From positions 1-42,325 of the IMG/VR virus record IMGVR_UViG_3300012039_000016: DNA of 42,325 bases. One strand, 5' to 3'. Numbering within the stretch: position 1 is the first letter of the stretch; every line of letters begins with the position of its first letter. Under the pieces are notes generated by a model. The model ran no database searches. It saw only the letters and a program-made list of their open reading frames with translations, and had not been told where the DNA came from. Below, in pieces: positions 1 to 42,325 of this stretch. The stretch comes from a virus. The position numbers and the translations under genes were made by a program.

Positions 1-343
1 CGGTTGTTATTGCAAGTCCTGATTGGCTTATTGATGGGGCTGCTCCTCCACCCGGTGGGGTTAGGGTGGCCTCTCCACCTGCTATTACCCACCCAGCATC
101 GCATGTCCAATCTACCCCACACAAAGTAGAAAAATCTCCGGCAGTCACTAATTCAGCTCCAAGTTCATCTGCATCACAAGCCAAGTTGTCCCCACAGCAG
201 TACTGCTTTGCCTGAAAGTTGAGCGGGTCTTCGGGTTGCATCAAAACAGCGTAGCCAGACAAGTCCTTGTTAATGCAGGCTTGGTCATCAAACTTTGCGG
301 AGTTGAATCGTATAGGTTGGTTGTCTATAAAAGTAATTGCCAT
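1..343 (-). CDS. Tail-region protein, 3' end cut by window edge
   Basis: An open frame of 114 codons starts at 343 and runs off the left edge without a stop. Its ATG shares one base with the stop of the upstream tail-tip gene (TAATG), which points to translational coupling in the tail operon. The visible part has several Cys residues (a QYCCGDNLACD stretch near residues 42-52) and a Gly/Pro-rich linker near residues 95-103, as in proteins joining a tail anchor to a distal domain. Position after the tail-tip gene suggests a tail fibre or receptor-binding component, but no family was recognised. Confidence 0.75.
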   Translation of the reverse strand, partial: MAITFIDNQPIRFNSAKFDDQACINKDLSGYAVLMQPEDPLNFQAKQYCCGDNLACDADELGAELVTAGDFSTLCGVDWTCDAGWVIAGGEATLTPPGGGAAPSISQSGLAITT

Positions 344-2316
344 TATTTAAGCATTTCCTGAGTTCCAAGCAAGGTAACATTCGCCATGCTTGTGTTGTGA
401 TTGTATTTTAAGGTGTCAATCCATCCCGCCTGTACCTTGTTCCCGTTGTAGGTAATCGCTATCTTCTGAAAGACGTTGTCTTCGATTGCGTAGAAGTCAG
501 CGTTGGGAATTGGGTACTCGAAGTCGGCTTTTACTATTGGGATTTCGTTCTGATTATTCAGAGTTATAACTTCGCCACCGGAATCGGGTGCGCTTGTGCA
601 GGCGAAGTAGGTTTCGTTGTTAGCACCCAAAACAACGATGTAGGCCGAACCCAATCCTATTACAGCGTCTATTGTAACATCACACGAAATATAATCTCCT
701 GCAAGACAATAAAATGATGCCTGATGAGTTATAATTGTAGTTTGAGGAACAGTGGTAGTATTATTGACGATGTCTAATACTCCACTTGCCTCTTGAAATA
801 TAGTGCCACTATTATATCGCTGGAATCCGTGTGAGATAGTTGCATACGATGAGGATGCCAATATTTGGAATTGGTGATAGAATGTGTGAGTTCCTTCTGC
901 CACGCAAGTATATCTTGAATTGGCTTGTGATACAGGTGTTCCTTGTGCCGTACCATTTCCATAATTATTAACAACTCCATTACCATCGAAATTTGGAAAG
1001 TTAAAGTCATCATCAAATTGAAATGGGAAATAAGTTGTATAGCTAATGGCAATAATATTTATATTAGCTGTATGAGCTGCTCTAAACAAATTATTGACTG
1101 TCCCTGTAAAGTTTACAATGCTGTTCGGTATTTGGCTGTTCCACCTTTCTAACACTTCGTTATTCATTAACCTTGTGTTGTAGAAGTATGGAGGAGCGGA
1201 GGCGAATGGGTTTCCGGGTATAGCCGTGCTTGTATATCCGCTTCCGGAAACAGTTACATCTTCGCAGTCAACAAAGAATATTTCTTCGGCAAAGTTGGTT
1301 GTTGGCTGAATAAGCAAATCCTCTATCATGTTGCTCGAAATAACATAGCTGCTCATCAGGTCAAGACGGGCATCAATGTTGCACTGCTCAAGTGTAGTGT
1401 AGTTTTCCGGTTTGTAGGTAAAGTATAAATTGCTCTCTACAAACGATACTCCATTTCCGGGAAGCGCATCCAGAATCTTATCCGAACCTACAGAGATAAT
1501 CGCTACCAGTTTTGATGTGTCTATTTTAAACTTTACCCCGTTTACGTTTTCAAGTTTTCTAACGATGGTGTTTAAAAACAAGTCCTGATACTTTTCGATT
1601 CTCAGTACAGGTACATTTCCTGTAGTGTCTATGTAGAAAGTGACGTTTATTTTCTTTTTTACTTCCTGAAAAAACTTGTCAAATGAGGCTTTGATGGCTC
1701 CGCCCGTTCCAAAGAATGCTATCTCCTGTCCGTACATAACGGAAAGTCCTTCAAACTCCCCGCCCAATCCAAATAGGTTAGAATCAAAAGCCACTTCATC
1801 ATCACTCATAAAGGCTATCATGTTCTTAAATACATCATAAACACGGTAGCCTGTTCGTGGGTCGGTTATTGCTGTCGGGCCAACTGAATCGGGTTTAAAC
1901 ATCGTGATTGTATTCTCTGCCGCTGCATCAATCGTTTCTCCGTTCTTGCTTCGGGTAGTGTCTACTGTTATCTCAATAGATTTGTTTTTATTAATCCGGG
2001 CGTAGAAGTTGTTGTCCTGAACCGGGGCGGTGATGATGCAGTTGGAGTCTTTCTCTATCTCAAGAATAAAAATCTTCCCTATAAATATCCGTATGTCTTG
2101 TCCATCACAGTTATCCCATATTTCACAGGCTATCTCCGCGCAAAAACCGCTAGTGTCAATTACGCCTTGTATCAAATCAAATCCATCACCATGCCATTTT
2201 AGCTTCGCATCGTTGGTAATTAGAAATCCTCCAAGCTGTGAGTCCCGCTTAATGGTTGTCAGGATGTCGCCATCAGGTTCATCGTTTATAAAGGTGTTAT
2301 TTAGGTAAAATTTCAA
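343..2316 (-). CDS. Tail-tip / baseplate structural protein
   Basis: A 657-residue protein directly downstream of the tape measure gene, overlapping it by an ATGA. In siphoviruses this slot holds distal tail and tail-associated proteins that form the tip and start host contact. The first 330 residues are mixed alpha/beta with repeated short beta segments. The middle and C-terminal parts are rich in Asn, Thr, Ser and aromatic residues, typical of beta-rich adsorption domains. No catalytic motif was seen. The role rests on position and composition; the exact family is not recognised. Confidence 0.65.
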   Translation of the reverse strand: MKFYLNNTFINDEPDGDILTTIKRDSQLGGFLITNDAKLKWHGDGFDLIQGVIDTSGFCAEIACEIWDNCDGQDIRIFIGKIFILEIEKDSNCIITAPVQDNNFYARINKNKSIEITVDTTRSKNGETIDAAAENTITMFKPDSVGPTAITDPRTGYRVYDVFKNMIAFMSDDEVAFDSNLFGLGGEFEGLSVMYGQEIAFFGTGGAIKASFDKFFQEVKKKINVTFYIDTTGNVPVLRIEKYQDLFLNTIVRKLENVNGVKFKIDTSKLVAIISVGSDKILDALPGNGVSFVESNLYFTYKPENYTTLEQCNIDARLDLMSSYVISSNMIEDLLIQPTTNFAEEIFFVDCEDVTVSGSGYTSTAIPGNPFASAPPYFYNTRLMNNEVLERWNSQIPNSIVNFTGTVNNLFRAAHTANINIIAISYTTYFPFQFDDDFNFPNFDGNGVVNNYGNGTAQGTPVSQANSRYTCVAEGTHTFYHQFQILASSSYATISHGFQRYNSGTIFQEASGVLDIVNNTTTVPQTTIITHQASFYCLAGDYISCDVTIDAVIGLGSAYIVVLGANNETYFACTSAPDSGGEVITLNNQNEIPIVKADFEYPIPNADFYAIEDNVFQKIAITYNGNKVQAGWIDTLKYNHNTSMANVTLLGTQEMLK

Positions 2317-4445
2317 TTTCTTAGCGGGGAGTTGTAACTGTATTCGCTCATGTATCTTGCTACGCTTCGCCCAATCCTATCGGCTTGTTCTGGTAGTATC
2401 TTTCGATTGGCTCTTGTTAGTTTTCCTGAATCCATAAACGCCTCTACCTTTCCAAAGTTGTGATTTATAGCAAAGGAGTTGAGGATTTCGGGATTGATTA
2501 GATTCTTCCTGATGGCTAAAAGTGTAGGCTCAAACTTGCGTGTTTCGGCTGCTGTCATTACCGATTCTCCCCTGCTTAACATCGCGGGAATGCTGTCGGA
2601 TGTTTCTGTTCCATGTCCTTCTAATCCTATTACTCCTTTTTTAAATTTAGGAACTGGGGCGGATAGAATTGCGCTGGTTTGGAGTGCCCCGAAAGCTATT
2701 GCAAGTGCCGAAAGTATTCCGGGTGGAATAGTTGCAGCAAATAGCTTAACTGCATTTTCGGCTGTCTGTATTGCTACTCTTATCAGAGAGGCTGTTCGGT
2801 CTGCGATGAATGCTTTGCGTTTTTCATCCGCTATCTTTTTGTTGAGTTCCTTTTCTGTTGCTTCTCTCTGTTTCGCTAACTCCTTTTGCTTTTGCGCATA
2901 TAACCCATCCGATATGATTTTATTATTGTTTAGCTCTTCAAGTCTTTCCTCCTCTTCATCAAATGCCTCTAATCTTCGGTCTTTCTCTGCGTTTAATTGG
3001 TCTACATTAGATTCAAATCCTACTGCTAATGTGGTAAACAAATCAATAAACATTTCTTTGCCTTGTTCGGTAAAACTTTCCAGCGCAGCCAGCCCCTCTT
3101 TAGTAAATCCTATTTCTGCCCCTAAGATATTTTTAAATGCCAACTCACCTGCTTTACCAAACTCCTGAGTTTTTACTTTAATTAAATCAAGTTTGTCGGG
3201 TAGCTCATTAATCGGCTTCATTGATTCTTTAACCGAATCAATCATTTTTTGAATCGCATTAATAGAATCGGTTGGTATTACATTTTCTGCCCTCTCCTCT
3301 TGTAATGCAGCATTAAGTTGGCGCTGTAAGATTAATCGGTTGTTAAGAATGTCTAATACTGTTTGTGTAGATTTATTGTAAGCATCTGTACTCTTTACGT
3401 TATCCCGAAGGATGCGCTGATATTTTAAATCAATATCATTCTGCTTTAATTTAAGGGCTAATATTTCCGATTGCTTGCCCCCGGTTTCTTCCAATAACTT
3501 TATCTGCCGTTCCAAATCTTTTACTACTGCATTCCCCGCTAACCTTTTTTCCTGAGCAGCGGTTATGGCATCATCGAATTTAAGGTTCTTTTCTAATTGT
3601 TTATTGTACGCTTCCTGCGCTGCCTCCGCCCGCTCTGATGCGCGTGTTACAGCATAGTAAATGGTTACCAGTGTAGCTAATGCGGCAACTACTATCCCAA
3701 TGGGGTTGGCCAGCATAATTGCCGTAAGTCTGGCTTGTGCGGTTGCTAATACATTTGTAGCCGTTGCCCCCGCTACCTGAGTTGTGTTGAGTGCAGTTTG
3801 GGCAGTAGCGGTTATTCCTAAAAGTATTCTAAGGCTTGTAAAAGCATCTTTTAATCCAAGAACCGATTGAAGTCCCTGAGTGAGAGCTAACGCTGCCTGA
3901 ACTTTTAATAATGCCTTTTGAACATCCTCTGATTCTTCTCCAAACAATGCCATCGCCCCCTGTGCAGCAGCAAATCCACCAGCAATACCTGTACCTAATT
4001 GAAGAAATGCACCTAATTTTTGTTCAGGATTAAGGTTTCTTATTACCTTATTTAAATCATCCATCTTGTCCTGCAATTTTCCTGCTGAACGAGCTGCTTC
4101 AATAGCCTGTGGCGAAAATTCGCCCATTGTTTGAGCAAGCCGCGCTGCTTCAACCTTCGCTTCAGCTACCTGAGACCTTAATGATTTAAAAGCGGTAGTG
4201 GTTTTTTCTGCCTCTTTAGATGGGCTTGGATTCTTTTTTCCTCCAGGCAAACTATCCGAAAGTTTCGTTGCCTCCTCTGCCGCCTTCTTTGATTCAACCG
4301 CTAACTTAGCCGATTGGTCAGCAAGTTTCTTGAACTCCTCAGCATCCTTAGCCGTAATCTGTCCAAGTTTTACCAATAGGTCAATGGTAGGCTTCATGGC
4401 CTCCGCATTTGACGACACATTAACAACTATATTTTCTACTGCCAT
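2313..4445 (-). CDS. Tail tape measure protein
   Basis: A 710-residue protein that sets tail length and probably helps DNA pass through the host envelope. It shows long Ala/Lys/Glu-rich heptad stretches (residues 30-130, 270-400, 480-560), hydrophobic segments at about 144-168 and 243-266 typical of tape measure proteins, and a third near 570-595. The C-terminal part carries the motif GHGTETSDSIPAMLSRGES, a signature often seen near the end of phage tape measure proteins. The length is short for the family, implying a fairly short tail. It is flanked by small tail genes and the tail-tip gene. Confidence 0.9.
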   Translation of the reverse strand: MAVENIVVNVSSNAEAMKPTIDLLVKLGQITAKDAEEFKKLADQSAKLAVESKKAAEEATKLSDSLPGGKKNPSPSKEAEKTTTAFKSLRSQVAEAKVEAARLAQTMGEFSPQAIEAARSAGKLQDKMDDLNKVIRNLNPEQKLGAFLQLGTGIAGGFAAAQGAMALFGEESEDVQKALLKVQAALALTQGLQSVLGLKDAFTSLRILLGITATAQTALNTTQVAGATATNVLATAQARLTAIMLANPIGIVVAALATLVTIYYAVTRASERAEAAQEAYNKQLEKNLKFDDAITAAQEKRLAGNAVVKDLERQIKLLEETGGKQSEILALKLKQNDIDLKYQRILRDNVKSTDAYNKSTQTVLDILNNRLILQRQLNAALQEERAENVIPTDSINAIQKMIDSVKESMKPINELPDKLDLIKVKTQEFGKAGELAFKNILGAEIGFTKEGLAALESFTEQGKEMFIDLFTTLAVGFESNVDQLNAEKDRRLEAFDEEEERLEELNNNKIISDGLYAQKQKELAKQREATEKELNKKIADEKRKAFIADRTASLIRVAIQTAENAVKLFAATIPPGILSALAIAFGALQTSAILSAPVPKFKKGVIGLEGHGTETSDSIPAMLSRGESVMTAAETRKFEPTLLAIRKNLINPEILNSFAINHNFGKVEAFMDSGKLTRANRKILPEQADRIGRSVARYMSEYSYNSPLRN

Positions 4446-4452
4446 TGGGTGA

Positions 4453-4827
4453 TTATGGTGTTAAGCCTAAATCTGTAAGCTGTTCTGAACTTAATTTGGT
4501 TTTAATCCACTTCTTTTTTAATGCTGATTGGTCAAGTTCATTCTGCGTGTAGAATGCTGTTTCGGTTATTACCGGCACTATCGGGTAGGTAATTTCTACT
4601 TTTATACCATTGGCATTGGTAACTACTTTAAGTTCTGACGGGAATACTCCTTTATCTCCCTGTAACTTTTTAAGAATGCCAAGCCATTGTTCTGCATCGG
4701 TTCTGTTTTTGAATTTCAGAAACGGCTGCTCAAATTCTCCGAATATAAGGTTAGAATAAACAATCCTGTATTTGGCATCCGCCTGCTCAATAACTCCTTC
4801 TAATGATACTTCGTAGTATGATGTCAT
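4453..4827 (-). CDS. Small virion-operon protein, unknown
   Basis: A 124-residue protein placed just upstream of the tape measure gene, with gaps of 7 and 4 bases to its neighbours. It looks like a compact alpha/beta protein without signal peptide or membrane segment. Its slot is where many siphoviruses keep a tail assembly chaperone or a tail completion protein, but no motif supports either. The ATG at 4827 is the only sensible start. Confidence 0.7.
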   Translation of the reverse strand: MTSYYEVSLEGVIEQADAKYRIVYSNLIFGEFEQPFLKFKNRTDAEQWLGILKKLQGDKGVFPSELKVVTNANGIKVEITYPIVPVITETAFYTQNELDQSALKKKWIKTKLSSEQLTDLGLTP

Positions 4828-4831
4828 GTTT

Positions 4832-6514
4832 TTACATTGTTAGCCACAACCTCCAGTAACTTGCCCCTGAAAGCGGTGTGCCTGTGTTATAAAATGCGAG
4901 CTTTGTTCCATCAGCAAGGTAGCCGAGCGATATAAACGCCCACCGTGCCGCGCTGAAACCGCCACTGCCGGAGATGCTTGGTATTCCCGCGATTTTTTCT
5001 ATCCTTCGGCTTTGGCAGTCAAATCTTATAAATGGCCTTTGATAGGTGGATGCAACGGTTGAGTTTCCAACACAGAAATACATATATCTCCCGTCCTGTG
5101 TATGAGGGTTGTAGGCTACATGAAGGCAGTCAGTTGCTACAATAGTGTCCGATGTCGCGCCTCCTGCCCAATCAACTATTGTTAAAGCGTTTGTCCAGCT
5201 TCCTGTTGCCGCTCCCGCAATGTCGAATAAATCATAGGTAGTAGTCGCGCCCCTGAATAAAAAGATATTACTTGATTTAACAGCGTTGATTTCATCAGCT
5301 ACCATTCCGAATGCGAACCAGCCAAATGCGCCTGTGGTCTGCGTTGTCGTCCCCTTTACCGCCCATGTGGTTGTGTCCCACTGGTTAGAGGTATTTACTG
5401 CGGTGTAGTTATTGGCGATGGTGTAATTATACATCGTTGTTGTGCCTCCGAAGAATCCGAGAATATTATCCGTCCAGTTTTCAATTACATACTTTGCTGT
5501 TGCTGATGGTGTAACCGTCCAATTTGTCGTTCCTGATGAAATGGTGTAAACCGGGGATGCCCCTGCGGTGTGGCTGATTATCCTGCGCCTCTGTCCTACT
5601 GCTGTTGGCGTTCCGGTGTCCTCAACAATTCTTATTTGATAATTGCGGTACTGATTTACTAACACTGCCGCATCTCCGCCTGCCGCTTGTCCAGTTATCG
5701 TTGTCGCTGCGATTGCCGTTGCTGTCAGGCATTGCAAGGTAGTTCCGTTTATATCGCTGCCGTAAGTTGATGTTCCTAAATATCCCTCTCCTGATTTTCT
5801 ATCGTGTGGCACATATCCTTCGTCCGTTGCTACTAAGAAATTGCCAGTTGTCGGAACGGTTGCTATTAAGTTTGTAGTGCCTAATGATGATAGTGATGCA
5901 GTTAAACAATCATATCTTCTCCACTGATTTGCCGCGATTGCACCTGTGCCTAAATATAAATAACTCCCTGAAAGAAATTCGTATCGGTCATTGGCGTTTG
6001 GTGCGGTTGGTAGGGCGGACTCTAAAATGATTGTCGGTGTAGTGCTTGAGGTGTTGGCTACACATCTGCGCTCGGATATAACCCCTGTCACGATATTAAT
6101 TATTCTAATAATAAATCCTTTGCCATCACCCCTGTCAGCTAATTGATTTTCGCCTACTGTTGCCGGTAGTGCGGTGCTTAATACTACCTTAGTGGTTGTT
6201 CCGCCTGCTGCTAATACTCCTGATGGAGATAACGCGGGGCTGAATACTGCTGTGTTGCCAGCCCCGAATCCGCCCCCTGCTCCGAAAGTAGTGTTAATCT
6301 GCCCCCACGAATCGTGCATAATATTATACCCGTATTGTGCGGATGCCGTTCCATTAAGATATACTATCGGGTGGTTGTAGCCGTTATTGCGTAAATCCTC
6401 TGCTGACCAGTACCCGCTTCCTACTGCTGTTATTGCCGCCATTACCGGCTGTGATAATAGTTCCCATTCGTGGGTGTCGAGGACTTCTATATGTTCATTT
6501 ATTGATGCTGGCAT
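4832..6514 (-). CDS. Large beta-rich virion protein
   Basis: A 560-residue protein very rich in Thr, Ala, Gly and Ser, with many short aromatic beta-strand motifs and almost no Lys or Glu. This composition fits an exposed structural protein such as a major tail, decoration or propeller-like fibre protein. The N-terminus is followed by a Gly-rich linker (GAGGGFGAGN, near residues 77-86). Frequent TTT and GTTT repeats suggest internal repeats. It is adjacent to the preceding gene, whose stop lies at 6515. The assignment to the virion is by composition and operon position. Confidence 0.7.
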   Translation of the reverse strand: MPASINEHIEVLDTHEWELLSQPVMAAITAVGSGYWSAEDLRNNGYNHPIVYLNGTASAQYGYNIMHDSWGQINTTFGAGGGFGAGNTAVFSPALSPSGVLAAGGTTTKVVLSTALPATVGENQLADRGDGKGFIIRIINIVTGVISERRCVANTSSTTPTIILESALPTAPNANDRYEFLSGSYLYLGTGAIAANQWRRYDCLTASLSSLGTTNLIATVPTTGNFLVATDEGYVPHDRKSGEGYLGTSTYGSDINGTTLQCLTATAIAATTITGQAAGGDAAVLVNQYRNYQIRIVEDTGTPTAVGQRRRIISHTAGASPVYTISSGTTNWTVTPSATAKYVIENWTDNILGFFGGTTTMYNYTIANNYTAVNTSNQWDTTTWAVKGTTTQTTGAFGWFAFGMVADEINAVKSSNIFLFRGATTTYDLFDIAGAATGSWTNALTIVDWAGGATSDTIVATDCLHVAYNPHTQDGRYMYFCVGNSTVASTYQRPFIRFDCQSRRIEKIAGIPSISGSGGFSAARWAFISLGYLADGTKLAFYNTGTPLSGASYWRLWLTM

Positions 6515-6793
6515 TTATCGTGTAATTAATTGGCTGTTTCTTGTGTTAATCATTATCTTGTTCTGAAAATAAATTGAAAAGGTCTGGTCAACTAATCCTG
6601 AACCTGCTGTGGTGAAGGCTACTGAGCCGCTTATTGGCAGCGTGCCGGCTGATGCGCCCGGTGTAATTTTTACCATCCCTATCTCATTTGTATAAGACGG
6701 GGTGTTGGCAACCTGAATTAGTTTTTTTAGCCCTATGATAATGCTATCAAGATGCTCTATTGTTTCCTGTTCTCGTGTGAATCCTTGTGACAT
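6515..6793 (-). CDS. Small structural-operon protein, unknown
   Basis: A 92-residue protein directly abutting the next gene. The first half is helical (HLDSIIIGLKKLIQ); the second half is Gly/Thr-rich and beta-like. It is probably a virion or assembly protein because it sits inside the uninterrupted tail operon. No family recognised. Confidence 0.65.
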   Translation of the reverse strand: MSQGFTREQETIEHLDSIIIGLKKLIQVANTPSYTNEIGMVKITPGASAGTLPISGSVAFTTAGSGLVDQTFSIYFQNKIMINTRNSQLITR

Positions 6794-6797
6794 GTTT

Positions 6798-7127
6798 TTA
6801 AGTTATTAGTACTCCAAATAAATTAAATGATAATCGGGTATTGCCAGCATAAACTCTTATTACGTCCGTTGCATCAAGCGTTATTCCTACGGTGGCTATA
6901 AAGGTATCATTGGCAGGAATAGGCACATCGTAGTATAGGTATTGTTCGTTGGCATCTGCCGCCCCGTTTGGGGCTACTGATACCCGGAAGGTGGTAGCAG
7001 AAGCATCCCTGTTGCACACCACTACACTGCTTATAACGCACTCTGTCGCTGCCGCAATGGTAAGTATATCCGTTAAGGTTGTTGCTGCTGGTGCGCTTTG
7101 TGCTAATACTCTTCTAAATTCTGCCAT
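6798..7127 (-). CDS. Small beta-sandwich-like virion protein
   Basis: A 109-residue Ala/Thr/Val-rich protein with alternating hydrophobic residues over its whole length. The pattern 'VVVCNRDASATTFRVSVAP ... PANDTFIATVGITLDATD' resembles small phage tail or fibre-associated proteins of beta-sandwich type found in many environmental phages. It lacks signal or membrane segments. Spacing of 4 bases to the next gene and 1 base to the previous one shows co-translation in the tail operon. Confidence 0.7.
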   Translation of the reverse strand: MAEFRRVLAQSAPAATTLTDILTIAAATECVISSVVVCNRDASATTFRVSVAPNGAADANEQYLYYDVPIPANDTFIATVGITLDATDVIRVYAGNTRLSFNLFGVLIT

Positions 7128-7128
7128 C

Positions 7129-7452
7129 TTACATTCCTCCTAACATCATGTGTTTCCAATATTCCTCGTCTATGCTGGTTAGTTGTGATATTAACATTGC
7201 GTCTATCGCGGCTTTTAGTGCTGCGGCCGAGGCAGTTGCCGGAGCTATTATGCGGTTAAAGTCCAGATAGTAAACCCGCTCTCCCTCGTTTATCTCGTAC
7301 CAGTGCCACTTGAATAATACTATATTCGGGTCGTTAGGGTCAATGTATGTCTCCACATACGCCTTTTTAACGTAAACAAACTGGCCTTCTACCGTTAGCT
7401 GAAGGTAAATGGGGCTGTAGTCTACTATGCTTGTTACGTTGCTTGTTGGCAT
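7129..7452 (-). CDS. Small structural-operon protein, unknown
   Basis: A 107-residue protein starting at 7452, immediately after the stop codon (7453-7455) of the -1 frame of the upstream gene. It has an aromatic-rich first half (VDYSPIYLQL, FKWHWYE) and an Ala-rich helical segment near residues 70-90. Possibly a head-tail or tail completion protein, judged only from its slot. Confidence 0.65.
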   Translation of the reverse strand: MPTSNVTSIVDYSPIYLQLTVEGQFVYVKKAYVETYIDPNDPNIVLFKWHWYEINEGERVYYLDFNRIIAPATASAAALKAAIDAMLISQLTSIDEEYWKHMMLGGM

Positions 7453-8210
7453 CTACTCTTCCGACCAGGAGCCGGCTTTTGCAGGTTTTATATTTTTGGT
7501 TTTTTCAAGAAAGTCATTTACAAGAACAAAGTAGTCGTAGAGGGTATGGTATTTCGTGTCCGTGTTGTATCGTGCGCCTATTTCGTGCCGTTGAGTGAAG
7601 AAACTTCTTCGCGTGTTGCCGATTGCTTGCCAGAAGTGGCTTTCGATTGGTATTTTAGTATCTTCTCCAGTGTCGTTTGACAGGTTTGATAAATCTCTTT
7701 TGATAATTTTGGCAAGGGTATCAAACTGTCGAGCTGCTGATACAAAAAAAAATCATCAACATCCCCGTTTTTCTTCCATGTCGCTATCTTTTTCTGCGAG
7801 TATGTCTCGTTGTAGGTGTAGGGGCTTTCGTTCTCATCAAAGTAGGCTACTGCTGCCATTTTATAGATAAGATTCTTTGGCGGGATAACAAAGTTTACCC
7901 GCTCCTCTAAGAAGTTAAGCACCCGGCTTACTTCAAGTATCTGTATCGGGTTAGAATTACACAGCTTTTTAAACTCTTTGACAAACTCTTTTAAGGTAGT
8001 AACCTCTATCCTCATACTTATCTCTTCATACACCTGATACGCATCTAATCCACGTTCAGTAAACGTATCAAACATGTCATGCAGCTTGTAGTATGGCTTT
8101 CCCCCTGAATAAAACGCTACATCAACAATGTGCCCGGTCTGTAATTCCCACTTCTTGCGCTTGGTGAAGATTAGTTTAAGGAGATGCTGTATGTATTTCC
8201 ATTTTGTCAT
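7453..8210 (-). CDS. Long -1 frameshift product of the 8210 gene (252 aa)
   Basis: The zero frame from 8210 ends at 7578, but the -1 frame stays open to 7453 and ends exactly one base before the next start. The switch point is a run of nine T on the coding strand (7752-7744). In the zero frame it reads GAT TTT TTT TTG, so U UUU UUU forms a canonical -1 slippery heptamer. A 6-bp stem (7743-7738 with 7723-7718) follows it. The extension is protein-like: it has an IIKRDLSNLSND helix, HFWQAIG and a YDYFVLVNDFLEK helix. Slippage would give 155 + 97 residues. In siphoviruses such a pair made upstream of the tape measure gene is the tail assembly chaperone G/GT, so that is the best guess. A homopolymer sequencing error is the main alternative. 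Confidence 0.6.
7578..8210 (-). CDS. Short (unshifted) product of the 8210 gene (210 aa)
   Basis: This is the zero-frame reading: 155 residues shared with the frameshift product, then 55 residues of its own. The start overlaps the preceding stop (TGATG at 8212-8208). The shared part is basic at its N-terminus and otherwise helical, with no membrane segment and no recognised domain. The private C-terminal tail is Lys/Gln/Thr-rich. If frameshifting is programmed, both forms are made in a fixed ratio, as for tail assembly chaperones. If the T-run is mis-sequenced, only the longer form exists. Confidence 0.55.
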   Translation of the reverse strand: MTKWKYIQHLLKLIFTKRKKWELQTGHIVDVAFYSGGKPYYKLHDMFDTFTERGLDAYQVYEEISMRIEVTTLKEFVKEFKKLCNSNPIQILEVSRVLNFLEERVNFVIPPKNLIYKMAAVAYFDENESPYTYNETYSQKKIATWKKNGDVDDFFLYQQLDSLIPLPKLSKEIYQTCQTTLEKILKYQSKATSGKQSATREEVSSLNGTK

Positions 8211-8407
8211 CAGTACTGTTTTATTGTTTCAATTAGCTTTTCATCTGTTGACTGTATTATCTTTGAGTTCTTTCGCCCTAACCAGAAAAGGTTGTTTTGA
8301 TAGTAGTGGTATAGCTTGTACAGCCCCTTTCGATATATTTTTCCTTTCATTGCGCAGTTGCAGTACCCGTGCCATGCCCAGCCTAAGTTGATGATTTGCT
8401 CGTGCAT
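8210..8407 (-). CDS. Small basic aromatic protein, unknown
   Basis: A 65-residue protein preferred over a longer overlapping frame because its stop overlaps the next start (TGATG) and its start lies 8 bases after the stop of the upstream small gene. It is rich in Trp, Tyr and Lys, with Cys17 and a CAMKGKIYRKG segment. It has no membrane signal and no recognised family. Confidence 0.6.
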   Translation of the reverse strand: MHEQIINLGWAWHGYCNCAMKGKIYRKGLYKLYHYYQNNLFWLGRKNSKIIQSTDEKLIETIKQY

Positions 8408-8415
8408 TCACGTTT

Positions 8416-8577
8416 TTAGATTGTTTCTGTTGGATTGGGGTCGGGTTTTGGCGGTTCGTTGGGTAAGAAGTTTGTAAGTTTAATTCCATCCACATTAACC
8501 CCAATTGATTTTAAATAATTAACACAGGCGATTGCCTTTGATTTTGTGTCCTGAAATTCTTTTGTTTCTTCTGTCAT
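8416..8577 (-). CDS. 53-aa acidic/proline-tailed protein
   Basis: A short gene that fills the gap between two neighbours. Its ATG overlaps the stop of the upstream membrane-protein gene as ATGA (8577-8574). The product begins with an acidic helix (residues 1-25) and ends in a Pro-rich tail (NEPPKPDPNP). The size and coupling suggest an accessory assembly protein. No family recognised. Confidence 0.6.
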   Translation of the reverse strand: MTEETKEFQDTKSKAIACVNYLKSIGVNVDGIKLTNFLPNEPPKPDPNPTETI

Positions 8578-8882
8578 TTAATATTTGTTCTATAATATTC
8601 AATACAACTATTTATTAATGTATTTAATGCGCTTAACCCAAATACATAAATGATATACACTAAGGCGTTATGAAGATTAAGTTCGTAGTTGTACCAATAG
8701 ATGTAAGTTGAGTGGACGCTCGCCATGCATGTGGGACAATCGTATAGCGGTTTTTTAATATACTCCGGTAAATTGTGGCACAAATTGTCTACCCATGCGT
8801 TGACTTCGCCCTCCTGTGTGCTGAGGTGAAAGCCGATAATGAATAGAGAATTAAAGATGAGTAACAGAATTAATTCGCTCAT
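8574..8882 (-). CDS. Small membrane protein with CxxC motif
   Basis: A 102-residue protein with an N-terminal hydrophobic segment (residues 3-18), a central loop with CPTC (near residues 49-52) and a second hydrophobic segment at about 73-90. Two membrane passes with a short loop between them are likely. It is coupled by ATGA overlaps on both sides. Membrane proteins inside a morphogenesis operon are unusual. It could act in superinfection exclusion or lysis control, but the sequence does not show which. Confidence 0.65.
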   Translation of the reverse strand: MSELILLLIFNSLFIIGFHLSTQEGEVNAWVDNLCHNLPEYIKKPLYDCPTCMASVHSTYIYWYNYELNLHNALVYIIYVFGLSALNTLINSCIEYYRTNIK

Positions 8883-9007
8883 GCTTTTGATTTATAAATC
8901 CGCTTGCGCTTTTTCTTTTTGGCTTTTGCCTCTGTTTTCATTGGTTCGTAGTTGTAAAGCCATGAATGAAATTTGTCGGGCTTTGTACTGGTGATGACAT
9001 GATTCAT
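8879..9007 (-). CDS. 42-aa highly basic protein
   Basis: A tiny gene with ATGA overlaps at both ends (9007-9004 and 8882-8879), which strongly supports translation. The C-terminal half is a Lys/Arg cluster (AKKKKRKR), suggesting nucleic-acid or phospholipid binding. The N-terminal half has HSWLYNYEP. Function unknown. Confidence 0.6.
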   Translation of the reverse strand: MNHVITSTKPDKFHSWLYNYEPMKTEAKAKKKKRKRIYKSKA

Positions 9008-9678
9008 GCTATCTCAGTTGTGTAGTTAAGGTTAAGTGTCAGGCAGTCGTAAATTGCGTAGCCAATGGTGAATGTTACAGTCTGGTTATTAACATTGTTT
9101 ATAAATACGGTGATTGCCCCGAAGTCAGGGGTGAAGAATCCTTCTGGAAAGTTGGCTACTCTTATGGTGAAGGAGCCATCTGCTTCGGTAGTTACTGTTT
9201 GTGAGTACTTGTTCCCGTGAAGGTCGGTGAATATTAGCGTATAGTCGGTGGCCGCTTGTAGGTCTAAATCTATTACATAATTTCCGTAACAAGAAATGAG
9301 GTCGTAAGGATAACAACTTGCACAGCCAGTGGTTTCGGCTACGACCTCGTACCATGCTGCGCTGGCAAGGTAAATGGTGTCTGCCCCGTCTCGGTAGTAA
9401 ACATCAACCTGCTTACCTAAGAAAAGCGCAATGTCAATGTCACGGGTTATTTGAAGTATTGGGTTTTGATTCGATGCGATGAATCCGCTGCCCCCGGTGT
9501 TTATGCAGGTTAGCAGTTCGTTGAGGAATGTATTTAAGCTCATCCCTGTCCAGTCCTGTGAATTGGTGCATAACGTGTAGACTACCCCGTAAATATCAGT
9601 AGTCTCAATGTAAAGTGTCTGTACTCCTGTCGGTAAGGTTACGCCCGTAAAGTCTAATTCCGCAATGATTTGCGCCAT
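9004..9678 (-). CDS. Beta-rich structural protein after terminase
   Basis: A 224-residue protein encoded just downstream of the large terminase gene, where many phages have portal or head genes. The sequence is not portal-like. It is Thr/Asp/Ile-rich with alternating beta strands and pairs of Cys (CASCYPYDLISC near residues 118-129). It resembles an Ig-like or adhesin-type virion decoration domain. A 93-base gap separates it from the terminase stop. Confidence 0.65.
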   Translation of the reverse strand: MAQIIAELDFTGVTLPTGVQTLYIETTDIYGVVYTLCTNSQDWTGMSLNTFLNELLTCINTGGSGFIASNQNPILQITRDIDIALFLGKQVDVYYRDGADTIYLASAAWYEVVAETTGCASCYPYDLISCYGNYVIDLDLQAATDYTLIFTDLHGNKYSQTVTTEADGSFTIRVANFPEGFFTPDFGAITVFINNVNNQTVTFTIGYAIYDCLTLNLNYTTEIA

Positions 9679-9771
9679 AGGTGAAATTGGTAAGGTTTAC
9701 GCTATTTCCCGGTGGCGGGACAGAAAAGTGTATTTCCGAAAAAAACGGACGTTGCGAATATATAAACTATT

Positions 9772-10989
9772 TCAATACTTTAAAAAGGTTTTGTGAAAAG
9801 TATTTAACAAATATCTTACACAATCAAGTAGGTGTGTTTGGTGCTTGTCTTTTGTCTTGTCAATGTCGCCTTCGGAATCTACCTCGCAGTATATCATGTC
9901 TTCGATTAAGTATTCACAAGAGGGGTCAATATTTATTTCTCCGTTCTGCAAGATGGAGTTCATAAGTACTCTTGTATCTTGCGCTGCCGGATTAACTGCG
10001 GGTTGTTTCATCTGCGTGTCTACCAAATTTAATTCTTTTTTTATTACCGAGTAGTAGTTAATGTTTCCTCTCGTTAGTGCGCTGCGGTTGTGCCCGGTTG
10101 CGTCACCTGTGATTATAAACACTGAATCAGGATAGGCTACTTTTATTCTTTGACATAGCTCATAAATATCAGATTGTTCAAGCCTAAATTCTTTGATGAT
10201 GTTTACTTTTCCTGTTTCTGTTGACTGCGCGGCAATGCAGGTTATCGGGTCAACGTTAAAATCGAACGCTAACTGTAAATACTCCTGTGGATTGTACTCG
10301 CACTCTTTGATGTGCTTTTCTTTTGAGAATGCATAGGCAAAAGGATTAAGTGAAAGGTCAACGTCATCCGCCATGAACTCGCACCTAAATGTCATGCTGT
10401 CTAATTGATGCTTGACTGTTTCTATTTCCGCATGGTCTATAAATGGATTGTCGTAGGTGGTGAATTTAAACGCTGCCCAATCATCATACTTTGTGCAGGT
10501 TCGGAATAGCTCTTTAAAGTAGGTCTTGCCGAATTTAGGTGTAGATAAAAACCATGCCGTCCCTTTGTAGTCGGTTAGTGTTGCTCTGATGGTCTGCTCC
10601 CACGCCTCTTTAAACTTGTTTGCCTTCTCGCACTCGTCAACTATTACAAGGTGGTACTTTCTCCCCCTGCCTGAATCGGGGTTGTCCATTGACCAGATGT
10701 CAAGCGTTCCGTTGGTTATCGTTGTTATCTGTTTTACCTGTTCGTCCTTTGACCTGATGACTTCAAAAAGGGTGTTCTTGAGCATGTTCCATGTCTCGTA
10801 AACATCTTTGTAGGTCGGGGCGTAGTAGGCTACATATTTGCCGTCTAAAAGCGCATTTACTGCAAGGTCTGTGGCGATTTCAGTCTTCCCCCACCGTCTT
10901 CCGCATTTAAGAACGTTAAACCGCTTCTGCCCCTGTATTACTTTCTCCTGATTCGGATGGAGGGTTTTCAGGTTTATCGTTAGCTCCAC
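9772..10989 (-). CDS. terL: Terminase large subunit
   Basis: A 405-residue DNA-packaging motor with an N-terminal ATPase and a C-terminal nuclease. Visible motifs are Walker A CGRRWGKTE (29-37), Walker B LVIVDE (114-119), coupling motif FLSTP (147-151), and RNase H-like nuclease acids at D243 (AFDFN), D296 (TGDATGH) and D389 (HLLDC). All key residues are present, so it should be active. It is at the short end for large terminases. The start lies inside the small-subunit gene (74-base overlap); no later Met would keep the Walker A motif with a normal lead-in. Confidence 0.95.
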   Translation of the reverse strand: MELTINLKTLHPNQEKVIQGQKRFNVLKCGRRWGKTEIATDLAVNALLDGKYVAYYAPTYKDVYETWNMLKNTLFEVIRSKDEQVKQITTITNGTLDIWSMDNPDSGRGRKYHLVIVDECEKANKFKEAWEQTIRATLTDYKGTAWFLSTPKFGKTYFKELFRTCTKYDDWAAFKFTTYDNPFIDHAEIETVKHQLDSMTFRCEFMADDVDLSLNPFAYAFSKEKHIKECEYNPQEYLQLAFDFNVDPITCIAAQSTETGKVNIIKEFRLEQSDIYELCQRIKVAYPDSVFIITGDATGHNRSALTRGNINYYSVIKKELNLVDTQMKQPAVNPAAQDTRVLMNSILQNGEINIDPSCEYLIEDMIYCEVDSEGDIDKTKDKHQTHLLDCVRYLLNTFHKTFLKY

Positions 10990-11236
10990 GTATTATGCGA
11001 ATAATGGTGTCGTTCTCGGTTTCGTTGATGATGTGTTCGGATGGTTTGCCGTATTTATAACCAAAGTAAAGCTGAGCGTGTTGAATGTTTCCTTTAAGGG
11101 CTTCTTTTTTAACTGCTTTCCATATTTCCTGTTCTTCCTCTTTAGTAATACACTGCTCTAACGTTTTAGCAAGGCCAAGTATTTCAGCCTTTGTTCGCCT
11201 ACCTGCTCCGGGTCTTGCTCCGCCTGTTCCTGCCAT
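10916..11236 (-). CDS. Terminase small subunit (probable)
   Basis: A 106-residue protein beginning with GGARPGAGRR, a basic Gly/Arg/Pro start common in small terminase and related phage DNA-binding proteins, followed by a helical middle (residues 18-65) that could recognise the packaging site. The C-terminus is acidic and flexible, as expected for docking on the large subunit. It lies just upstream of the large subunit and overlaps it by 74 bases. The assignment rests on this pairing and the N-terminal motif. Confidence 0.8.
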   Translation of the reverse strand: MAGTGGARPGAGRRTKAEILGLAKTLEQCITKEEEQEIWKAVKKEALKGNIQHAQLYFGYKYGKPSEHIINETENDTIIRIIRGANDKPENPPSESGESNTGAEAV

Positions 11237-11278
11237 TGATTTTTATTGAAGATTCAATATCAATTAGTTACAAATCAA

Positions 11279-11593
11279 CTATTCGCATTTCATTACTTTA
11301 CTTTCGATTGTCCAGTGAAGTCCCCCGTCAACTGAGGTTTTTTTGTAGTAAACCTGGCCTTGTTCGATTTCGTTGTATTCTCCGTTGCAGTACTTTGTCT
11401 GGCTTTCGATGTAGGTTTGGGTGGGCTGTCCTGATGCTGCCGGGTCAATGGTTGTGGTCAGGGTGCAGGTTTTGCAGATTGGCTCGTTTTCTTCTTTTGA
11501 GCAGCCCATTAAAAAACAGATGAAGCAAATCAGAAGTATCTGGGTTATTAGCCGGATTTTCTTTTCAACTGATTCTCCGTAGATTCTGCTCAT
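11279..11593 (-). CDS. Phage-encoded lipoprotein
   Basis: A 104-residue protein with a hydrophobic signal (about residues 15-30) ending in a lipobox LMGC (28-31), so Cys31 should be lipidated and the rest exported. The mature part has four further Cys and a Thr-rich stretch. It abuts the stop of the preceding gene and precedes the small terminase. Phage lipoproteins in other systems often block superinfection at the envelope; that role is inferred here. Confidence 0.75.
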   Translation of the reverse strand: MSRIYGESVEKKIRLITQILLICFICFLMGCSKEENEPICKTCTLTTTIDPAASGQPTQTYIESQTKYCNGEYNEIEQGQVYYKKTSVDGGLHWTIESKVMKCE

Positions 11594-11773
11594 TTAATTT
11601 AGGTAAACTTCAATTTCGTAAATTACCAAAGGGTGCGTTTTTATTTTCTTGCTTTTGTTTATTAACATAAACATTTGACGCACTCCTTCAATCCTGCCTT
11701 TTTCTACTGGCGGTGGCTGAAAGTTTGCCGGGTCGTACCCACTAAAATTTATTCCTTCTAAATCTTCAAACAT
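11594..11773 (-). CDS. 59-aa protein, first gene after an internal promoter
   Basis: A short gene ending directly before the lipoprotein start. A TATATTTG box (11786-11779) lies 5 bases before its ATG, so it may head a nearly leaderless internal transcript. The product has a Pro-rich first third and a basic helical second half (MFMLINKSKKIKTH). No family recognised. Confidence 0.6.
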   Translation of the reverse strand: MFEDLEGINFSGYDPANFQPPPVEKGRIEGVRQMFMLINKSKKIKTHPLVIYEIEVYLN

Positions 11774-11778
11774 AATTG

Positions 11779-11786
11779 CAAATATA
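11779..11786 (-). promoter_or_regulatory. Possible internal late promoter (-7 box)
   Basis: TATATTTG on the minus strand matches the Bacteroidetes -7 consensus TAnnTTTG exactly and sits 5 bases upstream of the ATG at 11773. A good -33 TTTG at the usual distance was not seen, so it would be weak or activator-dependent. It could raise expression of the terminase and tail genes. Confidence 0.4.
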
Positions 11787-11788
11787 GT

Positions 11789-11986
11789 TTATTTTTTAAT
11801 CCGTTCAGCAGTTAGCCCTTTTATTTCTTTACCCTCTTTATCAACATTTAACTTGTTCTTGGATTTGAAAGCGAAGTCGCCTCTTAGGTAGTTTTTTATT
11901 TCTTTCTGCTGCTGCTTTCTTATTGCTTTGTATTCTTCAAAGCTCATTCCTTCGGGGCGGGCGGTTAGGATAGGTGTTAGTTCCAT
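11789..11986 (-). CDS. Small charged helical protein
   Basis: A 65-residue Lys/Glu/Gln-rich protein, mostly helical (FEEYKAIRKQQQKEIKNYL), with a basic end. Its ATG touches the stop of the DUF551-like gene at 11986. The size and charge fit a scaffold or regulator, but nothing specific is recognised. Confidence 0.6.
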   Translation of the reverse strand: MELTPILTARPEGMSFEEYKAIRKQQQKEIKNYLRGDFAFKSKNKLNVDKEGKEIKGLTAERIKK

Positions 11987-12306
11987 TATTGATTTATTTC
12001 TAACATATTAAAGTTAGTCCATGTTTTTAAGTGTCCTAAAACATCTTTCGGTAATGGCGGTAGCGGCATCCAATATAAAACATCTTCCGCAAAATATAGT
12101 TTTTCTTCGGCTTCAAATCTTCTGTTTTCTGTGATAAATATATTTGAACGATGGGTATGTTCTGTTTCATAGTTTTCCATGAATATCGCCCGACATCTCC
12201 CGGTGTTAGATTTTAAATAAATATTTTTGTATTCTAATATTATTAAAACCTCTTGTAGATTTTTTGGGTTTTGTTCTTTAGTTGAAATCCATCCGTTTGT
12301 ATTCAT
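11986..12306 (-). CDS. DUF551-like phage protein
   Basis: A 106-residue protein that starts with GWISTKEQNP, continues with a VLIILEY strand and contains WMPLPPLP (near residues 79-86). This order (WIS..E..P, then W-M-P-L-P-x-x-P) is the hallmark of DUF551, a small domain common in phages and of unknown biochemical role. It overlaps the preceding glycosyltransferase stop by 4 bases. Confidence 0.75.
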   Translation of the reverse strand: MNTNGWISTKEQNPKNLQEVLIILEYKNIYLKSNTGRCRAIFMENYETEHTHRSNIFITENRRFEAEEKLYFAEDVLYWMPLPPLPKDVLGHLKTWTNFNMLEINQ

Positions 12307-12866
12307 AGTGTCGCTCGTGTTATTTTTTTATCGAAAATATATGTGTGAAGTATCTTGTCAATGTGGTGTTCAGTTTCGGCTATCTTCCATGCCTGCTCGC
12401 AGAAGATGGTGTCTTCGCCAAAATTACTGATTCCAAAATCAAGATGCTTGAATTTTTCTGTTTTAAATGCACAGCAGGAGAATGGTTTTCTTTTCGTAAT
12501 TCCATTGGCGTTAAATTCTTCGTTCTCGTTTTGCAGTGAGAAGTTGATAGTTGATTCGCCCCACTCTTCAATAATAGCGGTTTGGTCGAAGGTGATTATG
12601 TCTACATCTGATTCTGCGGCTTTTAATAGCTCTTCAATATAATCCTCGCTGCACTTATCATCATCGTCTAAGAATGCAAAATACTTCCCGTTCGCTAACC
12701 TCATGGCTCCCGTTCGCTTTTCTCCGATGGTTCTTTTTTTGTTGTCCATAAAAACAATTATTTCAGCTTCAGGGTAGTTGTAAGATTGTGTTAATAACTT
12801 GTCAACAAGTTTTTGAAGCGTAGTAAAGCGTTCTGGGATTGAGCAGATTAGTATTGAGAGCGTCAT
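12303..12866 (-). CDS. Family 2-type glycosyltransferase
   Basis: A 187-residue GT-A fold enzyme that should transfer a sugar from a nucleotide sugar. It opens with LSILICSIPER, typical of GT2 nucleotide binding, has IGEKR at 47-51 and the metal-binding acidic cluster FLDDDD (65-70). It is short for GT2 enzymes and has no membrane segment, so it is a minimal catalytic domain. It shares the IGxKR and DDDD arrangement with the enzyme at 17760-18308, suggesting paralogy. The acceptor is unknown: host polysaccharide, virion protein or modified DNA are all possible. Confidence 0.85.
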   Translation of the reverse strand: MTLSILICSIPERFTTLQKLVDKLLTQSYNYPEAEIIVFMDNKKRTIGEKRTGAMRLANGKYFAFLDDDDKCSEDYIEELLKAAESDVDIITFDQTAIIEEWGESTINFSLQNENEEFNANGITKRKPFSCCAFKTEKFKHLDFGISNFGEDTIFCEQAWKIAETEHHIDKILHTYIFDKKITRATL

Positions 12867-13012
12867 TTTATTTTAAATTGAATGCAGTAATAAAGCCACC
12901 CAATATTAAGATAACAGAAATATTTATCATAATAAAAAGATATGAACGGTAAAAGATTTAGGTTTTTCCAATCCCCGTCTTCTCTTGGCTTGTATAAATT
13001 ATATACCTTCAT
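12863..13012 (-). CDS. 49-aa aromatic protein, probably membrane-associated
   Basis: A short gene joined by ATGA overlaps to the methyltransferase gene upstream and the glycosyltransferase gene downstream. The last 30 residues are strongly hydrophobic and aromatic (FISFYYDKYFCYLNIGWLYY), fitting a peripheral or single-pass membrane peptide. It might tether the sugar enzymes, but that is a guess. Confidence 0.55.
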   Translation of the reverse strand: MKVYNLYKPREDGDWKNLNLLPFISFYYDKYFCYLNIGWLYYCIQFKIK

Positions 13013-13569
13013 TTTATTACTACTAAAACATCATCATAACGGTTTTTGATGTGCCTGCGGTCTATTGTCTCTATTGTTTTTTCTGAATCTATATATTTAT
13101 AAAACGGAACCACTTCTTGTATATCTTCAATAATATAGATACCATCTTTATTTAAATAAGGTTTGAAGTTTCGGTAAAGTAGCATTTGTTGGTCAAAGCT
13201 GTGGTTCGCATCCTCAATTATCACATCAAATTTAATGCCTAAAAAAAACTTTTCTATCGTTGCCTGGTCTTCTGCATCTCCGATAAATATTTTGTGCGTT
13301 CCTTCGGCTATTATCGGGCGTAAATCGTACCGGCCTCCTATTGGGGTTTCGTCACAATCTATCCCGTAAACATTCGCTTGTTCTGAAAAGTATCGCTCCC
13401 ACATTCTCATTGATGCCCCTTCAAGCAGCCCAATTTCTAAAATGTTTTTCGCGGTTGCCCTGTAGGGGCGCAGGATTTCTTCATACACTTCAATATAGCT
13501 GTGAATTGACCCTTTGTCAGATTCGTGTCCCTCGGCTTTAAGCTGGTTGTAGATTTCCTGTAAAGTCAT
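13009..13569 (-). CDS. SAM-dependent methyltransferase (Methyltransf_24-like)
   Basis: A 186-residue class I methyltransferase. It has the lead-in DKGSIHSYIEVYEEIL, motif I LEIGLLEGAS (44-53) for SAM binding, an acidic ribose-contacting strand ending VYGID (67-71) and the later motif IIEDANHSF (117-125) with the final strand IYIIEDI. This combination is found in sugar- or antibiotic-type methyltransferases. Lying between glycosyltransferase-like genes, it probably methylates the same glycan. Confidence 0.85.
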   Translation of the reverse strand: MTLQEIYNQLKAEGHESDKGSIHSYIEVYEEILRPYRATAKNILEIGLLEGASMRMWERYFSEQANVYGIDCDETPIGGRYDLRPIIAEGTHKIFIGDAEDQATIEKFFLGIKFDVIIEDANHSFDQQMLLYRNFKPYLNKDGIYIIEDIQEVVPFYKYIDSEKTIETIDRRHIKNRYDDVLVVIK

Positions 13570-13862
13570 TTATTAAAATGATTTTTATTGACATAAAAAC
13601 ATCGGTGTGGCCCTCGTGCATCATAAGCGCTTCCGTAAAAACAATCCCAACCCGCTTGTTTAAATTCTTTAATTACATCATCCATTATACCTTCAAAGGC
13701 ATAGGCTGGAGTTATTATGATGGCATGATAGTTTTCATTTTTAACAAATATTTCTTCATGCCAATCTTGCTTTAATAATTTTTCATTAAAGTATTCTATT
13801 GGAGTGTTCAGTCTGGGGTTGCTATTAATCTCGACTGGTTTTATAGGATGTATTTGGTTCAT
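13566..13862 (-). CDS. Small unknown protein in sugar island
   Basis: A 98-residue soluble protein coupled by ATGA overlaps to both neighbours. It has a strand-helix core (YHAIIITPAY, MDDVIKEFKQAGWDCFYG) and a conserved-looking RGPHRCFYV segment. The fold may be a small alpha/beta sandwich. No family recognised. Confidence 0.6.
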   Translation of the reverse strand: MNQIHPIKPVEINSNPRLNTPIEYFNEKLLKQDWHEEIFVKNENYHAIIITPAYAFEGIMDDVIKEFKQAGWDCFYGSAYDARGPHRCFYVNKNHFNK

Positions 13863-14698
13863 ATCGGATAAAGTTTACCTTCTATTTCTACTGTTTGGGT
13901 GTTTGCCGGGAAGCCTAAGTTTTCCGGGTGCCCGATTGATACTATTCTTCCTTTGCTCAGCCAGCTTGCAACTGCCCCTGTTGAGCTTCGGTTCTTGATG
14001 TAGTGGGCGCATTTTGAGAATAGCCATACCATTAACACAGGTTGCAGCCCTCTTTCATATCCTGATACATTTGAGAATCTTTCAGGGTTATCTTTCGCTC
14101 CGTACGGGGCTTGGATAAATTCTTCAACTACAAACGCCTGCGGATATTTATTTAACAGCGGGTCAAGTATTCCCTGCTCTTCGGCTGTACACATTATTCG
14201 CATATCATCCGTTAATACTTCATCAATGAATGGGAAGTAGGTTTCTATCGATATTCGCGGCCTGCCGTCAAGATAAATATCTGTGCCCCTCCATGTTATT
14301 CCGATTGTTTTTGTAAAGTCAATTTTGTATTTGTCAACAATCGCCCGCCCTCTTTGATTCGTTGCTTCGTTAAATTTTAAATGCCTTTGATAGTATTCTT
14401 TTATAACGCTTAGCGGCTGCGCCATAAAGCCTACCGGAGTGGGGTCTGCCCAGTTTTCCCATGTCCATGTTTCTTCCCGTTTTTTATTTCCGAATGGCTG
14501 CTCAAAAAACCAGTCATAGGCGTTAGGAATTTTCTGAAATTTAGCATCATCGTTGTAAGATTGTACCGATAATCCTTTCGGCCAGTTGATGTATGCCGTG
14601 TGGCCGGTTTGCTCGGCTGCCCACATTTGCCAATAGTGGCAGTACAGCCACGTGGTGAGGGTGCTGTGTATATCGTTTTTCTCTAAGAATATATTCAT
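13859..14698 (-). CDS. Fucosyltransferase-like glycosyltransferase
   Basis: A 279-residue protein with the segment IGITWRGTD (132-140), which resembles the donor-binding arginine motif of GDP-fucose-type GT-B transferases such as the NodZ and O-fucosyltransferase groups. A later STGAVASWL helix is also in the style of these enzymes. The first third is Trp-rich and probably binds the acceptor. The family call is moderate; a generic phage glycosyltransferase is the alternative. Confidence 0.6.
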   Translation of the reverse strand: MNIFLEKNDIHSTLTTWLYCHYWQMWAAEQTGHTAYINWPKGLSVQSYNDDAKFQKIPNAYDWFFEQPFGNKKREETWTWENWADPTPVGFMAQPLSVIKEYYQRHLKFNEATNQRGRAIVDKYKIDFTKTIGITWRGTDIYLDGRPRISIETYFPFIDEVLTDDMRIMCTAEEQGILDPLLNKYPQAFVVEEFIQAPYGAKDNPERFSNVSGYERGLQPVLMVWLFSKCAHYIKNRSSTGAVASWLSKGRIVSIGHPENLGFPANTQTVEIEGKLYPI

Positions 14699-14979
14699 TT
14701 TTCTTTAAACACTTTTACTGGTTCATCATGATTTCCTCCCATTGGTTCACATTTATATCTTAAATTTATTCTTTTACAATTTATGCAGTATTGAATGTAT
14801 TGCCATCTTTCAACTGAAAATGGTGAAACACGATAAACAAAATATTTTGCTGCCCCGCAATTCCAGCACTCCTCTAATGAATCGTTTTGGTTGAGACTTT
14901 TTTCTTTTTCTAATTCAAAGCATGTCTCTAATTCCTGTTCAGAGATTTCTTTTGATAATAAAAGTTCGCGTATTTTCAT
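14695..14979 (-). CDS. Zinc-ribbon protein in sugar island
   Basis: A 94-residue protein with two CxxC pairs, CWNC (38-41) and CINC (near 70-73), spaced about 28 residues apart, as in a zinc ribbon. The N-terminal third is an acidic helix. ATGA overlaps link it to both neighbours. It could bind nucleic acid or act as a structural partner. Confidence 0.65.
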   Translation of the reverse strand: MKIRELLLSKEISEQELETCFELEKEKSLNQNDSLEECWNCGAAKYFVYRVSPFSVERWQYIQYCINCKRINLRYKCEPMGGNHDEPVKVFKEK

Positions 14980-15665
14980 ATCGGTGTAAGTATTTCGCCA
15001 TCGTGCTTAATTTCCGGATAAACAAATCCGGTTTCTTGATTGATTGTTTTCCAGCTACCGTGAAAACCGAATGGGCTGCTGTGGTGATAGTGTGGATTCG
15101 GATTGCCTCCCTGACCGAAGTGTGACGCTGTTTTCAGGTCTGCAAACTTAAATCCTTCCGCCTCTAACTGATGACGGTGGGTGATTGCTATCTCGCCATC
15201 CTCGTACATCCTTATGTTTTTTTGAAGGTTGTGCGCCTGTTCGTTCGTGCCATCCCACTGGGGATATTTTTCGGAAACAGATTGCATGATTGATTTGCTG
15301 CGAAACGAAAATCCACCTACTCCCATAACGTCATACTGATTAAACAGTGCTCCAATGTAGTCGTACTGCTCCCATTTTTTGTTCCATGCCTGCGGGTTGA
15401 GTATCCACCCGTCTCGTTGAACTATCAGTATGTGTTTGGTGTCTACATACTCGTGAATTTTTTTTAGCATGAATACCGAGTAATGAATAAGTGTTTTTAC
15501 TTCCTTTATTTCTACTTTATGAGGATAGTCGGTGGAGAAGTGTGTAAGAAGTTTTATGTCTGCGAAGTCACAGAGTGCCTTGCACCGTTCTACTACTTTT
15601 ATGGCGCGGTCAATGTTGAGGCAGTCAACAATTAACAGGGTGGTGGTGTTTAAATTTGGTTTCAT
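14976..15665 (-). CDS. DUF5672-like glycosyltransferase-type protein
   Basis: A 229-residue protein. The start at 15665 is chosen because it gives an ATGA overlap with the upstream stop; a longer frame up to 15743 would overlap by 82 bases. Motifs QRDGWILNPQAW (83-94) and YDYIGA (101-106) match the pattern of DUF5672, a family linked to GT-A-type glycosyltransferases. The Asp in QRDG is the likely metal ligand. A His-rich stretch (NPHYHHSSPFGFHG) follows near residue 195. Confidence 0.75.
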   Translation of the reverse strand: MKPNLNTTTLLIVDCLNIDRAIKVVERCKALCDFADIKLLTHFSTDYPHKVEIKEVKTLIHYSVFMLKKIHEYVDTKHILIVQRDGWILNPQAWNKKWEQYDYIGALFNQYDVMGVGGFSFRSKSIMQSVSEKYPQWDGTNEQAHNLQKNIRMYEDGEIAITHRHQLEAEGFKFADLKTASHFGQGGNPNPHYHHSSPFGFHGSWKTINQETGFVYPEIKHDGEILTPI

Positions 15666-16402
15666 CTTTTTTGTTTCCATCCGAGCGACCTCTTGCGGTT
15701 TATTTCTTTGATGCGGTCGCGGTAGTAGTCCCGGTAGTCCCACGCCATTCCCTGTGACAAAAATATTGCTTCTTTGTTGAGCGGTGTCGCTTCGCTAACG
15801 TAGTGAATCCATCCCTCCGGGTCAGTGTAGTTGAATCCGTGTTTGTGCATGATTAGGCTGAGGATGGTTTGGTCGTGGCGGGTTCCAAATATTCGCGGGT
15901 CGTCTCCTAATTGGTTGTCTTCGTTCTTCCAGCTTCCTTTGAAAAGATGAATGTTCTCAAAGTACTCTTTAAAGATTGTTTGCCCTGCCGGGTGGTCGAA
16001 GTTTAGCCCTACAATACATGCCATCGCGTGAGGTATGGAGTACGCCTCTTCGCGGGTGTAGCCGAACGCTTTTAGCTGCTCATCACTTGACCAGTTACCA
16101 GTGCTCCATCCGTTTCTAAGAACAAAGTAGCCGTCTTGTTTTATCTTGTCAAATATCGGGGTAGGGTTGTGCTGTGCCCACACTGCGGCATCGCACCACA
16201 CTACCATCTTGTGCAGTCCCTCGTCTTTAATATCTTTAAAGGCGTAGGGCTTAAACGCGTAAGGTATTTGGTTATGTTCGGGGCATCCCTTTGGATAGGT
16301 GTTTTCCCATACCCGGTGGCGCAGTCCGTACTTGGAGATGGACTCAACCAGCCTCTTTTGCCCTTTTGGATGCCAAAACTTTACCGCTACGTTTATGAAC
16401 AT
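15662..16402 (-). CDS. Glycosyltransferase-like protein
   Basis: A 246-residue soluble protein. The segment MVVWCDAAVW (66-75) sits where GT-A enzymes carry their DxD metal motif, although only one Asp is present. The later HDQTILSLIMHKHG (near 190-203) resembles the acceptor or H-D-Q motif of capsule-type glycosyltransferases. It overlaps the neighbouring genes by 4 and 10 bases. Activity is plausible but not certain because of the reduced DxD. Confidence 0.65.
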   Translation of the reverse strand: MFINVAVKFWHPKGQKRLVESISKYGLRHRVWENTYPKGCPEHNQIPYAFKPYAFKDIKDEGLHKMVVWCDAAVWAQHNPTPIFDKIKQDGYFVLRNGWSTGNWSSDEQLKAFGYTREEAYSIPHAMACIVGLNFDHPAGQTIFKEYFENIHLFKGSWKNEDNQLGDDPRIFGTRHDQTILSLIMHKHGFNYTDPEGWIHYVSEATPLNKEAIFLSQGMAWDYRDYYRDRIKEINRKRSLGWKQKR

Positions 16403-16977
16403 TTTCCTATTAGTAGATTTTCATCATTAAACAAAATCTCTTTATATCCCGCAGCTAAGTTAAGTATTTCTTCTTTCCTTCCATCATGCTCGATGCACCA
16501 TAGTTTACAGTTTTGAAACTCGCTGAACATCTTTAAGAATAGCTCTGCGCTGGTTGCTTCGGTGTCTATGTTAATGAAGTCGAAAATGTCTCCGTACTTT
16601 TCTTTTAGTGCAGCAAAGTGAATGCCGTAAACTTGGGTAGGCTTGAACGGCACATGACTCCACTTTGCTACATGGTCGGTGTTGGTAGTTGATAGAAAAT
16701 CCCCGTTGGATTCGTAGAATGTCTGCCATCCTGCGGTAATTCCTACCACCGCATTTACTATCTCGGTATTTAGTCCTTCCATGTTTTTTATCAGTGCCGG
16801 GATAAGATGTGCCGAGGGCTCTACCATCACGCCTTTCCATCCATTTAAGAGTAGCTGGTAGGAGTTGGACATTACCTTGCCATCCGCACTACCGATATCC
16901 AGCAGCGTTCCTGTGCTTATGTTTTGTTCCTGAAAGTAGTTCAAGATGGAGTGTTCTTCGGTTTTTTGCGAGTACAT
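16393..16977 (-). CDS. FkbM-family methyltransferase
   Basis: A 194-residue class I methyltransferase. It has SAM-binding motif I LLDIGSADG (25-33), the following acidic strand VMVEPSAHL (50-58) and INIDTEATSAELF (near 136-148), the arrangement of the FkbM family, which often O-methylates sugars. It is shorter than typical FkbM proteins, lacking an N-terminal extension. Together with the Methyltransf_24-like enzyme it suggests a methylated glycan product. Confidence 0.85.
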   Translation of the reverse strand: MYSQKTEEHSILNYFQEQNISTGTLLDIGSADGKVMSNSYQLLLNGWKGVMVEPSAHLIPALIKNMEGLNTEIVNAVVGITAGWQTFYESNGDFLSTTNTDHVAKWSHVPFKPTQVYGIHFAALKEKYGDIFDFINIDTEATSAELFLKMFSEFQNCKLWCIEHDGRKEEILNLAAGYKEILFNDENLLIGKCS

Positions 16978-16984
16978 CTTTCTA

Positions 16985-17347
16985 TTAATTATTGCGGTGT
17001 TTCATGTAGGCGTATGGCCGGGCATCATAGCCCTGTATGCCATATTTCTTTTTTAGTGATTCATATTTTATAAACTCTTCTCTTGTCATAAAATCTAATA
17101 TGGGAAAAAATAATTCAGTTAATTCCTTGCCTAATATTTTTCCCGATTTTTCCTTAACTTTACTAATCTCTTTATATGGTGTTGTAGATTTTCCATCAAT
17201 TAATTTTTCTCCAAACATTACTTCTTTTACCGTTACTCCAAGTACTTTCATGTTCAAGTCTGATGGCCTGCCAATTAGATAATAGAATCTATAAAACTCT
17301 TTTTCTAAATTCCAAATTTCCTGACACTGCTCTTCCGTCCACTTCAT
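16985..17347 (-). CDS. Small helical protein, unknown
   Basis: A 120-residue charged helical protein, rich in Lys and Glu, with FYRFYYLIGRPSDLN near residues 17-31. No signal or membrane segment. It overlaps the membrane-protein gene upstream by 4 bases. No family recognised. Confidence 0.6.
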   Translation of the reverse strand: MKWTEEQCQEIWNLEKEFYRFYYLIGRPSDLNMKVLGVTVKEVMFGEKLIDGKSTTPYKEISKVKEKSGKILGKELTELFFPILDFMTREEFIKYESLKKKYGIQGYDARPYAYMKHRNN

Positions 17348-17763
17348 TTGTTTTTATTGTCTTTCATTGATTCATACATTATTCGGGCAATCTTTTCAAT
17401 CGTCCGGTTTAATCCTCTTGGGGTCAAATATATTTTCTCTTGTGAAGTAACATAGGTTCTTATAAGGTCTTCTGTTTTTCTATCGCTTTCGGCTTTTGTT
17501 CTATTATTCTCTACCTGAAATAAAACATCCTTTGCAAGTTTTAAGGCTTCAATTTGCTTTATGTTATTATATTTTCTAATGTAGTTGGCTAATCTTATTA
17601 TGCTTTTTATATCAGATGTTTCAAACAAATAGTGGTCTTCTATTGTTTCTGCTTGTGCTGGCGTCATGGCACTTTTCTCTTTTAAATGTTTTCTATAACT
17701 AACGGCTAAATAGGTTAAATATACAATCAGAATTAATATAAATATTGCTATATTATAATTCAT
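17344..17763 (-). CDS. Membrane-anchored helical protein
   Basis: A 139-residue protein with one N-terminal membrane span (residues 4-22, IAIFILILIVYLTYLAV) followed by a basic patch, so the rest should be cytoplasmic. The body is helical and charged. It is coupled to the glycosyltransferase gene upstream and may bring sugar enzymes to the membrane, but this is inferred from context only. Confidence 0.65.
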   Translation of the reverse strand: MNYNIAIFILILIVYLTYLAVSYRKHLKEKSAMTPAQAETIEDHYLFETSDIKSIIRLANYIRKYNNIKQIEALKLAKDVLFQVENNRTKAESDRKTEDLIRTYVTSQEKIYLTPRGLNRTIEKIARIMYESMKDNKNK

Positions 17764-18308
17764 TTATTTCTACGATACTGATAAAAATACATTGGCTGGT
17801 CTATAAAATACTCGGTTTTCAGCAGCCCTGATTCTGCCATTCTTTTTGCAAAGTCGGCATCTTCTCCAAAGGATGTTTCGGGGAATTTTACCTGTCTTGC
17901 CAGCTCAACTTTCATCGGGTTGAGGTGGTTGGGTGGGCGGAAGTAGATGCCTTTTTGCTCGGTGTATTTTAGTCCAAGTTTATGAATGAATGTCTCCGGC
18001 TTTTTGCCCTCTGAGGTTATGATTCCTTTAAAGGTTACTACGTCCACCCCTTTGTTTATTCCTTCGTGCACTCGTTCTACGTAGTCTGAGCTTACTAAGT
18101 CATCATCGTCTATGAATGCACAGTATTCGGTCTCACATTTGTCAAGCAAGTGGTTTCTCTTGTGGCCGATGGTTTCTTCGCCCCTGTCTTCAAGGATGAA
18201 TATCTTAGTATCTATCTGCTTGCACTGCCCACCGATAACGTCTATCAGCCGGTCCAGAAAGTGCTTGCGGCTTGTCAGGGTTGGGATGAGGATGGTTAGC
18301 TTACACAA
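17760..18308 (-). CDS. Family 2-type glycosyltransferase
   Basis: A 182-residue GT-A enzyme with LTILIPTLTSR at the N-terminus, IGHKRN (47-52) and the metal-binding cluster FIDDDD (65-70), followed by FGEDADFAKRM (near 148-158) supplying the catalytic acid region. It is closely similar in plan to the enzyme at 12303-12866, including a late FGED motif in both, so the two are probably paralogues with different acceptors. It overlaps the next upstream gene by 8 bases. Confidence 0.85.
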   Translation of the reverse strand: MCKLTILIPTLTSRKHFLDRLIDVIGGQCKQIDTKIFILEDRGEETIGHKRNHLLDKCETEYCAFIDDDDLVSSDYVERVHEGINKGVDVVTFKGIITSEGKKPETFIHKLGLKYTEQKGIYFRPPNHLNPMKVELARQVKFPETSFGEDADFAKRMAESGLLKTEYFIDQPMYFYQYRRNK

Positions 18309-18984
18309 AATCTTTTGCCTTTCTTTGCTCGTAAATCTTTTTTCCTAAATCCCATGCTGATTGGGAGTTTTCGCGGTTGTAGGTGTGGTCTTTCGGGTTT
18401 TTGCCGTTGATGAAGTGCCGGTGTTCAAACTTTAAATCAGAGTAAATCAGCCAGCCGTTTTTCTTACAAACATCGTGCAGCTCGTTGTCGGCAAACATGG
18501 AGAAGTAGCGCGGGTTGTAGATGTGTCCGAGTTTCTCGTAAATGCCTCTGCTTATTATTGGTAGTGTCATGCAGCCGGACTGGTTGCCGTTGATGCAGTC
18601 GTCTATCATTATTGCGAAGTTTTCTGCCGGTTCGTTAAGGTGCGTTGTAACTAATCCGCTTAATCTGCCTGAAGTGTTTTTTATTTCAACATCCCAATCT
18701 TTCGGGCATCCAAAATCATCGCTAACCACTATTAAACAATCTCCTGTTGATAACTTGGCTGCGTTGTTTACCGCGTCTATCATGCTGCGATTTTCATTGA
18801 TTAAAAGTTTTATGCCGGTTTCTTTGAACTGGCTTTTGTAGCAGTCTATCTGCGCATCGTCTTTGTCAATGCTTAGTATGTACTCGTACTGGTTCTGGTC
18901 GGAGGCATTGCCCATCCATTCTACAAAGGCTTTGTATGCCATTTGGCAGCGTTCGCGGCTCGGATGTATCAAGGTGTAGCGCAT
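18301..18984 (-). CDS. GT-A-type glycosyltransferase
   Basis: A 227-residue protein starting MRYTLIHPSRER, with the strand CLIVVSDDF (83-91) holding the acidic metal motif DD (89-90). Before it lies NRSMIDAVNNAAKLSTGD, the usual donor-binding loop of GT2-like enzymes. The MFADNELHDVCKKNGW segment (near 173-188) fits the catalytic acid region. It is the first glycosyltransferase in the late operon, separated from the leading gene by one base. Confidence 0.8.
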   Translation of the reverse strand: MRYTLIHPSRERCQMAYKAFVEWMGNASDQNQYEYILSIDKDDAQIDCYKSQFKETGIKLLINENRSMIDAVNNAAKLSTGDCLIVVSDDFGCPKDWDVEIKNTSGRLSGLVTTHLNEPAENFAIMIDDCINGNQSGCMTLPIISRGIYEKLGHIYNPRYFSMFADNELHDVCKKNGWLIYSDLKFEHRHFINGKNPKDHTYNRENSQSAWDLGKKIYEQRKAKDFV

Positions 18985-18985
18985 T

Positions 18986-19192
18986 TTACTGAACTCTTAC
19001 AAGTATTGTGTGCCCGTTTTCGGTGTAGGTGCGGAATTTCCAGTTGAGTTTGCGGGTTTGCGCCTGCCGCTTTGCGCAGTTTAAGGCTACGCTTGAGGTA
19101 ATTGTATCAAGTACTCTCCTTTCGCCCAACTCCATATTGTAAAAATGGTGTATGGGTTTCCGGCCTCTATTTTCCGGGATGACTATTTCCAT
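18986..19192 (-). CDS. First gene of the late operon, small basic protein
   Basis: A 68-residue basic protein headed by a near-leaderless late promoter box (19207-19200). Residues 30-50 (TSSVALNCAKRQAQTRKLNWK) could form a helix-turn-helix, followed by beta strands (FRTYTENGHTILVRV). It may be a small DNA-binding regulator of the operon. The fold is inferred, not matched to a known family. Confidence 0.55.
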   Translation of the reverse strand: MEIVIPENRGRKPIHHFYNMELGERRVLDTITSSVALNCAKRQAQTRKLNWKFRTYTENGHTILVRVQ

Positions 19193-19199
19193 GATGGCG

Positions 19200-19207
19200 C
19201 AAAGATA
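19200..19207 (-). promoter_or_regulatory. Late-operon promoter -7 box
   Basis: TATCTTTG on the minus strand matches TAnnTTTG and ends 7 bases before the ATG at 19192, so the message would be nearly leaderless. The -33 position (19227-19230, TCAT) is poor. This fits a late promoter that needs a phage-coded activator. Confidence 0.5.
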
Positions 19208-19305
19208 TAAATAAATATTTAATTAAATGATAAAAAAATAAATAAAAATAATTGCCTTGATTTTCAAACACTTGCTATATTATTGCAATATTTCTTTTAT
19301 TATTA

Positions 19306-19336
19306 CTTGTACATATTAAAATAAGCATTATGTTTG
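19306..19336 (+). promoter_or_regulatory. Bacteroidetes-type promoter (CTTG-N19-TATGTTTG)
   Basis: The -33 CTTG at 19306-19309 and -7 TATGTTTG at 19329-19336 are separated by exactly 19 bases. It points rightward to the small gene at 19398, leaving a leader of about 55 bases. The whole stretch 19193-19397 between the two divergent genes is very AT-rich and holds only these control sites. Confidence 0.75.
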
Positions 19337-19397
19337 CACCGTATTTATAAACAATCATTCACTAATTAATCAAACAATTTAAAAACGTATCAATAAA

Positions 19398-19592
19398 ATG
19401 AACACAAATTTTGAAAACATTTCCGCGCTTCGTAAAGCTGCATCAGGTAAACAGTTATTTGTTAAATGCGGGCAGTTGCCTGTATTGATTAAAAAGTCAG
19501 CAATTAACCGCGCTTTACTTGGGCAAAAGTTTTACGCCTCTGCCTTTGCTACTGACCGCGCACTGTATATTAATTCTATTCAATTATATTAA
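19398..19592 (+). CDS. Small basic protein, unknown
   Basis: A 64-residue protein behind a good promoter, running opposite to the late operon. It has an Ala/Lys-rich helix first (ISALRKAASGKQLFVKCG) and a second helix-strand half. The size, charge and divergent placement suggest a regulator, but no helix-turn-helix is clear. Confidence 0.55.
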   Translation: MNTNFENISALRKAASGKQLFVKCGQLPVLIKKSAINRALLGQKFYASAFATDRALYINSIQLY

Positions 19593-19658
19593 TATGAAAG
19601 TTGAAATTAACACTTTCTCTATGAATAGGGGGATATCACCTTTAAACACTTAGAAAAA

Positions 19659-19847
19659 ATGAAGAATGAAAAAGAGAAAAACGACAAAAAAATTGAAAAT
19701 CCCGAATTAAAAAAACAATGTGTAACTATACATGGGGATTCGGGGCATTATTATTTATCCAAAGGGATAAGCCATATTAACGGTATTCCTGTTATACAAA
19801 CGACATCGCCAGACGAAGTTCCCCCCTTGGAACAGATGGAGGATTAA
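19659..19847 (+). CDS. Small Lys-rich protein, unknown
   Basis: A 62-residue protein with a strongly charged N-terminal third (EKEKNDKKIENPELKK) and an acidic C-terminus. Its last 56 bases overlap the end of the ClpP-like gene on the other strand. It is the second possible gene of this short rightward unit. Support is limited to the open frame and spacing. Confidence 0.4.
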   Translation: MKNEKEKNDKKIENPELKKQCVTIHGDSGHYYLSKGISHINGIPVIQTTSPDEVPPLEQMED

Positions 19848-20355
19848 TATCATCTATTATTCCCTTTTGCAAAGCAAACTTTACGTCCTTGCTTTCACCT
19901 TGATTAAACAAAGTATTAATTTCTTCTGCTGTTAATTTTGTTCTATTAACAAAGGTATCTACTGTTCTACTTTCCATCCCCTCAAGCATACTAAGGTTTT
20001 CTTTTATTAGTGCCTTCCCAACGGGGGCATTAAAGCTAAGAGTATAGCCATGAAATAAAAAAGCAGCGTTTGGGGCTGCGTACCTCTTTCCGCCTGCTAT
20101 AAAAATAATATTGGCAATAGAATCAATAGTTCCAATATTGTGCATTGTTACAGTAAGTTTACTTTGCAGCGAAATCAGAAAATTATACAAAGTAAATCCA
20201 GCATCCACATCACCACCTTTTGACGAAATAAAATAATATAATTCTGTTGGATTATATTTACTAATTACATCAGTAGTAAATTGGATGAATTTATTAACCT
20301 TTACTAAATCAATACCATCATAAAAATTAATGTAAACTGTTTTTTGATTTTCCAT
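19792..20355 (-). CDS. ClpP-like serine peptidase
   Basis: A 187-residue protein of the ClpP/crotonase-like peptidase fold. The oxyanion motif SSKGGDVDAG (44-53) aligns with the SPGGxVxAG of ClpP. The nucleophile should be Ser79 in GTIDSIANI and the base His102 in FLFHGY; the acid is probably E154 or D157, before KGIID (164-168). All triad positions are filled, so it is likely active. In phages such enzymes usually mature the head, but here the gene follows an ATPase and a partner gene in an accessory block, 88 bases downstream. It may belong to that cassette. Confidence 0.8.
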   Translation of the reverse strand: MENQKTVYINFYDGIDLVKVNKFIQFTTDVISKYNPTELYYFISSKGGDVDAGFTLYNFLISLQSKLTVTMHNIGTIDSIANIIFIAGGKRYAAPNAAFLFHGYTLSFNAPVGKALIKENLSMLEGMESRTVDTFVNRTKLTAEEINTLFNQGESKDVKFALQKGIIDDINPPSVPRGELRLAMSFV

Positions 20356-20443
20356 TAATAAAAAAATTATTTATATTGAGGGAATGGATAATGGCTGCAT
20401 TATAATCAATAATGATATTTAATTTATTAAAAAGAAAAGGTCT

Positions 20444-20998
20444 TCATTGAGTATTAAAATAGTTCTGAATGCCTACACAGTTCATTATTAGCGTTGTTCC
20501 AATCATACTTCCATCGCCATCTAAGTTTAGTTTATCGAAATAACCAATTATAATGTAAAGATATTGCGCATCAGTTAGTTCAGCTAATACAATAGGATGT
20601 ATGCTTTTTCTTGGAGCTGAAGAATAAAGAGTTTCAAAGTCTGCACTAAATTTATGATGAGAAATAATATTTGATAAAGCCTGGACTGTTCCATCGACTT
20701 TTTCATCAAGTTTGTTATCCATAAATAACGCAACTAAATTTTGTGGAGTAAGTTGAGTGTAGTATTCACGAGTACTTTCTGTTCTAACAAAAGCTAATCT
20801 ATTTGAATCTGTAAATAAAAGCCCGTTTACGCTTGGCGGTTGGGCTTGCTGTGTTTCTTGTTGAAATTTTTCCTTTATCTCAAAAAAGTCCAATATTGGA
20901 ATTTCGCATTCTAAGCAACAAGATTTCGGAAGTTCTTTAACTTCGGTTTCTATAAAATAATTTTTGTCTTTTAAGAATTTTATTAAATCACTGAACAT
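20444..20998 (-). CDS. Partner protein of the ATPase (unknown)
   Basis: A protein of about 184 residues beginning MFSDLIKFL. The start at 20998 leaves one base after the ATPase stop; a start at 21019 would overlap it. It has two early Cys (CCLEC) and a helical C-terminal half with LTDAQYLYIIIGYFDKL. Tight coupling to the ATPase suggests the two act together. No nuclease or toxin motif is visible. AT content is high, as in the whole block. Confidence 0.65.
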   Translation of the reverse strand: MFSDLIKFLKDKNYFIETEVKELPKSCCLECEIPILDFFEIKEKFQQETQQAQPPSVNGLLFTDSNRLAFVRTESTREYYTQLTPQNLVALFMDNKLDEKVDGTVQALSNIISHHKFSADFETLYSSAPRKSIHPIVLAELTDAQYLYIIIGYFDKLNLDGDGSMIGTTLIMNCVGIQNYFNTQ

Positions 20999-20999
20999 A

Positions 21000-22331
21000 T
21001 TAATTATTAATAAGGTCACGCATTGGTTCAGCTAATTTCTTATAAATAGGATTTTTATCATTCGTTACATCTATAAAAGTTGTAAATCCACCTTCCGATT
21101 TATCGCCAAAATAAAAACGAGTTTTGTTGCTTACTAATGTATTTGCCTTACTGAACTTGGAAAGGGCTTGAATCAGATATGGCGAATGTGAACTAATTAC
21201 AACAGGTATTCCACTTGCGCATAAACTCACAATGATTTTAGCGTATTCAATTTCCCATTGTGGGTGCAAGTGAACCTCTGGTTCATCTATAATTAATAGC
21301 GAGTTTTGATTAACGTATGTAGGATTTAGTAATAATTGGAGTAATCCTAATGATTTTACTCCAGTAGCTATGTTAAAAGCCCGGACAATAGCTCCATTGT
21401 TTTTTATAAAAACTATTCCACCCTCATCACTTTTAAATTTCATTTCTCCAGAAATAACAGATTTAATCATTTTAAATATTTCCGCAAAGACATCACTACT
21501 AACAGGAGGTGAAATTTTAACTTTTTGAGAAATGTCAGAATAGTGCAATGGTAAATCCCCTCGCTGATTTCCCGTTGGGGAAAATGCTAAACTATTAGTA
21601 ATAAATTCTGCCAACTGTACAATCGTTGGCGTTTCAATTATTGTTGCATCTTTTAAATAGAACGGATTGTCAACCTTAAATGATGAAGTTAAGTTTTTTT
21701 CTACTACAAGTTTAAGAATAGACGTTACCCCTTCTTCAATATTAATACTAAGTTCATTGTCTGTTAAAAGTGAATTAATTTGACTTTGAAATATTCTTTG
21801 AATGATGTTTCTGTCAAAATATGTTTTATATTTTGCTTCATCCGTTGGAATATCCTCTAAAGTCTGAATAATTTTTTTTTCGTATATGTTGATATTTAAA
21901 ATTGCATCTTCAAACCTCTTTTTCGTGGAATCAGGTGCGTTTACTTTGGTTGATTCTAAATCCTCCTTTACTTTGACAATATATTCCCTAACCTCGTTTG
22001 CAAGTTCGGCATTAACTGATTGCACTCTGCCAATGTAAAGATTTACTAATTTTTGAACTAAAATATTCGTATTAAATTTTTGAGCCTTATCTTGAGTGAA
22101 TGGAATAACAGACCTATGGGACGAATTAATATTATTTAAATTGTTCGTTGACTGGGAATACTTCTCGATATTCATAAAAGTATCGGCATTATTTATTGTT
22201 TTAATAATCGAATAAATACCTTTGCTTATAAAAGATTTCCCTGTATCATTGGTTCCGGTTATAACAGTTAGTCCATTAACTTCAATAGAAGCCTCTTTAA
22301 CAATGCCGAAATTTTTAAAAATGAATTTCAT
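21000..22331 (-). CDS. OLD/SMC-like AAA ATPase (accessory cassette)
   Basis: A 443-residue ABC-type ATPase. It has FKNFGIVKEASIEVNGLTVI (residues 5-24) typical of the RecF/OLD/AAA_15-21 lineage, Walker A GTNDTGKS (26-33), Walker B LLIIDEPEVHLHP (345-357) with the catalytic Glu, and a switch motif VISSHSPYL. The middle (about 90-330) is helical and probably a coiled-coil arm. There is no TOPRIM nuclease domain, so activity would depend on a partner, likely the adjoining 20444-20998 gene. ATPases of this kind are the sensors of several anti-phage systems, so this could be a phage-carried defence against competitors. It has its own promoter. Confidence 0.85.
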   Translation of the reverse strand: MKFIFKNFGIVKEASIEVNGLTVITGTNDTGKSFISKGIYSIIKTINNADTFMNIEKYSQSTNNLNNINSSHRSVIPFTQDKAQKFNTNILVQKLVNLYIGRVQSVNAELANEVREYIVKVKEDLESTKVNAPDSTKKRFEDAILNINIYEKKIIQTLEDIPTDEAKYKTYFDRNIIQRIFQSQINSLLTDNELSINIEEGVTSILKLVVEKNLTSSFKVDNPFYLKDATIIETPTIVQLAEFITNSLAFSPTGNQRGDLPLHYSDISQKVKISPPVSSDVFAEIFKMIKSVISGEMKFKSDEGGIVFIKNNGAIVRAFNIATGVKSLGLLQLLLNPTYVNQNSLLIIDEPEVHLHPQWEIEYAKIIVSLCASGIPVVISSHSPYLIQALSKFSKANTLVSNKTRFYFGDKSEGGFTTFIDVTNDKNPIYKKLAEPMRDLINN

Positions 22332-22362
22332 AGTTAATTATTGCTGAAAAAATAAAAGTTTA

Positions 22363-22393
22363 CAAAAGTAGCAATAAAAAAATCTCCAACAAT
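22363..22393 (-). promoter_or_regulatory. Promoter of the ATPase cassette
   Basis: On the minus strand, ATTG (22393-22390), 19 bases, then TACTTTTG (22370-22363), a full match to TAnnTTTG. The leader to the ATPase start at 22331 is about 25 bases. It is divergent to the helix-turn-helix gene promoter only 33 bases away, so both may be controlled together. Confidence 0.75.
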
Positions 22394-22425
22394 TTGACTA
22401 TCAGACTAATTTTTTTTCATGTTTA

Positions 22426-22456
22426 GTTGCAAGTTTGAAACTTATTACTATCTTTG
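22426..22456 (+). promoter_or_regulatory. Promoter of the small HTH gene
   Basis: GTTG (22426-22429), 19 bases, TATCTTTG (22449-22456). Transcription should begin at about 22461, so the ATG at 22462 would be leaderless. The 13-bp palindromic site (22431-22443) lies between the -33 and -7 boxes, an ideal place for repression. Confidence 0.8.
22431..22443. promoter_or_regulatory. Palindromic operator-like site 1
   Basis: AAGTTTGAAACTT, palindromic around its central G, inside the promoter of the small HTH gene. Its reverse complement is identical to site 2 before the transposase start. The pairing of two such sites with a small DNA-binding gene suggests autoregulation. Confidence 0.6.
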
Positions 22457-22461
22457 CACCC

Positions 22462-22632
22462 ATGAAAGACCCATTTATAGGCTTGTTAACAATAAAAAAT
22501 TATGCTGATAAATTCAGCGTTACCACTTCTTATATATATAAATTGATAAAACTAAAAAGGGTACAACCAGTAATAATAGACGGAGTAAAATTTATTGACA
22601 CCATAAAATTTCCACGCATACCAACCAAATAA
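22462..22632 (+). CDS. Small helix-turn-helix (excisionase/MerR-like) protein
   Basis: A 56-residue protein. The start at 22462 is used because the promoter covers the longer frame's start at 22435. LLTIKNYADKFSVTTSYIYKLIKLKRVQPVII has the layout of the HTH_17/excisionase group: a helix, a turn and a recognition helix (TTSYIYKLIK), then a short strand wing (VKFIDTIKF). It sits directly before the transposase gene and between two palindromic sites, so it probably represses both genes. Confidence 0.7.
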   Translation: MKDPFIGLLTIKNYADKFSVTTSYIYKLIKLKRVQPVIIDGVKFIDTIKFPRIPTK

Positions 22633-22656
22633 TATTTTTTTTACCGAAACTGTTTC

Positions 22657-22669
22657 AAGTTTCAAACTT
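22657..22669. promoter_or_regulatory. Palindromic operator-like site 2
   Basis: AAGTTTCAAACTT, the exact reverse complement of site 1 (22431-22443), placed 9 bases before the transposase ATG. A bound regulator here would block transcription or translation of the transposase gene. The pair could alternatively be recognised by the transposase itself. Confidence 0.6.
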
Positions 22670-22678
22670 CTAACCACT

Positions 22679-23551
22679 ATGGAAAACACAAAATTTACTT
22701 ACAAAGAATTTAAAAGAATCTATCCGACTGATACAGCATGTTTGCATAAAATATTCATGCTTCGATATGGACATTTAACCCATTGTCCTAAATGCAAAGA
22801 ACCCGCAGCATGGCGCAGAATTACAACAAGACGTTGTTATCAATGCAGACATTGTTACGAGCAATTCTACCCAACAGCTGGAACAGTATTTCACAATGTA
22901 CGCAGACCTTTAACCGAATACTTTTACATTATGTTTTTATTTACAACCACTCGTCATGGTGTGGCAGCAAAAGAAATTGAAAGGCAATTAGGTTTGCATT
23001 ATAAAACCGCTTTCAGAATGTGTCATGTAATCCGCAGGTTAATGGATAAAATAGGAACGGATAAATTAAAAGGATTTGTTGAGGCGGATGAAACCTATTT
23101 TACGCATGGTAAAAGGGATGGCGAAAGGGGTAAAACACCCGATACACAAACACCCGTATTTGGAATGATAGAAAGAATGGGAAATGTAAAAGCGTTTGCA
23201 TTGGATGAAGTAAAAAAGCGGGTAATCTTTCCGTTAATTGAACAGCACATTGACAAGTTAGCAAAATTAAGCACGGATGAATTTGCGCTTTATACTAATG
23301 TTGAAAAGGAGTTAGGCATTAAGCATGGAGCAGTAAAACACGCAATGGGACAATATAGAGCGGGCGACATAACCACAAATACTATTGAGGGGTTTTTCGG
23401 GCAATTAAAAAGAATGGTTTACGGTGCGCATATTCACATCAGCAAAAAGTATTTACAGGTATATGTTTCTGAATGTGTATTCAGATACAACAATAGAAAA
23501 AATCAAAATGGAATGTTTGAGGCTATTCTAAAGAATCTCCCTTTAGCTTAA
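22679..23551 (+). CDS. IS1595 (ISXO2-like) transposase
   Basis: A 290-residue transposase. The N-terminal zinc ribbon has CPKC (36-39) and CRHC (56-59). A helix-turn-helix region follows near 93-120. The catalytic ISXO2 domain shows EADETY with D137, STDEF with D200 and NTIEGFFGQLK beginning at N234, matching the DDN-type active site of the family. The full length suggests it is intact. No terminal inverted repeats were seen beside it, and its end overlaps the opposite-strand gene by 29 bases, so it may not be a mobile IS but a captured gene, or the ends have decayed. Confidence 0.9.
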   Translation: MENTKFTYKEFKRIYPTDTACLHKIFMLRYGHLTHCPKCKEPAAWRRITTRRCYQCRHCYEQFYPTAGTVFHNVRRPLTEYFYIMFLFTTTRHGVAAKEIERQLGLHYKTAFRMCHVIRRLMDKIGTDKLKGFVEADETYFTHGKRDGERGKTPDTQTPVFGMIERMGNVKAFALDEVKKRVIFPLIEQHIDKLAKLSTDEFALYTNVEKELGIKHGAVKHAMGQYRAGDITTNTIEGFFGQLKRMVYGAHIHISKKYLQVYVSECVFRYNNRKNQNGMFEAILKNLPLA

Positions 23552-23735
23552 GCATTTCACCAAGCAATTTATCAAAGTCCTCTTTGCCTTTCGGGTTGTA
23601 ATCCTCGTCTTTCATCTTCTTAAAAAATTCCTCTCGATATACTTTTTTCTTTGAACCCCTCCCACCCTTCTTTTTATAAATAAGATTATCGGGTAAATTA
23701 GGTTTGCGTTTTGGTTTCGCTTTTTTCTTTCTCAT
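23523..23735 (-). CDS. Small highly basic protein
   Basis: A protein of about 70 residues starting at the MRKKKAKPKRK methionine; a longer frame to 23789 would include the promoter region. The N-terminal half is Lys/Arg/Gly-rich (KKKGGRGSKKK) and the C-terminal half an acidic-basic helix (DFDKLLGEMLKLKG). A nucleic-acid-binding or antitoxin-like role is possible. Its 3' end overlaps the transposase end. Confidence 0.55.
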   Translation of the reverse strand: MRKKKAKPKRKPNLPDNLIYKKKGGRGSKKKVYREEFFKKMKDEDYNPKGKEDFDKLLGEMLKLKGDSLE

Positions 23736-23770
23736 TTCAATGCAAAGTACGTAACAACTATTTTTATAAA

Positions 23771-23785
23771 CAAGTGTTTGTACGT
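23771..23785. promoter_or_regulatory. Shared 15-bp repeat, copy 1
   Basis: CAAGTGTTTGTACGT lies in the intergenic gap between the divergent genes at 23735 and 23835 and contains the -33 box TTTG (23777-23780) of the rightward promoter. Copy 2 at 24638-24652 differs at one base. Location over a promoter box suggests an operator. Confidence 0.55.
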
Positions 23786-23806
23786 CCATCTAAATAATTA
23801 TATTTG
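23777..23806 (+). promoter_or_regulatory. Promoter of the 23835 gene
   Basis: TTTG (23777-23780), 18 bases, TATATTTG (23799-23806), a perfect -7 box. It drives the unknown gene at 23835 with a leader of about 22 bases. The shared repeat overlaps its -33 box. Confidence 0.7.
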
Positions 23807-23834
23807 TTCCTGTATTTAATTCAAAATTGTTTCA

Positions 23835-24413
23835 ATGAAAAAAGTATCTGATGATTGGATTGATAGCGAACTAATAAGGCTATCACAAAAAGACGCTGTA
23901 ATAAAATGTGAACGGTTTATGTTCCGGCTAACAGCAGAAGCCATAATAGAAGATTCGTTTCGTGTCAGTAATGAGGCTGCGCCAAACCCACCCGGTTATT
24001 TTTATGTAAAAAAGAAAATAATTGATTTAGTAAATAAAGAAAAAATGGGAACAGATGGTGCAATAACTCACCTGCAATTATTGAACAATGATAAATTCAA
24101 TAAAAAAATACAAGACGCAACCATTGAAGATGTTTATAATATTGCTGCGCCAAATTACCCGTTAATGGATTATAAACAGTCTTTCGTTAACGCTGTATTT
24201 AATGCTCAAAGCTCATTGTATTGGACAATCAAATACACATTAAAAACAATAAAACTTACTTGTGTTTCATTAAGTGTAATTGATGGAACTGCCATACTAT
24301 TTTACATTAATCAATTCAATGAAATAAACAGCATGAAAGTAATTAAGAAGCAAATAACCGATGTGGAACTATTTGTACCTACTAAGAAGATAGGTAATAA
24401 GGTCATCAGTTAA
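23835..24413 (+). CDS. Unknown accessory protein, 192 aa
   Basis: A soluble protein with its own promoter. The first 60 residues are helical with a charged segment, and the middle contains two similar motifs, EAAPNPPGYFYV and IAAPNYPLMDY. The last third is beta-like (LTCVSLSVIDGTAILFYI). No family recognised. High AT content and a private promoter mark it as an accessory gene. It is convergent with the next minus-strand gene, overlapping by 45 bases. Confidence 0.6.
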   Translation: MKKVSDDWIDSELIRLSQKDAVIKCERFMFRLTAEAIIEDSFRVSNEAAPNPPGYFYVKKKIIDLVNKEKMGTDGAITHLQLLNNDKFNKKIQDATIEDVYNIAAPNYPLMDYKQSFVNAVFNAQSSLYWTIKYTLKTIKLTCVSLSVIDGTAILFYINQFNEINSMKVIKKQITDVELFVPTKKIGNKVIS

Positions 24414-24566
24414 ATGTTTGTTTTGCTCAAACCAATTATAAAAAAACAAATCCGGCTTATCCGTTGGAGTTAAAGAATTAAATAATAAAATGCTTGAACA
24501 TTTCTCTTTAGAATTTAGCAACGTAAGCAAGCCCTTTTTGATTCTCTTTTTTTCTTTTGTATTCAT
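24369..24566 (-). CDS. Small basic protein under the shared operator
   Basis: A 65-residue protein, using the start MNTKEKKRIKK four residues into the open frame. It is helical with a strong basic N-terminus. It may be a DNA-binding regulator that reads the 15-bp repeats, since its leader carries copy 2. The last 45 bases overlap the opposite 23835 gene. Confidence 0.5.
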   Translation of the reverse strand: MNTKEKKRIKKGLLTLLNSKEKCSSILLFNSLTPTDKPDLFFYNWFEQNKHLTDDLITYLLSRYK

Positions 24567-24637
24567 ATTTAAACCCATTTATAATTTTCATTTCAAATCT
24601 TTTTTTGCGGGTTTAAATTCTGTTAAGTTTTATCTTT

Positions 24638-24652
24638 CAAGTGTTCGTACGT
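24638..24652. promoter_or_regulatory. Shared 15-bp repeat, copy 2
   Basis: CAAGTGTTCGTACGT, one base different from copy 1 (23771-23785). It lies 15 bases downstream of the leftward promoter -7 box at 24674-24667, near the expected transcript start, where a bound protein would block transcription. The core TCGTACG is nearly self-complementary. Confidence 0.5.
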
Positions 24653-24666
24653 GACAATCACCTTCA

Positions 24667-24697
24667 CAAAGATATAATTTAGAGGGACAAACCCGAA
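24667..24697 (-). promoter_or_regulatory. Promoter of the 24566 gene
   Basis: On the minus strand TTCG (24697-24694), 19 bases, TATCTTTG (24674-24667). The -7 box is perfect and the -33 box has three of four bases. The leader is about 95 bases and contains copy 2 of the shared repeat. The rest of 24579-24772 holds no gene. Confidence 0.6.
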
Positions 24698-24772
24698 TAT
24701 TCAAACTAAGCAAACAAGCTACAAAAATAGTAAAAAATAAATTTAACAATCTAACTATAAATAAATAATAAT

Positions 24773-25144
24773 ATGAAAACAAAAATAAATTTAAGTATTG
24801 ACCGGGCGCAGGAGCTTGCCAATATGCTACACACTAACATTTTTGAGGGCGTTAATGCAGCCGATGAAATTGTGTTTCGCTGTAATTGCATGACAATAAA
24901 ACAGGCATCTGAAAAGGTTAAATTCGCTTTTGGGGATGGTGCGTATTTTATTAAAGTGGTGCAAGTGCCGGTTAAAAAAGTTAGTCAGGATGACCGCAAC
25001 CACGAAGCGCAGCAATTAATTTATGAAGTATTAGAACATATTTCAGCCGGGCGAATGAATATAGACCTGATGAAACAGAAACTAATTCAGGCAGCCAAAA
25101 ATTTACCCTGCAAACTTCATTCAGGTTTATCTAAATATAATTAA
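24773..25144 (+). CDS. Early-region protein, unknown
   Basis: A 123-residue soluble protein that opens the rightward early operon. It is helical, with a DEIVFRCNCMTIKQASEKVKF region containing two Cys. GC is higher than in the preceding accessory block. No clear promoter of the standard type was found in the AT-rich leader. No family recognised. Confidence 0.65.
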   Translation: MKTKINLSIDRAQELANMLHTNIFEGVNAADEIVFRCNCMTIKQASEKVKFAFGDGAYFIKVVQVPVKKVSQDDRNHEAQQLIYEVLEHISAGRMNIDLMKQKLIQAAKNLPCKLHSGLSKYN

Positions 25145-25215
25145 TCCAATAACTCAAAGAACACAATTCAAAAATACAAATTAATAATTAAATAACAAAG
25201 CTATGACACAAAAAA

Positions 25216-25458
25216 ATGAAAACAGAAAAAATTGAAAAAAATTACATTTTGGCTTATAAGTGCCGTAAAATGTCAAGGGTTCCTAAGTCGTTTCCTTATG
25301 CCGGGGCGGTTCAGGTACTCGATGCGTGGACAACTAATAGCTCATACGAAAAAATGACGGGCTTTATCAAAGACGCTTTAGAACTTGGAGCCACTCATAT
25401 ATTCTGGATTCCTGCCGGAGCTACACAGGGAACACTTGTACCAATTTCAAAATCTTAA
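25216..25458 (+). CDS. Early-region protein, unknown
   Basis: An 80-residue small protein with a strand-helix plan: a basic start, then LDAWTTNSSYEKMTGFIKDALELGATHIFWIPAG. The segment THIFWIPAGATQGTLVPI looks like a beta hairpin. Second gene of the rightward early unit. Confidence 0.6.
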   Translation: MKTEKIEKNYILAYKCRKMSRVPKSFPYAGAVQVLDAWTTNSSYEKMTGFIKDALELGATHIFWIPAGATQGTLVPISKS

Positions 25459-25470
25459 TTCACTCAACGA

Positions 25471-25614
25471 ATGAAAAGACTAAGACTTTTAAAATTATAC
25501 AACATGGAGGACTGGCAAACCGGCAGATGTTCTTTTAAGCAATACTCCCGGTCTTTTACAATCCGATACTATCTTAGAAAACTGAAAAGATTAAGAATTA
25601 AAATAATATGGTAA
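25471..25614 (+). CDS. 47-aa strongly basic peptide gene
   Basis: A short gene placed 12 bases after the 25458 stop. About one third of its residues are Arg or Lys, with aromatic residues (QYSRSFTIRYYLRKLKRLR), so it could bind nucleic acid. Support comes only from spacing and composition. Confidence 0.45.
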   Translation: MKRLRLLKLYNMEDWQTGRCSFKQYSRSFTIRYYLRKLKRLRIKIIW

Positions 25615-25630
25615 ACATAAAATTAAAAAT

Positions 25631-25930
25631 ATGGAAAAACTAAAATTAAATGATAGTGGGTTTGAATCCGAAAAGTATCGAAGTTTCCTTGTTACTGACG
25701 ATGATAATTTAACGTTGCGGGCGCAAGTTTATGGCAACACTTTAGAAGAATCAAAAGCTAATGCCGAACGCCTTGTTAAGTGCTGGAATATGCACGATGA
25801 TTTAGTAAGGGCAACTAAACTGCTTTTGGGGGCGTTAATGCTATTAACTGATAACGGGGATGACCTTACAGCGGAAGGGCTTATAAATGTTGAGGAAATA
25901 AAAAAAATATTAAAACAAGATAACGAATAA
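25631..25930 (+). CDS. Early-region protein, unknown
   Basis: A 99-residue protein with a beta-strand first half (SFLVTDDDNLTLRAQVYGNT) and a helical second half that ends in an acidic stretch. The LEESKANAERLVKCWNMHDDLV part resembles small phage proteins of unknown role. It follows the basic peptide gene by 16 bases. Confidence 0.6.
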   Translation: MEKLKLNDSGFESEKYRSFLVTDDDNLTLRAQVYGNTLEESKANAERLVKCWNMHDDLVRATKLLLGALMLLTDNGDDLTAEGLINVEEIKKILKQDNE

Positions 25931-25944
25931 CTAAAATTAAAACT

Positions 25945-26274
25945 ATGAAAAAAACATTTTGGATTTCTTTTGCAACTGATGAAACAGGAAATTTAGGCTG
26001 CTGTATTGTGGATGCGAAAAATGAAACGGATGCTATTAAAAAAACGTGGAAGCTGAAAATTAATCCGGGCGGTCAGGCGATGCTTACCGAATACGCATTG
26101 AATGAAAGCGCTAAAATTGAAATAGCTAAGTGGGGGAAAAATAAACTTATCAGCCCCGAAGATTTAATGAATGACGGGTACAAAAAGCTGAAAGATTTGG
26201 ATTTAGATTTGCAGGATAAAATTACAAACCTTACCCGCGTTTCAGGGGTGTGTGAAAAACATAACAAAAAATGA
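25945..26274 (+). CDS. Early-region protein, unknown
   Basis: A 109-residue soluble protein with a short beta-rich start (FWISFATDETGNLGCCIVDAKNETDAIKKTW) similar to small signalling-type or stress-protein folds, then a helical end. It is linked to the next gene by ATGA. No family recognised. Confidence 0.6.
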   Translation: MKKTFWISFATDETGNLGCCIVDAKNETDAIKKTWKLKINPGGQAMLTEYALNESAKIEIAKWGKNKLISPEDLMNDGYKKLKDLDLDLQDKITNLTRVSGVCEKHNKK

Positions 26275-26402
26275 AAAACTTCTCTGAATCTTTACTTTGC
26301 TTGGCTCTGTTCCGGGCTGATAATTGGTACGAAAAATATTGTTGCATTGCATTTTGGGGAACGGTTATTTCGTTGTTTACATTTATAATATTTGAATTAT
26401 GA
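26271..26402 (+). CDS. 43-aa membrane peptide
   Basis: ATGA overlaps with both neighbours show it is translated. The second half is a single membrane span (CIAFWGTVISLFTFIIFE). Small membrane peptides in phage early regions often modify the host envelope or block entry of other phages; the role here is unknown. Confidence 0.55.
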   Translation: MKNFSESLLCLALFRADNWYEKYCCIAFWGTVISLFTFIIFEL

Positions 26403-26584
26403 AATCAATTTTTTATTCGTGTGTGCATCCAAAAATCCGGGAGCAACTACTTTGGTTAGATGTTTCGCCATACCATTGCGGGGGCGCGGCTATGCCTGCC
26501 TCTTGGTGGCTCGCTTACTTTGGAAAAGAGGTGGAAACATTTACGTGTTCGGTTTGGCTGGATGCGGATGTTTCAAGTAACTAA
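26399..26584 (+). CDS. Small Cys/Trp-rich protein
   Basis: A 61-residue protein with three Cys and several Trp, starting in an ATGA overlap with the membrane peptide. It ends 4 bases inside the convergent DUF1064 gene, which marks the end of the rightward unit. The overlapping frame at 26392 is rejected because it lacks the coupling. Confidence 0.5.
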   Translation: MKSIFYSCVHPKIREQLLWLDVSPYHCGGAAMPASWWLAYFGKEVETFTCSVWLDADVSSN

Positions 26585-27009
26585 ACTTCTTTTATTATTA
26601 TGCCGTCAATAGCTTCCATTAATTTCTTTTTTATTCTGTAAACAGGGAGCGTTCGGGTAAATTTACTCTTTACGTCCTCAACTACATATTCGTCCGGTTC
26701 AGGAATATCATTTGCGCCCATGCTTAAAGTTGTATAAACAAAATCGGCAATGTATTTACAAATTACAAAACCATTTACTGATAAAATAAATTCCTTTTGG
26801 CATTGCAGGTTTGTTATTAGTCCGGCTTTTTCCATCATGGTTAATTCTAAATACCTGGCTGCCTCTTTTTTGCTGTCAAACTTTCGCCCGTGTGCCTCAA
26901 CTACCTTGTTCCGGTACTTGTTCGGCTTTTCTGTTACCACTGTCCGGCTGTGGCTTAGTTCTTTTTCCTGATGCGCCCGAAGTTCGGCTGATGTCCATTT
27001 AACGCCCAT
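26581..27009 (-). CDS. DUF1064 nuclease-like protein
   Basis: A 142-residue protein of the DUF1064 family, related to PD-(D/E)XK nucleases. KYRNKVVEAHGRKFDSKKEAARY (31-53) is the family N-terminal motif. YIADF (86-90) and VVEDVKS (109-115) supply the acidic D and E-x-K residues for metal binding. The final YRIKKKLM (124-131) closes the fold. It probably acts in phage recombination or junction processing. All core residues are present. Confidence 0.85.
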   Translation of the reverse strand: MGVKWTSAELRAHQEKELSHSRTVVTEKPNKYRNKVVEAHGRKFDSKKEAARYLELTMMEKAGLITNLQCQKEFILSVNGFVICKYIADFVYTTLSMGANDIPEPDEYVVEDVKSKFTRTLPVYRIKKKLMEAIDGIIIKEV

Positions 27010-27010
27010 G

Positions 27011-27193
27011 TTACCTCTCGATTTCTTTTACTTTTAGTTTATTTTCCCACAAATCTAAATATTCAACCATTAACACGCCTTTGTCGGTTATCGCTATTTG
27101 TTCAATTTTAGAATAACAGTAATTGTGTTCCGCAAATAGCTGATTAAGTTCTTTAATTTGGTGGTCGGTTAAAACTTGGAATGTGCCTGTCAT
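27011..27193 (-). CDS. Small protein, unknown
   Basis: A 60-residue soluble protein with a helical start (DHQIKELNQLFAEHNYCYSK) and a beta-like end (GVLMVEYLDLWENKLKVKE). ATGA overlap with the upstream HNH-like gene and one base before the DUF1064 gene place it in the same unit. Confidence 0.6.
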   Translation of the reverse strand: MTGTFQVLTDHQIKELNQLFAEHNYCYSKIEQIAITDKGVLMVEYLDLWENKLKVKEIER

Positions 27194-27657
27194 TTTAACC
27201 AGCCCTTCTCTCTTGCCCTTATTGGTTTATCGTGGATGTAGTTGTGTCCCGCGCGGCTGACCGCCATCCATGTGCTGACATCTAAAAAATGTGCTGACCG
27301 TTTACTGCCCGCAAAAGTATGGTGTACTTCTACGCTGGGGTTGCCAAAAATGGCGCACTTCGGATTCTCTTTCAGGAATTTTGCCCGCAGCTTTAGGTAT
27401 TCCCGGTTCTGTATTTCACGCTTTTTTGACATTTTTCGGATTGGCTTGGCTTTATTAGGTCGCTTATAGGCTCGTTTCGCGGGTTGGGTGGTATCGGAAT
27501 ACCTTTTAACCTCTTTTAGTAAGTCCTGTGCCTTCTTTGCAAGCCTTTTGGGGTACTTCCCCGCTTTTAGGTCAGCCTCTAAATTGGCTTTTTGCCTATC
27601 CCACCACTTCTTTATGCCTTTTTCCCGGCTCTTTCTCATGCTTTCGGTTAGGTTCAT
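27190..27657 (-). CDS. HNH-like / NinG-type nuclease (probable)
   Basis: A protein of about 155 residues. The start at 27657 follows the upstream stop by one base; the frame to 27708 would overlap it. A basic helical N-terminal half resembles DNA-binding regions. The C-terminal half has PKCAIFGNPSVEVHHTFAGS and later WMAVSRAGHNYIHD, an arrangement with the HH and NxxH of an HNH-fold nuclease. NinG-type recombination proteins share this context. A zinc-binding CxxC is absent, so the fold may be degenerate. Confidence 0.65.
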   Translation of the reverse strand: MNLTESMRKSREKGIKKWWDRQKANLEADLKAGKYPKRLAKKAQDLLKEVKRYSDTTQPAKRAYKRPNKAKPIRKMSKKREIQNREYLKLRAKFLKENPKCAIFGNPSVEVHHTFAGSKRSAHFLDVSTWMAVSRAGHNYIHDKPIRAREKGWLK

Positions 27658-27658
27658 G

Positions 27659-27952
27659 TTATGCGGTTTTGGCGGGGTGTAAATGTTTGATTTTGAAATT
27701 ATTAACAATTTCTGTCAGCCCCGTGTGCGATTTGCCCGTTCGTGTGTATTCTTGATATTCAAACTCTAATTCTATCTTTTCTCTCACTTTGCAGATTTTG
27801 CAAAAAATTGTTTTGTGTGATAGGTCGGTTTCAATGGTGCTGCTGTCCGGCAATGGCTTTTTCTTGCCGTTCATCCTTGTGCGGGGGTTGTTCTGTATTA
27901 CATCCTCTTTGTGGAATACGCTTTTCTGAAAGGGGTGCTTGCTTCGTGCCAT
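27659..27952 (-). CDS. Small zinc-site protein, unknown
   Basis: A 97-residue basic protein with one CxxC pair (CKIC, near residues 51-54) and a later KHLH, together possibly one zinc site. ATG overlaps the preceding stop as TAATG. No family recognised. Confidence 0.55.
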   Translation of the reverse strand: MARSKHPFQKSVFHKEDVIQNNPRTRMNGKKKPLPDSSTIETDLSHKTIFCKICKVREKIELEFEYQEYTRTGKSHTGLTEIVNNFKIKHLHPAKTA

Positions 27953-28098
27953 TATTTTTTCTTTTTTCTCTTTATCCGGTTTTTCCTGTATGATATGCCA
28001 ATTCTTTCATACATAGCCCTTTTTTGTTGCTCCTGATACTCAACCATTTTGACAAGTTCGGGGTTTAGTCCTGCGGGTAGTGGGAATAGTTCTCTCAT
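27952..28098 (-). CDS. 48-aa basic-tailed peptide
   Basis: A short gene bracketed by a TAATG overlap and a one-base gap, so translation is very likely. The product has a Pro/Leu start, a helical middle (EYQEQQKRAMYERIG) and a Lys/Arg tail. Probably DNA- or RNA-binding. Confidence 0.55.
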   Translation of the reverse strand: MRELFPLPAGLNPELVKMVEYQEQQKRAMYERIGISYRKNRIKRKKKK

Positions 28099-28099
28099 T

Positions 28100-28309
28100 T
28101 CATTGCTCCATTACTTGTTTAATTGTGGCGGTGAAAGTGAAATTTGATACGTCCCATTTCTCTAAATTGGGGTCTTTGTTGAGGGAACGTAGGGCGGTGC
28201 GCTGATAAAACCTGTCCTGATAATCCTCTGCGCTGCGGGCAATCGTTTCTGTTGTCAGCACTTCTTTGGTTTTTTTGTGGGTTATACGCACCGAAAATAA
28301 TGCAATCAT
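28100..28309 (-). CDS. Small early protein, unknown
   Basis: A 69-residue soluble protein with a beta-strand start (IALFSVRITHKKTKEVLTTETIAR) and an alternating helix-strand end. One base before the 48-aa gene and 4 bases after the replication gene. No family recognised. Confidence 0.55.
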   Translation of the reverse strand: MIALFSVRITHKKTKEVLTTETIARSAEDYQDRFYQRTALRSLNKDPNLEKWDVSNFTFTATIKQVMEQ

Positions 28310-28313
28310 CTAT

Positions 28314-29054
28314 TCAGGCTGTTAGTAAGTTCAATAGTTCATTTTTTATTTTTTCCTCCCCTGAATCTACTCCATATTTTATTTTTTCTAATTGCGCAAT
28401 CCACGATAATTTATATTCTTTTTTCAATGTAGGAATGGATTTTATAAACACATTGTAATCTGCTTTACTTAATACGGGGTCGAAATTTTCAGCAGCTTTT
28501 ATTTGTTCGGGAAATATCGAGGGGGTGCGCCATCCTTTTACTATTTCACCGTATGTTTTATGTAAAATGCCTTTTACGATTTCTTTTACCTGTTCCGGTT
28601 CTGCTCGTTTTTCGTCTGAGGGTATAGCTATATGGTTAGACTTGTGAATGGATTCTCGGTATGCGCTTTTTTCCTGTTCAAATAATGATACCGCTTTAAA
28701 TAATATTGCGGGGGTGATGGTAAAGCTGCTGCCATAAACTTTGAGTTCTTCAAGGTGTGAATTTAATAAAAAGAATTTGAAAAACAAAATTATATCATCC
28801 CTTTTCCAGTCCTGTTTATTTTCAAGTATGTTTTGAGAAAATATAACGGGAGTGTTCACCAAATCGGATTGCGGGTAGTTGGCTTTAATAAAGTTCAGCG
28901 TTTGCAGGGCTATCCACTTTTGCAGGGGCTTTTCAAATCCGCGTCTTTTTAAAGACAGGAAGTTGATGCCTTTCTTTTGCAGGGATTCGGAAACGCTGCT
29001 AACCGATTTTCTCGGCAATCTGCTGCTCGATACTTTTTGAATCTCCGTTCCCAT
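28314..29054 (-). CDS. Replication-associated protein, helical
   Basis: A 246-residue protein, all-helical and basic in the first 50 residues. It overlaps the next upstream gene by 56 bases. Gene order (replication-organizer-like protein, then a helical protein, then nuclease genes) suggests a helicase loader or replication accessory factor. No Walker motif is visible, so it is not itself an ATPase. Confidence 0.55.
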   Translation of the reverse strand: MGTEIQKVSSSRLPRKSVSSVSESLQKKGINFLSLKRRGFEKPLQKWIALQTLNFIKANYPQSDLVNTPVIFSQNILENKQDWKRDDIILFFKFFLLNSHLEELKVYGSSFTITPAILFKAVSLFEQEKSAYRESIHKSNHIAIPSDEKRAEPEQVKEIVKGILHKTYGEIVKGWRTPSIFPEQIKAAENFDPVLSKADYNVFIKSIPTLKKEYKLSWIAQLEKIKYGVDSGEEKIKNELLNLLTA

Positions 29055-29394
29055 TTTTGTTAAACTGTTTTGAGTTTTTATTCCATGTTGCTAACCTTCG
29101 GCTGATGTCGAATACTTTTTGCATTTCAAATTTCATCTTTTTACCGTTAGGGCTATGTTCTGACCAATAATTTACGAACTCAATTAGCATTTCGTCTGAA
29201 TACTCATGCCTGAATAACGATACATCGGATATGAATTTGGCTTTGCGGTTTTCAATATTGTCTTTTCGGGTTTCGATAAACGAATGAGCATAGGCTATAA
29301 TCCTCTGTTCTAATAAGTTCCGGTATTCGTTAGTAACATTCTCAAAGGTCTGTTGCACGTCATCGGCAATTTCTTTTGCGGTCAGCTTATCCAT
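28999..29394 (-). CDS. Replication-organizer-like protein
   Basis: A 131-residue helical protein. The C-terminal segment FVNYWSEHSPNGKKMKFEMQKVFDISRRLATW (residues about 78-109) matches the tail pattern of replisome organizers in Bacteroidetes phages, where YW, K-M-K-F-E and R-R-L-x-T-W recur. It probably helps load the helicase at the phage origin. The usual N-terminal winged helix is missing, so this is a short version. Confidence 0.6.
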   Translation of the reverse strand: MDKLTAKEIADDVQQTFENVTNEYRNLLEQRIIAYAHSFIETRKDNIENRKAKFISDVSLFRHEYSDEMLIEFVNYWSEHSPNGKKMKFEMQKVFDISRRLATWNKNSKQFNKNGNGDSKSIEQQIAEKIG

Positions 29395-29421
29395 TTGGAG
29401 GTTATGGTTAGGAGATTCATT

Positions 29422-29733
29422 TTATTCTTGCATCCATTCTTCAAATGTAAATTTATAATGGATTGTAAAGTTAAGTTTTGCGGGCAACACTATGTTGTGG
29501 TCTTCCTTTTGATAGCGGGCAAACATAGTATATAGGGCTTGCGCTTTTTTAATTAGTTCGTCCTCATTCCACGAATCAACCTGAATAACAATTCCGCTCA
29601 ATTCTTTAATGTAGGCACATAGGTAAAAAACATATTCATCTTTTTTCTCAATAAACTCCTCGTCTTTTATTACATTCAGAATTACGTCCGTTGTACCCGC
29701 ATTGGCAAATTTTTTAACGTCCTCTTGTGTCAT
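29422..29733 (-). CDS. Small early protein, unknown
   Basis: A 103-residue acidic protein with a helical N-terminus and a beta-rich end (HNIVLPAKLNFTIHYKFTFEE). No membrane segment and no recognised family. It is part of the leftward early unit. Confidence 0.55.
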   Translation of the reverse strand: MTQEDVKKFANAGTTDVILNVIKDEEFIEKKDEYVFYLCAYIKELSGIVIQVDSWNEDELIKKAQALYTMFARYQKEDHNIVLPAKLNFTIHYKFTFEEWMQE

Positions 29734-29773
29734 TTATTGTATTTCTCATAATGGGCAGTTGCTTGACGTTAGT

Positions 29774-30025
29774 TTATTCTTCATCTGCTTCGCTTTCCAA
29801 TTCGTTCCATTGTTCACCACAAATCTCCTCTACGTCCGTCCACTGTTGTAGATTCTGAATAAACAATCCTCCTATTTCTTCACGATTTTTCCAAAGATAG
29901 TCGTCAAGGCTTGTCCCGTTTTCTTTTGCTTCGGCAGCATCCTCTTTATTTTGCTCTAAAAAATCGCCAATAATTTCTTTTACGTGGGTGTCGAAATCTT
30001 CATCGGTGGTGTGAATAGTTCTCAT
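29774..30025 (-). CDS. Very acidic small protein
   Basis: An 83-residue protein, nearly one third Asp and Glu, helical. Strongly acidic phage early proteins can mimic DNA and block host nucleases or repressors; that is only suggested by composition here. It starts 4 bases after the 53-aa gene. Confidence 0.55.
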   Translation of the reverse strand: MRTIHTTDEDFDTHVKEIIGDFLEQNKEDAAEAKENGTSLDDYLWKNREEIGGLFIQNLQQWTDVEEICGEQWNELESEADEE

Positions 30026-30029
30026 AGTT

Positions 30030-30191
30030 TTATTTTTTTACAAGTTTAAGTAAGTGAATTTCAAGATAGTTGTTGAGAGAGGGGCAAGTAGATTTTTCAG
30101 CAAGCTCCTGCAATTTCTTTTTTAAGAATTTGTTTTTTGCCTGCGGGCGCACTACTATTAGCCCTGTATTATCTCTTTTGGTTTTGTTCAT
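30030..30191 (-). CDS. 53-aa basic protein heading the leftward early operon
   Basis: The start at 30191 is used because a perfect promoter (30240-30210) lies inside the longer open frame that begins at 30266. The product is basic with a Lys-rich helix (KNKFLKKKLQELAEK) and a Leu-rich end, like a ribbon-helix-helix or small DNA-binding protein. It would be the first leftward early protein made. Confidence 0.65.
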   Translation of the reverse strand: MNKTKRDNTGLIVVRPQAKNKFLKKKLQELAEKSTCPSLNNYLEIHLLKLVKK

Positions 30192-30209
30192 TGTATAATA
30201 ATTATTGTG

Positions 30210-30240
30210 CAAATGTATAACCATTTTTTGATTTGCCAAA
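30210..30240 (-). promoter_or_regulatory. Strong leftward early promoter
   Basis: On the minus strand TTTG (30240-30237), 19 bases, TACATTTG (30217-30210), a full match to both Bacteroidetes boxes. The leader to the ATG at 30191 is about 12 bases. It drives the operon 30191-26581 and is divergent from the promoter at 30294. Confidence 0.85.
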
Positions 30241-30293
30241 TTATTTCTTAAAATAGTTATTAACACCCCCTGTTAAAAATATTTTCTTACAAA

Positions 30294-30324
30294 TTTGTTT
30301 ATTTCATTTATTTGCTTAATTTTG
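30294..30324 (+). promoter_or_regulatory. Strong rightward promoter into gene-poor region
   Basis: TTTG (30294-30297), 19 bases, TAATTTTG (30317-30324), a perfect match. It points into a region with no long gene; the expected transcript starts at about 30331 and soon meets a terminator-like hairpin. This suggests a dedicated small RNA or a short leader peptide. Confidence 0.85.
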
Positions 30325-30330
30325 CACCAC

Positions 30331-30473
30331 CTAAAATAACCAAACCCAAAAGTTCAATGCTGTCCATTGAATACACAAAGATAGTACTCCCGTCCGCTTC
30401 TTCGCAGACAAACGAGCCCGTCAATTATTGGACAGCAATAAATTGGCGGGTTTTCGCTTTTTTAGCGGTGTAA
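30331..30473 (+). ncRNA. Attenuator-like RNA or 38-aa leader peptide
   Basis: The transcript from the promoter at 30294 can form two exclusive stems. Stem A pairs 30359-30370 with 30421-30436 (four-base bulge). Stem B pairs 30417-30426 with 30441-30450 (10 bp, 14-base loop) and is followed by a T-rich tail, so it looks like a terminator. They share 30421-30426. The same stretch also holds an open frame of 38 codons (30357-30473) ending before the second structured region, with two Trp near the end. Either a regulatory leader with a terminator/antiterminator choice or a small peptide gene. Region 30192-30870 otherwise has no gene. Confidence 0.5.
30417..30464 (+). terminator. Stem B terminator-like hairpin
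   Basis: C-C-C-G-T-C-A-A-T-T (30417-30426) pairs with A-A-T-T-G-G-C-G-G-G (30441-30450), with one G-T pair, followed by TTTTCGCTTTTTTT. It would end the transcript from the promoter at 30294 unless stem A forms first. Confidence 0.5.
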
Positions 30474-30474
30474 T

Positions 30475-30860
30475 TAAATCTGTTTCGCACACGGGCAACC
30501 GCCATCTTGGATGCCTAAATGAAAGTTAAGGTTGACCTATCATAGTCAGACATGAAGCGATAATGCACTAATAAATGGCTTGTGCTAAACCCATTCAAAG
30601 TTCTGATGACAGCAAACCGGAAAATGTCCTGCTCTGTTCCAACATAACAACAGGCGACTGATACCTAAAGAGGGTTTGAATCCGGTGATGCTCACGTAAA
30701 AAACAGTAATCAGGGGCGTGGAATGATAATATACCAGTGCTGTTAAAGATGATTAACAATAACAGCAAGCTTCTATTCAGGGCATTAAACCCCTCTATCA
30801 GGAGAAGATGTTGATATTACACAGCAAACAAAAAAACATCAAAAAAAGTACCCCCTATTC
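30475..30860 (+). ncRNA. Candidate structured RNA or control region
   Basis: No credible gene is present, but many short complementary segments occur. CAACC/GGTTG (30496-30500 with 30530-30534) encloses a CATC/GATG hairpin. GCAC/GTGC and AATGG/CCATT (30565-30595) are nested as an H-type pseudoknot. An 8-bp stem TGCTGTTA/TAACAGCA lies at 30738-30767, enclosed by AGGGG/CCCCT (30711-30794). It could be a structured RNA, an origin-proximal element or part of the attenuator leader. Strand was taken from the 30294 promoter. Confidence 0.35.
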
Positions 30861-30869
30861 CTGTAATAG
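30841..30869 (-). terminator. Weak leftward terminator
   Basis: CTATT/AATAG (30855-30869) with a 5-base loop, 1 base past the stop of the 53-aa gene; on the minus strand it is followed by GGGGTAC and seven T. It would separate the right early operon from the gene-poor region. Confidence 0.35.
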
Positions 30870-30870
30870 C

Positions 30871-31032
30871 TTAGATGGTGTTGTTTTTTAAAATCTTTTC
30901 AATGTGGCTTAGGCAGGATTCCGCTGGCTTGCCCATAGCCTCATAACAACTAATTATACCAAGTATAGCCCGCCACATTTCAGTCCCTTCTATGCCATTA
31001 GCCATTGTTTTTTTAAGTGTTTCGTAGTCCAT
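30871..31032 (-). CDS. 53-aa protein at the end of the right early operon
   Basis: A short open frame ending next to a weak hairpin terminator. The product has a helical core (WRAILGIISCYEAMGKPAESCL) with two Cys. Size, spacing and clean codon use support a gene. No family recognised. Confidence 0.5.
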   Translation of the reverse strand: MDYETLKKTMANGIEGTEMWRAILGIISCYEAMGKPAESCLSHIEKILKNNTI

Positions 31033-31088
31033 CTTTAAATTATTTTAATGTTCCGTTTTTTAATTTCTGCTTTTTCCTGTAATTGTAG

Positions 31089-31505
31089 TTAGCAAACAAT
31101 ACCGCTTCGGGGTGAATCTTTTAATATTTTTTGCAGCCTTGCAATTTCTGAATAATGATATTGTATTTTCTTTTCTATGTCGTTGGGCTGAACGGTTGCA
31201 TTTATTAATACCCGGAATTTGTTAAAATCTTGCCTTAGCCCGGCAGCTAAAGCCCCCCTTGTGTAGTTTTTCATAAGATTCATAATAGAGGCATGGTCTC
31301 GGTTAAGCATAAAACCCACTTGCGCATAAGAAAACCCTTTAGCGCGGAAATAACACGACATTAACGCCCGCTGATAAACAATATCTGTTTCCCTGCATTC
31401 GGATAAAACCCTGTTTATATTTAACCAAACAGAATATGCTTCAAAAAACTCTACGCACAAATGAAGCTCATCCAATAATTCGGTTTCCGGGATAGCGGTT
31501 CTCAT
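31089..31505 (-). CDS. DnaA domain IV-like protein
   Basis: A 138-residue helical protein. RAKGFSYAQVGFMLNRDHASIMNLMKNY (residues 54-81) reproduces the DnaA domain IV signature, in which DHASI corresponds to the DHTTV-type motif that reads DnaA boxes. The ATPase domains of DnaA are absent, so it is a stand-alone origin- or operator-binding module. It could recruit the host replication machinery or compete with host DnaA at its origin. It lies beside the gene-poor region. Confidence 0.75.
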   Translation of the reverse strand: MRTAIPETELLDELHLCVEFFEAYSVWLNINRVLSECRETDIVYQRALMSCYFRAKGFSYAQVGFMLNRDHASIMNLMKNYTRGALAAGLRQDFNKFRVLINATVQPNDIEKKIQYHYSEIARLQKILKDSPRSGIVC

Positions 31506-31515
31506 GGTTTATGGT

Positions 31516-31776
31516 TTATATTTTATCCAATATGTTTAACTTAGCAGTGAAGTAATCCCATTCCTCATTTAGTGCCTCAAACGAAAATTCATAATTAAAA
31601 AGTTCGCACATCTTCCGAAGCTGATTTCTGTTTACTGTATGCGTAATCTTTTTGTCAATGTCTTTACCGCTTTCCAGAGTATTAAACATTTGCCCACATT
31701 CAAATCCATTTGTGAACGATTCTGATTCATCATCAAACGGCATTAGGGATTGGTAATCGTCTTTATATCTTTTCAT
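31516..31776 (-). CDS. Small acidic protein, unknown
   Basis: An 86-residue acidic protein with an aromatic-rich end (FNYEFSFEALNEEWDYFTAKL). It is linked by ATGA to the preceding 30-aa frame. No family recognised. Confidence 0.55.
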   Translation of the reverse strand: MKRYKDDYQSLMPFDDESESFTNGFECGQMFNTLESGKDIDKKITHTVNRNQLRKMCELFNYEFSFEALNEEWDYFTAKLNILDKI

Positions 31777-31865
31777 TTATATTTTACATTCGTTACTTTC
31801 ATATCATCATCCACCTCAATGTACTCCCAACCTTGTTCGTGTTTTATGGGATAGAGTTTTTTCAT
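31773..31865 (-). CDS. 30-aa small peptide gene (possible)
   Basis: A very short frame starting at 31865 and ending in an ATGA with the next gene. The product has a Lys/Tyr start and an acidic middle (EYIEVDDDMKV). It fills an otherwise empty gap of 128 bases, but its size makes the call uncertain. Confidence 0.35.
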   Translation of the reverse strand: MKKLYPIKHEQGWEYIEVDDDMKVTNVKYK

Positions 31866-31904
31866 TTTGTTATAAGATTTGGGTGTTCGTAAATATTTAT
31901 AAAC

Positions 31905-32156
31905 TTAATCCCTTCCCCATCGTTCTCTGTTATCTGCCTCTTGCACATCGTCATCAGCAAAGGACACAACAGTACATTTTGCGGGTATAAATGCGTCGAC
32001 ATCATCAGCATAACCCCATTTTTCTCCATTATCGTTATACATCCACGTGTGTTCACCTATTCCCTCGCTAACCCATTGTTCATCTCGGTCTTTAAAGCCA
32101 ACATATACAGTATTATGACAATCATGCGTAGCGATAAATTTAGTTTCTTTGCTCAT
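31905..32156 (-). CDS. Small protein, unknown
   Basis: An 83-residue protein with an aromatic-rich, beta-like sequence (THDCHNTVYVGFKDRDEQWVSEG) and an acidic end. It sits 18 bases after the next upstream gene. No family recognised. Confidence 0.55.
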   Translation of the reverse strand: MSKETKFIATHDCHNTVYVGFKDRDEQWVSEGIGEHTWMYNDNGEKWGYADDVDAFIPAKCTVVSFADDDVQEADNRERWGRD

Positions 32157-32175
32157 GTGTTTTGGGGGTTAAGAA

Positions 32176-32391
32176 TTATCCATTATCGTTATGTGAGGCG
32201 TGAAAATTTAGCGCAGCAATAATTCCCTTTTTTGTTGGGGTTATTTCAATGGTGGTTATTTCTTTATCCCAGCCATCATCCCAAACACCTTCTGCATTTT
32301 TTTTTCTTGATTCTGCATCTTTTAATGAGCTTGTAAAATAAAATCCCGCACTTGATTCATTGACCTTGAAAGCCACTTTATATATTTTCAT
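32176..32391 (-). CDS. Small protein, unknown
   Basis: A 71-residue protein with a beta-hairpin start (YKVAFKVNESSAGFYFTSS) and a later ITTIEITPT strand. ATGA overlap with the upstream gene. No family recognised. Confidence 0.55.
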   Translation of the reverse strand: MKIYKVAFKVNESSAGFYFTSSLKDAESRKKNAEGVWDDGWDKEITTIEITPTKKGIIAALNFHASHNDNG

Positions 32392-32771
32392 AGTTTTTTA
32401 AGTATCACAAATTTCGATTCAGGCTTGAAGATTATTCCGTTTGCCTGTAAGAGCGTTCTAAAACTTTCTTCTTTGGTTTCAACGCAGTTATGAAGGTGTC
32501 CCCTGAATAAAATGTAATCCTGATATTCGCCATTATCCCACTTTTCCACAAACTCCTCCACATCAAAATCAATGTCGGATTGTGTGCAAGTGCCGAGAAA
32601 CTCATAATCTTCTTTTGGTATTTCAATAAAGCCGTGTCCCTCATTTGATTTTTCAAGCCGATATGATATGACGGTTTTATTATTAATAAGATTTTTACAT
32701 AAATGACTGTAAGAATTTTCAGGCACTTCCACAACTATTATCGTCCCTGATGCGGTTTGGATGGAGGTCAT
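32388..32771 (-). CDS. Early protein, unknown
   Basis: A 127-residue protein. The start at 32771 (MTSIQTASG) gives an ATGA overlap with the upstream gene; a longer frame to 32822 would overlap by 55 bases. It is beta-rich with an acidic middle (DFDVEEFVEKWDNGEYQD). No family recognised. Confidence 0.6.
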   Translation of the reverse strand: MTSIQTASGTIIVVEVPENSYSHLCKNLINNKTVISYRLEKSNEGHGFIEIPKEDYEFLGTCTQSDIDFDVEEFVEKWDNGEYQDYILFRGHLHNCVETKEESFRTLLQANGIIFKPESKFVILKKL

Positions 32772-33130
32772 GGCTTTTTTCTTTCGTTGTATAATTTTAT
32801 AAATTCTGTAACAGCAATCCATGTTGCCCCAATTTTAGTGTCGGCAGTATAAAATCCTCGTTTGTTGATTTCGTTTACGTTATTTTCCTTCTCCCATTCA
32901 TCAATAGAGCAAGAGCATCCACGAATACTCATCAGGTAAGTAGCTTCAATCTTTTCCACCACAGGCATAAGAAAATCCCAAGAGCAATCATATTTACAAT
33001 ACTCCGAAACAGGAGTGTCCTGCTCAAATAGGAATCTTATTGTAGGCACTATTCCGTTTTTATAATATACTTCAAAATCCATAAATTTTGCAATCAGTAT
33101 ATTCCCATTAATCGTTTCTTCTCTGGTCAT
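32768..33130 (-). CDS. Early protein with Cys pairs, unknown
   Basis: A 120-residue protein with CKYDC and CSCS segments (near residues 45 and 72) that could bind metal, and a helical C-terminus ending in a basic tail. The ATGA with the next gene shows coupling. No family recognised. Confidence 0.55.
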   Translation of the reverse strand: MTREETINGNILIAKFMDFEVYYKNGIVPTIRFLFEQDTPVSEYCKYDCSWDFLMPVVEKIEATYLMSIRGCSCSIDEWEKENNVNEINKRGFYTADTKIGATWIAVTEFIKLYNERKKP

Positions 33131-33170
33131 CTTATTTTATTGTTAATGTAATTGGTGTATTCTTCGGGGG

Positions 33171-33377
33171 TTATCCGTTTTTATTAAACACATTTCCGTG
33201 TCCTGCGCTGCAATAAAAAACTCTTGATTTATCTGTCCTTCTGTCAAATTGAGCCTGATTAATAATAAATGGATTCCCGCAATTACAGCAGTAATATGTA
33301 TGGTGGTTGAATGGTTTTAAATTTGAAACAGTTCGCTTCAATTCTTTCAACTCTATTTCTAATTCACGTTTGGTCAT
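33171..33377 (-). CDS. Small zinc-ribbon protein
   Basis: A 68-residue protein with a coiled-coil start (ELEIELKELKRTV) and one CxxC (CCNCG near 30-34) paired with a later CSAGH (56-60), a minimal zinc ribbon. Possibly a small DNA- or RNA-binding factor. Confidence 0.6.
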   Translation of the reverse strand: MTKRELEIELKELKRTVSNLKPFNHHTYYCCNCGNPFIINQAQFDRRTDKSRVFYCSAGHGNVFNKNG

Positions 33378-33396
33378 TGTTAATTGAGTTAGGGGG

Positions 33397-33675
33397 TTAT
33401 CGTATTTGGTAATAATGGTTGGGTTTATTGTAGCGTTCCATCACCTTTTCGTCCGTCTTTATCAGGTAGCCTTTATGGTATAGGTTAGTGCAGCTTCTTC
33501 TTACGCTTGATTCATGGAACTTTAGCGCATCTGCCGCTTGCAGGGCGGTTGCCTTTTTTACCTTGCGGAAGTATTCAAGTACCTTTTCTTCTTGTGTGTG
33601 CGCCTGTTGCTCGAATTTAACGAGTTCTTTTCCTTCGCTGGCGATGGTGTTGAAAAAACTTAACTGCTCTTTCAT
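33397..33675 (-). CDS. Winged-helix DNA-binding protein (probable)
   Basis: A protein of about 92 residues starting at MKEQLSFFNT (ATGA overlap at 33675); a longer frame to 33795 reads through the membrane-peptide gene. After a helical lead, residues 27-70 contain EEKVLEYFRKVKKATALQAADALKFHESSVRRSCTNLYHKGYL, the plan of a helix-turn-helix with a wing (YLIKTDEKV). It is a likely transcription or replication regulator. Confidence 0.65.
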   Translation of the reverse strand: MKEQLSFFNTIASEGKELVKFEQQAHTQEEKVLEYFRKVKKATALQAADALKFHESSVRRSCTNLYHKGYLIKTDEKVMERYNKPNHYYQIR

Positions 33676-33827
33676 ATATCCACCGATGTCCAAAATAATA
33701 AATTCCCAAGAGCATATCCCCAAACTAATGCTATAAGTAACGTTAATTGATTTGGCGGCAACAATCCTAACAGGGACATTGCCGGGATAAACCATAATAA
33801 GTTTTTTAGAAACTTTTTTCTGTTCAT
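33672..33827 (-). CDS. 51-aa two-span membrane peptide
   Basis: An ATGA at each end couples it to both neighbours. Two hydrophobic segments (about residues 8-24 and 29-47) are joined by a short PPNQ turn, with a basic start, as in small hairpin holins or envelope-exclusion peptides. It lies in the early region, so exclusion or host take-over is more likely than lysis. Confidence 0.6.
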   Translation of the reverse strand: MNRKKFLKNLLWFIPAMSLLGLLPPNQLTLLIALVWGYALGNLLFWTSVDI

Positions 33828-34180
33828 TCTAATTGGTCTTTTACTTTCTGAATTTCGGCATCCATGTAATTATTGTAGTAGGTTTCCCAGTCGAGTTCCC
33901 CGCCTTTTTGTTCCCACAATCTATATATACAAGCCCGGAGTTTCTGTGATTTTGTCTTTACCTTTTTCCCGTCTTGCATAACCGTTTCATCAATCATCTT
34001 TTCTTCCAATGGGGAAATGTTGTTGTCGGAAAGAAGCGCCTTAACATATTTATTTCTCATAGAGAAAACATTAGTTATGTCGGTTGAGTCTATTTCTTGT
34101 GACCCCAATACTATTTTAAGGCTTCCATCTGACCTTGTGGATAAATTTTCTATTATTACGCCCAATACGATTTTAGCCAT
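33824..34180 (-). CDS. Early protein whose N-terminus matches the neighbouring endonuclease
   Basis: A protein of about 118 residues starting MAKIVLGVI (start 34180, overlapping the upstream stop by 8 bases). Its first 29 residues are about 70 percent identical to the first 29 of the upstream endonuclease (20 of 29 by eye). The rest is helical and charged, unrelated to the nuclease. The shared N-terminus probably has its own role in this protein, and the endonuclease gene acquired it. No family recognised. Confidence 0.65.
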   Translation of the reverse strand: MAKIVLGVIIENLSTRSDGSLKIVLGSQEIDSTDITNVFSMRNKYVKALLSDNNISPLEEKMIDETVMQDGKKVKTKSQKLRACIYRLWEQKGGELDWETYYNNYMDAEIQKVKDQLE

Positions 34181-34796
34181 TGTATGTAAATTTATAATTA
34201 TTGCCACATGATTCCTGTACGCCCCGGCACACCTTTGATACAGAGGAAACGCTCAAGCCTAATTCTTTTGCCGCATCTATTATAGAGCCATAAACTTTAT
34301 TATTTGTCAAGCATTTTATTGACCTTGAACTTTTCGATGCCCCGCCTGTTTTTATAAGCCCAATATTTACAGCGTGGCGGATATTCTCTCTTCGGGTAAC
34401 CCACTCTAAATTTTCAACCCTATTGTCTGTCTTAATGCCATTAATATGGTTGACCTCTGGTTTCTTTTTTGGATTAGGAATAAATGCCTGTGCAACCAAA
34501 AAATGAATAGACATCGCCTTAGCGTCTTTTTTGCTTCTCGCTAATCTGATGAACAAATACCCTCTTGTCATCTTTTGGTTTTTGCGTATAATTTCTTTGC
34601 GAGTTCTGGTTTTTCCGTAAGACGAATTAACTGTTTTTGCAAATGCTTTTACTCTACCAACATTGCTTATTTGATAAAGCCCCTCATAGCCGACAACATC
34701 TTTCCATGCCTCTTGTGTGCCGATGACAATTTTAAAGCTGTTGTCGCTGCGGGTGCTTATTCCCTCTATAACTATGCCTAAAACTATTTTGCTCAT
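34173..34796 (-). CDS. NUMOD4-HNH-NUMOD1 homing endonuclease with borrowed N-terminus
   Basis: A 207-residue homing endonuclease. The NUMOD4 domain spans about 31-85, with AWKDVVGYEGLYQISNVGRVK typical of the family. The HNH region (97-142) has VNHINGIKTDNRVENLEWVTR with the catalytic His near 117. A C-terminal NUMOD1-like repeat near 158-205 ends KFTYNG. Residues 1-29 are unlike any endonuclease and resemble the N-terminus of the next gene. It is the first gene after the promoter at 34849-34819. Confidence 0.9.
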   Translation of the reverse strand: MSKIVLGIVIEGISTRSDNSFKIVIGTQEAWKDVVGYEGLYQISNVGRVKAFAKTVNSSYGKTRTRKEIIRKNQKMTRGYLFIRLARSKKDAKAMSIHFLVAQAFIPNPKKKPEVNHINGIKTDNRVENLEWVTRRENIRHAVNIGLIKTGGASKSSRSIKCLTNNKVYGSIIDAAKELGLSVSSVSKVCRGVQESCGNNYKFTYNG

Positions 34797-34818
34797 TTTA
34801 TATAATAAATTGACGCTA

Positions 34819-34849
34819 CAAAAATATACACAATATTTATTGATTCAAC
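34819..34849 (-). promoter_or_regulatory. Leftward early promoter
   Basis: On the minus strand GTTG (34849-34846), 19 bases, TATTTTTG (34826-34819). It drives the right early operon from the endonuclease gene and is divergent from the promoter at 34923, 73 bases away. Confidence 0.8.
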
Positions 34850-34922
34850 AAATGGCGTTAAATTATTTCTCCTTGATACTTAAATAGTTAAATAAAAGTA
34901 GCATAAAAAAGTTACTTTTAGT

Positions 34923-34953
34923 GTTGCATAATAGGATTATTGATATATCTTTG
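34923..34953 (+). promoter_or_regulatory. Rightward early promoter
   Basis: GTTG (34923-34926), 19 bases, TATCTTTG (34946-34953). It places the transcript start just before the ATG at 34969. Because it covers the start of the longer open frame at 34921, the shorter start is used. It drives the plus-strand operon to 39178. Confidence 0.85.
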
Positions 34954-34968
34954 CATCAAAATTATAAT

Positions 34969-35118
34969 ATGAAACAATCAAAAAACAATAGGAAAATCGG
35001 GCGGAAAAAGCTACCTTTGGGAGATAAAAAGAAGGTAATCCGCGTATGGATAAAAGAGAAGCACTTCGCATCCGCCAAAAAACAAATCAACGAACTAGTC
35101 CGAGAAATAGAAAAATGA
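34969..35118 (+). CDS. 49-aa basic protein, first gene of the right operon
   Basis: Starts at 34969 because of the promoter position. About 40 percent of residues are Lys or Arg, with a short strand then a helical C-terminal half (IRVWIKEKHFASAKKQINELV). It resembles small ribbon-helix-helix-type regulators. The ATGA with the next gene shows coupling. Confidence 0.65.
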   Translation: MKQSKNNRKIGRKKLPLGDKKKVIRVWIKEKHFASAKKQINELVREIEK

Positions 35119-35387
35119 AAATAACAAACAGCATGACACTTCTCGAAGAAACCATACTAAGGCACTGGCATCGTTTAAAGGACTTTGAAATAGTTGCCTT
35201 GAAACAATTAGAAAAGAAGGTCGTTAAACAATTAATCAGCCTTGACCCCGAAGAACAGCAAAAAGCGGACGCAAATCAGGAGCTAATTGAAAGCATAATT
35301 GAGTTGCTGAACTACGAAAAGTATTCACGATTAGACGAGGTAAAAGAATTAATAAGAGTAGAAGTAAAAGAAGCACTTGAAGCATGA
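35115..35387 (+). CDS. Small helical protein, unknown
   Basis: A 90-residue protein starting at the ATGA overlap (35115); the open frame to 35046 is rejected. It is all-helical with heptad-like Leu/Glu/Lys pattern (ADANQELIESIIELLNYEKYS), so a coiled-coil partner is likely. No family recognised. Confidence 0.6.
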   Translation: MKITNSMTLLEETILRHWHRLKDFEIVALKQLEKKVVKQLISLDPEEQQKADANQELIESIIELLNYEKYSRLDEVKELIRVEVKEALEA

Positions 35388-35581
35388 AAACGCCAATAAT
35401 AATACTTTCAATTATCTTTATTGTTATTATGCTTGTGCTATATTTGAAATATAGGTTTCCCCAATCCGCTAATTTAATTGACGGAATCTGTTGCATGATT
35501 TATTCTGTTTTACTATTTATCGGGGCAGCCTTATTATTCTCTTGTGGCGCAAATTTAATTGAACCATTATTTAAAAAATAA
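35384..35581 (+). CDS. Two-span membrane protein
   Basis: A 65-residue protein with two spans (residues 4-20 and 37-54), the second containing CGANL. ATGA with the previous gene. Possible envelope modifier or holin-like. Confidence 0.65.
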   Translation: MKTPIIILSIIFIVIMLVLYLKYRFPQSANLIDGICCMIYSVLLFIGAALLFSCGANLIEPLFKK

Positions 35582-35585
35582 ACCA

Positions 35586-35837
35586 ATGAACAACAGAGAA
35601 AAGAAGTTACAGGAGGCTGCGAACAATTTAGCATCTGAATATGCAGAGGATGGCTTTGGTTTTGAATATAAAAGAGGCTTTCTTCATGGCGCAAATTGGG
35701 AGAGGGAAAACAACGAATGGCTCGTTATTGTTGGAATAGCGTTTGAGAGAGGTAAATTAGAGGCAAGAAAAGAGCCTAACAAACAAATGACGGGAAGCGA
35801 ATATATAGAATCTATCCTGAAACAAAAAACCACATGA
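35586..35837 (+). CDS. Small protein, unknown
   Basis: An 83-residue protein; start at 35586 gives a 4-base gap, and a longer frame would overlap the previous gene by 23 bases. It has a charged helical start, then a WERENNEWLVIVGIAFERGK segment. No family recognised. Confidence 0.6.
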   Translation: MNNREKKLQEAANNLASEYAEDGFGFEYKRGFLHGANWERENNEWLVIVGIAFERGKLEARKEPNKQMTGSEYIESILKQKTT

Positions 35838-36076
35838 ACTATGTTGATGAACATATTGACCGAATGTATAGGGAGGCAATGGCGCATCAGGAAAAAATAG
35901 TAGCTATGATTGAAAGTTTAAAAAAGGAAAAGAGGAAATGGAAAAGCCCAAAGCATCAGGGGGAGCATCGCACACAGAAAGGGCAAATGGAACACCTGAA
36001 ACAAGACTTGTTAGATTCAATCGCATGGACAAAAATGCTTGACGGCAAAAGATTCAAACAAAATTCAATAAAATAA
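35834..36076 (+). CDS. Small basic helical protein
   Basis: An 80-residue protein coupled by ATGA. Lys/Arg/Gln-rich helices (MIESLKKEKRKWKSPKHQ) make it a candidate nucleic-acid binder. No family recognised. Confidence 0.6.
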   Translation: MNYVDEHIDRMYREAMAHQEKIVAMIESLKKEKRKWKSPKHQGEHRTQKGQMEHLKQDLLDSIAWTKMLDGKRFKQNSIK

Positions 36077-36084
36077 AAACACCA

Positions 36085-36459
36085 ATGCCGCGCACAGCTA
36101 CTAATATGAAAAAAGAAGATTTAAAAATAGGGCAAGTTCTTTATTTAAAGCCAATAAACAATGCCTCAAGGAGAGGGGATGGCGAAATAAAAGAAACCTA
36201 CATCACTAAAATAGGCAAAAAATATATCATAGTAGACGGGTATTATGGCAGATTCTTTATTGATTCATTGCTACAAGATGCCGGACAATATTCCTCTAAC
36301 TATCAAGCATACACTACAAGACAGCAAATCGAGGAGGAAAGAGAAATGCAGACACTTAGAGATAAATTAAGAAAATATTTTGATGGCGTGTGGGGCGAAT
36401 CGCGGAAACTCACTCTACAACAACTTAGAAAAGTAGATAATATTATTTCAGAAAAATGA
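36085..36459 (+). CDS. Early protein, unknown
   Basis: A 124-residue protein (start 36085, or 36106 at the second Met). A beta-rich first half (LKIGQVLYLKPINNASRRGDGEIKETYITKIGKKYIIV) looks like a small barrel, followed by a helical charged C-terminal half. No family recognised. Confidence 0.55.
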   Translation: MPRTATNMKKEDLKIGQVLYLKPINNASRRGDGEIKETYITKIGKKYIIVDGYYGRFFIDSLLQDAGQYSSNYQAYTTRQQIEEEREMQTLRDKLRKYFDGVWGESRKLTLQQLRKVDNIISEK

Positions 36460-36599
36460 AAACCCGCACCTTCCACAATGCTATTTGCACAACCGACATT
36501 ACAAGGTTCATGCTATGGCTCGCCACCAATGATATGGCGGGAAAGAAAACAGATACCATAAAAACAAAACTCGGAACACTTTATATTATTCACAACTAA
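36456..36599 (+). CDS. 47-aa small protein, unknown
   Basis: Coupled by ATGA to the preceding gene. Sequence has TTDITRFMLWLATNDM and a basic region (GKKTDTIKTK). Too short to call beyond being translated. Confidence 0.5.
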   Translation: MKTRTFHNAICTTDITRFMLWLATNDMAGKKTDTIKTKLGTLYIIHN

Positions 36600-36612
36600 A
36601 ACAAATAAAATC

Positions 36613-37008
36613 ATGGAACAAAAAGGAATTATGGGATGGCTATTCTTCGGAACATTCGTTATTGTAGGACTAATCGTTTTATCAATGTGGGGATGCCCGC
36701 AGTACAATGTCTATCAACAGCGCAAGGCAGGGGAAGCGAAATTAGCGGAAGCGGAATCCTCTCGGCAAATAGCCATAAAAGAGGCAAGCGCAAAGCAACA
36801 GAGCGCATCACTATTAGCACAAGCCGACACTATCAGGGCACACGGAATCGCCCGCAGCAACCAAATAATCGGGCAGTCATTATCGCAACCGTACCTACAT
36901 TGGTTTTGGATTGATAACATTGATAAAAGCAATAACGTAATCTATGTACCCACAGAAGCAAACATTCCTATTATGGAAGCGGGCAGGCACGAAATACAAC
37001 CAAAATAA
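36613..37008 (+). CDS. SPFH/prohibitin-like truncated membrane protein
   Basis: A 131-residue protein with an N-terminal membrane span (residues 7-26) followed by CPQYNVYQQRKAGEAKLAEAESSRQIAIKEA, the coiled-coil tail typical of SPFH (prohibitin/HflK) proteins, but without the SPFH core. The end (IYVPTEANIPIMEAGR) is also family-like. Phages of Bacteroidetes often carry this type of protein. It may interfere with host FtsH-HflKC complexes; this is inference. Confidence 0.7.
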   Translation: MEQKGIMGWLFFGTFVIVGLIVLSMWGCPQYNVYQQRKAGEAKLAEAESSRQIAIKEASAKQQSASLLAQADTIRAHGIARSNQIIGQSLSQPYLHWFWIDNIDKSNNVIYVPTEANIPIMEAGRHEIQPK

Positions 37009-37027
37009 AAACTAAAACACAAACATC

Positions 37028-37387
37028 ATGGAAACATTAAAAACAAAAATCACCGTAACCGAAAAGCGGGAAGTTGAAAAGGAAATTGAATTGCCGTACT
37101 ATTCAAAAAGCGAGTACGAACATTATGTAATTTACGGAGATGGCAAAACCGTAACTGTTTGGCTGAACAAGGCGCAAACCACCACCAATATTTCTACTAT
37201 TGATTCCGCAAACGACTACGAAAAAGCAATCGCAGCCGAACCATGCACCGAACAGGAGTTTTACGAAGCCATGCAAAAAGCCATCTGCATAATTGCAGTA
37301 GCATCTAATTTGCTGATTGATGTAGGGAGATTGCCAGAACCTAAAGATTTTGAAACCGCAAGCACCGAACCCAATGTATCAATTTAA
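37028..37387 (+). CDS. Early protein, unknown
   Basis: A 119-residue protein with a beta-rich charged start (TLKTKITVTEKREVEKEIELPYYSKSEYE) and a helical end. Its stop lies inside the nuclease gene start. Phage proteins that pair with recombination nucleases are often this size; no motif confirms it. Confidence 0.6.
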   Translation: METLKTKITVTEKREVEKEIELPYYSKSEYEHYVIYGDGKTVTVWLNKAQTTTNISTIDSANDYEKAIAAEPCTEQEFYEAMQKAICIIAVASNLLIDVGRLPEPKDFETASTEPNVSI

Positions 37388-38417
37388 CTTCCGTAAGATT
37401 TGGAACGAATCGCTGCCAATGACGCAGCGTGAACCGAAGGAGCGCAACTACCTGTACGCCTCTGAACTATACAAGCCAATGATTGACCGCTACCTTGCGC
37501 TCAAAGGAACGCCACCATCAAATGTACCCAACGAAAGGTCATTCAGAAAATTTTGGAGTGGCAACGCATGGAACTTCATTGCGGGGCTGGTATTACATCA
37601 GCTTGGCATTGTTCAGGCGGCAGAACACGTTGTCAATATCGAAGATTTGCCCGTACCCGTTCATGGCAGGCTTGACTACCTTGTTGGCGGCATCCCGGAC
37701 TATGACAAAGCCCGCAAAACAATATCCTCTTACCCCTTTGAAAAAGAAATGATGGAACGGTTTATGACAGTCATCAACAACTTTGAACAAACCGTAGGGC
37801 ATCAGGAAATCGAACTAATGGTACACGAAATAAAATCCTGCTCCGAATTTGTTATCAACATGATTAACGAGGGCGGGCATATTACAGGACACGATTTACA
37901 GGTTTACCACTACCTGAAAGGATTGAATATGCAGCGCGGGGTAATATCCTACATCAGTAAAAATGATTCCCTGATGGGCGATGTTATTATTAACCATCCT
38001 GACGCTAATCTTGAAAATCTTTACATGGGCGACTTGTTACTTTTGAGAGGATATTTAGATGACAATACCCGCCCAGAACCACTCTCATTAATTACCTTTG
38101 AGGGCAAATTTAAAAAGCGGTTGGATATTGAATACAGCAATTATTTAACTCTTGTGTATGGCTTCAAAGAACCTATGGAGTATTCCGATTCAGTTAAAGG
38201 ACAAGTCAGCAGATGGAATCGTGTCTTGGCTCGGCTAAAAGATATTCAGGATGGCAAGCGTGGCAAACCCACCAAGAAAGAACCCGAAGGAAAATTAGTA
38301 GCATTAACCGATAATAACAAATCCGCGATAGATGAAATGTCAAAGGACGGGTATAACGCTTACGAACTTGCCAAAGAAGCCGTAATTATAGAGGAAGAAA
38401 TTGAAGAAACAGAATAA
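37374..38417 (+). CDS. PD-(D/E)XK exonuclease (Cas4/RecB-like)
   Basis: A 347-residue nuclease. The start at 37374 (MYQFNFRKIW) gives a 14-base overlap with the preceding gene; an earlier start at 37350 is possible. Core motifs are GRLDYL with D101, HEIKS with E152 and K154, and LQVYHYLKGL with Q176, matching the RecB/Cas4 nuclease fold. A long helical and acidic C-terminus follows. It would act with the SSB-like protein at 38420 in phage recombination or DNA degradation. Confidence 0.8.
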   Translation: MYQFNFRKIWNESLPMTQREPKERNYLYASELYKPMIDRYLALKGTPPSNVPNERSFRKFWSGNAWNFIAGLVLHQLGIVQAAEHVVNIEDLPVPVHGRLDYLVGGIPDYDKARKTISSYPFEKEMMERFMTVINNFEQTVGHQEIELMVHEIKSCSEFVINMINEGGHITGHDLQVYHYLKGLNMQRGVISYISKNDSLMGDVIINHPDANLENLYMGDLLLLRGYLDDNTRPEPLSLITFEGKFKKRLDIEYSNYLTLVYGFKEPMEYSDSVKGQVSRWNRVLARLKDIQDGKRGKPTKKEPEGKLVALTDNNKSAIDEMSKDGYNAYELAKEAVIIEEEIEETE

Positions 38418-38419
38418 CA

Positions 38420-39178
38420 ATGGTAGATTTCAGCAAACATTTAGACAGAAATAAACATTTAAACAATCAAACAAATATCACAATGACAACAAACGACATT
38501 CCGGGAACGGGAAAAATTTACGACAAAAAAAGGTTTTACCTTAACATCATTAACGGCAAGCTGGCTCAAAAAGTAACTCCTGAATCCGAAGGGGCGCAAA
38601 AGCGAACCTACAAAAAGAAAAATGGGGAGGAAGTAACTAAGTATGAAAAGTATTATGCCACTATTGAAGGATTGCTGGCAGATGTAATTTTACAGGACAG
38701 CGACTTCGGGGAACAGATACTTATAAAGCTAACCCCAAACAACGAATCAGAAGTTATTGTTCAACTGCCGTTTAACTCACGGGAGGCGAACAAATTCCTG
38801 TTAAAGCTGCCCAACATCAATCCCAAGCAATTAGTTAAATTATCCCCGTACAACTTTTCAGACAAAGAGGATAAAGAAAAAAAGATAATCGGGATGAATG
38901 TATTTCAGAATGAAGTTAAAATTGCGGATTACTACACGCCCGATAAAGCAAACGGCTATCCCTACCCCGACAAAGGCGATGACGGCAAATTCGTTTACCT
39001 CGACAAAGACGAATTTAAAATCCTCACCATCAAACAGGGTAAATTCCTGAAAGGTGAACTCGAAAAGTGGAGGATGAACCACCAACCCGAACAAACAGGA
39101 AATGTATCTATAAGTGCTGATGAAGTTCCTCCATTGACCATTCCTGTAAATGATGATTCTTCGGGTTTGCCCTTCTGA
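38420..39178 (+). CDS. Single-stranded DNA-binding-like protein
   Basis: A 252-residue protein with a central OB-like basic, beta-rich region and a flexible C-terminus ending DDSSGLPF. That acidic tip with a final Phe is the hallmark of SSB tails, which recruit repair and replication partners. It starts 2 bases after the exonuclease stop. The tip may be used to recruit host or phage nuclease. The call rests on the tail, the length and the neighbour. Confidence 0.7.
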   Translation: MVDFSKHLDRNKHLNNQTNITMTTNDIPGTGKIYDKKRFYLNIINGKLAQKVTPESEGAQKRTYKKKNGEEVTKYEKYYATIEGLLADVILQDSDFGEQILIKLTPNNESEVIVQLPFNSREANKFLLKLPNINPKQLVKLSPYNFSDKEDKEKKIIGMNVFQNEVKIADYYTPDKANGYPYPDKGDDGKFVYLDKDEFKILTIKQGKFLKGELEKWRMNHQPEQTGNVSISADEVPPLTIPVNDDSSGLPF

Positions 39179-39207
39179 TGTAAGATTGTGTTTGTAGTTT
39201 ATTGATA

Positions 39208-39236
39208 GAGGCGGGGTGTAAAAGCCTCGCCTTTTT
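39208..39236 (+). terminator. Rho-independent terminator of the rightward operon
   Basis: A GAGGC/GCCTC stem (39208-39212 with 39224-39228) encloses a loop, followed by GCCTTTTTA. It ends the plus-strand operon 34969-39178. Confidence 0.7.
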
Positions 39237-39241
39237 ACATT

Positions 39242-39276
39242 AAAAAACCGAGAGTGCCTATGAGTTCACCCTCGGT
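39242..39276 (-). terminator. Rho-independent terminator of the lysis operon
   Basis: ACCGAG/CTCGGT (39247-39252 with 39271-39276) with inner GTG/CAC; on the minus strand the stem is followed by TTTTTT. It ends the leftward lysis operon 41396-39332. The two terminators stand back to back. Confidence 0.75.
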
Positions 39277-39331
39277 AACTTTAAAAACTAAACACTCTAA
39301 AAACACTAAACCATGAATAAAAAAAACTTCT

Positions 39332-39772
39332 TTAATCTTTCATGTAAACTGTTTTGCCGTTTTCTTTGACGGCTCGCAAATTCTCATAACCCTTGTTATT
39401 TCTTGTATTTACAGACAAGTGAACCCAAGAATCAAACTCCTGTATTAGTTGGCGGTATGGTAGACTTGAATGTTTAATAAATTGATAAAACTGCTCAACC
39501 GTCCAGCCCGGTACTGTCATATCAACCGCTTCGTAAAGGCAATGCCGCGAGGTTGCAGCCCCGCCAATGGCTTTATTTAGTTCGGGCGAACGATACCCGG
39601 AGCTTATCCTTATCGGTGTTCCTATAGCTTCCCGCAGGGGTTCTAATAAAGTATTGCACAGGTAGCCAAGTTTAATGATACCGTCTTCTGTCGGGGTATT
39701 GTTTATTCCCAGCCTGATTGCGGTTTGCGAGAATGTTAGTTCCTCTAAAGTAAAATGTTCGCTCAACTTCAT
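39332..39772 (-). CDS. Peptidase M15-type endolysin
   Basis: A 146-residue zinc D,D- or L,D-carboxypeptidase-like endolysin (M15 family). RISSGYRSPELN (55-66) is the family entry motif. SRHCLYEAVDM gives zinc ligands H77 and D84, and WVHLS gives H118. It should cut peptidoglycan peptides at lysis. There is no signal peptide, so a holin is needed; candidate holins lie upstream. Confidence 0.9.
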   Translation of the reverse strand: MKLSEHFTLEELTFSQTAIRLGINNTPTEDGIIKLGYLCNTLLEPLREAIGTPIRISSGYRSPELNKAIGGAATSRHCLYEAVDMTVPGWTVEQFYQFIKHSSLPYRQLIQEFDSWVHLSVNTRNNKGYENLRAVKENGKTVYMKD

Positions 39773-39951
39773 ATTAAATGCTTTGTGGCTTGTATGATTT
39801 GATTCAATCTTTCAATTTCTTCTTCCCTGCCCGTTATTTTGTCGTCCACGTAGTTTACCAATTCTCTTAAAATCTGTTCATCTGGCGCATCATTGTTTTT
39901 GAGCCGGTCAAGGATTTGGGCGAGTTCGGATTGTATCTGTATGCGGTTCAT
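39769..39951 (-). CDS. Small coiled-coil-like protein, unknown
   Basis: A 60-residue helical, charged protein (KNNDAPDEQILRELVNYVDDKITGREEEIERLNQIIQATK) coupled by ATGA to the endolysin gene. Possibly a regulator of lysis timing. No family recognised. Confidence 0.6.
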   Translation of the reverse strand: MNRIQIQSELAQILDRLKNNDAPDEQILRELVNYVDDKITGREEEIERLNQIIQATKHLI

Positions 39952-39953
39952 TT

Positions 39954-40163
39954 TTATTCTTCTTCCACTTCAATATCCCTCCACTCTTGACATCCATCAT
40001 TAGACTGCCACCTTTGTTGTAATGTTCTCTGGGTAGCATCATGCTTAAAAACTTTCCATCTAAATATGGCGGTTGGTGTCCATGATTTTATGTTGGCGAT
40101 ATCAAGAGTAATAGTATCGGGTTGTTCTTCCATAAGTGTATATTTTTTAAAGTTTGGAAACAT
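39954..40163 (-). CDS. Small protein, unknown, lysis region
   Basis: A 69-residue protein whose start (40163) is coupled to the previous stop by TAATG. It has Trp-rich beta-like segments (SWTPTAIFRWKVFKHD, LQQRWQSNDG) and an acidic tail. No family recognised. Confidence 0.55.
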   Translation of the reverse strand: MFPNFKKYTLMEEQPDTITLDIANIKSWTPTAIFRWKVFKHDATQRTLQQRWQSNDGCQEWRDIEVEEE

Positions 40164-40762
40164 TAAAATGTTATTGCTATCCCGCCTATGGGAGTTGAGT
40201 TTAAGAAATTATATCCGATTAAAAATTGTCTTTTCTTTTTGTCATTGTAAATTACTAACGGTGAGGCTAAATCTTTTCCGAATATTGCGCCTACTCCAAG
40301 TGTTCGTTTTGCTGATGGCATCCGAATCTCTTTTAAATTGTGTCGCCATGTGATGCTTACCGAATCGGAGTACCCCACAACCTTTTCCATAACTTTGATG
40401 CTAATGAGGCTATCTCCTGCGCTGTACGAATAATTACGTACCCGCATAAGGCTATCAAGTAAATTATCGCTGCTAAGAATCTCAATATCCATGTCCACGC
40501 TATCTCTATGGCTGTTCCAAACTTCCCTAAGACTGTCGAAGTTGATTTTTTTATCACGGTATATAATTTTGAGAACTTTAATCGGGTCTGCCGCCTCTGT
40601 TGCAACCGGCTTCTGATTTGTAAATGTCGAGCTATGCGTTGACGTGTCTGCTCGTTGAAGTATCGCACCCTCGTTGCCATCTCCCTTATTGCATTTTATC
40701 TCCCATATTATCATTAACAGGATGCCAACTACTATTCCGATAAGAATTTGTTGCCATTTCAT
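40163..40762 (-). CDS. Membrane-anchored periplasmic protein, spanin-like
   Basis: A 199-residue protein with a single N-terminal span (residues 6-22) followed by a periplasmic charged region and a beta-rich end (LGVGAIFGKDLASPLVIYND...FLIGYNFLN). In the lysis block this topology fits an inner-membrane spanin component that reaches the outer membrane; a DUF6808-type protein is another candidate. It abuts the 37-aa gene. Confidence 0.65.
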   Translation of the reverse strand: MKWQQILIGIVVGILLMIIWEIKCNKGDGNEGAILQRADTSTHSSTFTNQKPVATEAADPIKVLKIIYRDKKINFDSLREVWNSHRDSVDMDIEILSSDNLLDSLMRVRNYSYSAGDSLISIKVMEKVVGYSDSVSITWRHNLKEIRMPSAKRTLGVGAIFGKDLASPLVIYNDKKKRQFLIGYNFLNSTPIGGIAITF

Positions 40763-40876
40763 CTAATAACAATAATGAATATACGCTCCTATTAATGAAC
40801 ACATCGCTACAAATAAGATTACTTCAATCAGGTGTATTACCCACATCTTTGGTCGCCAGCCGCTTGGTGCGCTCAT
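40763..40876 (-). CDS. 37-aa single-span membrane peptide
   Basis: ATGA overlap upstream and direct abutment with the next gene. The core is one membrane span (IHLIEVILFVAMCSLIGAYI) preceded by a basic WRPK. A small holin or antiholin is plausible. Confidence 0.55.
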   Translation of the reverse strand: MSAPSGWRPKMWVIHLIEVILFVAMCSLIGAYIHYCY

Positions 40877-41085
40877 TCCTCAAACAGAATTTTAATCGTG
40901 TACTCCACATCGTTTTCAAAAACTTTTACATACAGCCCCTCACCTAATGCTTCCCAATCCGTTGTTAGCTCCTCTCTGTCCTCTGCATTTAATTCGCTTT
41001 CTAAAACAGTGTAGGACAAGTTCTGTTCCGTGTCGCCCCGCTTTATGCGGTCTGATATGTATTCTTTGGCTTCGGTAAATGTCAT
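40873..41085 (-). CDS. Small acidic protein, lysis region
   Basis: A 70-residue acidic protein; the start at 41085 (MTFTEAKEY) shares a base with the holin stop (TAATG), and the longer frame to 41121 is rejected. It is alpha/beta with DWEALGEGLYVKVFENDVEYTIKILF. No family recognised. Confidence 0.55.
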   Translation of the reverse strand: MTFTEAKEYISDRIKRGDTEQNLSYTVLESELNAEDREELTTDWEALGEGLYVKVFENDVEYTIKILFEE

Positions 41086-41396
41086 TAGTGTGTTGACTTG
41101 TACCGCAACGTCATCACCCAATCAATAAGCAGGTTCGGGGCGGTGGCGATAAAGGCAAGTGTCGCAAATTGTACTGTGCCTGCCGATGTGCTGTTATACA
41201 AGTAGAAGAAACCCGTTGATACAATCAGGTTGAACCAGTTTTCGTTTATCCACCGCTTCCAGTCAAAGGCGGTGCTGTCCGATTTTGTGCGGAACTCGGC
41301 AGTGTAGTAGATTGCCATTATAATCAGAAATGTCATCCATGATGCAACGCTGAATGAGGCGTAGGTTGAGGTAAGAAGGTTTGTTAGGAAATCCAT
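41085..41396 (-). CDS. Holin-like membrane protein
   Basis: A 103-residue protein with three hydrophobic segments (about 14-31, 56-70 and 77-93) separated by short charged loops (TKSDSTAFDWKRW, ...LRYKSTH), a class I holin-like topology. It is the first gene of the lysis operon, which also encodes the M15 endolysin. Confidence 0.7.
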   Translation of the reverse strand: MDFLTNLLTSTYASFSVASWMTFLIIMAIYYTAEFRTKSDSTAFDWKRWINENWFNLIVSTGFFYLYNSTSAGTVQFATLAFIATAPNLLIDWVMTLRYKSTH

Positions 41397-41503
41397 ATTT
41401 TTATGTTTTTATTTTTGCGCCAATTTAAGTATTTGATGTTTGTGAATTACGGGGTTTGAAACATTTTATTAACAACATTGTTTAAAACTTTTTATTATTT
41501 ATT

Positions 41504-41534
41504 TTTGTATTATTAGATTATTGTATTATATTTG
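41504..41534 (+). promoter_or_regulatory. Rightward promoter near right end
   Basis: TTTG (41504-41507), 19 bases, TATATTTG (41527-41534), a full match. The transcript would start near 41540 and first pass a structured leader (41561-41596). Region 41397-41633 otherwise contains no gene. Confidence 0.8.
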
Positions 41535-41560
41535 CAGCCATAACGGTCAGAAAATTAATT

Positions 41561-41596
41561 CTCGTTTGGCTTTTTGCCTATAAAAAATCAGACGAG
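41561..41596 (+). promoter_or_regulatory. Leader hairpin downstream of promoter
   Basis: CTCGTTTG (41561-41568) pairs with CAGACGAG (41589-41596), 8 bp with one G-T pair, plus an inner GGC/GCC. It lies in the leader of the downstream gene and could regulate stability or translation. No T-run follows, so it is not a terminator. Confidence 0.45.
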
Positions 41597-41633
41597 AAAA
41601 AAGACAAATGGAATTTAATTTTTATGTTATAAG

Positions 41634-41822
41634 ATGAAAATTTTGGGGATTCGATGTAAAGAGCCGAGTAAAGTAGGTCGGACAACTAAGAGTAATGAAA
41701 AGGTAAGGGGTTGCTGTAACGAAAGTTGCACACTGCAAACCGAAGTAACAAATGATGTTGTGGGCTGGTTCGGAATAATAAGTTGGATGCCCCAAAATTA
41801 TTTGAGCGATGGCAAGAGATAA
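41634..41822 (+). CDS. Possible 62-aa Cys-rich protein
   Basis: Begins 37 bases after the leader hairpin with a plausible ATG. It has four Cys (C8, C27, C28, C32) and a basic first half. It overlaps the next gene by 14 bases. Coding is uncertain; a longer frame on the opposite strand exists, and the stretch may be leader RNA. Confidence 0.35.
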   Translation: MKILGIRCKEPSKVGRTTKSNEKVRGCCNESCTLQTEVTNDVVGWFGIISWMPQNYLSDGKR

Positions 41823-42153
41823 TGCACCAATAAAAAACACCTGCCCAATTATAGATGATGTGGTAAGCTACATTGATGGGTTCAGAAGGGAATTTTCCAA
41901 TGATGAAACAGAGGTTGATTTCAAGAACGCACTTAGCGTATTAGAAGATGTGCGGGGAGCAAATTCAACATTGAGGGATTGGGGAAACGAGGAATATAAT
42001 AGAGCCGAAGAACTGGAAAAAGAACGAGATGAATTAGAGCGTGAGAATAAAACGCTAAAAGCAGATGTTGAATATTACGAGGGCAAGGTGAAAGAATTGG
42101 AAAAGGAATTGGATGCAGTAACTTCAAACTTAACGGAGCGTGGGCAATTTTAA
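41809..42153 (+). CDS. Coiled-coil protein
   Basis: A 114-residue protein: an N-terminal helical region (DDVVSYIDGFRREFSN), then a heptad-rich coiled coil (about 63-108; EELEKERDELERENKTLKAD and ELEKELDAVTS). It is the main gene after the promoter at 41504 and is followed by an attC-like hairpin. It could be a virion or accessory protein; no family recognised. Confidence 0.65.
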   Translation: MARDNAPIKNTCPIIDDVVSYIDGFRREFSNDETEVDFKNALSVLEDVRGANSTLRDWGNEEYNRAEELEKERDELERENKTLKADVEYYEGKVKELEKELDAVTSNLTERGQF

Positions 42154-42217
42154 TTTATTTTTTTTTCGTTCATACCAGCACGAACTTAAATACGGAGCGA
42201 TACACCCCCATTGCTTT

Positions 42218-42309
42218 AACGTTATCGGGCTTGGCGAAGGTGGGCTTGTAGGATGCTCAATTTTAGCAGGATGTTTCTGCCCACTTTTGCCAAACCCGTG
42301 TTATGCGTT
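42218..42309. repeat. attC-like imperfect palindrome
   Basis: Outer AACG (42218-42221) pairs with CGTT (42306-42309), then an internal loop, then CGGG/CCCG leading into a 19-base arm (42227-42245) that pairs with 42279-42297 with one mismatch and two G-T pairs, around a 33-base loop. The layout (AAC ... GTT ends, unpaired spacer, long arms) resembles integron attC sites and matches hairpins seen next to orphan genes in environmental Bacteroidetes. It follows the coiled-coil gene. The exact R-box bases deviate from the consensus. Confidence 0.45.
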
Positions 42310-42325
42310 CGGGCGGTTATTTGAA

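What the first reader, a model, noticed from the sequence alone, without database searches (positions are those of the whole stretch)
12303..18984. Glycan island of several glycosyltransferases and two methyltransferases in a phage late operon
At least five GT-like proteins (12303, 13859, 15662, 17760, 18301), a DUF5672-type protein (14976) and two class I methyltransferases (13009, 16393) lie in the late operon upstream of the terminase genes, mixed with small membrane and zinc-ribbon proteins. This is enough for a multi-step, methylated glycan. The acceptor could be host surface glycan, virion protein or modified DNA. Two GT2 enzymes share IGxKR and DDDD motifs, suggesting gene duplication.
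Basis: partly seen in the sequence, partly recalled or inferred. Interest (0 to 1): 0.6.

Follow-up and report, generated by a model that had tools for sequence, protein, structure and literature searches.

The report
Phage cassette building a methylated glycan
A soil phage, probably infecting Bacteroidota, carries a compact set of sugar-transferring and sugar-methylating genes that recurs in phages with otherwise unrelated genomes, most likely to coat its own particles with a methylated, fucose-type sugar chain.

Summary
12303-18984 (minus strand) carries three GT2-type glycosyltransferases, a DUF5672 protein, a fucosyltransferase-fold enzyme, a MycE-like sugar O-methyltransferase and an FkbM-like methyltransferase. 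15662 stays unassigned (its structure model was poor). The genes overlap by 4 bp at most junctions and run unterminated into the terminase genes. A six-gene core (GT2c, GT2b, DUF5672, FucT, MT24, FkbM), usually in this order, recurs in nine other viral contigs and partly in two more, over about six backbones that share almost nothing else. It is therefore a horizontally exchanged unit. The FucT (49-77% identical between groups) is far better conserved than the terminase (25-39%). The model of 13859 matches NodZ, FUT8, FUT1 and POFUT2 fucosyltransferases. MT24 keeps the MycE active-site residues D, H, E, D in all 11 copies. GT2a and GT2b are homologous to Mycobacterium phage Che8 gp108 (in the GT cluster of a phage whose virions are glycosylated) and LittleE gp15 (next to the major capsid gene). 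Best reading: cytoplasmic glycosylation of virion proteins (about 0.6). Host surface or DNA glycosylation are weaker rivals. GT2a and GT2b are ancient separate lineages, not a local duplication. New variant of a known kind; acceptor unproven.

The parts
18301..18984 (-). GT2c: GT2-like (GT-A) glycosyltransferase, phrog_14945 family; most divergent core enzyme, proposed acceptor-side or variable step
   Evidence: PHROG E 2.9e-20, Pfam sub-threshold, core member in relatives, median inter-group identity 28%
17760..18308 (-). GT2b: short GT2 glycosyltransferase (TTG start), phrog_14775; same family as LittleE gp15 and the N-terminal domain of Che8 gp108
16393..16977 (-). FkbM-type SAM-dependent methyltransferase
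   Evidence: TIGR01444 E 3.4e-8, slightly below its cut-off; core member
15662..16402 (-). g15662: unassigned enzyme-like protein, accessory; homologues in the L006, L009 and jumbo-phage (L128) cassettes
   Evidence: no family above threshold, model pLDDT 44, homologues
14976..15665 (-). DUF5672 protein (putative GT-A transferase); real start 15665
   Evidence: Pfam 62.6 bits; start fixed by the L006 orthologue and ATGA overlap
13859..14698 (-). FucT: NodZ/FUT8/POFUT-fold fucosyltransferase with invariant WRGTD motif; most conserved core enzyme
   Evidence: Foldseek PDB E 4.6e-6 to NodZ, all top hits fucosyltransferases; motif invariant in 12 homologues
13009..13569 (-). MT24: MycE/TylE-like metal-dependent sugar O-methyltransferase
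   Evidence: phmmer E 1.1e-6 to 8ia9 and 1.6e-5 to 3ssm, D120/H123/E148/D149 aligned to the MycE active site, invariant in 11 homologues
12863..13012 (-). s49: 49-aa ORF, lineage-specific, 96% identical to L006
12303..12866 (-). GT2a: short GT2 glycosyltransferase, accessory of the cassette found in few of the contigs, ancient paralogue of GT2b
   Evidence: Pfam 49.5 bits, tree, distribution
19200..19207 (-). Possible Bacteroidota-type -7 element TATCTTTG upstream of the first gene of the operon (18986-19192)
   Evidence: sequence; the motif is not enriched over chance in the window, so only suggestive
9772..10989 (-). Large terminase, downstream on the same strand as the cassette
   Evidence: phrog_2 E 3e-36; no minus-strand terminator-like site in 9500-19800

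Best explanation
The island is a phage-encoded, cytoplasmic virion-glycosylation cassette. Soluble GT-A enzymes (GT2c, GT2b, GT2a, DUF5672) would build a short oligosaccharide sugar by sugar from host nucleotide sugars onto a capsid or tail protein. The NodZ/FUT8-fold enzyme (13859) would add a fucose-like residue from host GDP-fucose. The MycE-like enzyme (13009) and the FkbM enzyme (16393) would O-methylate sugar hydroxyls to cap or tailor the chain. The glycan would shield the particle or alter its surface. Shown: gene content, conservation, linkage, exchange between backbones, and fold or sequence family for most enzymes. Inferred: fucose as donor sugar, order of steps, protein acceptor, function of the glycan.
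For: Tight co-directional operon running into TerS and TerL. The same module in diverged relative L006 at 60-78% aa identity, dN/dS 0.06-0.16 where computable. Six-gene core linked in nine other viral contigs and partly in two more, in backbones several of which share 0-1 other ORFs with the window. Next to TerL, portal and protease genes in L014; beside TerL in L015-L017 and L131; beside tail and baseplate genes in L018 and L127; 4.5 kb from a baseplate gene in the jumbo phage. GT2a/GT2b are homologous to Che8 gp108 (E 5e-25), the first gene of the Che8 gp108-110 GT cluster, and to LittleE gp15 (E 9e-35), which directly follows the major capsid gene; Che8 virions are glycosylated and gp110 is required (PMC12363180; see also PMC11600133). 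Che8 gp108 also fuses a GT to a methyltransferase domain. FucT fold; MycE-type active site. No core enzyme has a transmembrane segment by hydropathy.
Against: No biochemical or proteomic data, and no acceptor protein identified. The unrelated backbones share no common structural protein that could be one common acceptor. The Che8 enzyme named as essential (gp110) is not the homologous one. An integrase in the 55.7-kb copy (G001) and in G011 leaves lysogenic conversion possible. In L125 (G010) no virion gene was recognised beside the cassette. The FucT model is only moderately confident (mean pLDDT 60) and was built from 7 sequences. Structural genes fill much of any tailed-phage genome, so location alone is weak evidence.
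Confidence: 0.6

Rival explanations
1. The enzymes modify host surface glycan (lipopolysaccharide, capsule or lipid-linked O-glycan precursors) during infection or lysogeny to block superinfection by changing receptors.
For: An integrase in the 55.7-kb copy of this phage and in L127's contig makes lysogeny possible. A similar cassette in unrelated phages could reflect a shared host glycan. A pyruvyltransferase and a STELLO-type GT join some cassettes.
Against: No flippase, polymerase, ligase or membrane GT seen among the island's family hits; all core enzymes soluble; the cassette lies in the late strand with the terminase; closest relatives with a known setting belong to virion-glycosylating phages.
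Confidence: 0.2
2. The enzymes glycosylate a hydroxylated base in phage DNA (hypermodification).
For: Virus-encoded GTs that hypermodify DNA with diverse glycans are known (Pyle 2024, cited in PMC12619734). L018's contig has a TET/JBP gene; a C5-cytosine MTase occurs in G001 and G006; a ThyA homologue occurs in L125's contig.
Against: No cassette contig has been shown to have both TET and a C5-MTase. No ThyA in G000-G009 or G011-G013 and no TET outside G007 (the TET search had no positive control of its own). Relatives of the MycE-type and NodZ-type enzymes act on sugars.
Confidence: 0.1
3. A collection of unrelated morons or auxiliary metabolic genes that happen to lie together and act on small molecules or host metabolism.
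For: Small unconserved ORFs are interspersed, and single GTs of this kind occur scattered in other phages.
Against: Linked six-gene core over unrelated backbones and purifying selection.
Confidence: 0.07

Closest known systems
Virion glycosylation cluster of Mycobacterium phage Che8 (gp108-gp110) and the GT/kinase/MT/GT genes after the capsid gene of LittleE
   Same: Homologous short GT2 enzyme (about 32-39% identity), GTs combined with methyltransferase functions, several GTs in tandem; in LittleE next to the major capsid gene.
   Different: No homologue there of the DUF5672, FucT, MT24 or FkbM enzymes, and only marginal similarity to GT2c. Actinobacterial hosts; GT and MT fused in Che8 gp108; here six or more separate genes.
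Chlorovirus PBCV-1 self-encoded capsid glycosylation (A064R, A111/114R)
   Same: Virus-encoded, host-organelle-independent GTs plus fucosyl- and methyltransferase steps building a fucose-containing, O-methylated capsid glycan in the cytoplasm (PMC7826918).
   Different: Eukaryotic giant virus, multidomain proteins, N-linked glycan; homology to this cassette not tested.
NodZ / FUT8 / AtFUT1 / POFUT2 fucosyltransferase fold
   Same: Fold match E 5e-6 to 2e-3 and a WRGTD motif resembling the H-x-R-x-x-D-type motif of these enzymes (motif comparison from general knowledge).
   Different: No significant sequence match to any solved chain; about 11-18% identity over aligned residues.
MycE / TylE sugar O-methyltransferases
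   Same: Sequence homology E 1e-6 and conserved Asp, His, Glu, Asp.
   Different: Lacks the loop with Tyr208 of MycE, and at 186 aa is less than half the length of those enzymes; acceptor unknown.

Membership tests
Phage virion-glycosylation clusters (Che8/LittleE type) | Encodes a GT homologous to one from such a cluster | tested here: met
   Che8 gp108 to GT2b E 5e-25; LittleE gp15 to GT2b E 9e-35
Phage virion-glycosylation clusters (Che8/LittleE type) | Homologue of the GT reported as required (Che8 gp110) | tested here: not met
   no hit of gp110 to any cassette family
Phage virion-glycosylation clusters (Che8/LittleE type) | Glycans found on capsid or tail proteins | not testable with these tools
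   needs mass spectrometry of virions
GDP-fucose fucosyltransferases (NodZ/FUT8/POFUT superfamily) | Fold of that superfamily | tested here: met
   significant PDB fold hits all fucosyltransferases, best E 4.6e-6; model pLDDT 60 on average, core blocks 75-94
GDP-fucose fucosyltransferases (NodZ/FUT8/POFUT superfamily) | Arg-containing GDP-binding motif | tested here: inconclusive
   WRGTD invariant in 12 homologues; its equivalence to the GDP-binding motif is by analogy and was not checked on a superposition
GDP-fucose fucosyltransferases (NodZ/FUT8/POFUT superfamily) | Uses GDP-fucose | not testable with these tools
   no GDP-mannose dehydratase in the 11 cassette contigs searched, so the donor would come from the host
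MycE-type sugar O-methyltransferase | Asp275/Asp304 metal ligands and His278 | tested here: met
   aligned D120, D149, H123 (and E148), invariant in 11 homologues
MycE-type sugar O-methyltransferase | Tyr208 of the active site | tested here: not met
   the loop that carries it is absent in the alignment
FkbM methyltransferase | TIGR01444 above its curated cut-off | tested here: inconclusive
   34.0 bits against 37.7, E 3.4e-8
TET/5hmC DNA hypermodification clusters | TET plus C5-MTase, or a base hydroxymethylase, in the same phage | tested here: not met
   no ThyA or TET in the window or its 55.7-kb copy; TET and C5-MTase never found in one contig; contigs may be incomplete and G009-G013 were not searched for C5-MTase
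Gtr-type serotype conversion | Membrane GT and flippase (GtrA/GtrB) | tested here: not met
   core enzymes lack TM segments; no such family among the island's hits

The most novel reading that the evidence does not exclude
A standardised glycan kit is passed between unrelated tailed phages, including a jumbo phage, of one host group. A near-constant inner part (DUF5672, NodZ-type FucT, MycE-type methyltransferase) makes a methylated fucose-type unit, while the divergent GT2c, GT2b and FkbM and swapped-in accessory genes (STELLO GT, pyruvyltransferase, Stealth) vary the attachment or the outer sugars. This would give phages a shared but diversifying capsid sugar coat, a prokaryotic parallel to chlorovirus capsid glycosylation.
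Probability: 0.35. Interest if true: 0.72.

Novelty: new variant of a known kind. Interest (0 to 1): 0.5.

Why it matters
Virion glycosylation by phage enzymes is established in only a few mycobacteriophages that I could find. A linked, horizontally exchanged glycan cassette in probable Bacteroidota phages would extend it to another host phylum. It supplies a candidate phage fucosyltransferase family and phage sugar O-methyltransferases with a defined active site. It also makes a question testable: what do phages gain from sugar coats where no animal immune system is involved?

Tried and rejected
GT2a/GT2b as a local duplication: rejected by the tree. 15662 as a proven GT: model too poor, no significant fold hit, no profile match to the other cassette families. 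Small ORFs 13566, 14695, 16985 and s49 as cassette parts: no homologues outside the L006 lineage among the loci held. Near-DNA matches in the phage collection: none. Tblastn of 15662, 13859 and 16393 against 50,697 phage records: none. Bacterial homologues of the FucT: none by pattern scan of the genome collection and none in 395 genomes of the phylum of G014; the same tool and query do find the relatives in viral records. Nucleotide-sugar synthesis: no GDP-mannose dehydratase. Bacteroidota promoter motif: not enriched in the window, so used only as a hint. The main Freeman 2023 paper was not held, so its findings are cited through papers that report them.
Full report
What is there. The window is a 42,325-base IMG/VR virus record. 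A 55,662-base copy, 99.99% identical over the island, exists (IMGVR_UViG_3300011430_000013, called G001 here). On the minus strand a chain of genes runs from 19192 to 9772. It starts with a 68-aa gene (18986-19192) behind a TATCTTTG sequence that resembles a Bacteroidota -7 element, although that motif is not enriched in the window. It continues through the island into the small and large terminase genes. Most neighbouring genes in the island overlap by four bases, and no minus-strand terminator-like site was found in 9500-19800. The host is probably Bacteroidota: the portal protein in G001 matches only Polaribacter phages in the phage collection.

Enzymes. GT2a (12303) and GT2b (17760) are short GT2 enzymes over the Pfam cut-off. 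GT2c (18301) is below it, but PHROGs assigns it as a glycosyltransferase at 3e-20. DUF5672 (14976) starts at 15665, not 15743, as the ATGA overlap and the L006 orthologue show. MT24 (13009) is homologous to demethylmacrocin O-methyltransferase and MycE (E 1e-6 and 2e-5). Its D120, H123, E148 and D149 align with the MycE active site, whose Asp275, Asp304 and His278 are described in PMC9275233, and all four are invariant in 11 homologues. The loop with MycE Tyr208 is missing. 16393 is FkbM-like. 13859 has no sequence family, but its model (mean pLDDT 60, core blocks 75-94) matches NodZ, FUT8, Arabidopsis FUT1 and POFUT2; every significant PDB hit is a fucosyltransferase. Viral fold matches include cyanophage proteins annotated as fucosyltransferases. 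15662 could not be assigned.

Relatives. A diverged relative, L006, carries all eight enzymes at 60-78% identity, with dN/dS 0.06-0.16 where synonymous sites were not saturated. The core GT2c, GT2b, DUF5672, FucT, MT24, FkbM is also in L015, L016, L017, L018, L127 and L131 in the same order; in L122 and L125 with some rearrangement; and partly in L014 (three of the six; terminase genes follow) and in a 238-kb jumbo phage, L128 (FkbM, 15662-like, DUF5672, FucT, MT24). Outside the cassette the window shares no ORF with the backbones of L014, L125, L127 and L128 that were read, and one each with L018 and L122; the one shared with L018 is the IS1595-type transposase. The cassette is thus a horizontally exchanged unit. 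Its median identity between groups falls from FucT 63%, MT24 51%, DUF5672 48% and GT2b 40% to FkbM 35% and GT2c 28%, against 30% for the terminase. FucT and MT24 distances correlate best (rho 0.70 over 55 pairs). My inference is a constant inner reaction pair with variable outer or acceptor-side steps. Accessory genes differ between phages: a STELLO-type GT (L015-L017, L122, L125), an extra methyltransferase (L015-L017, L122), a pyruvyltransferase (L122), a Stealth-like protein (L014, below its cut-off).

Where it sits. The cassette is beside the terminase in the window, L006, L015-L017 and L131. In L014 it is directly upstream of terminase, portal, head morphogenesis and protease genes. In L018 and L127 it is antiparallel to a tail and baseplate operon. 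In L128 it is 4.5 kb from a baseplate wedge gene. In L122 the nearest candidate is a weak tail-fibre match, and in L125 none was recognised.

Link to known systems. GT2a and GT2b are homologous to the N-terminal domain of Mycobacterium phage Che8 gp108 (E 5e-25), whose C-terminal domain is a methyltransferase, and to LittleE gp15 (E 9e-35), directly after the major capsid gene. In a tree of 49 GTs all cassette GT2b proteins form one supported group near LittleE gp15, while GT2a lies on the other side of a 99/97 branch. Che8 virions are glycosylated and Che8 gp110 is one of the essential GTs (PMC12363180, reporting Freeman 2023, which is not held here). In cluster O phages GTs lie beside an O-methyltransferase gene and are said to modify capsid and tail tube proteins (PMC11600133). 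Che8 gp110 has no homologue in the cassette, gp109 only marginal similarity to GT2c, and none of the other cassette enzymes is in the Che8 or LittleE clusters. By hypothesis the cassette works like those clusters, but it is a distinct variant. Chlorovirus PBCV-1 offers an analogy: a virus-encoded cytoplasmic pathway with fucosyl- and methyltransferases acting on the capsid protein (PMC7826918).

Rivals. DNA glycosylation needs a hydroxylated base. No thymidylate-synthase-type enzyme was found except in L125's contig, TET only in L018's contig, and C5-methyltransferases only in G001 and G006 among the nine records searched. No contig was found to combine TET and a C5-methyltransferase. Host surface modification is not excluded, since G001 and L127's contig carry integrases. 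But all core enzymes are soluble by hydropathy and no lipid-carrier machinery was seen among the island's hits.

Limits. No expression, glycan or acceptor data. Contigs may be fragments. Gene neighbourhood is weak evidence because structural genes fill much of any tailed phage genome. The FucT donor and the order of steps are inferences.

Noticed in passing
window 12863-13012 (-): A 49-aa ORF is 96% identical to its L006 copy (dN/dS 0.018) while the flanking enzymes are 73-76% identical; no homologue in the other loci held. Aromatic-rich; function unknown.
   Followed up: partly
window 22679-23551 (+): IS1595-type transposase inside a low-GC block (about 0.31-0.33 at 19-26 kb), next to an AAA/OLD-like ATPase at 21000-22331.
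   Followed up: no
window 13859-14698: The FucT gene of L006 carries a 24-aa insertion after residue 73 relative to the window; this segment varies in length among homologues.
   Followed up: no
L117 3706-5297: TET/JBP-type dioxygenase adjacent to an FkbM methyltransferase in the L018 contig, without a C5-methyltransferase; substrate unclear.
   Followed up: partly
L154 95-646: RNA ligase 1-like (RLIG1, PF17720) match just upstream of the cassette in L014's contig.
   Followed up: no
L111-L114 (68-kb contig G006): The contig appears to hold two sets of several genes, including two large terminase ORFs; possibly a chimeric or concatenated assembly.
   Followed up: no
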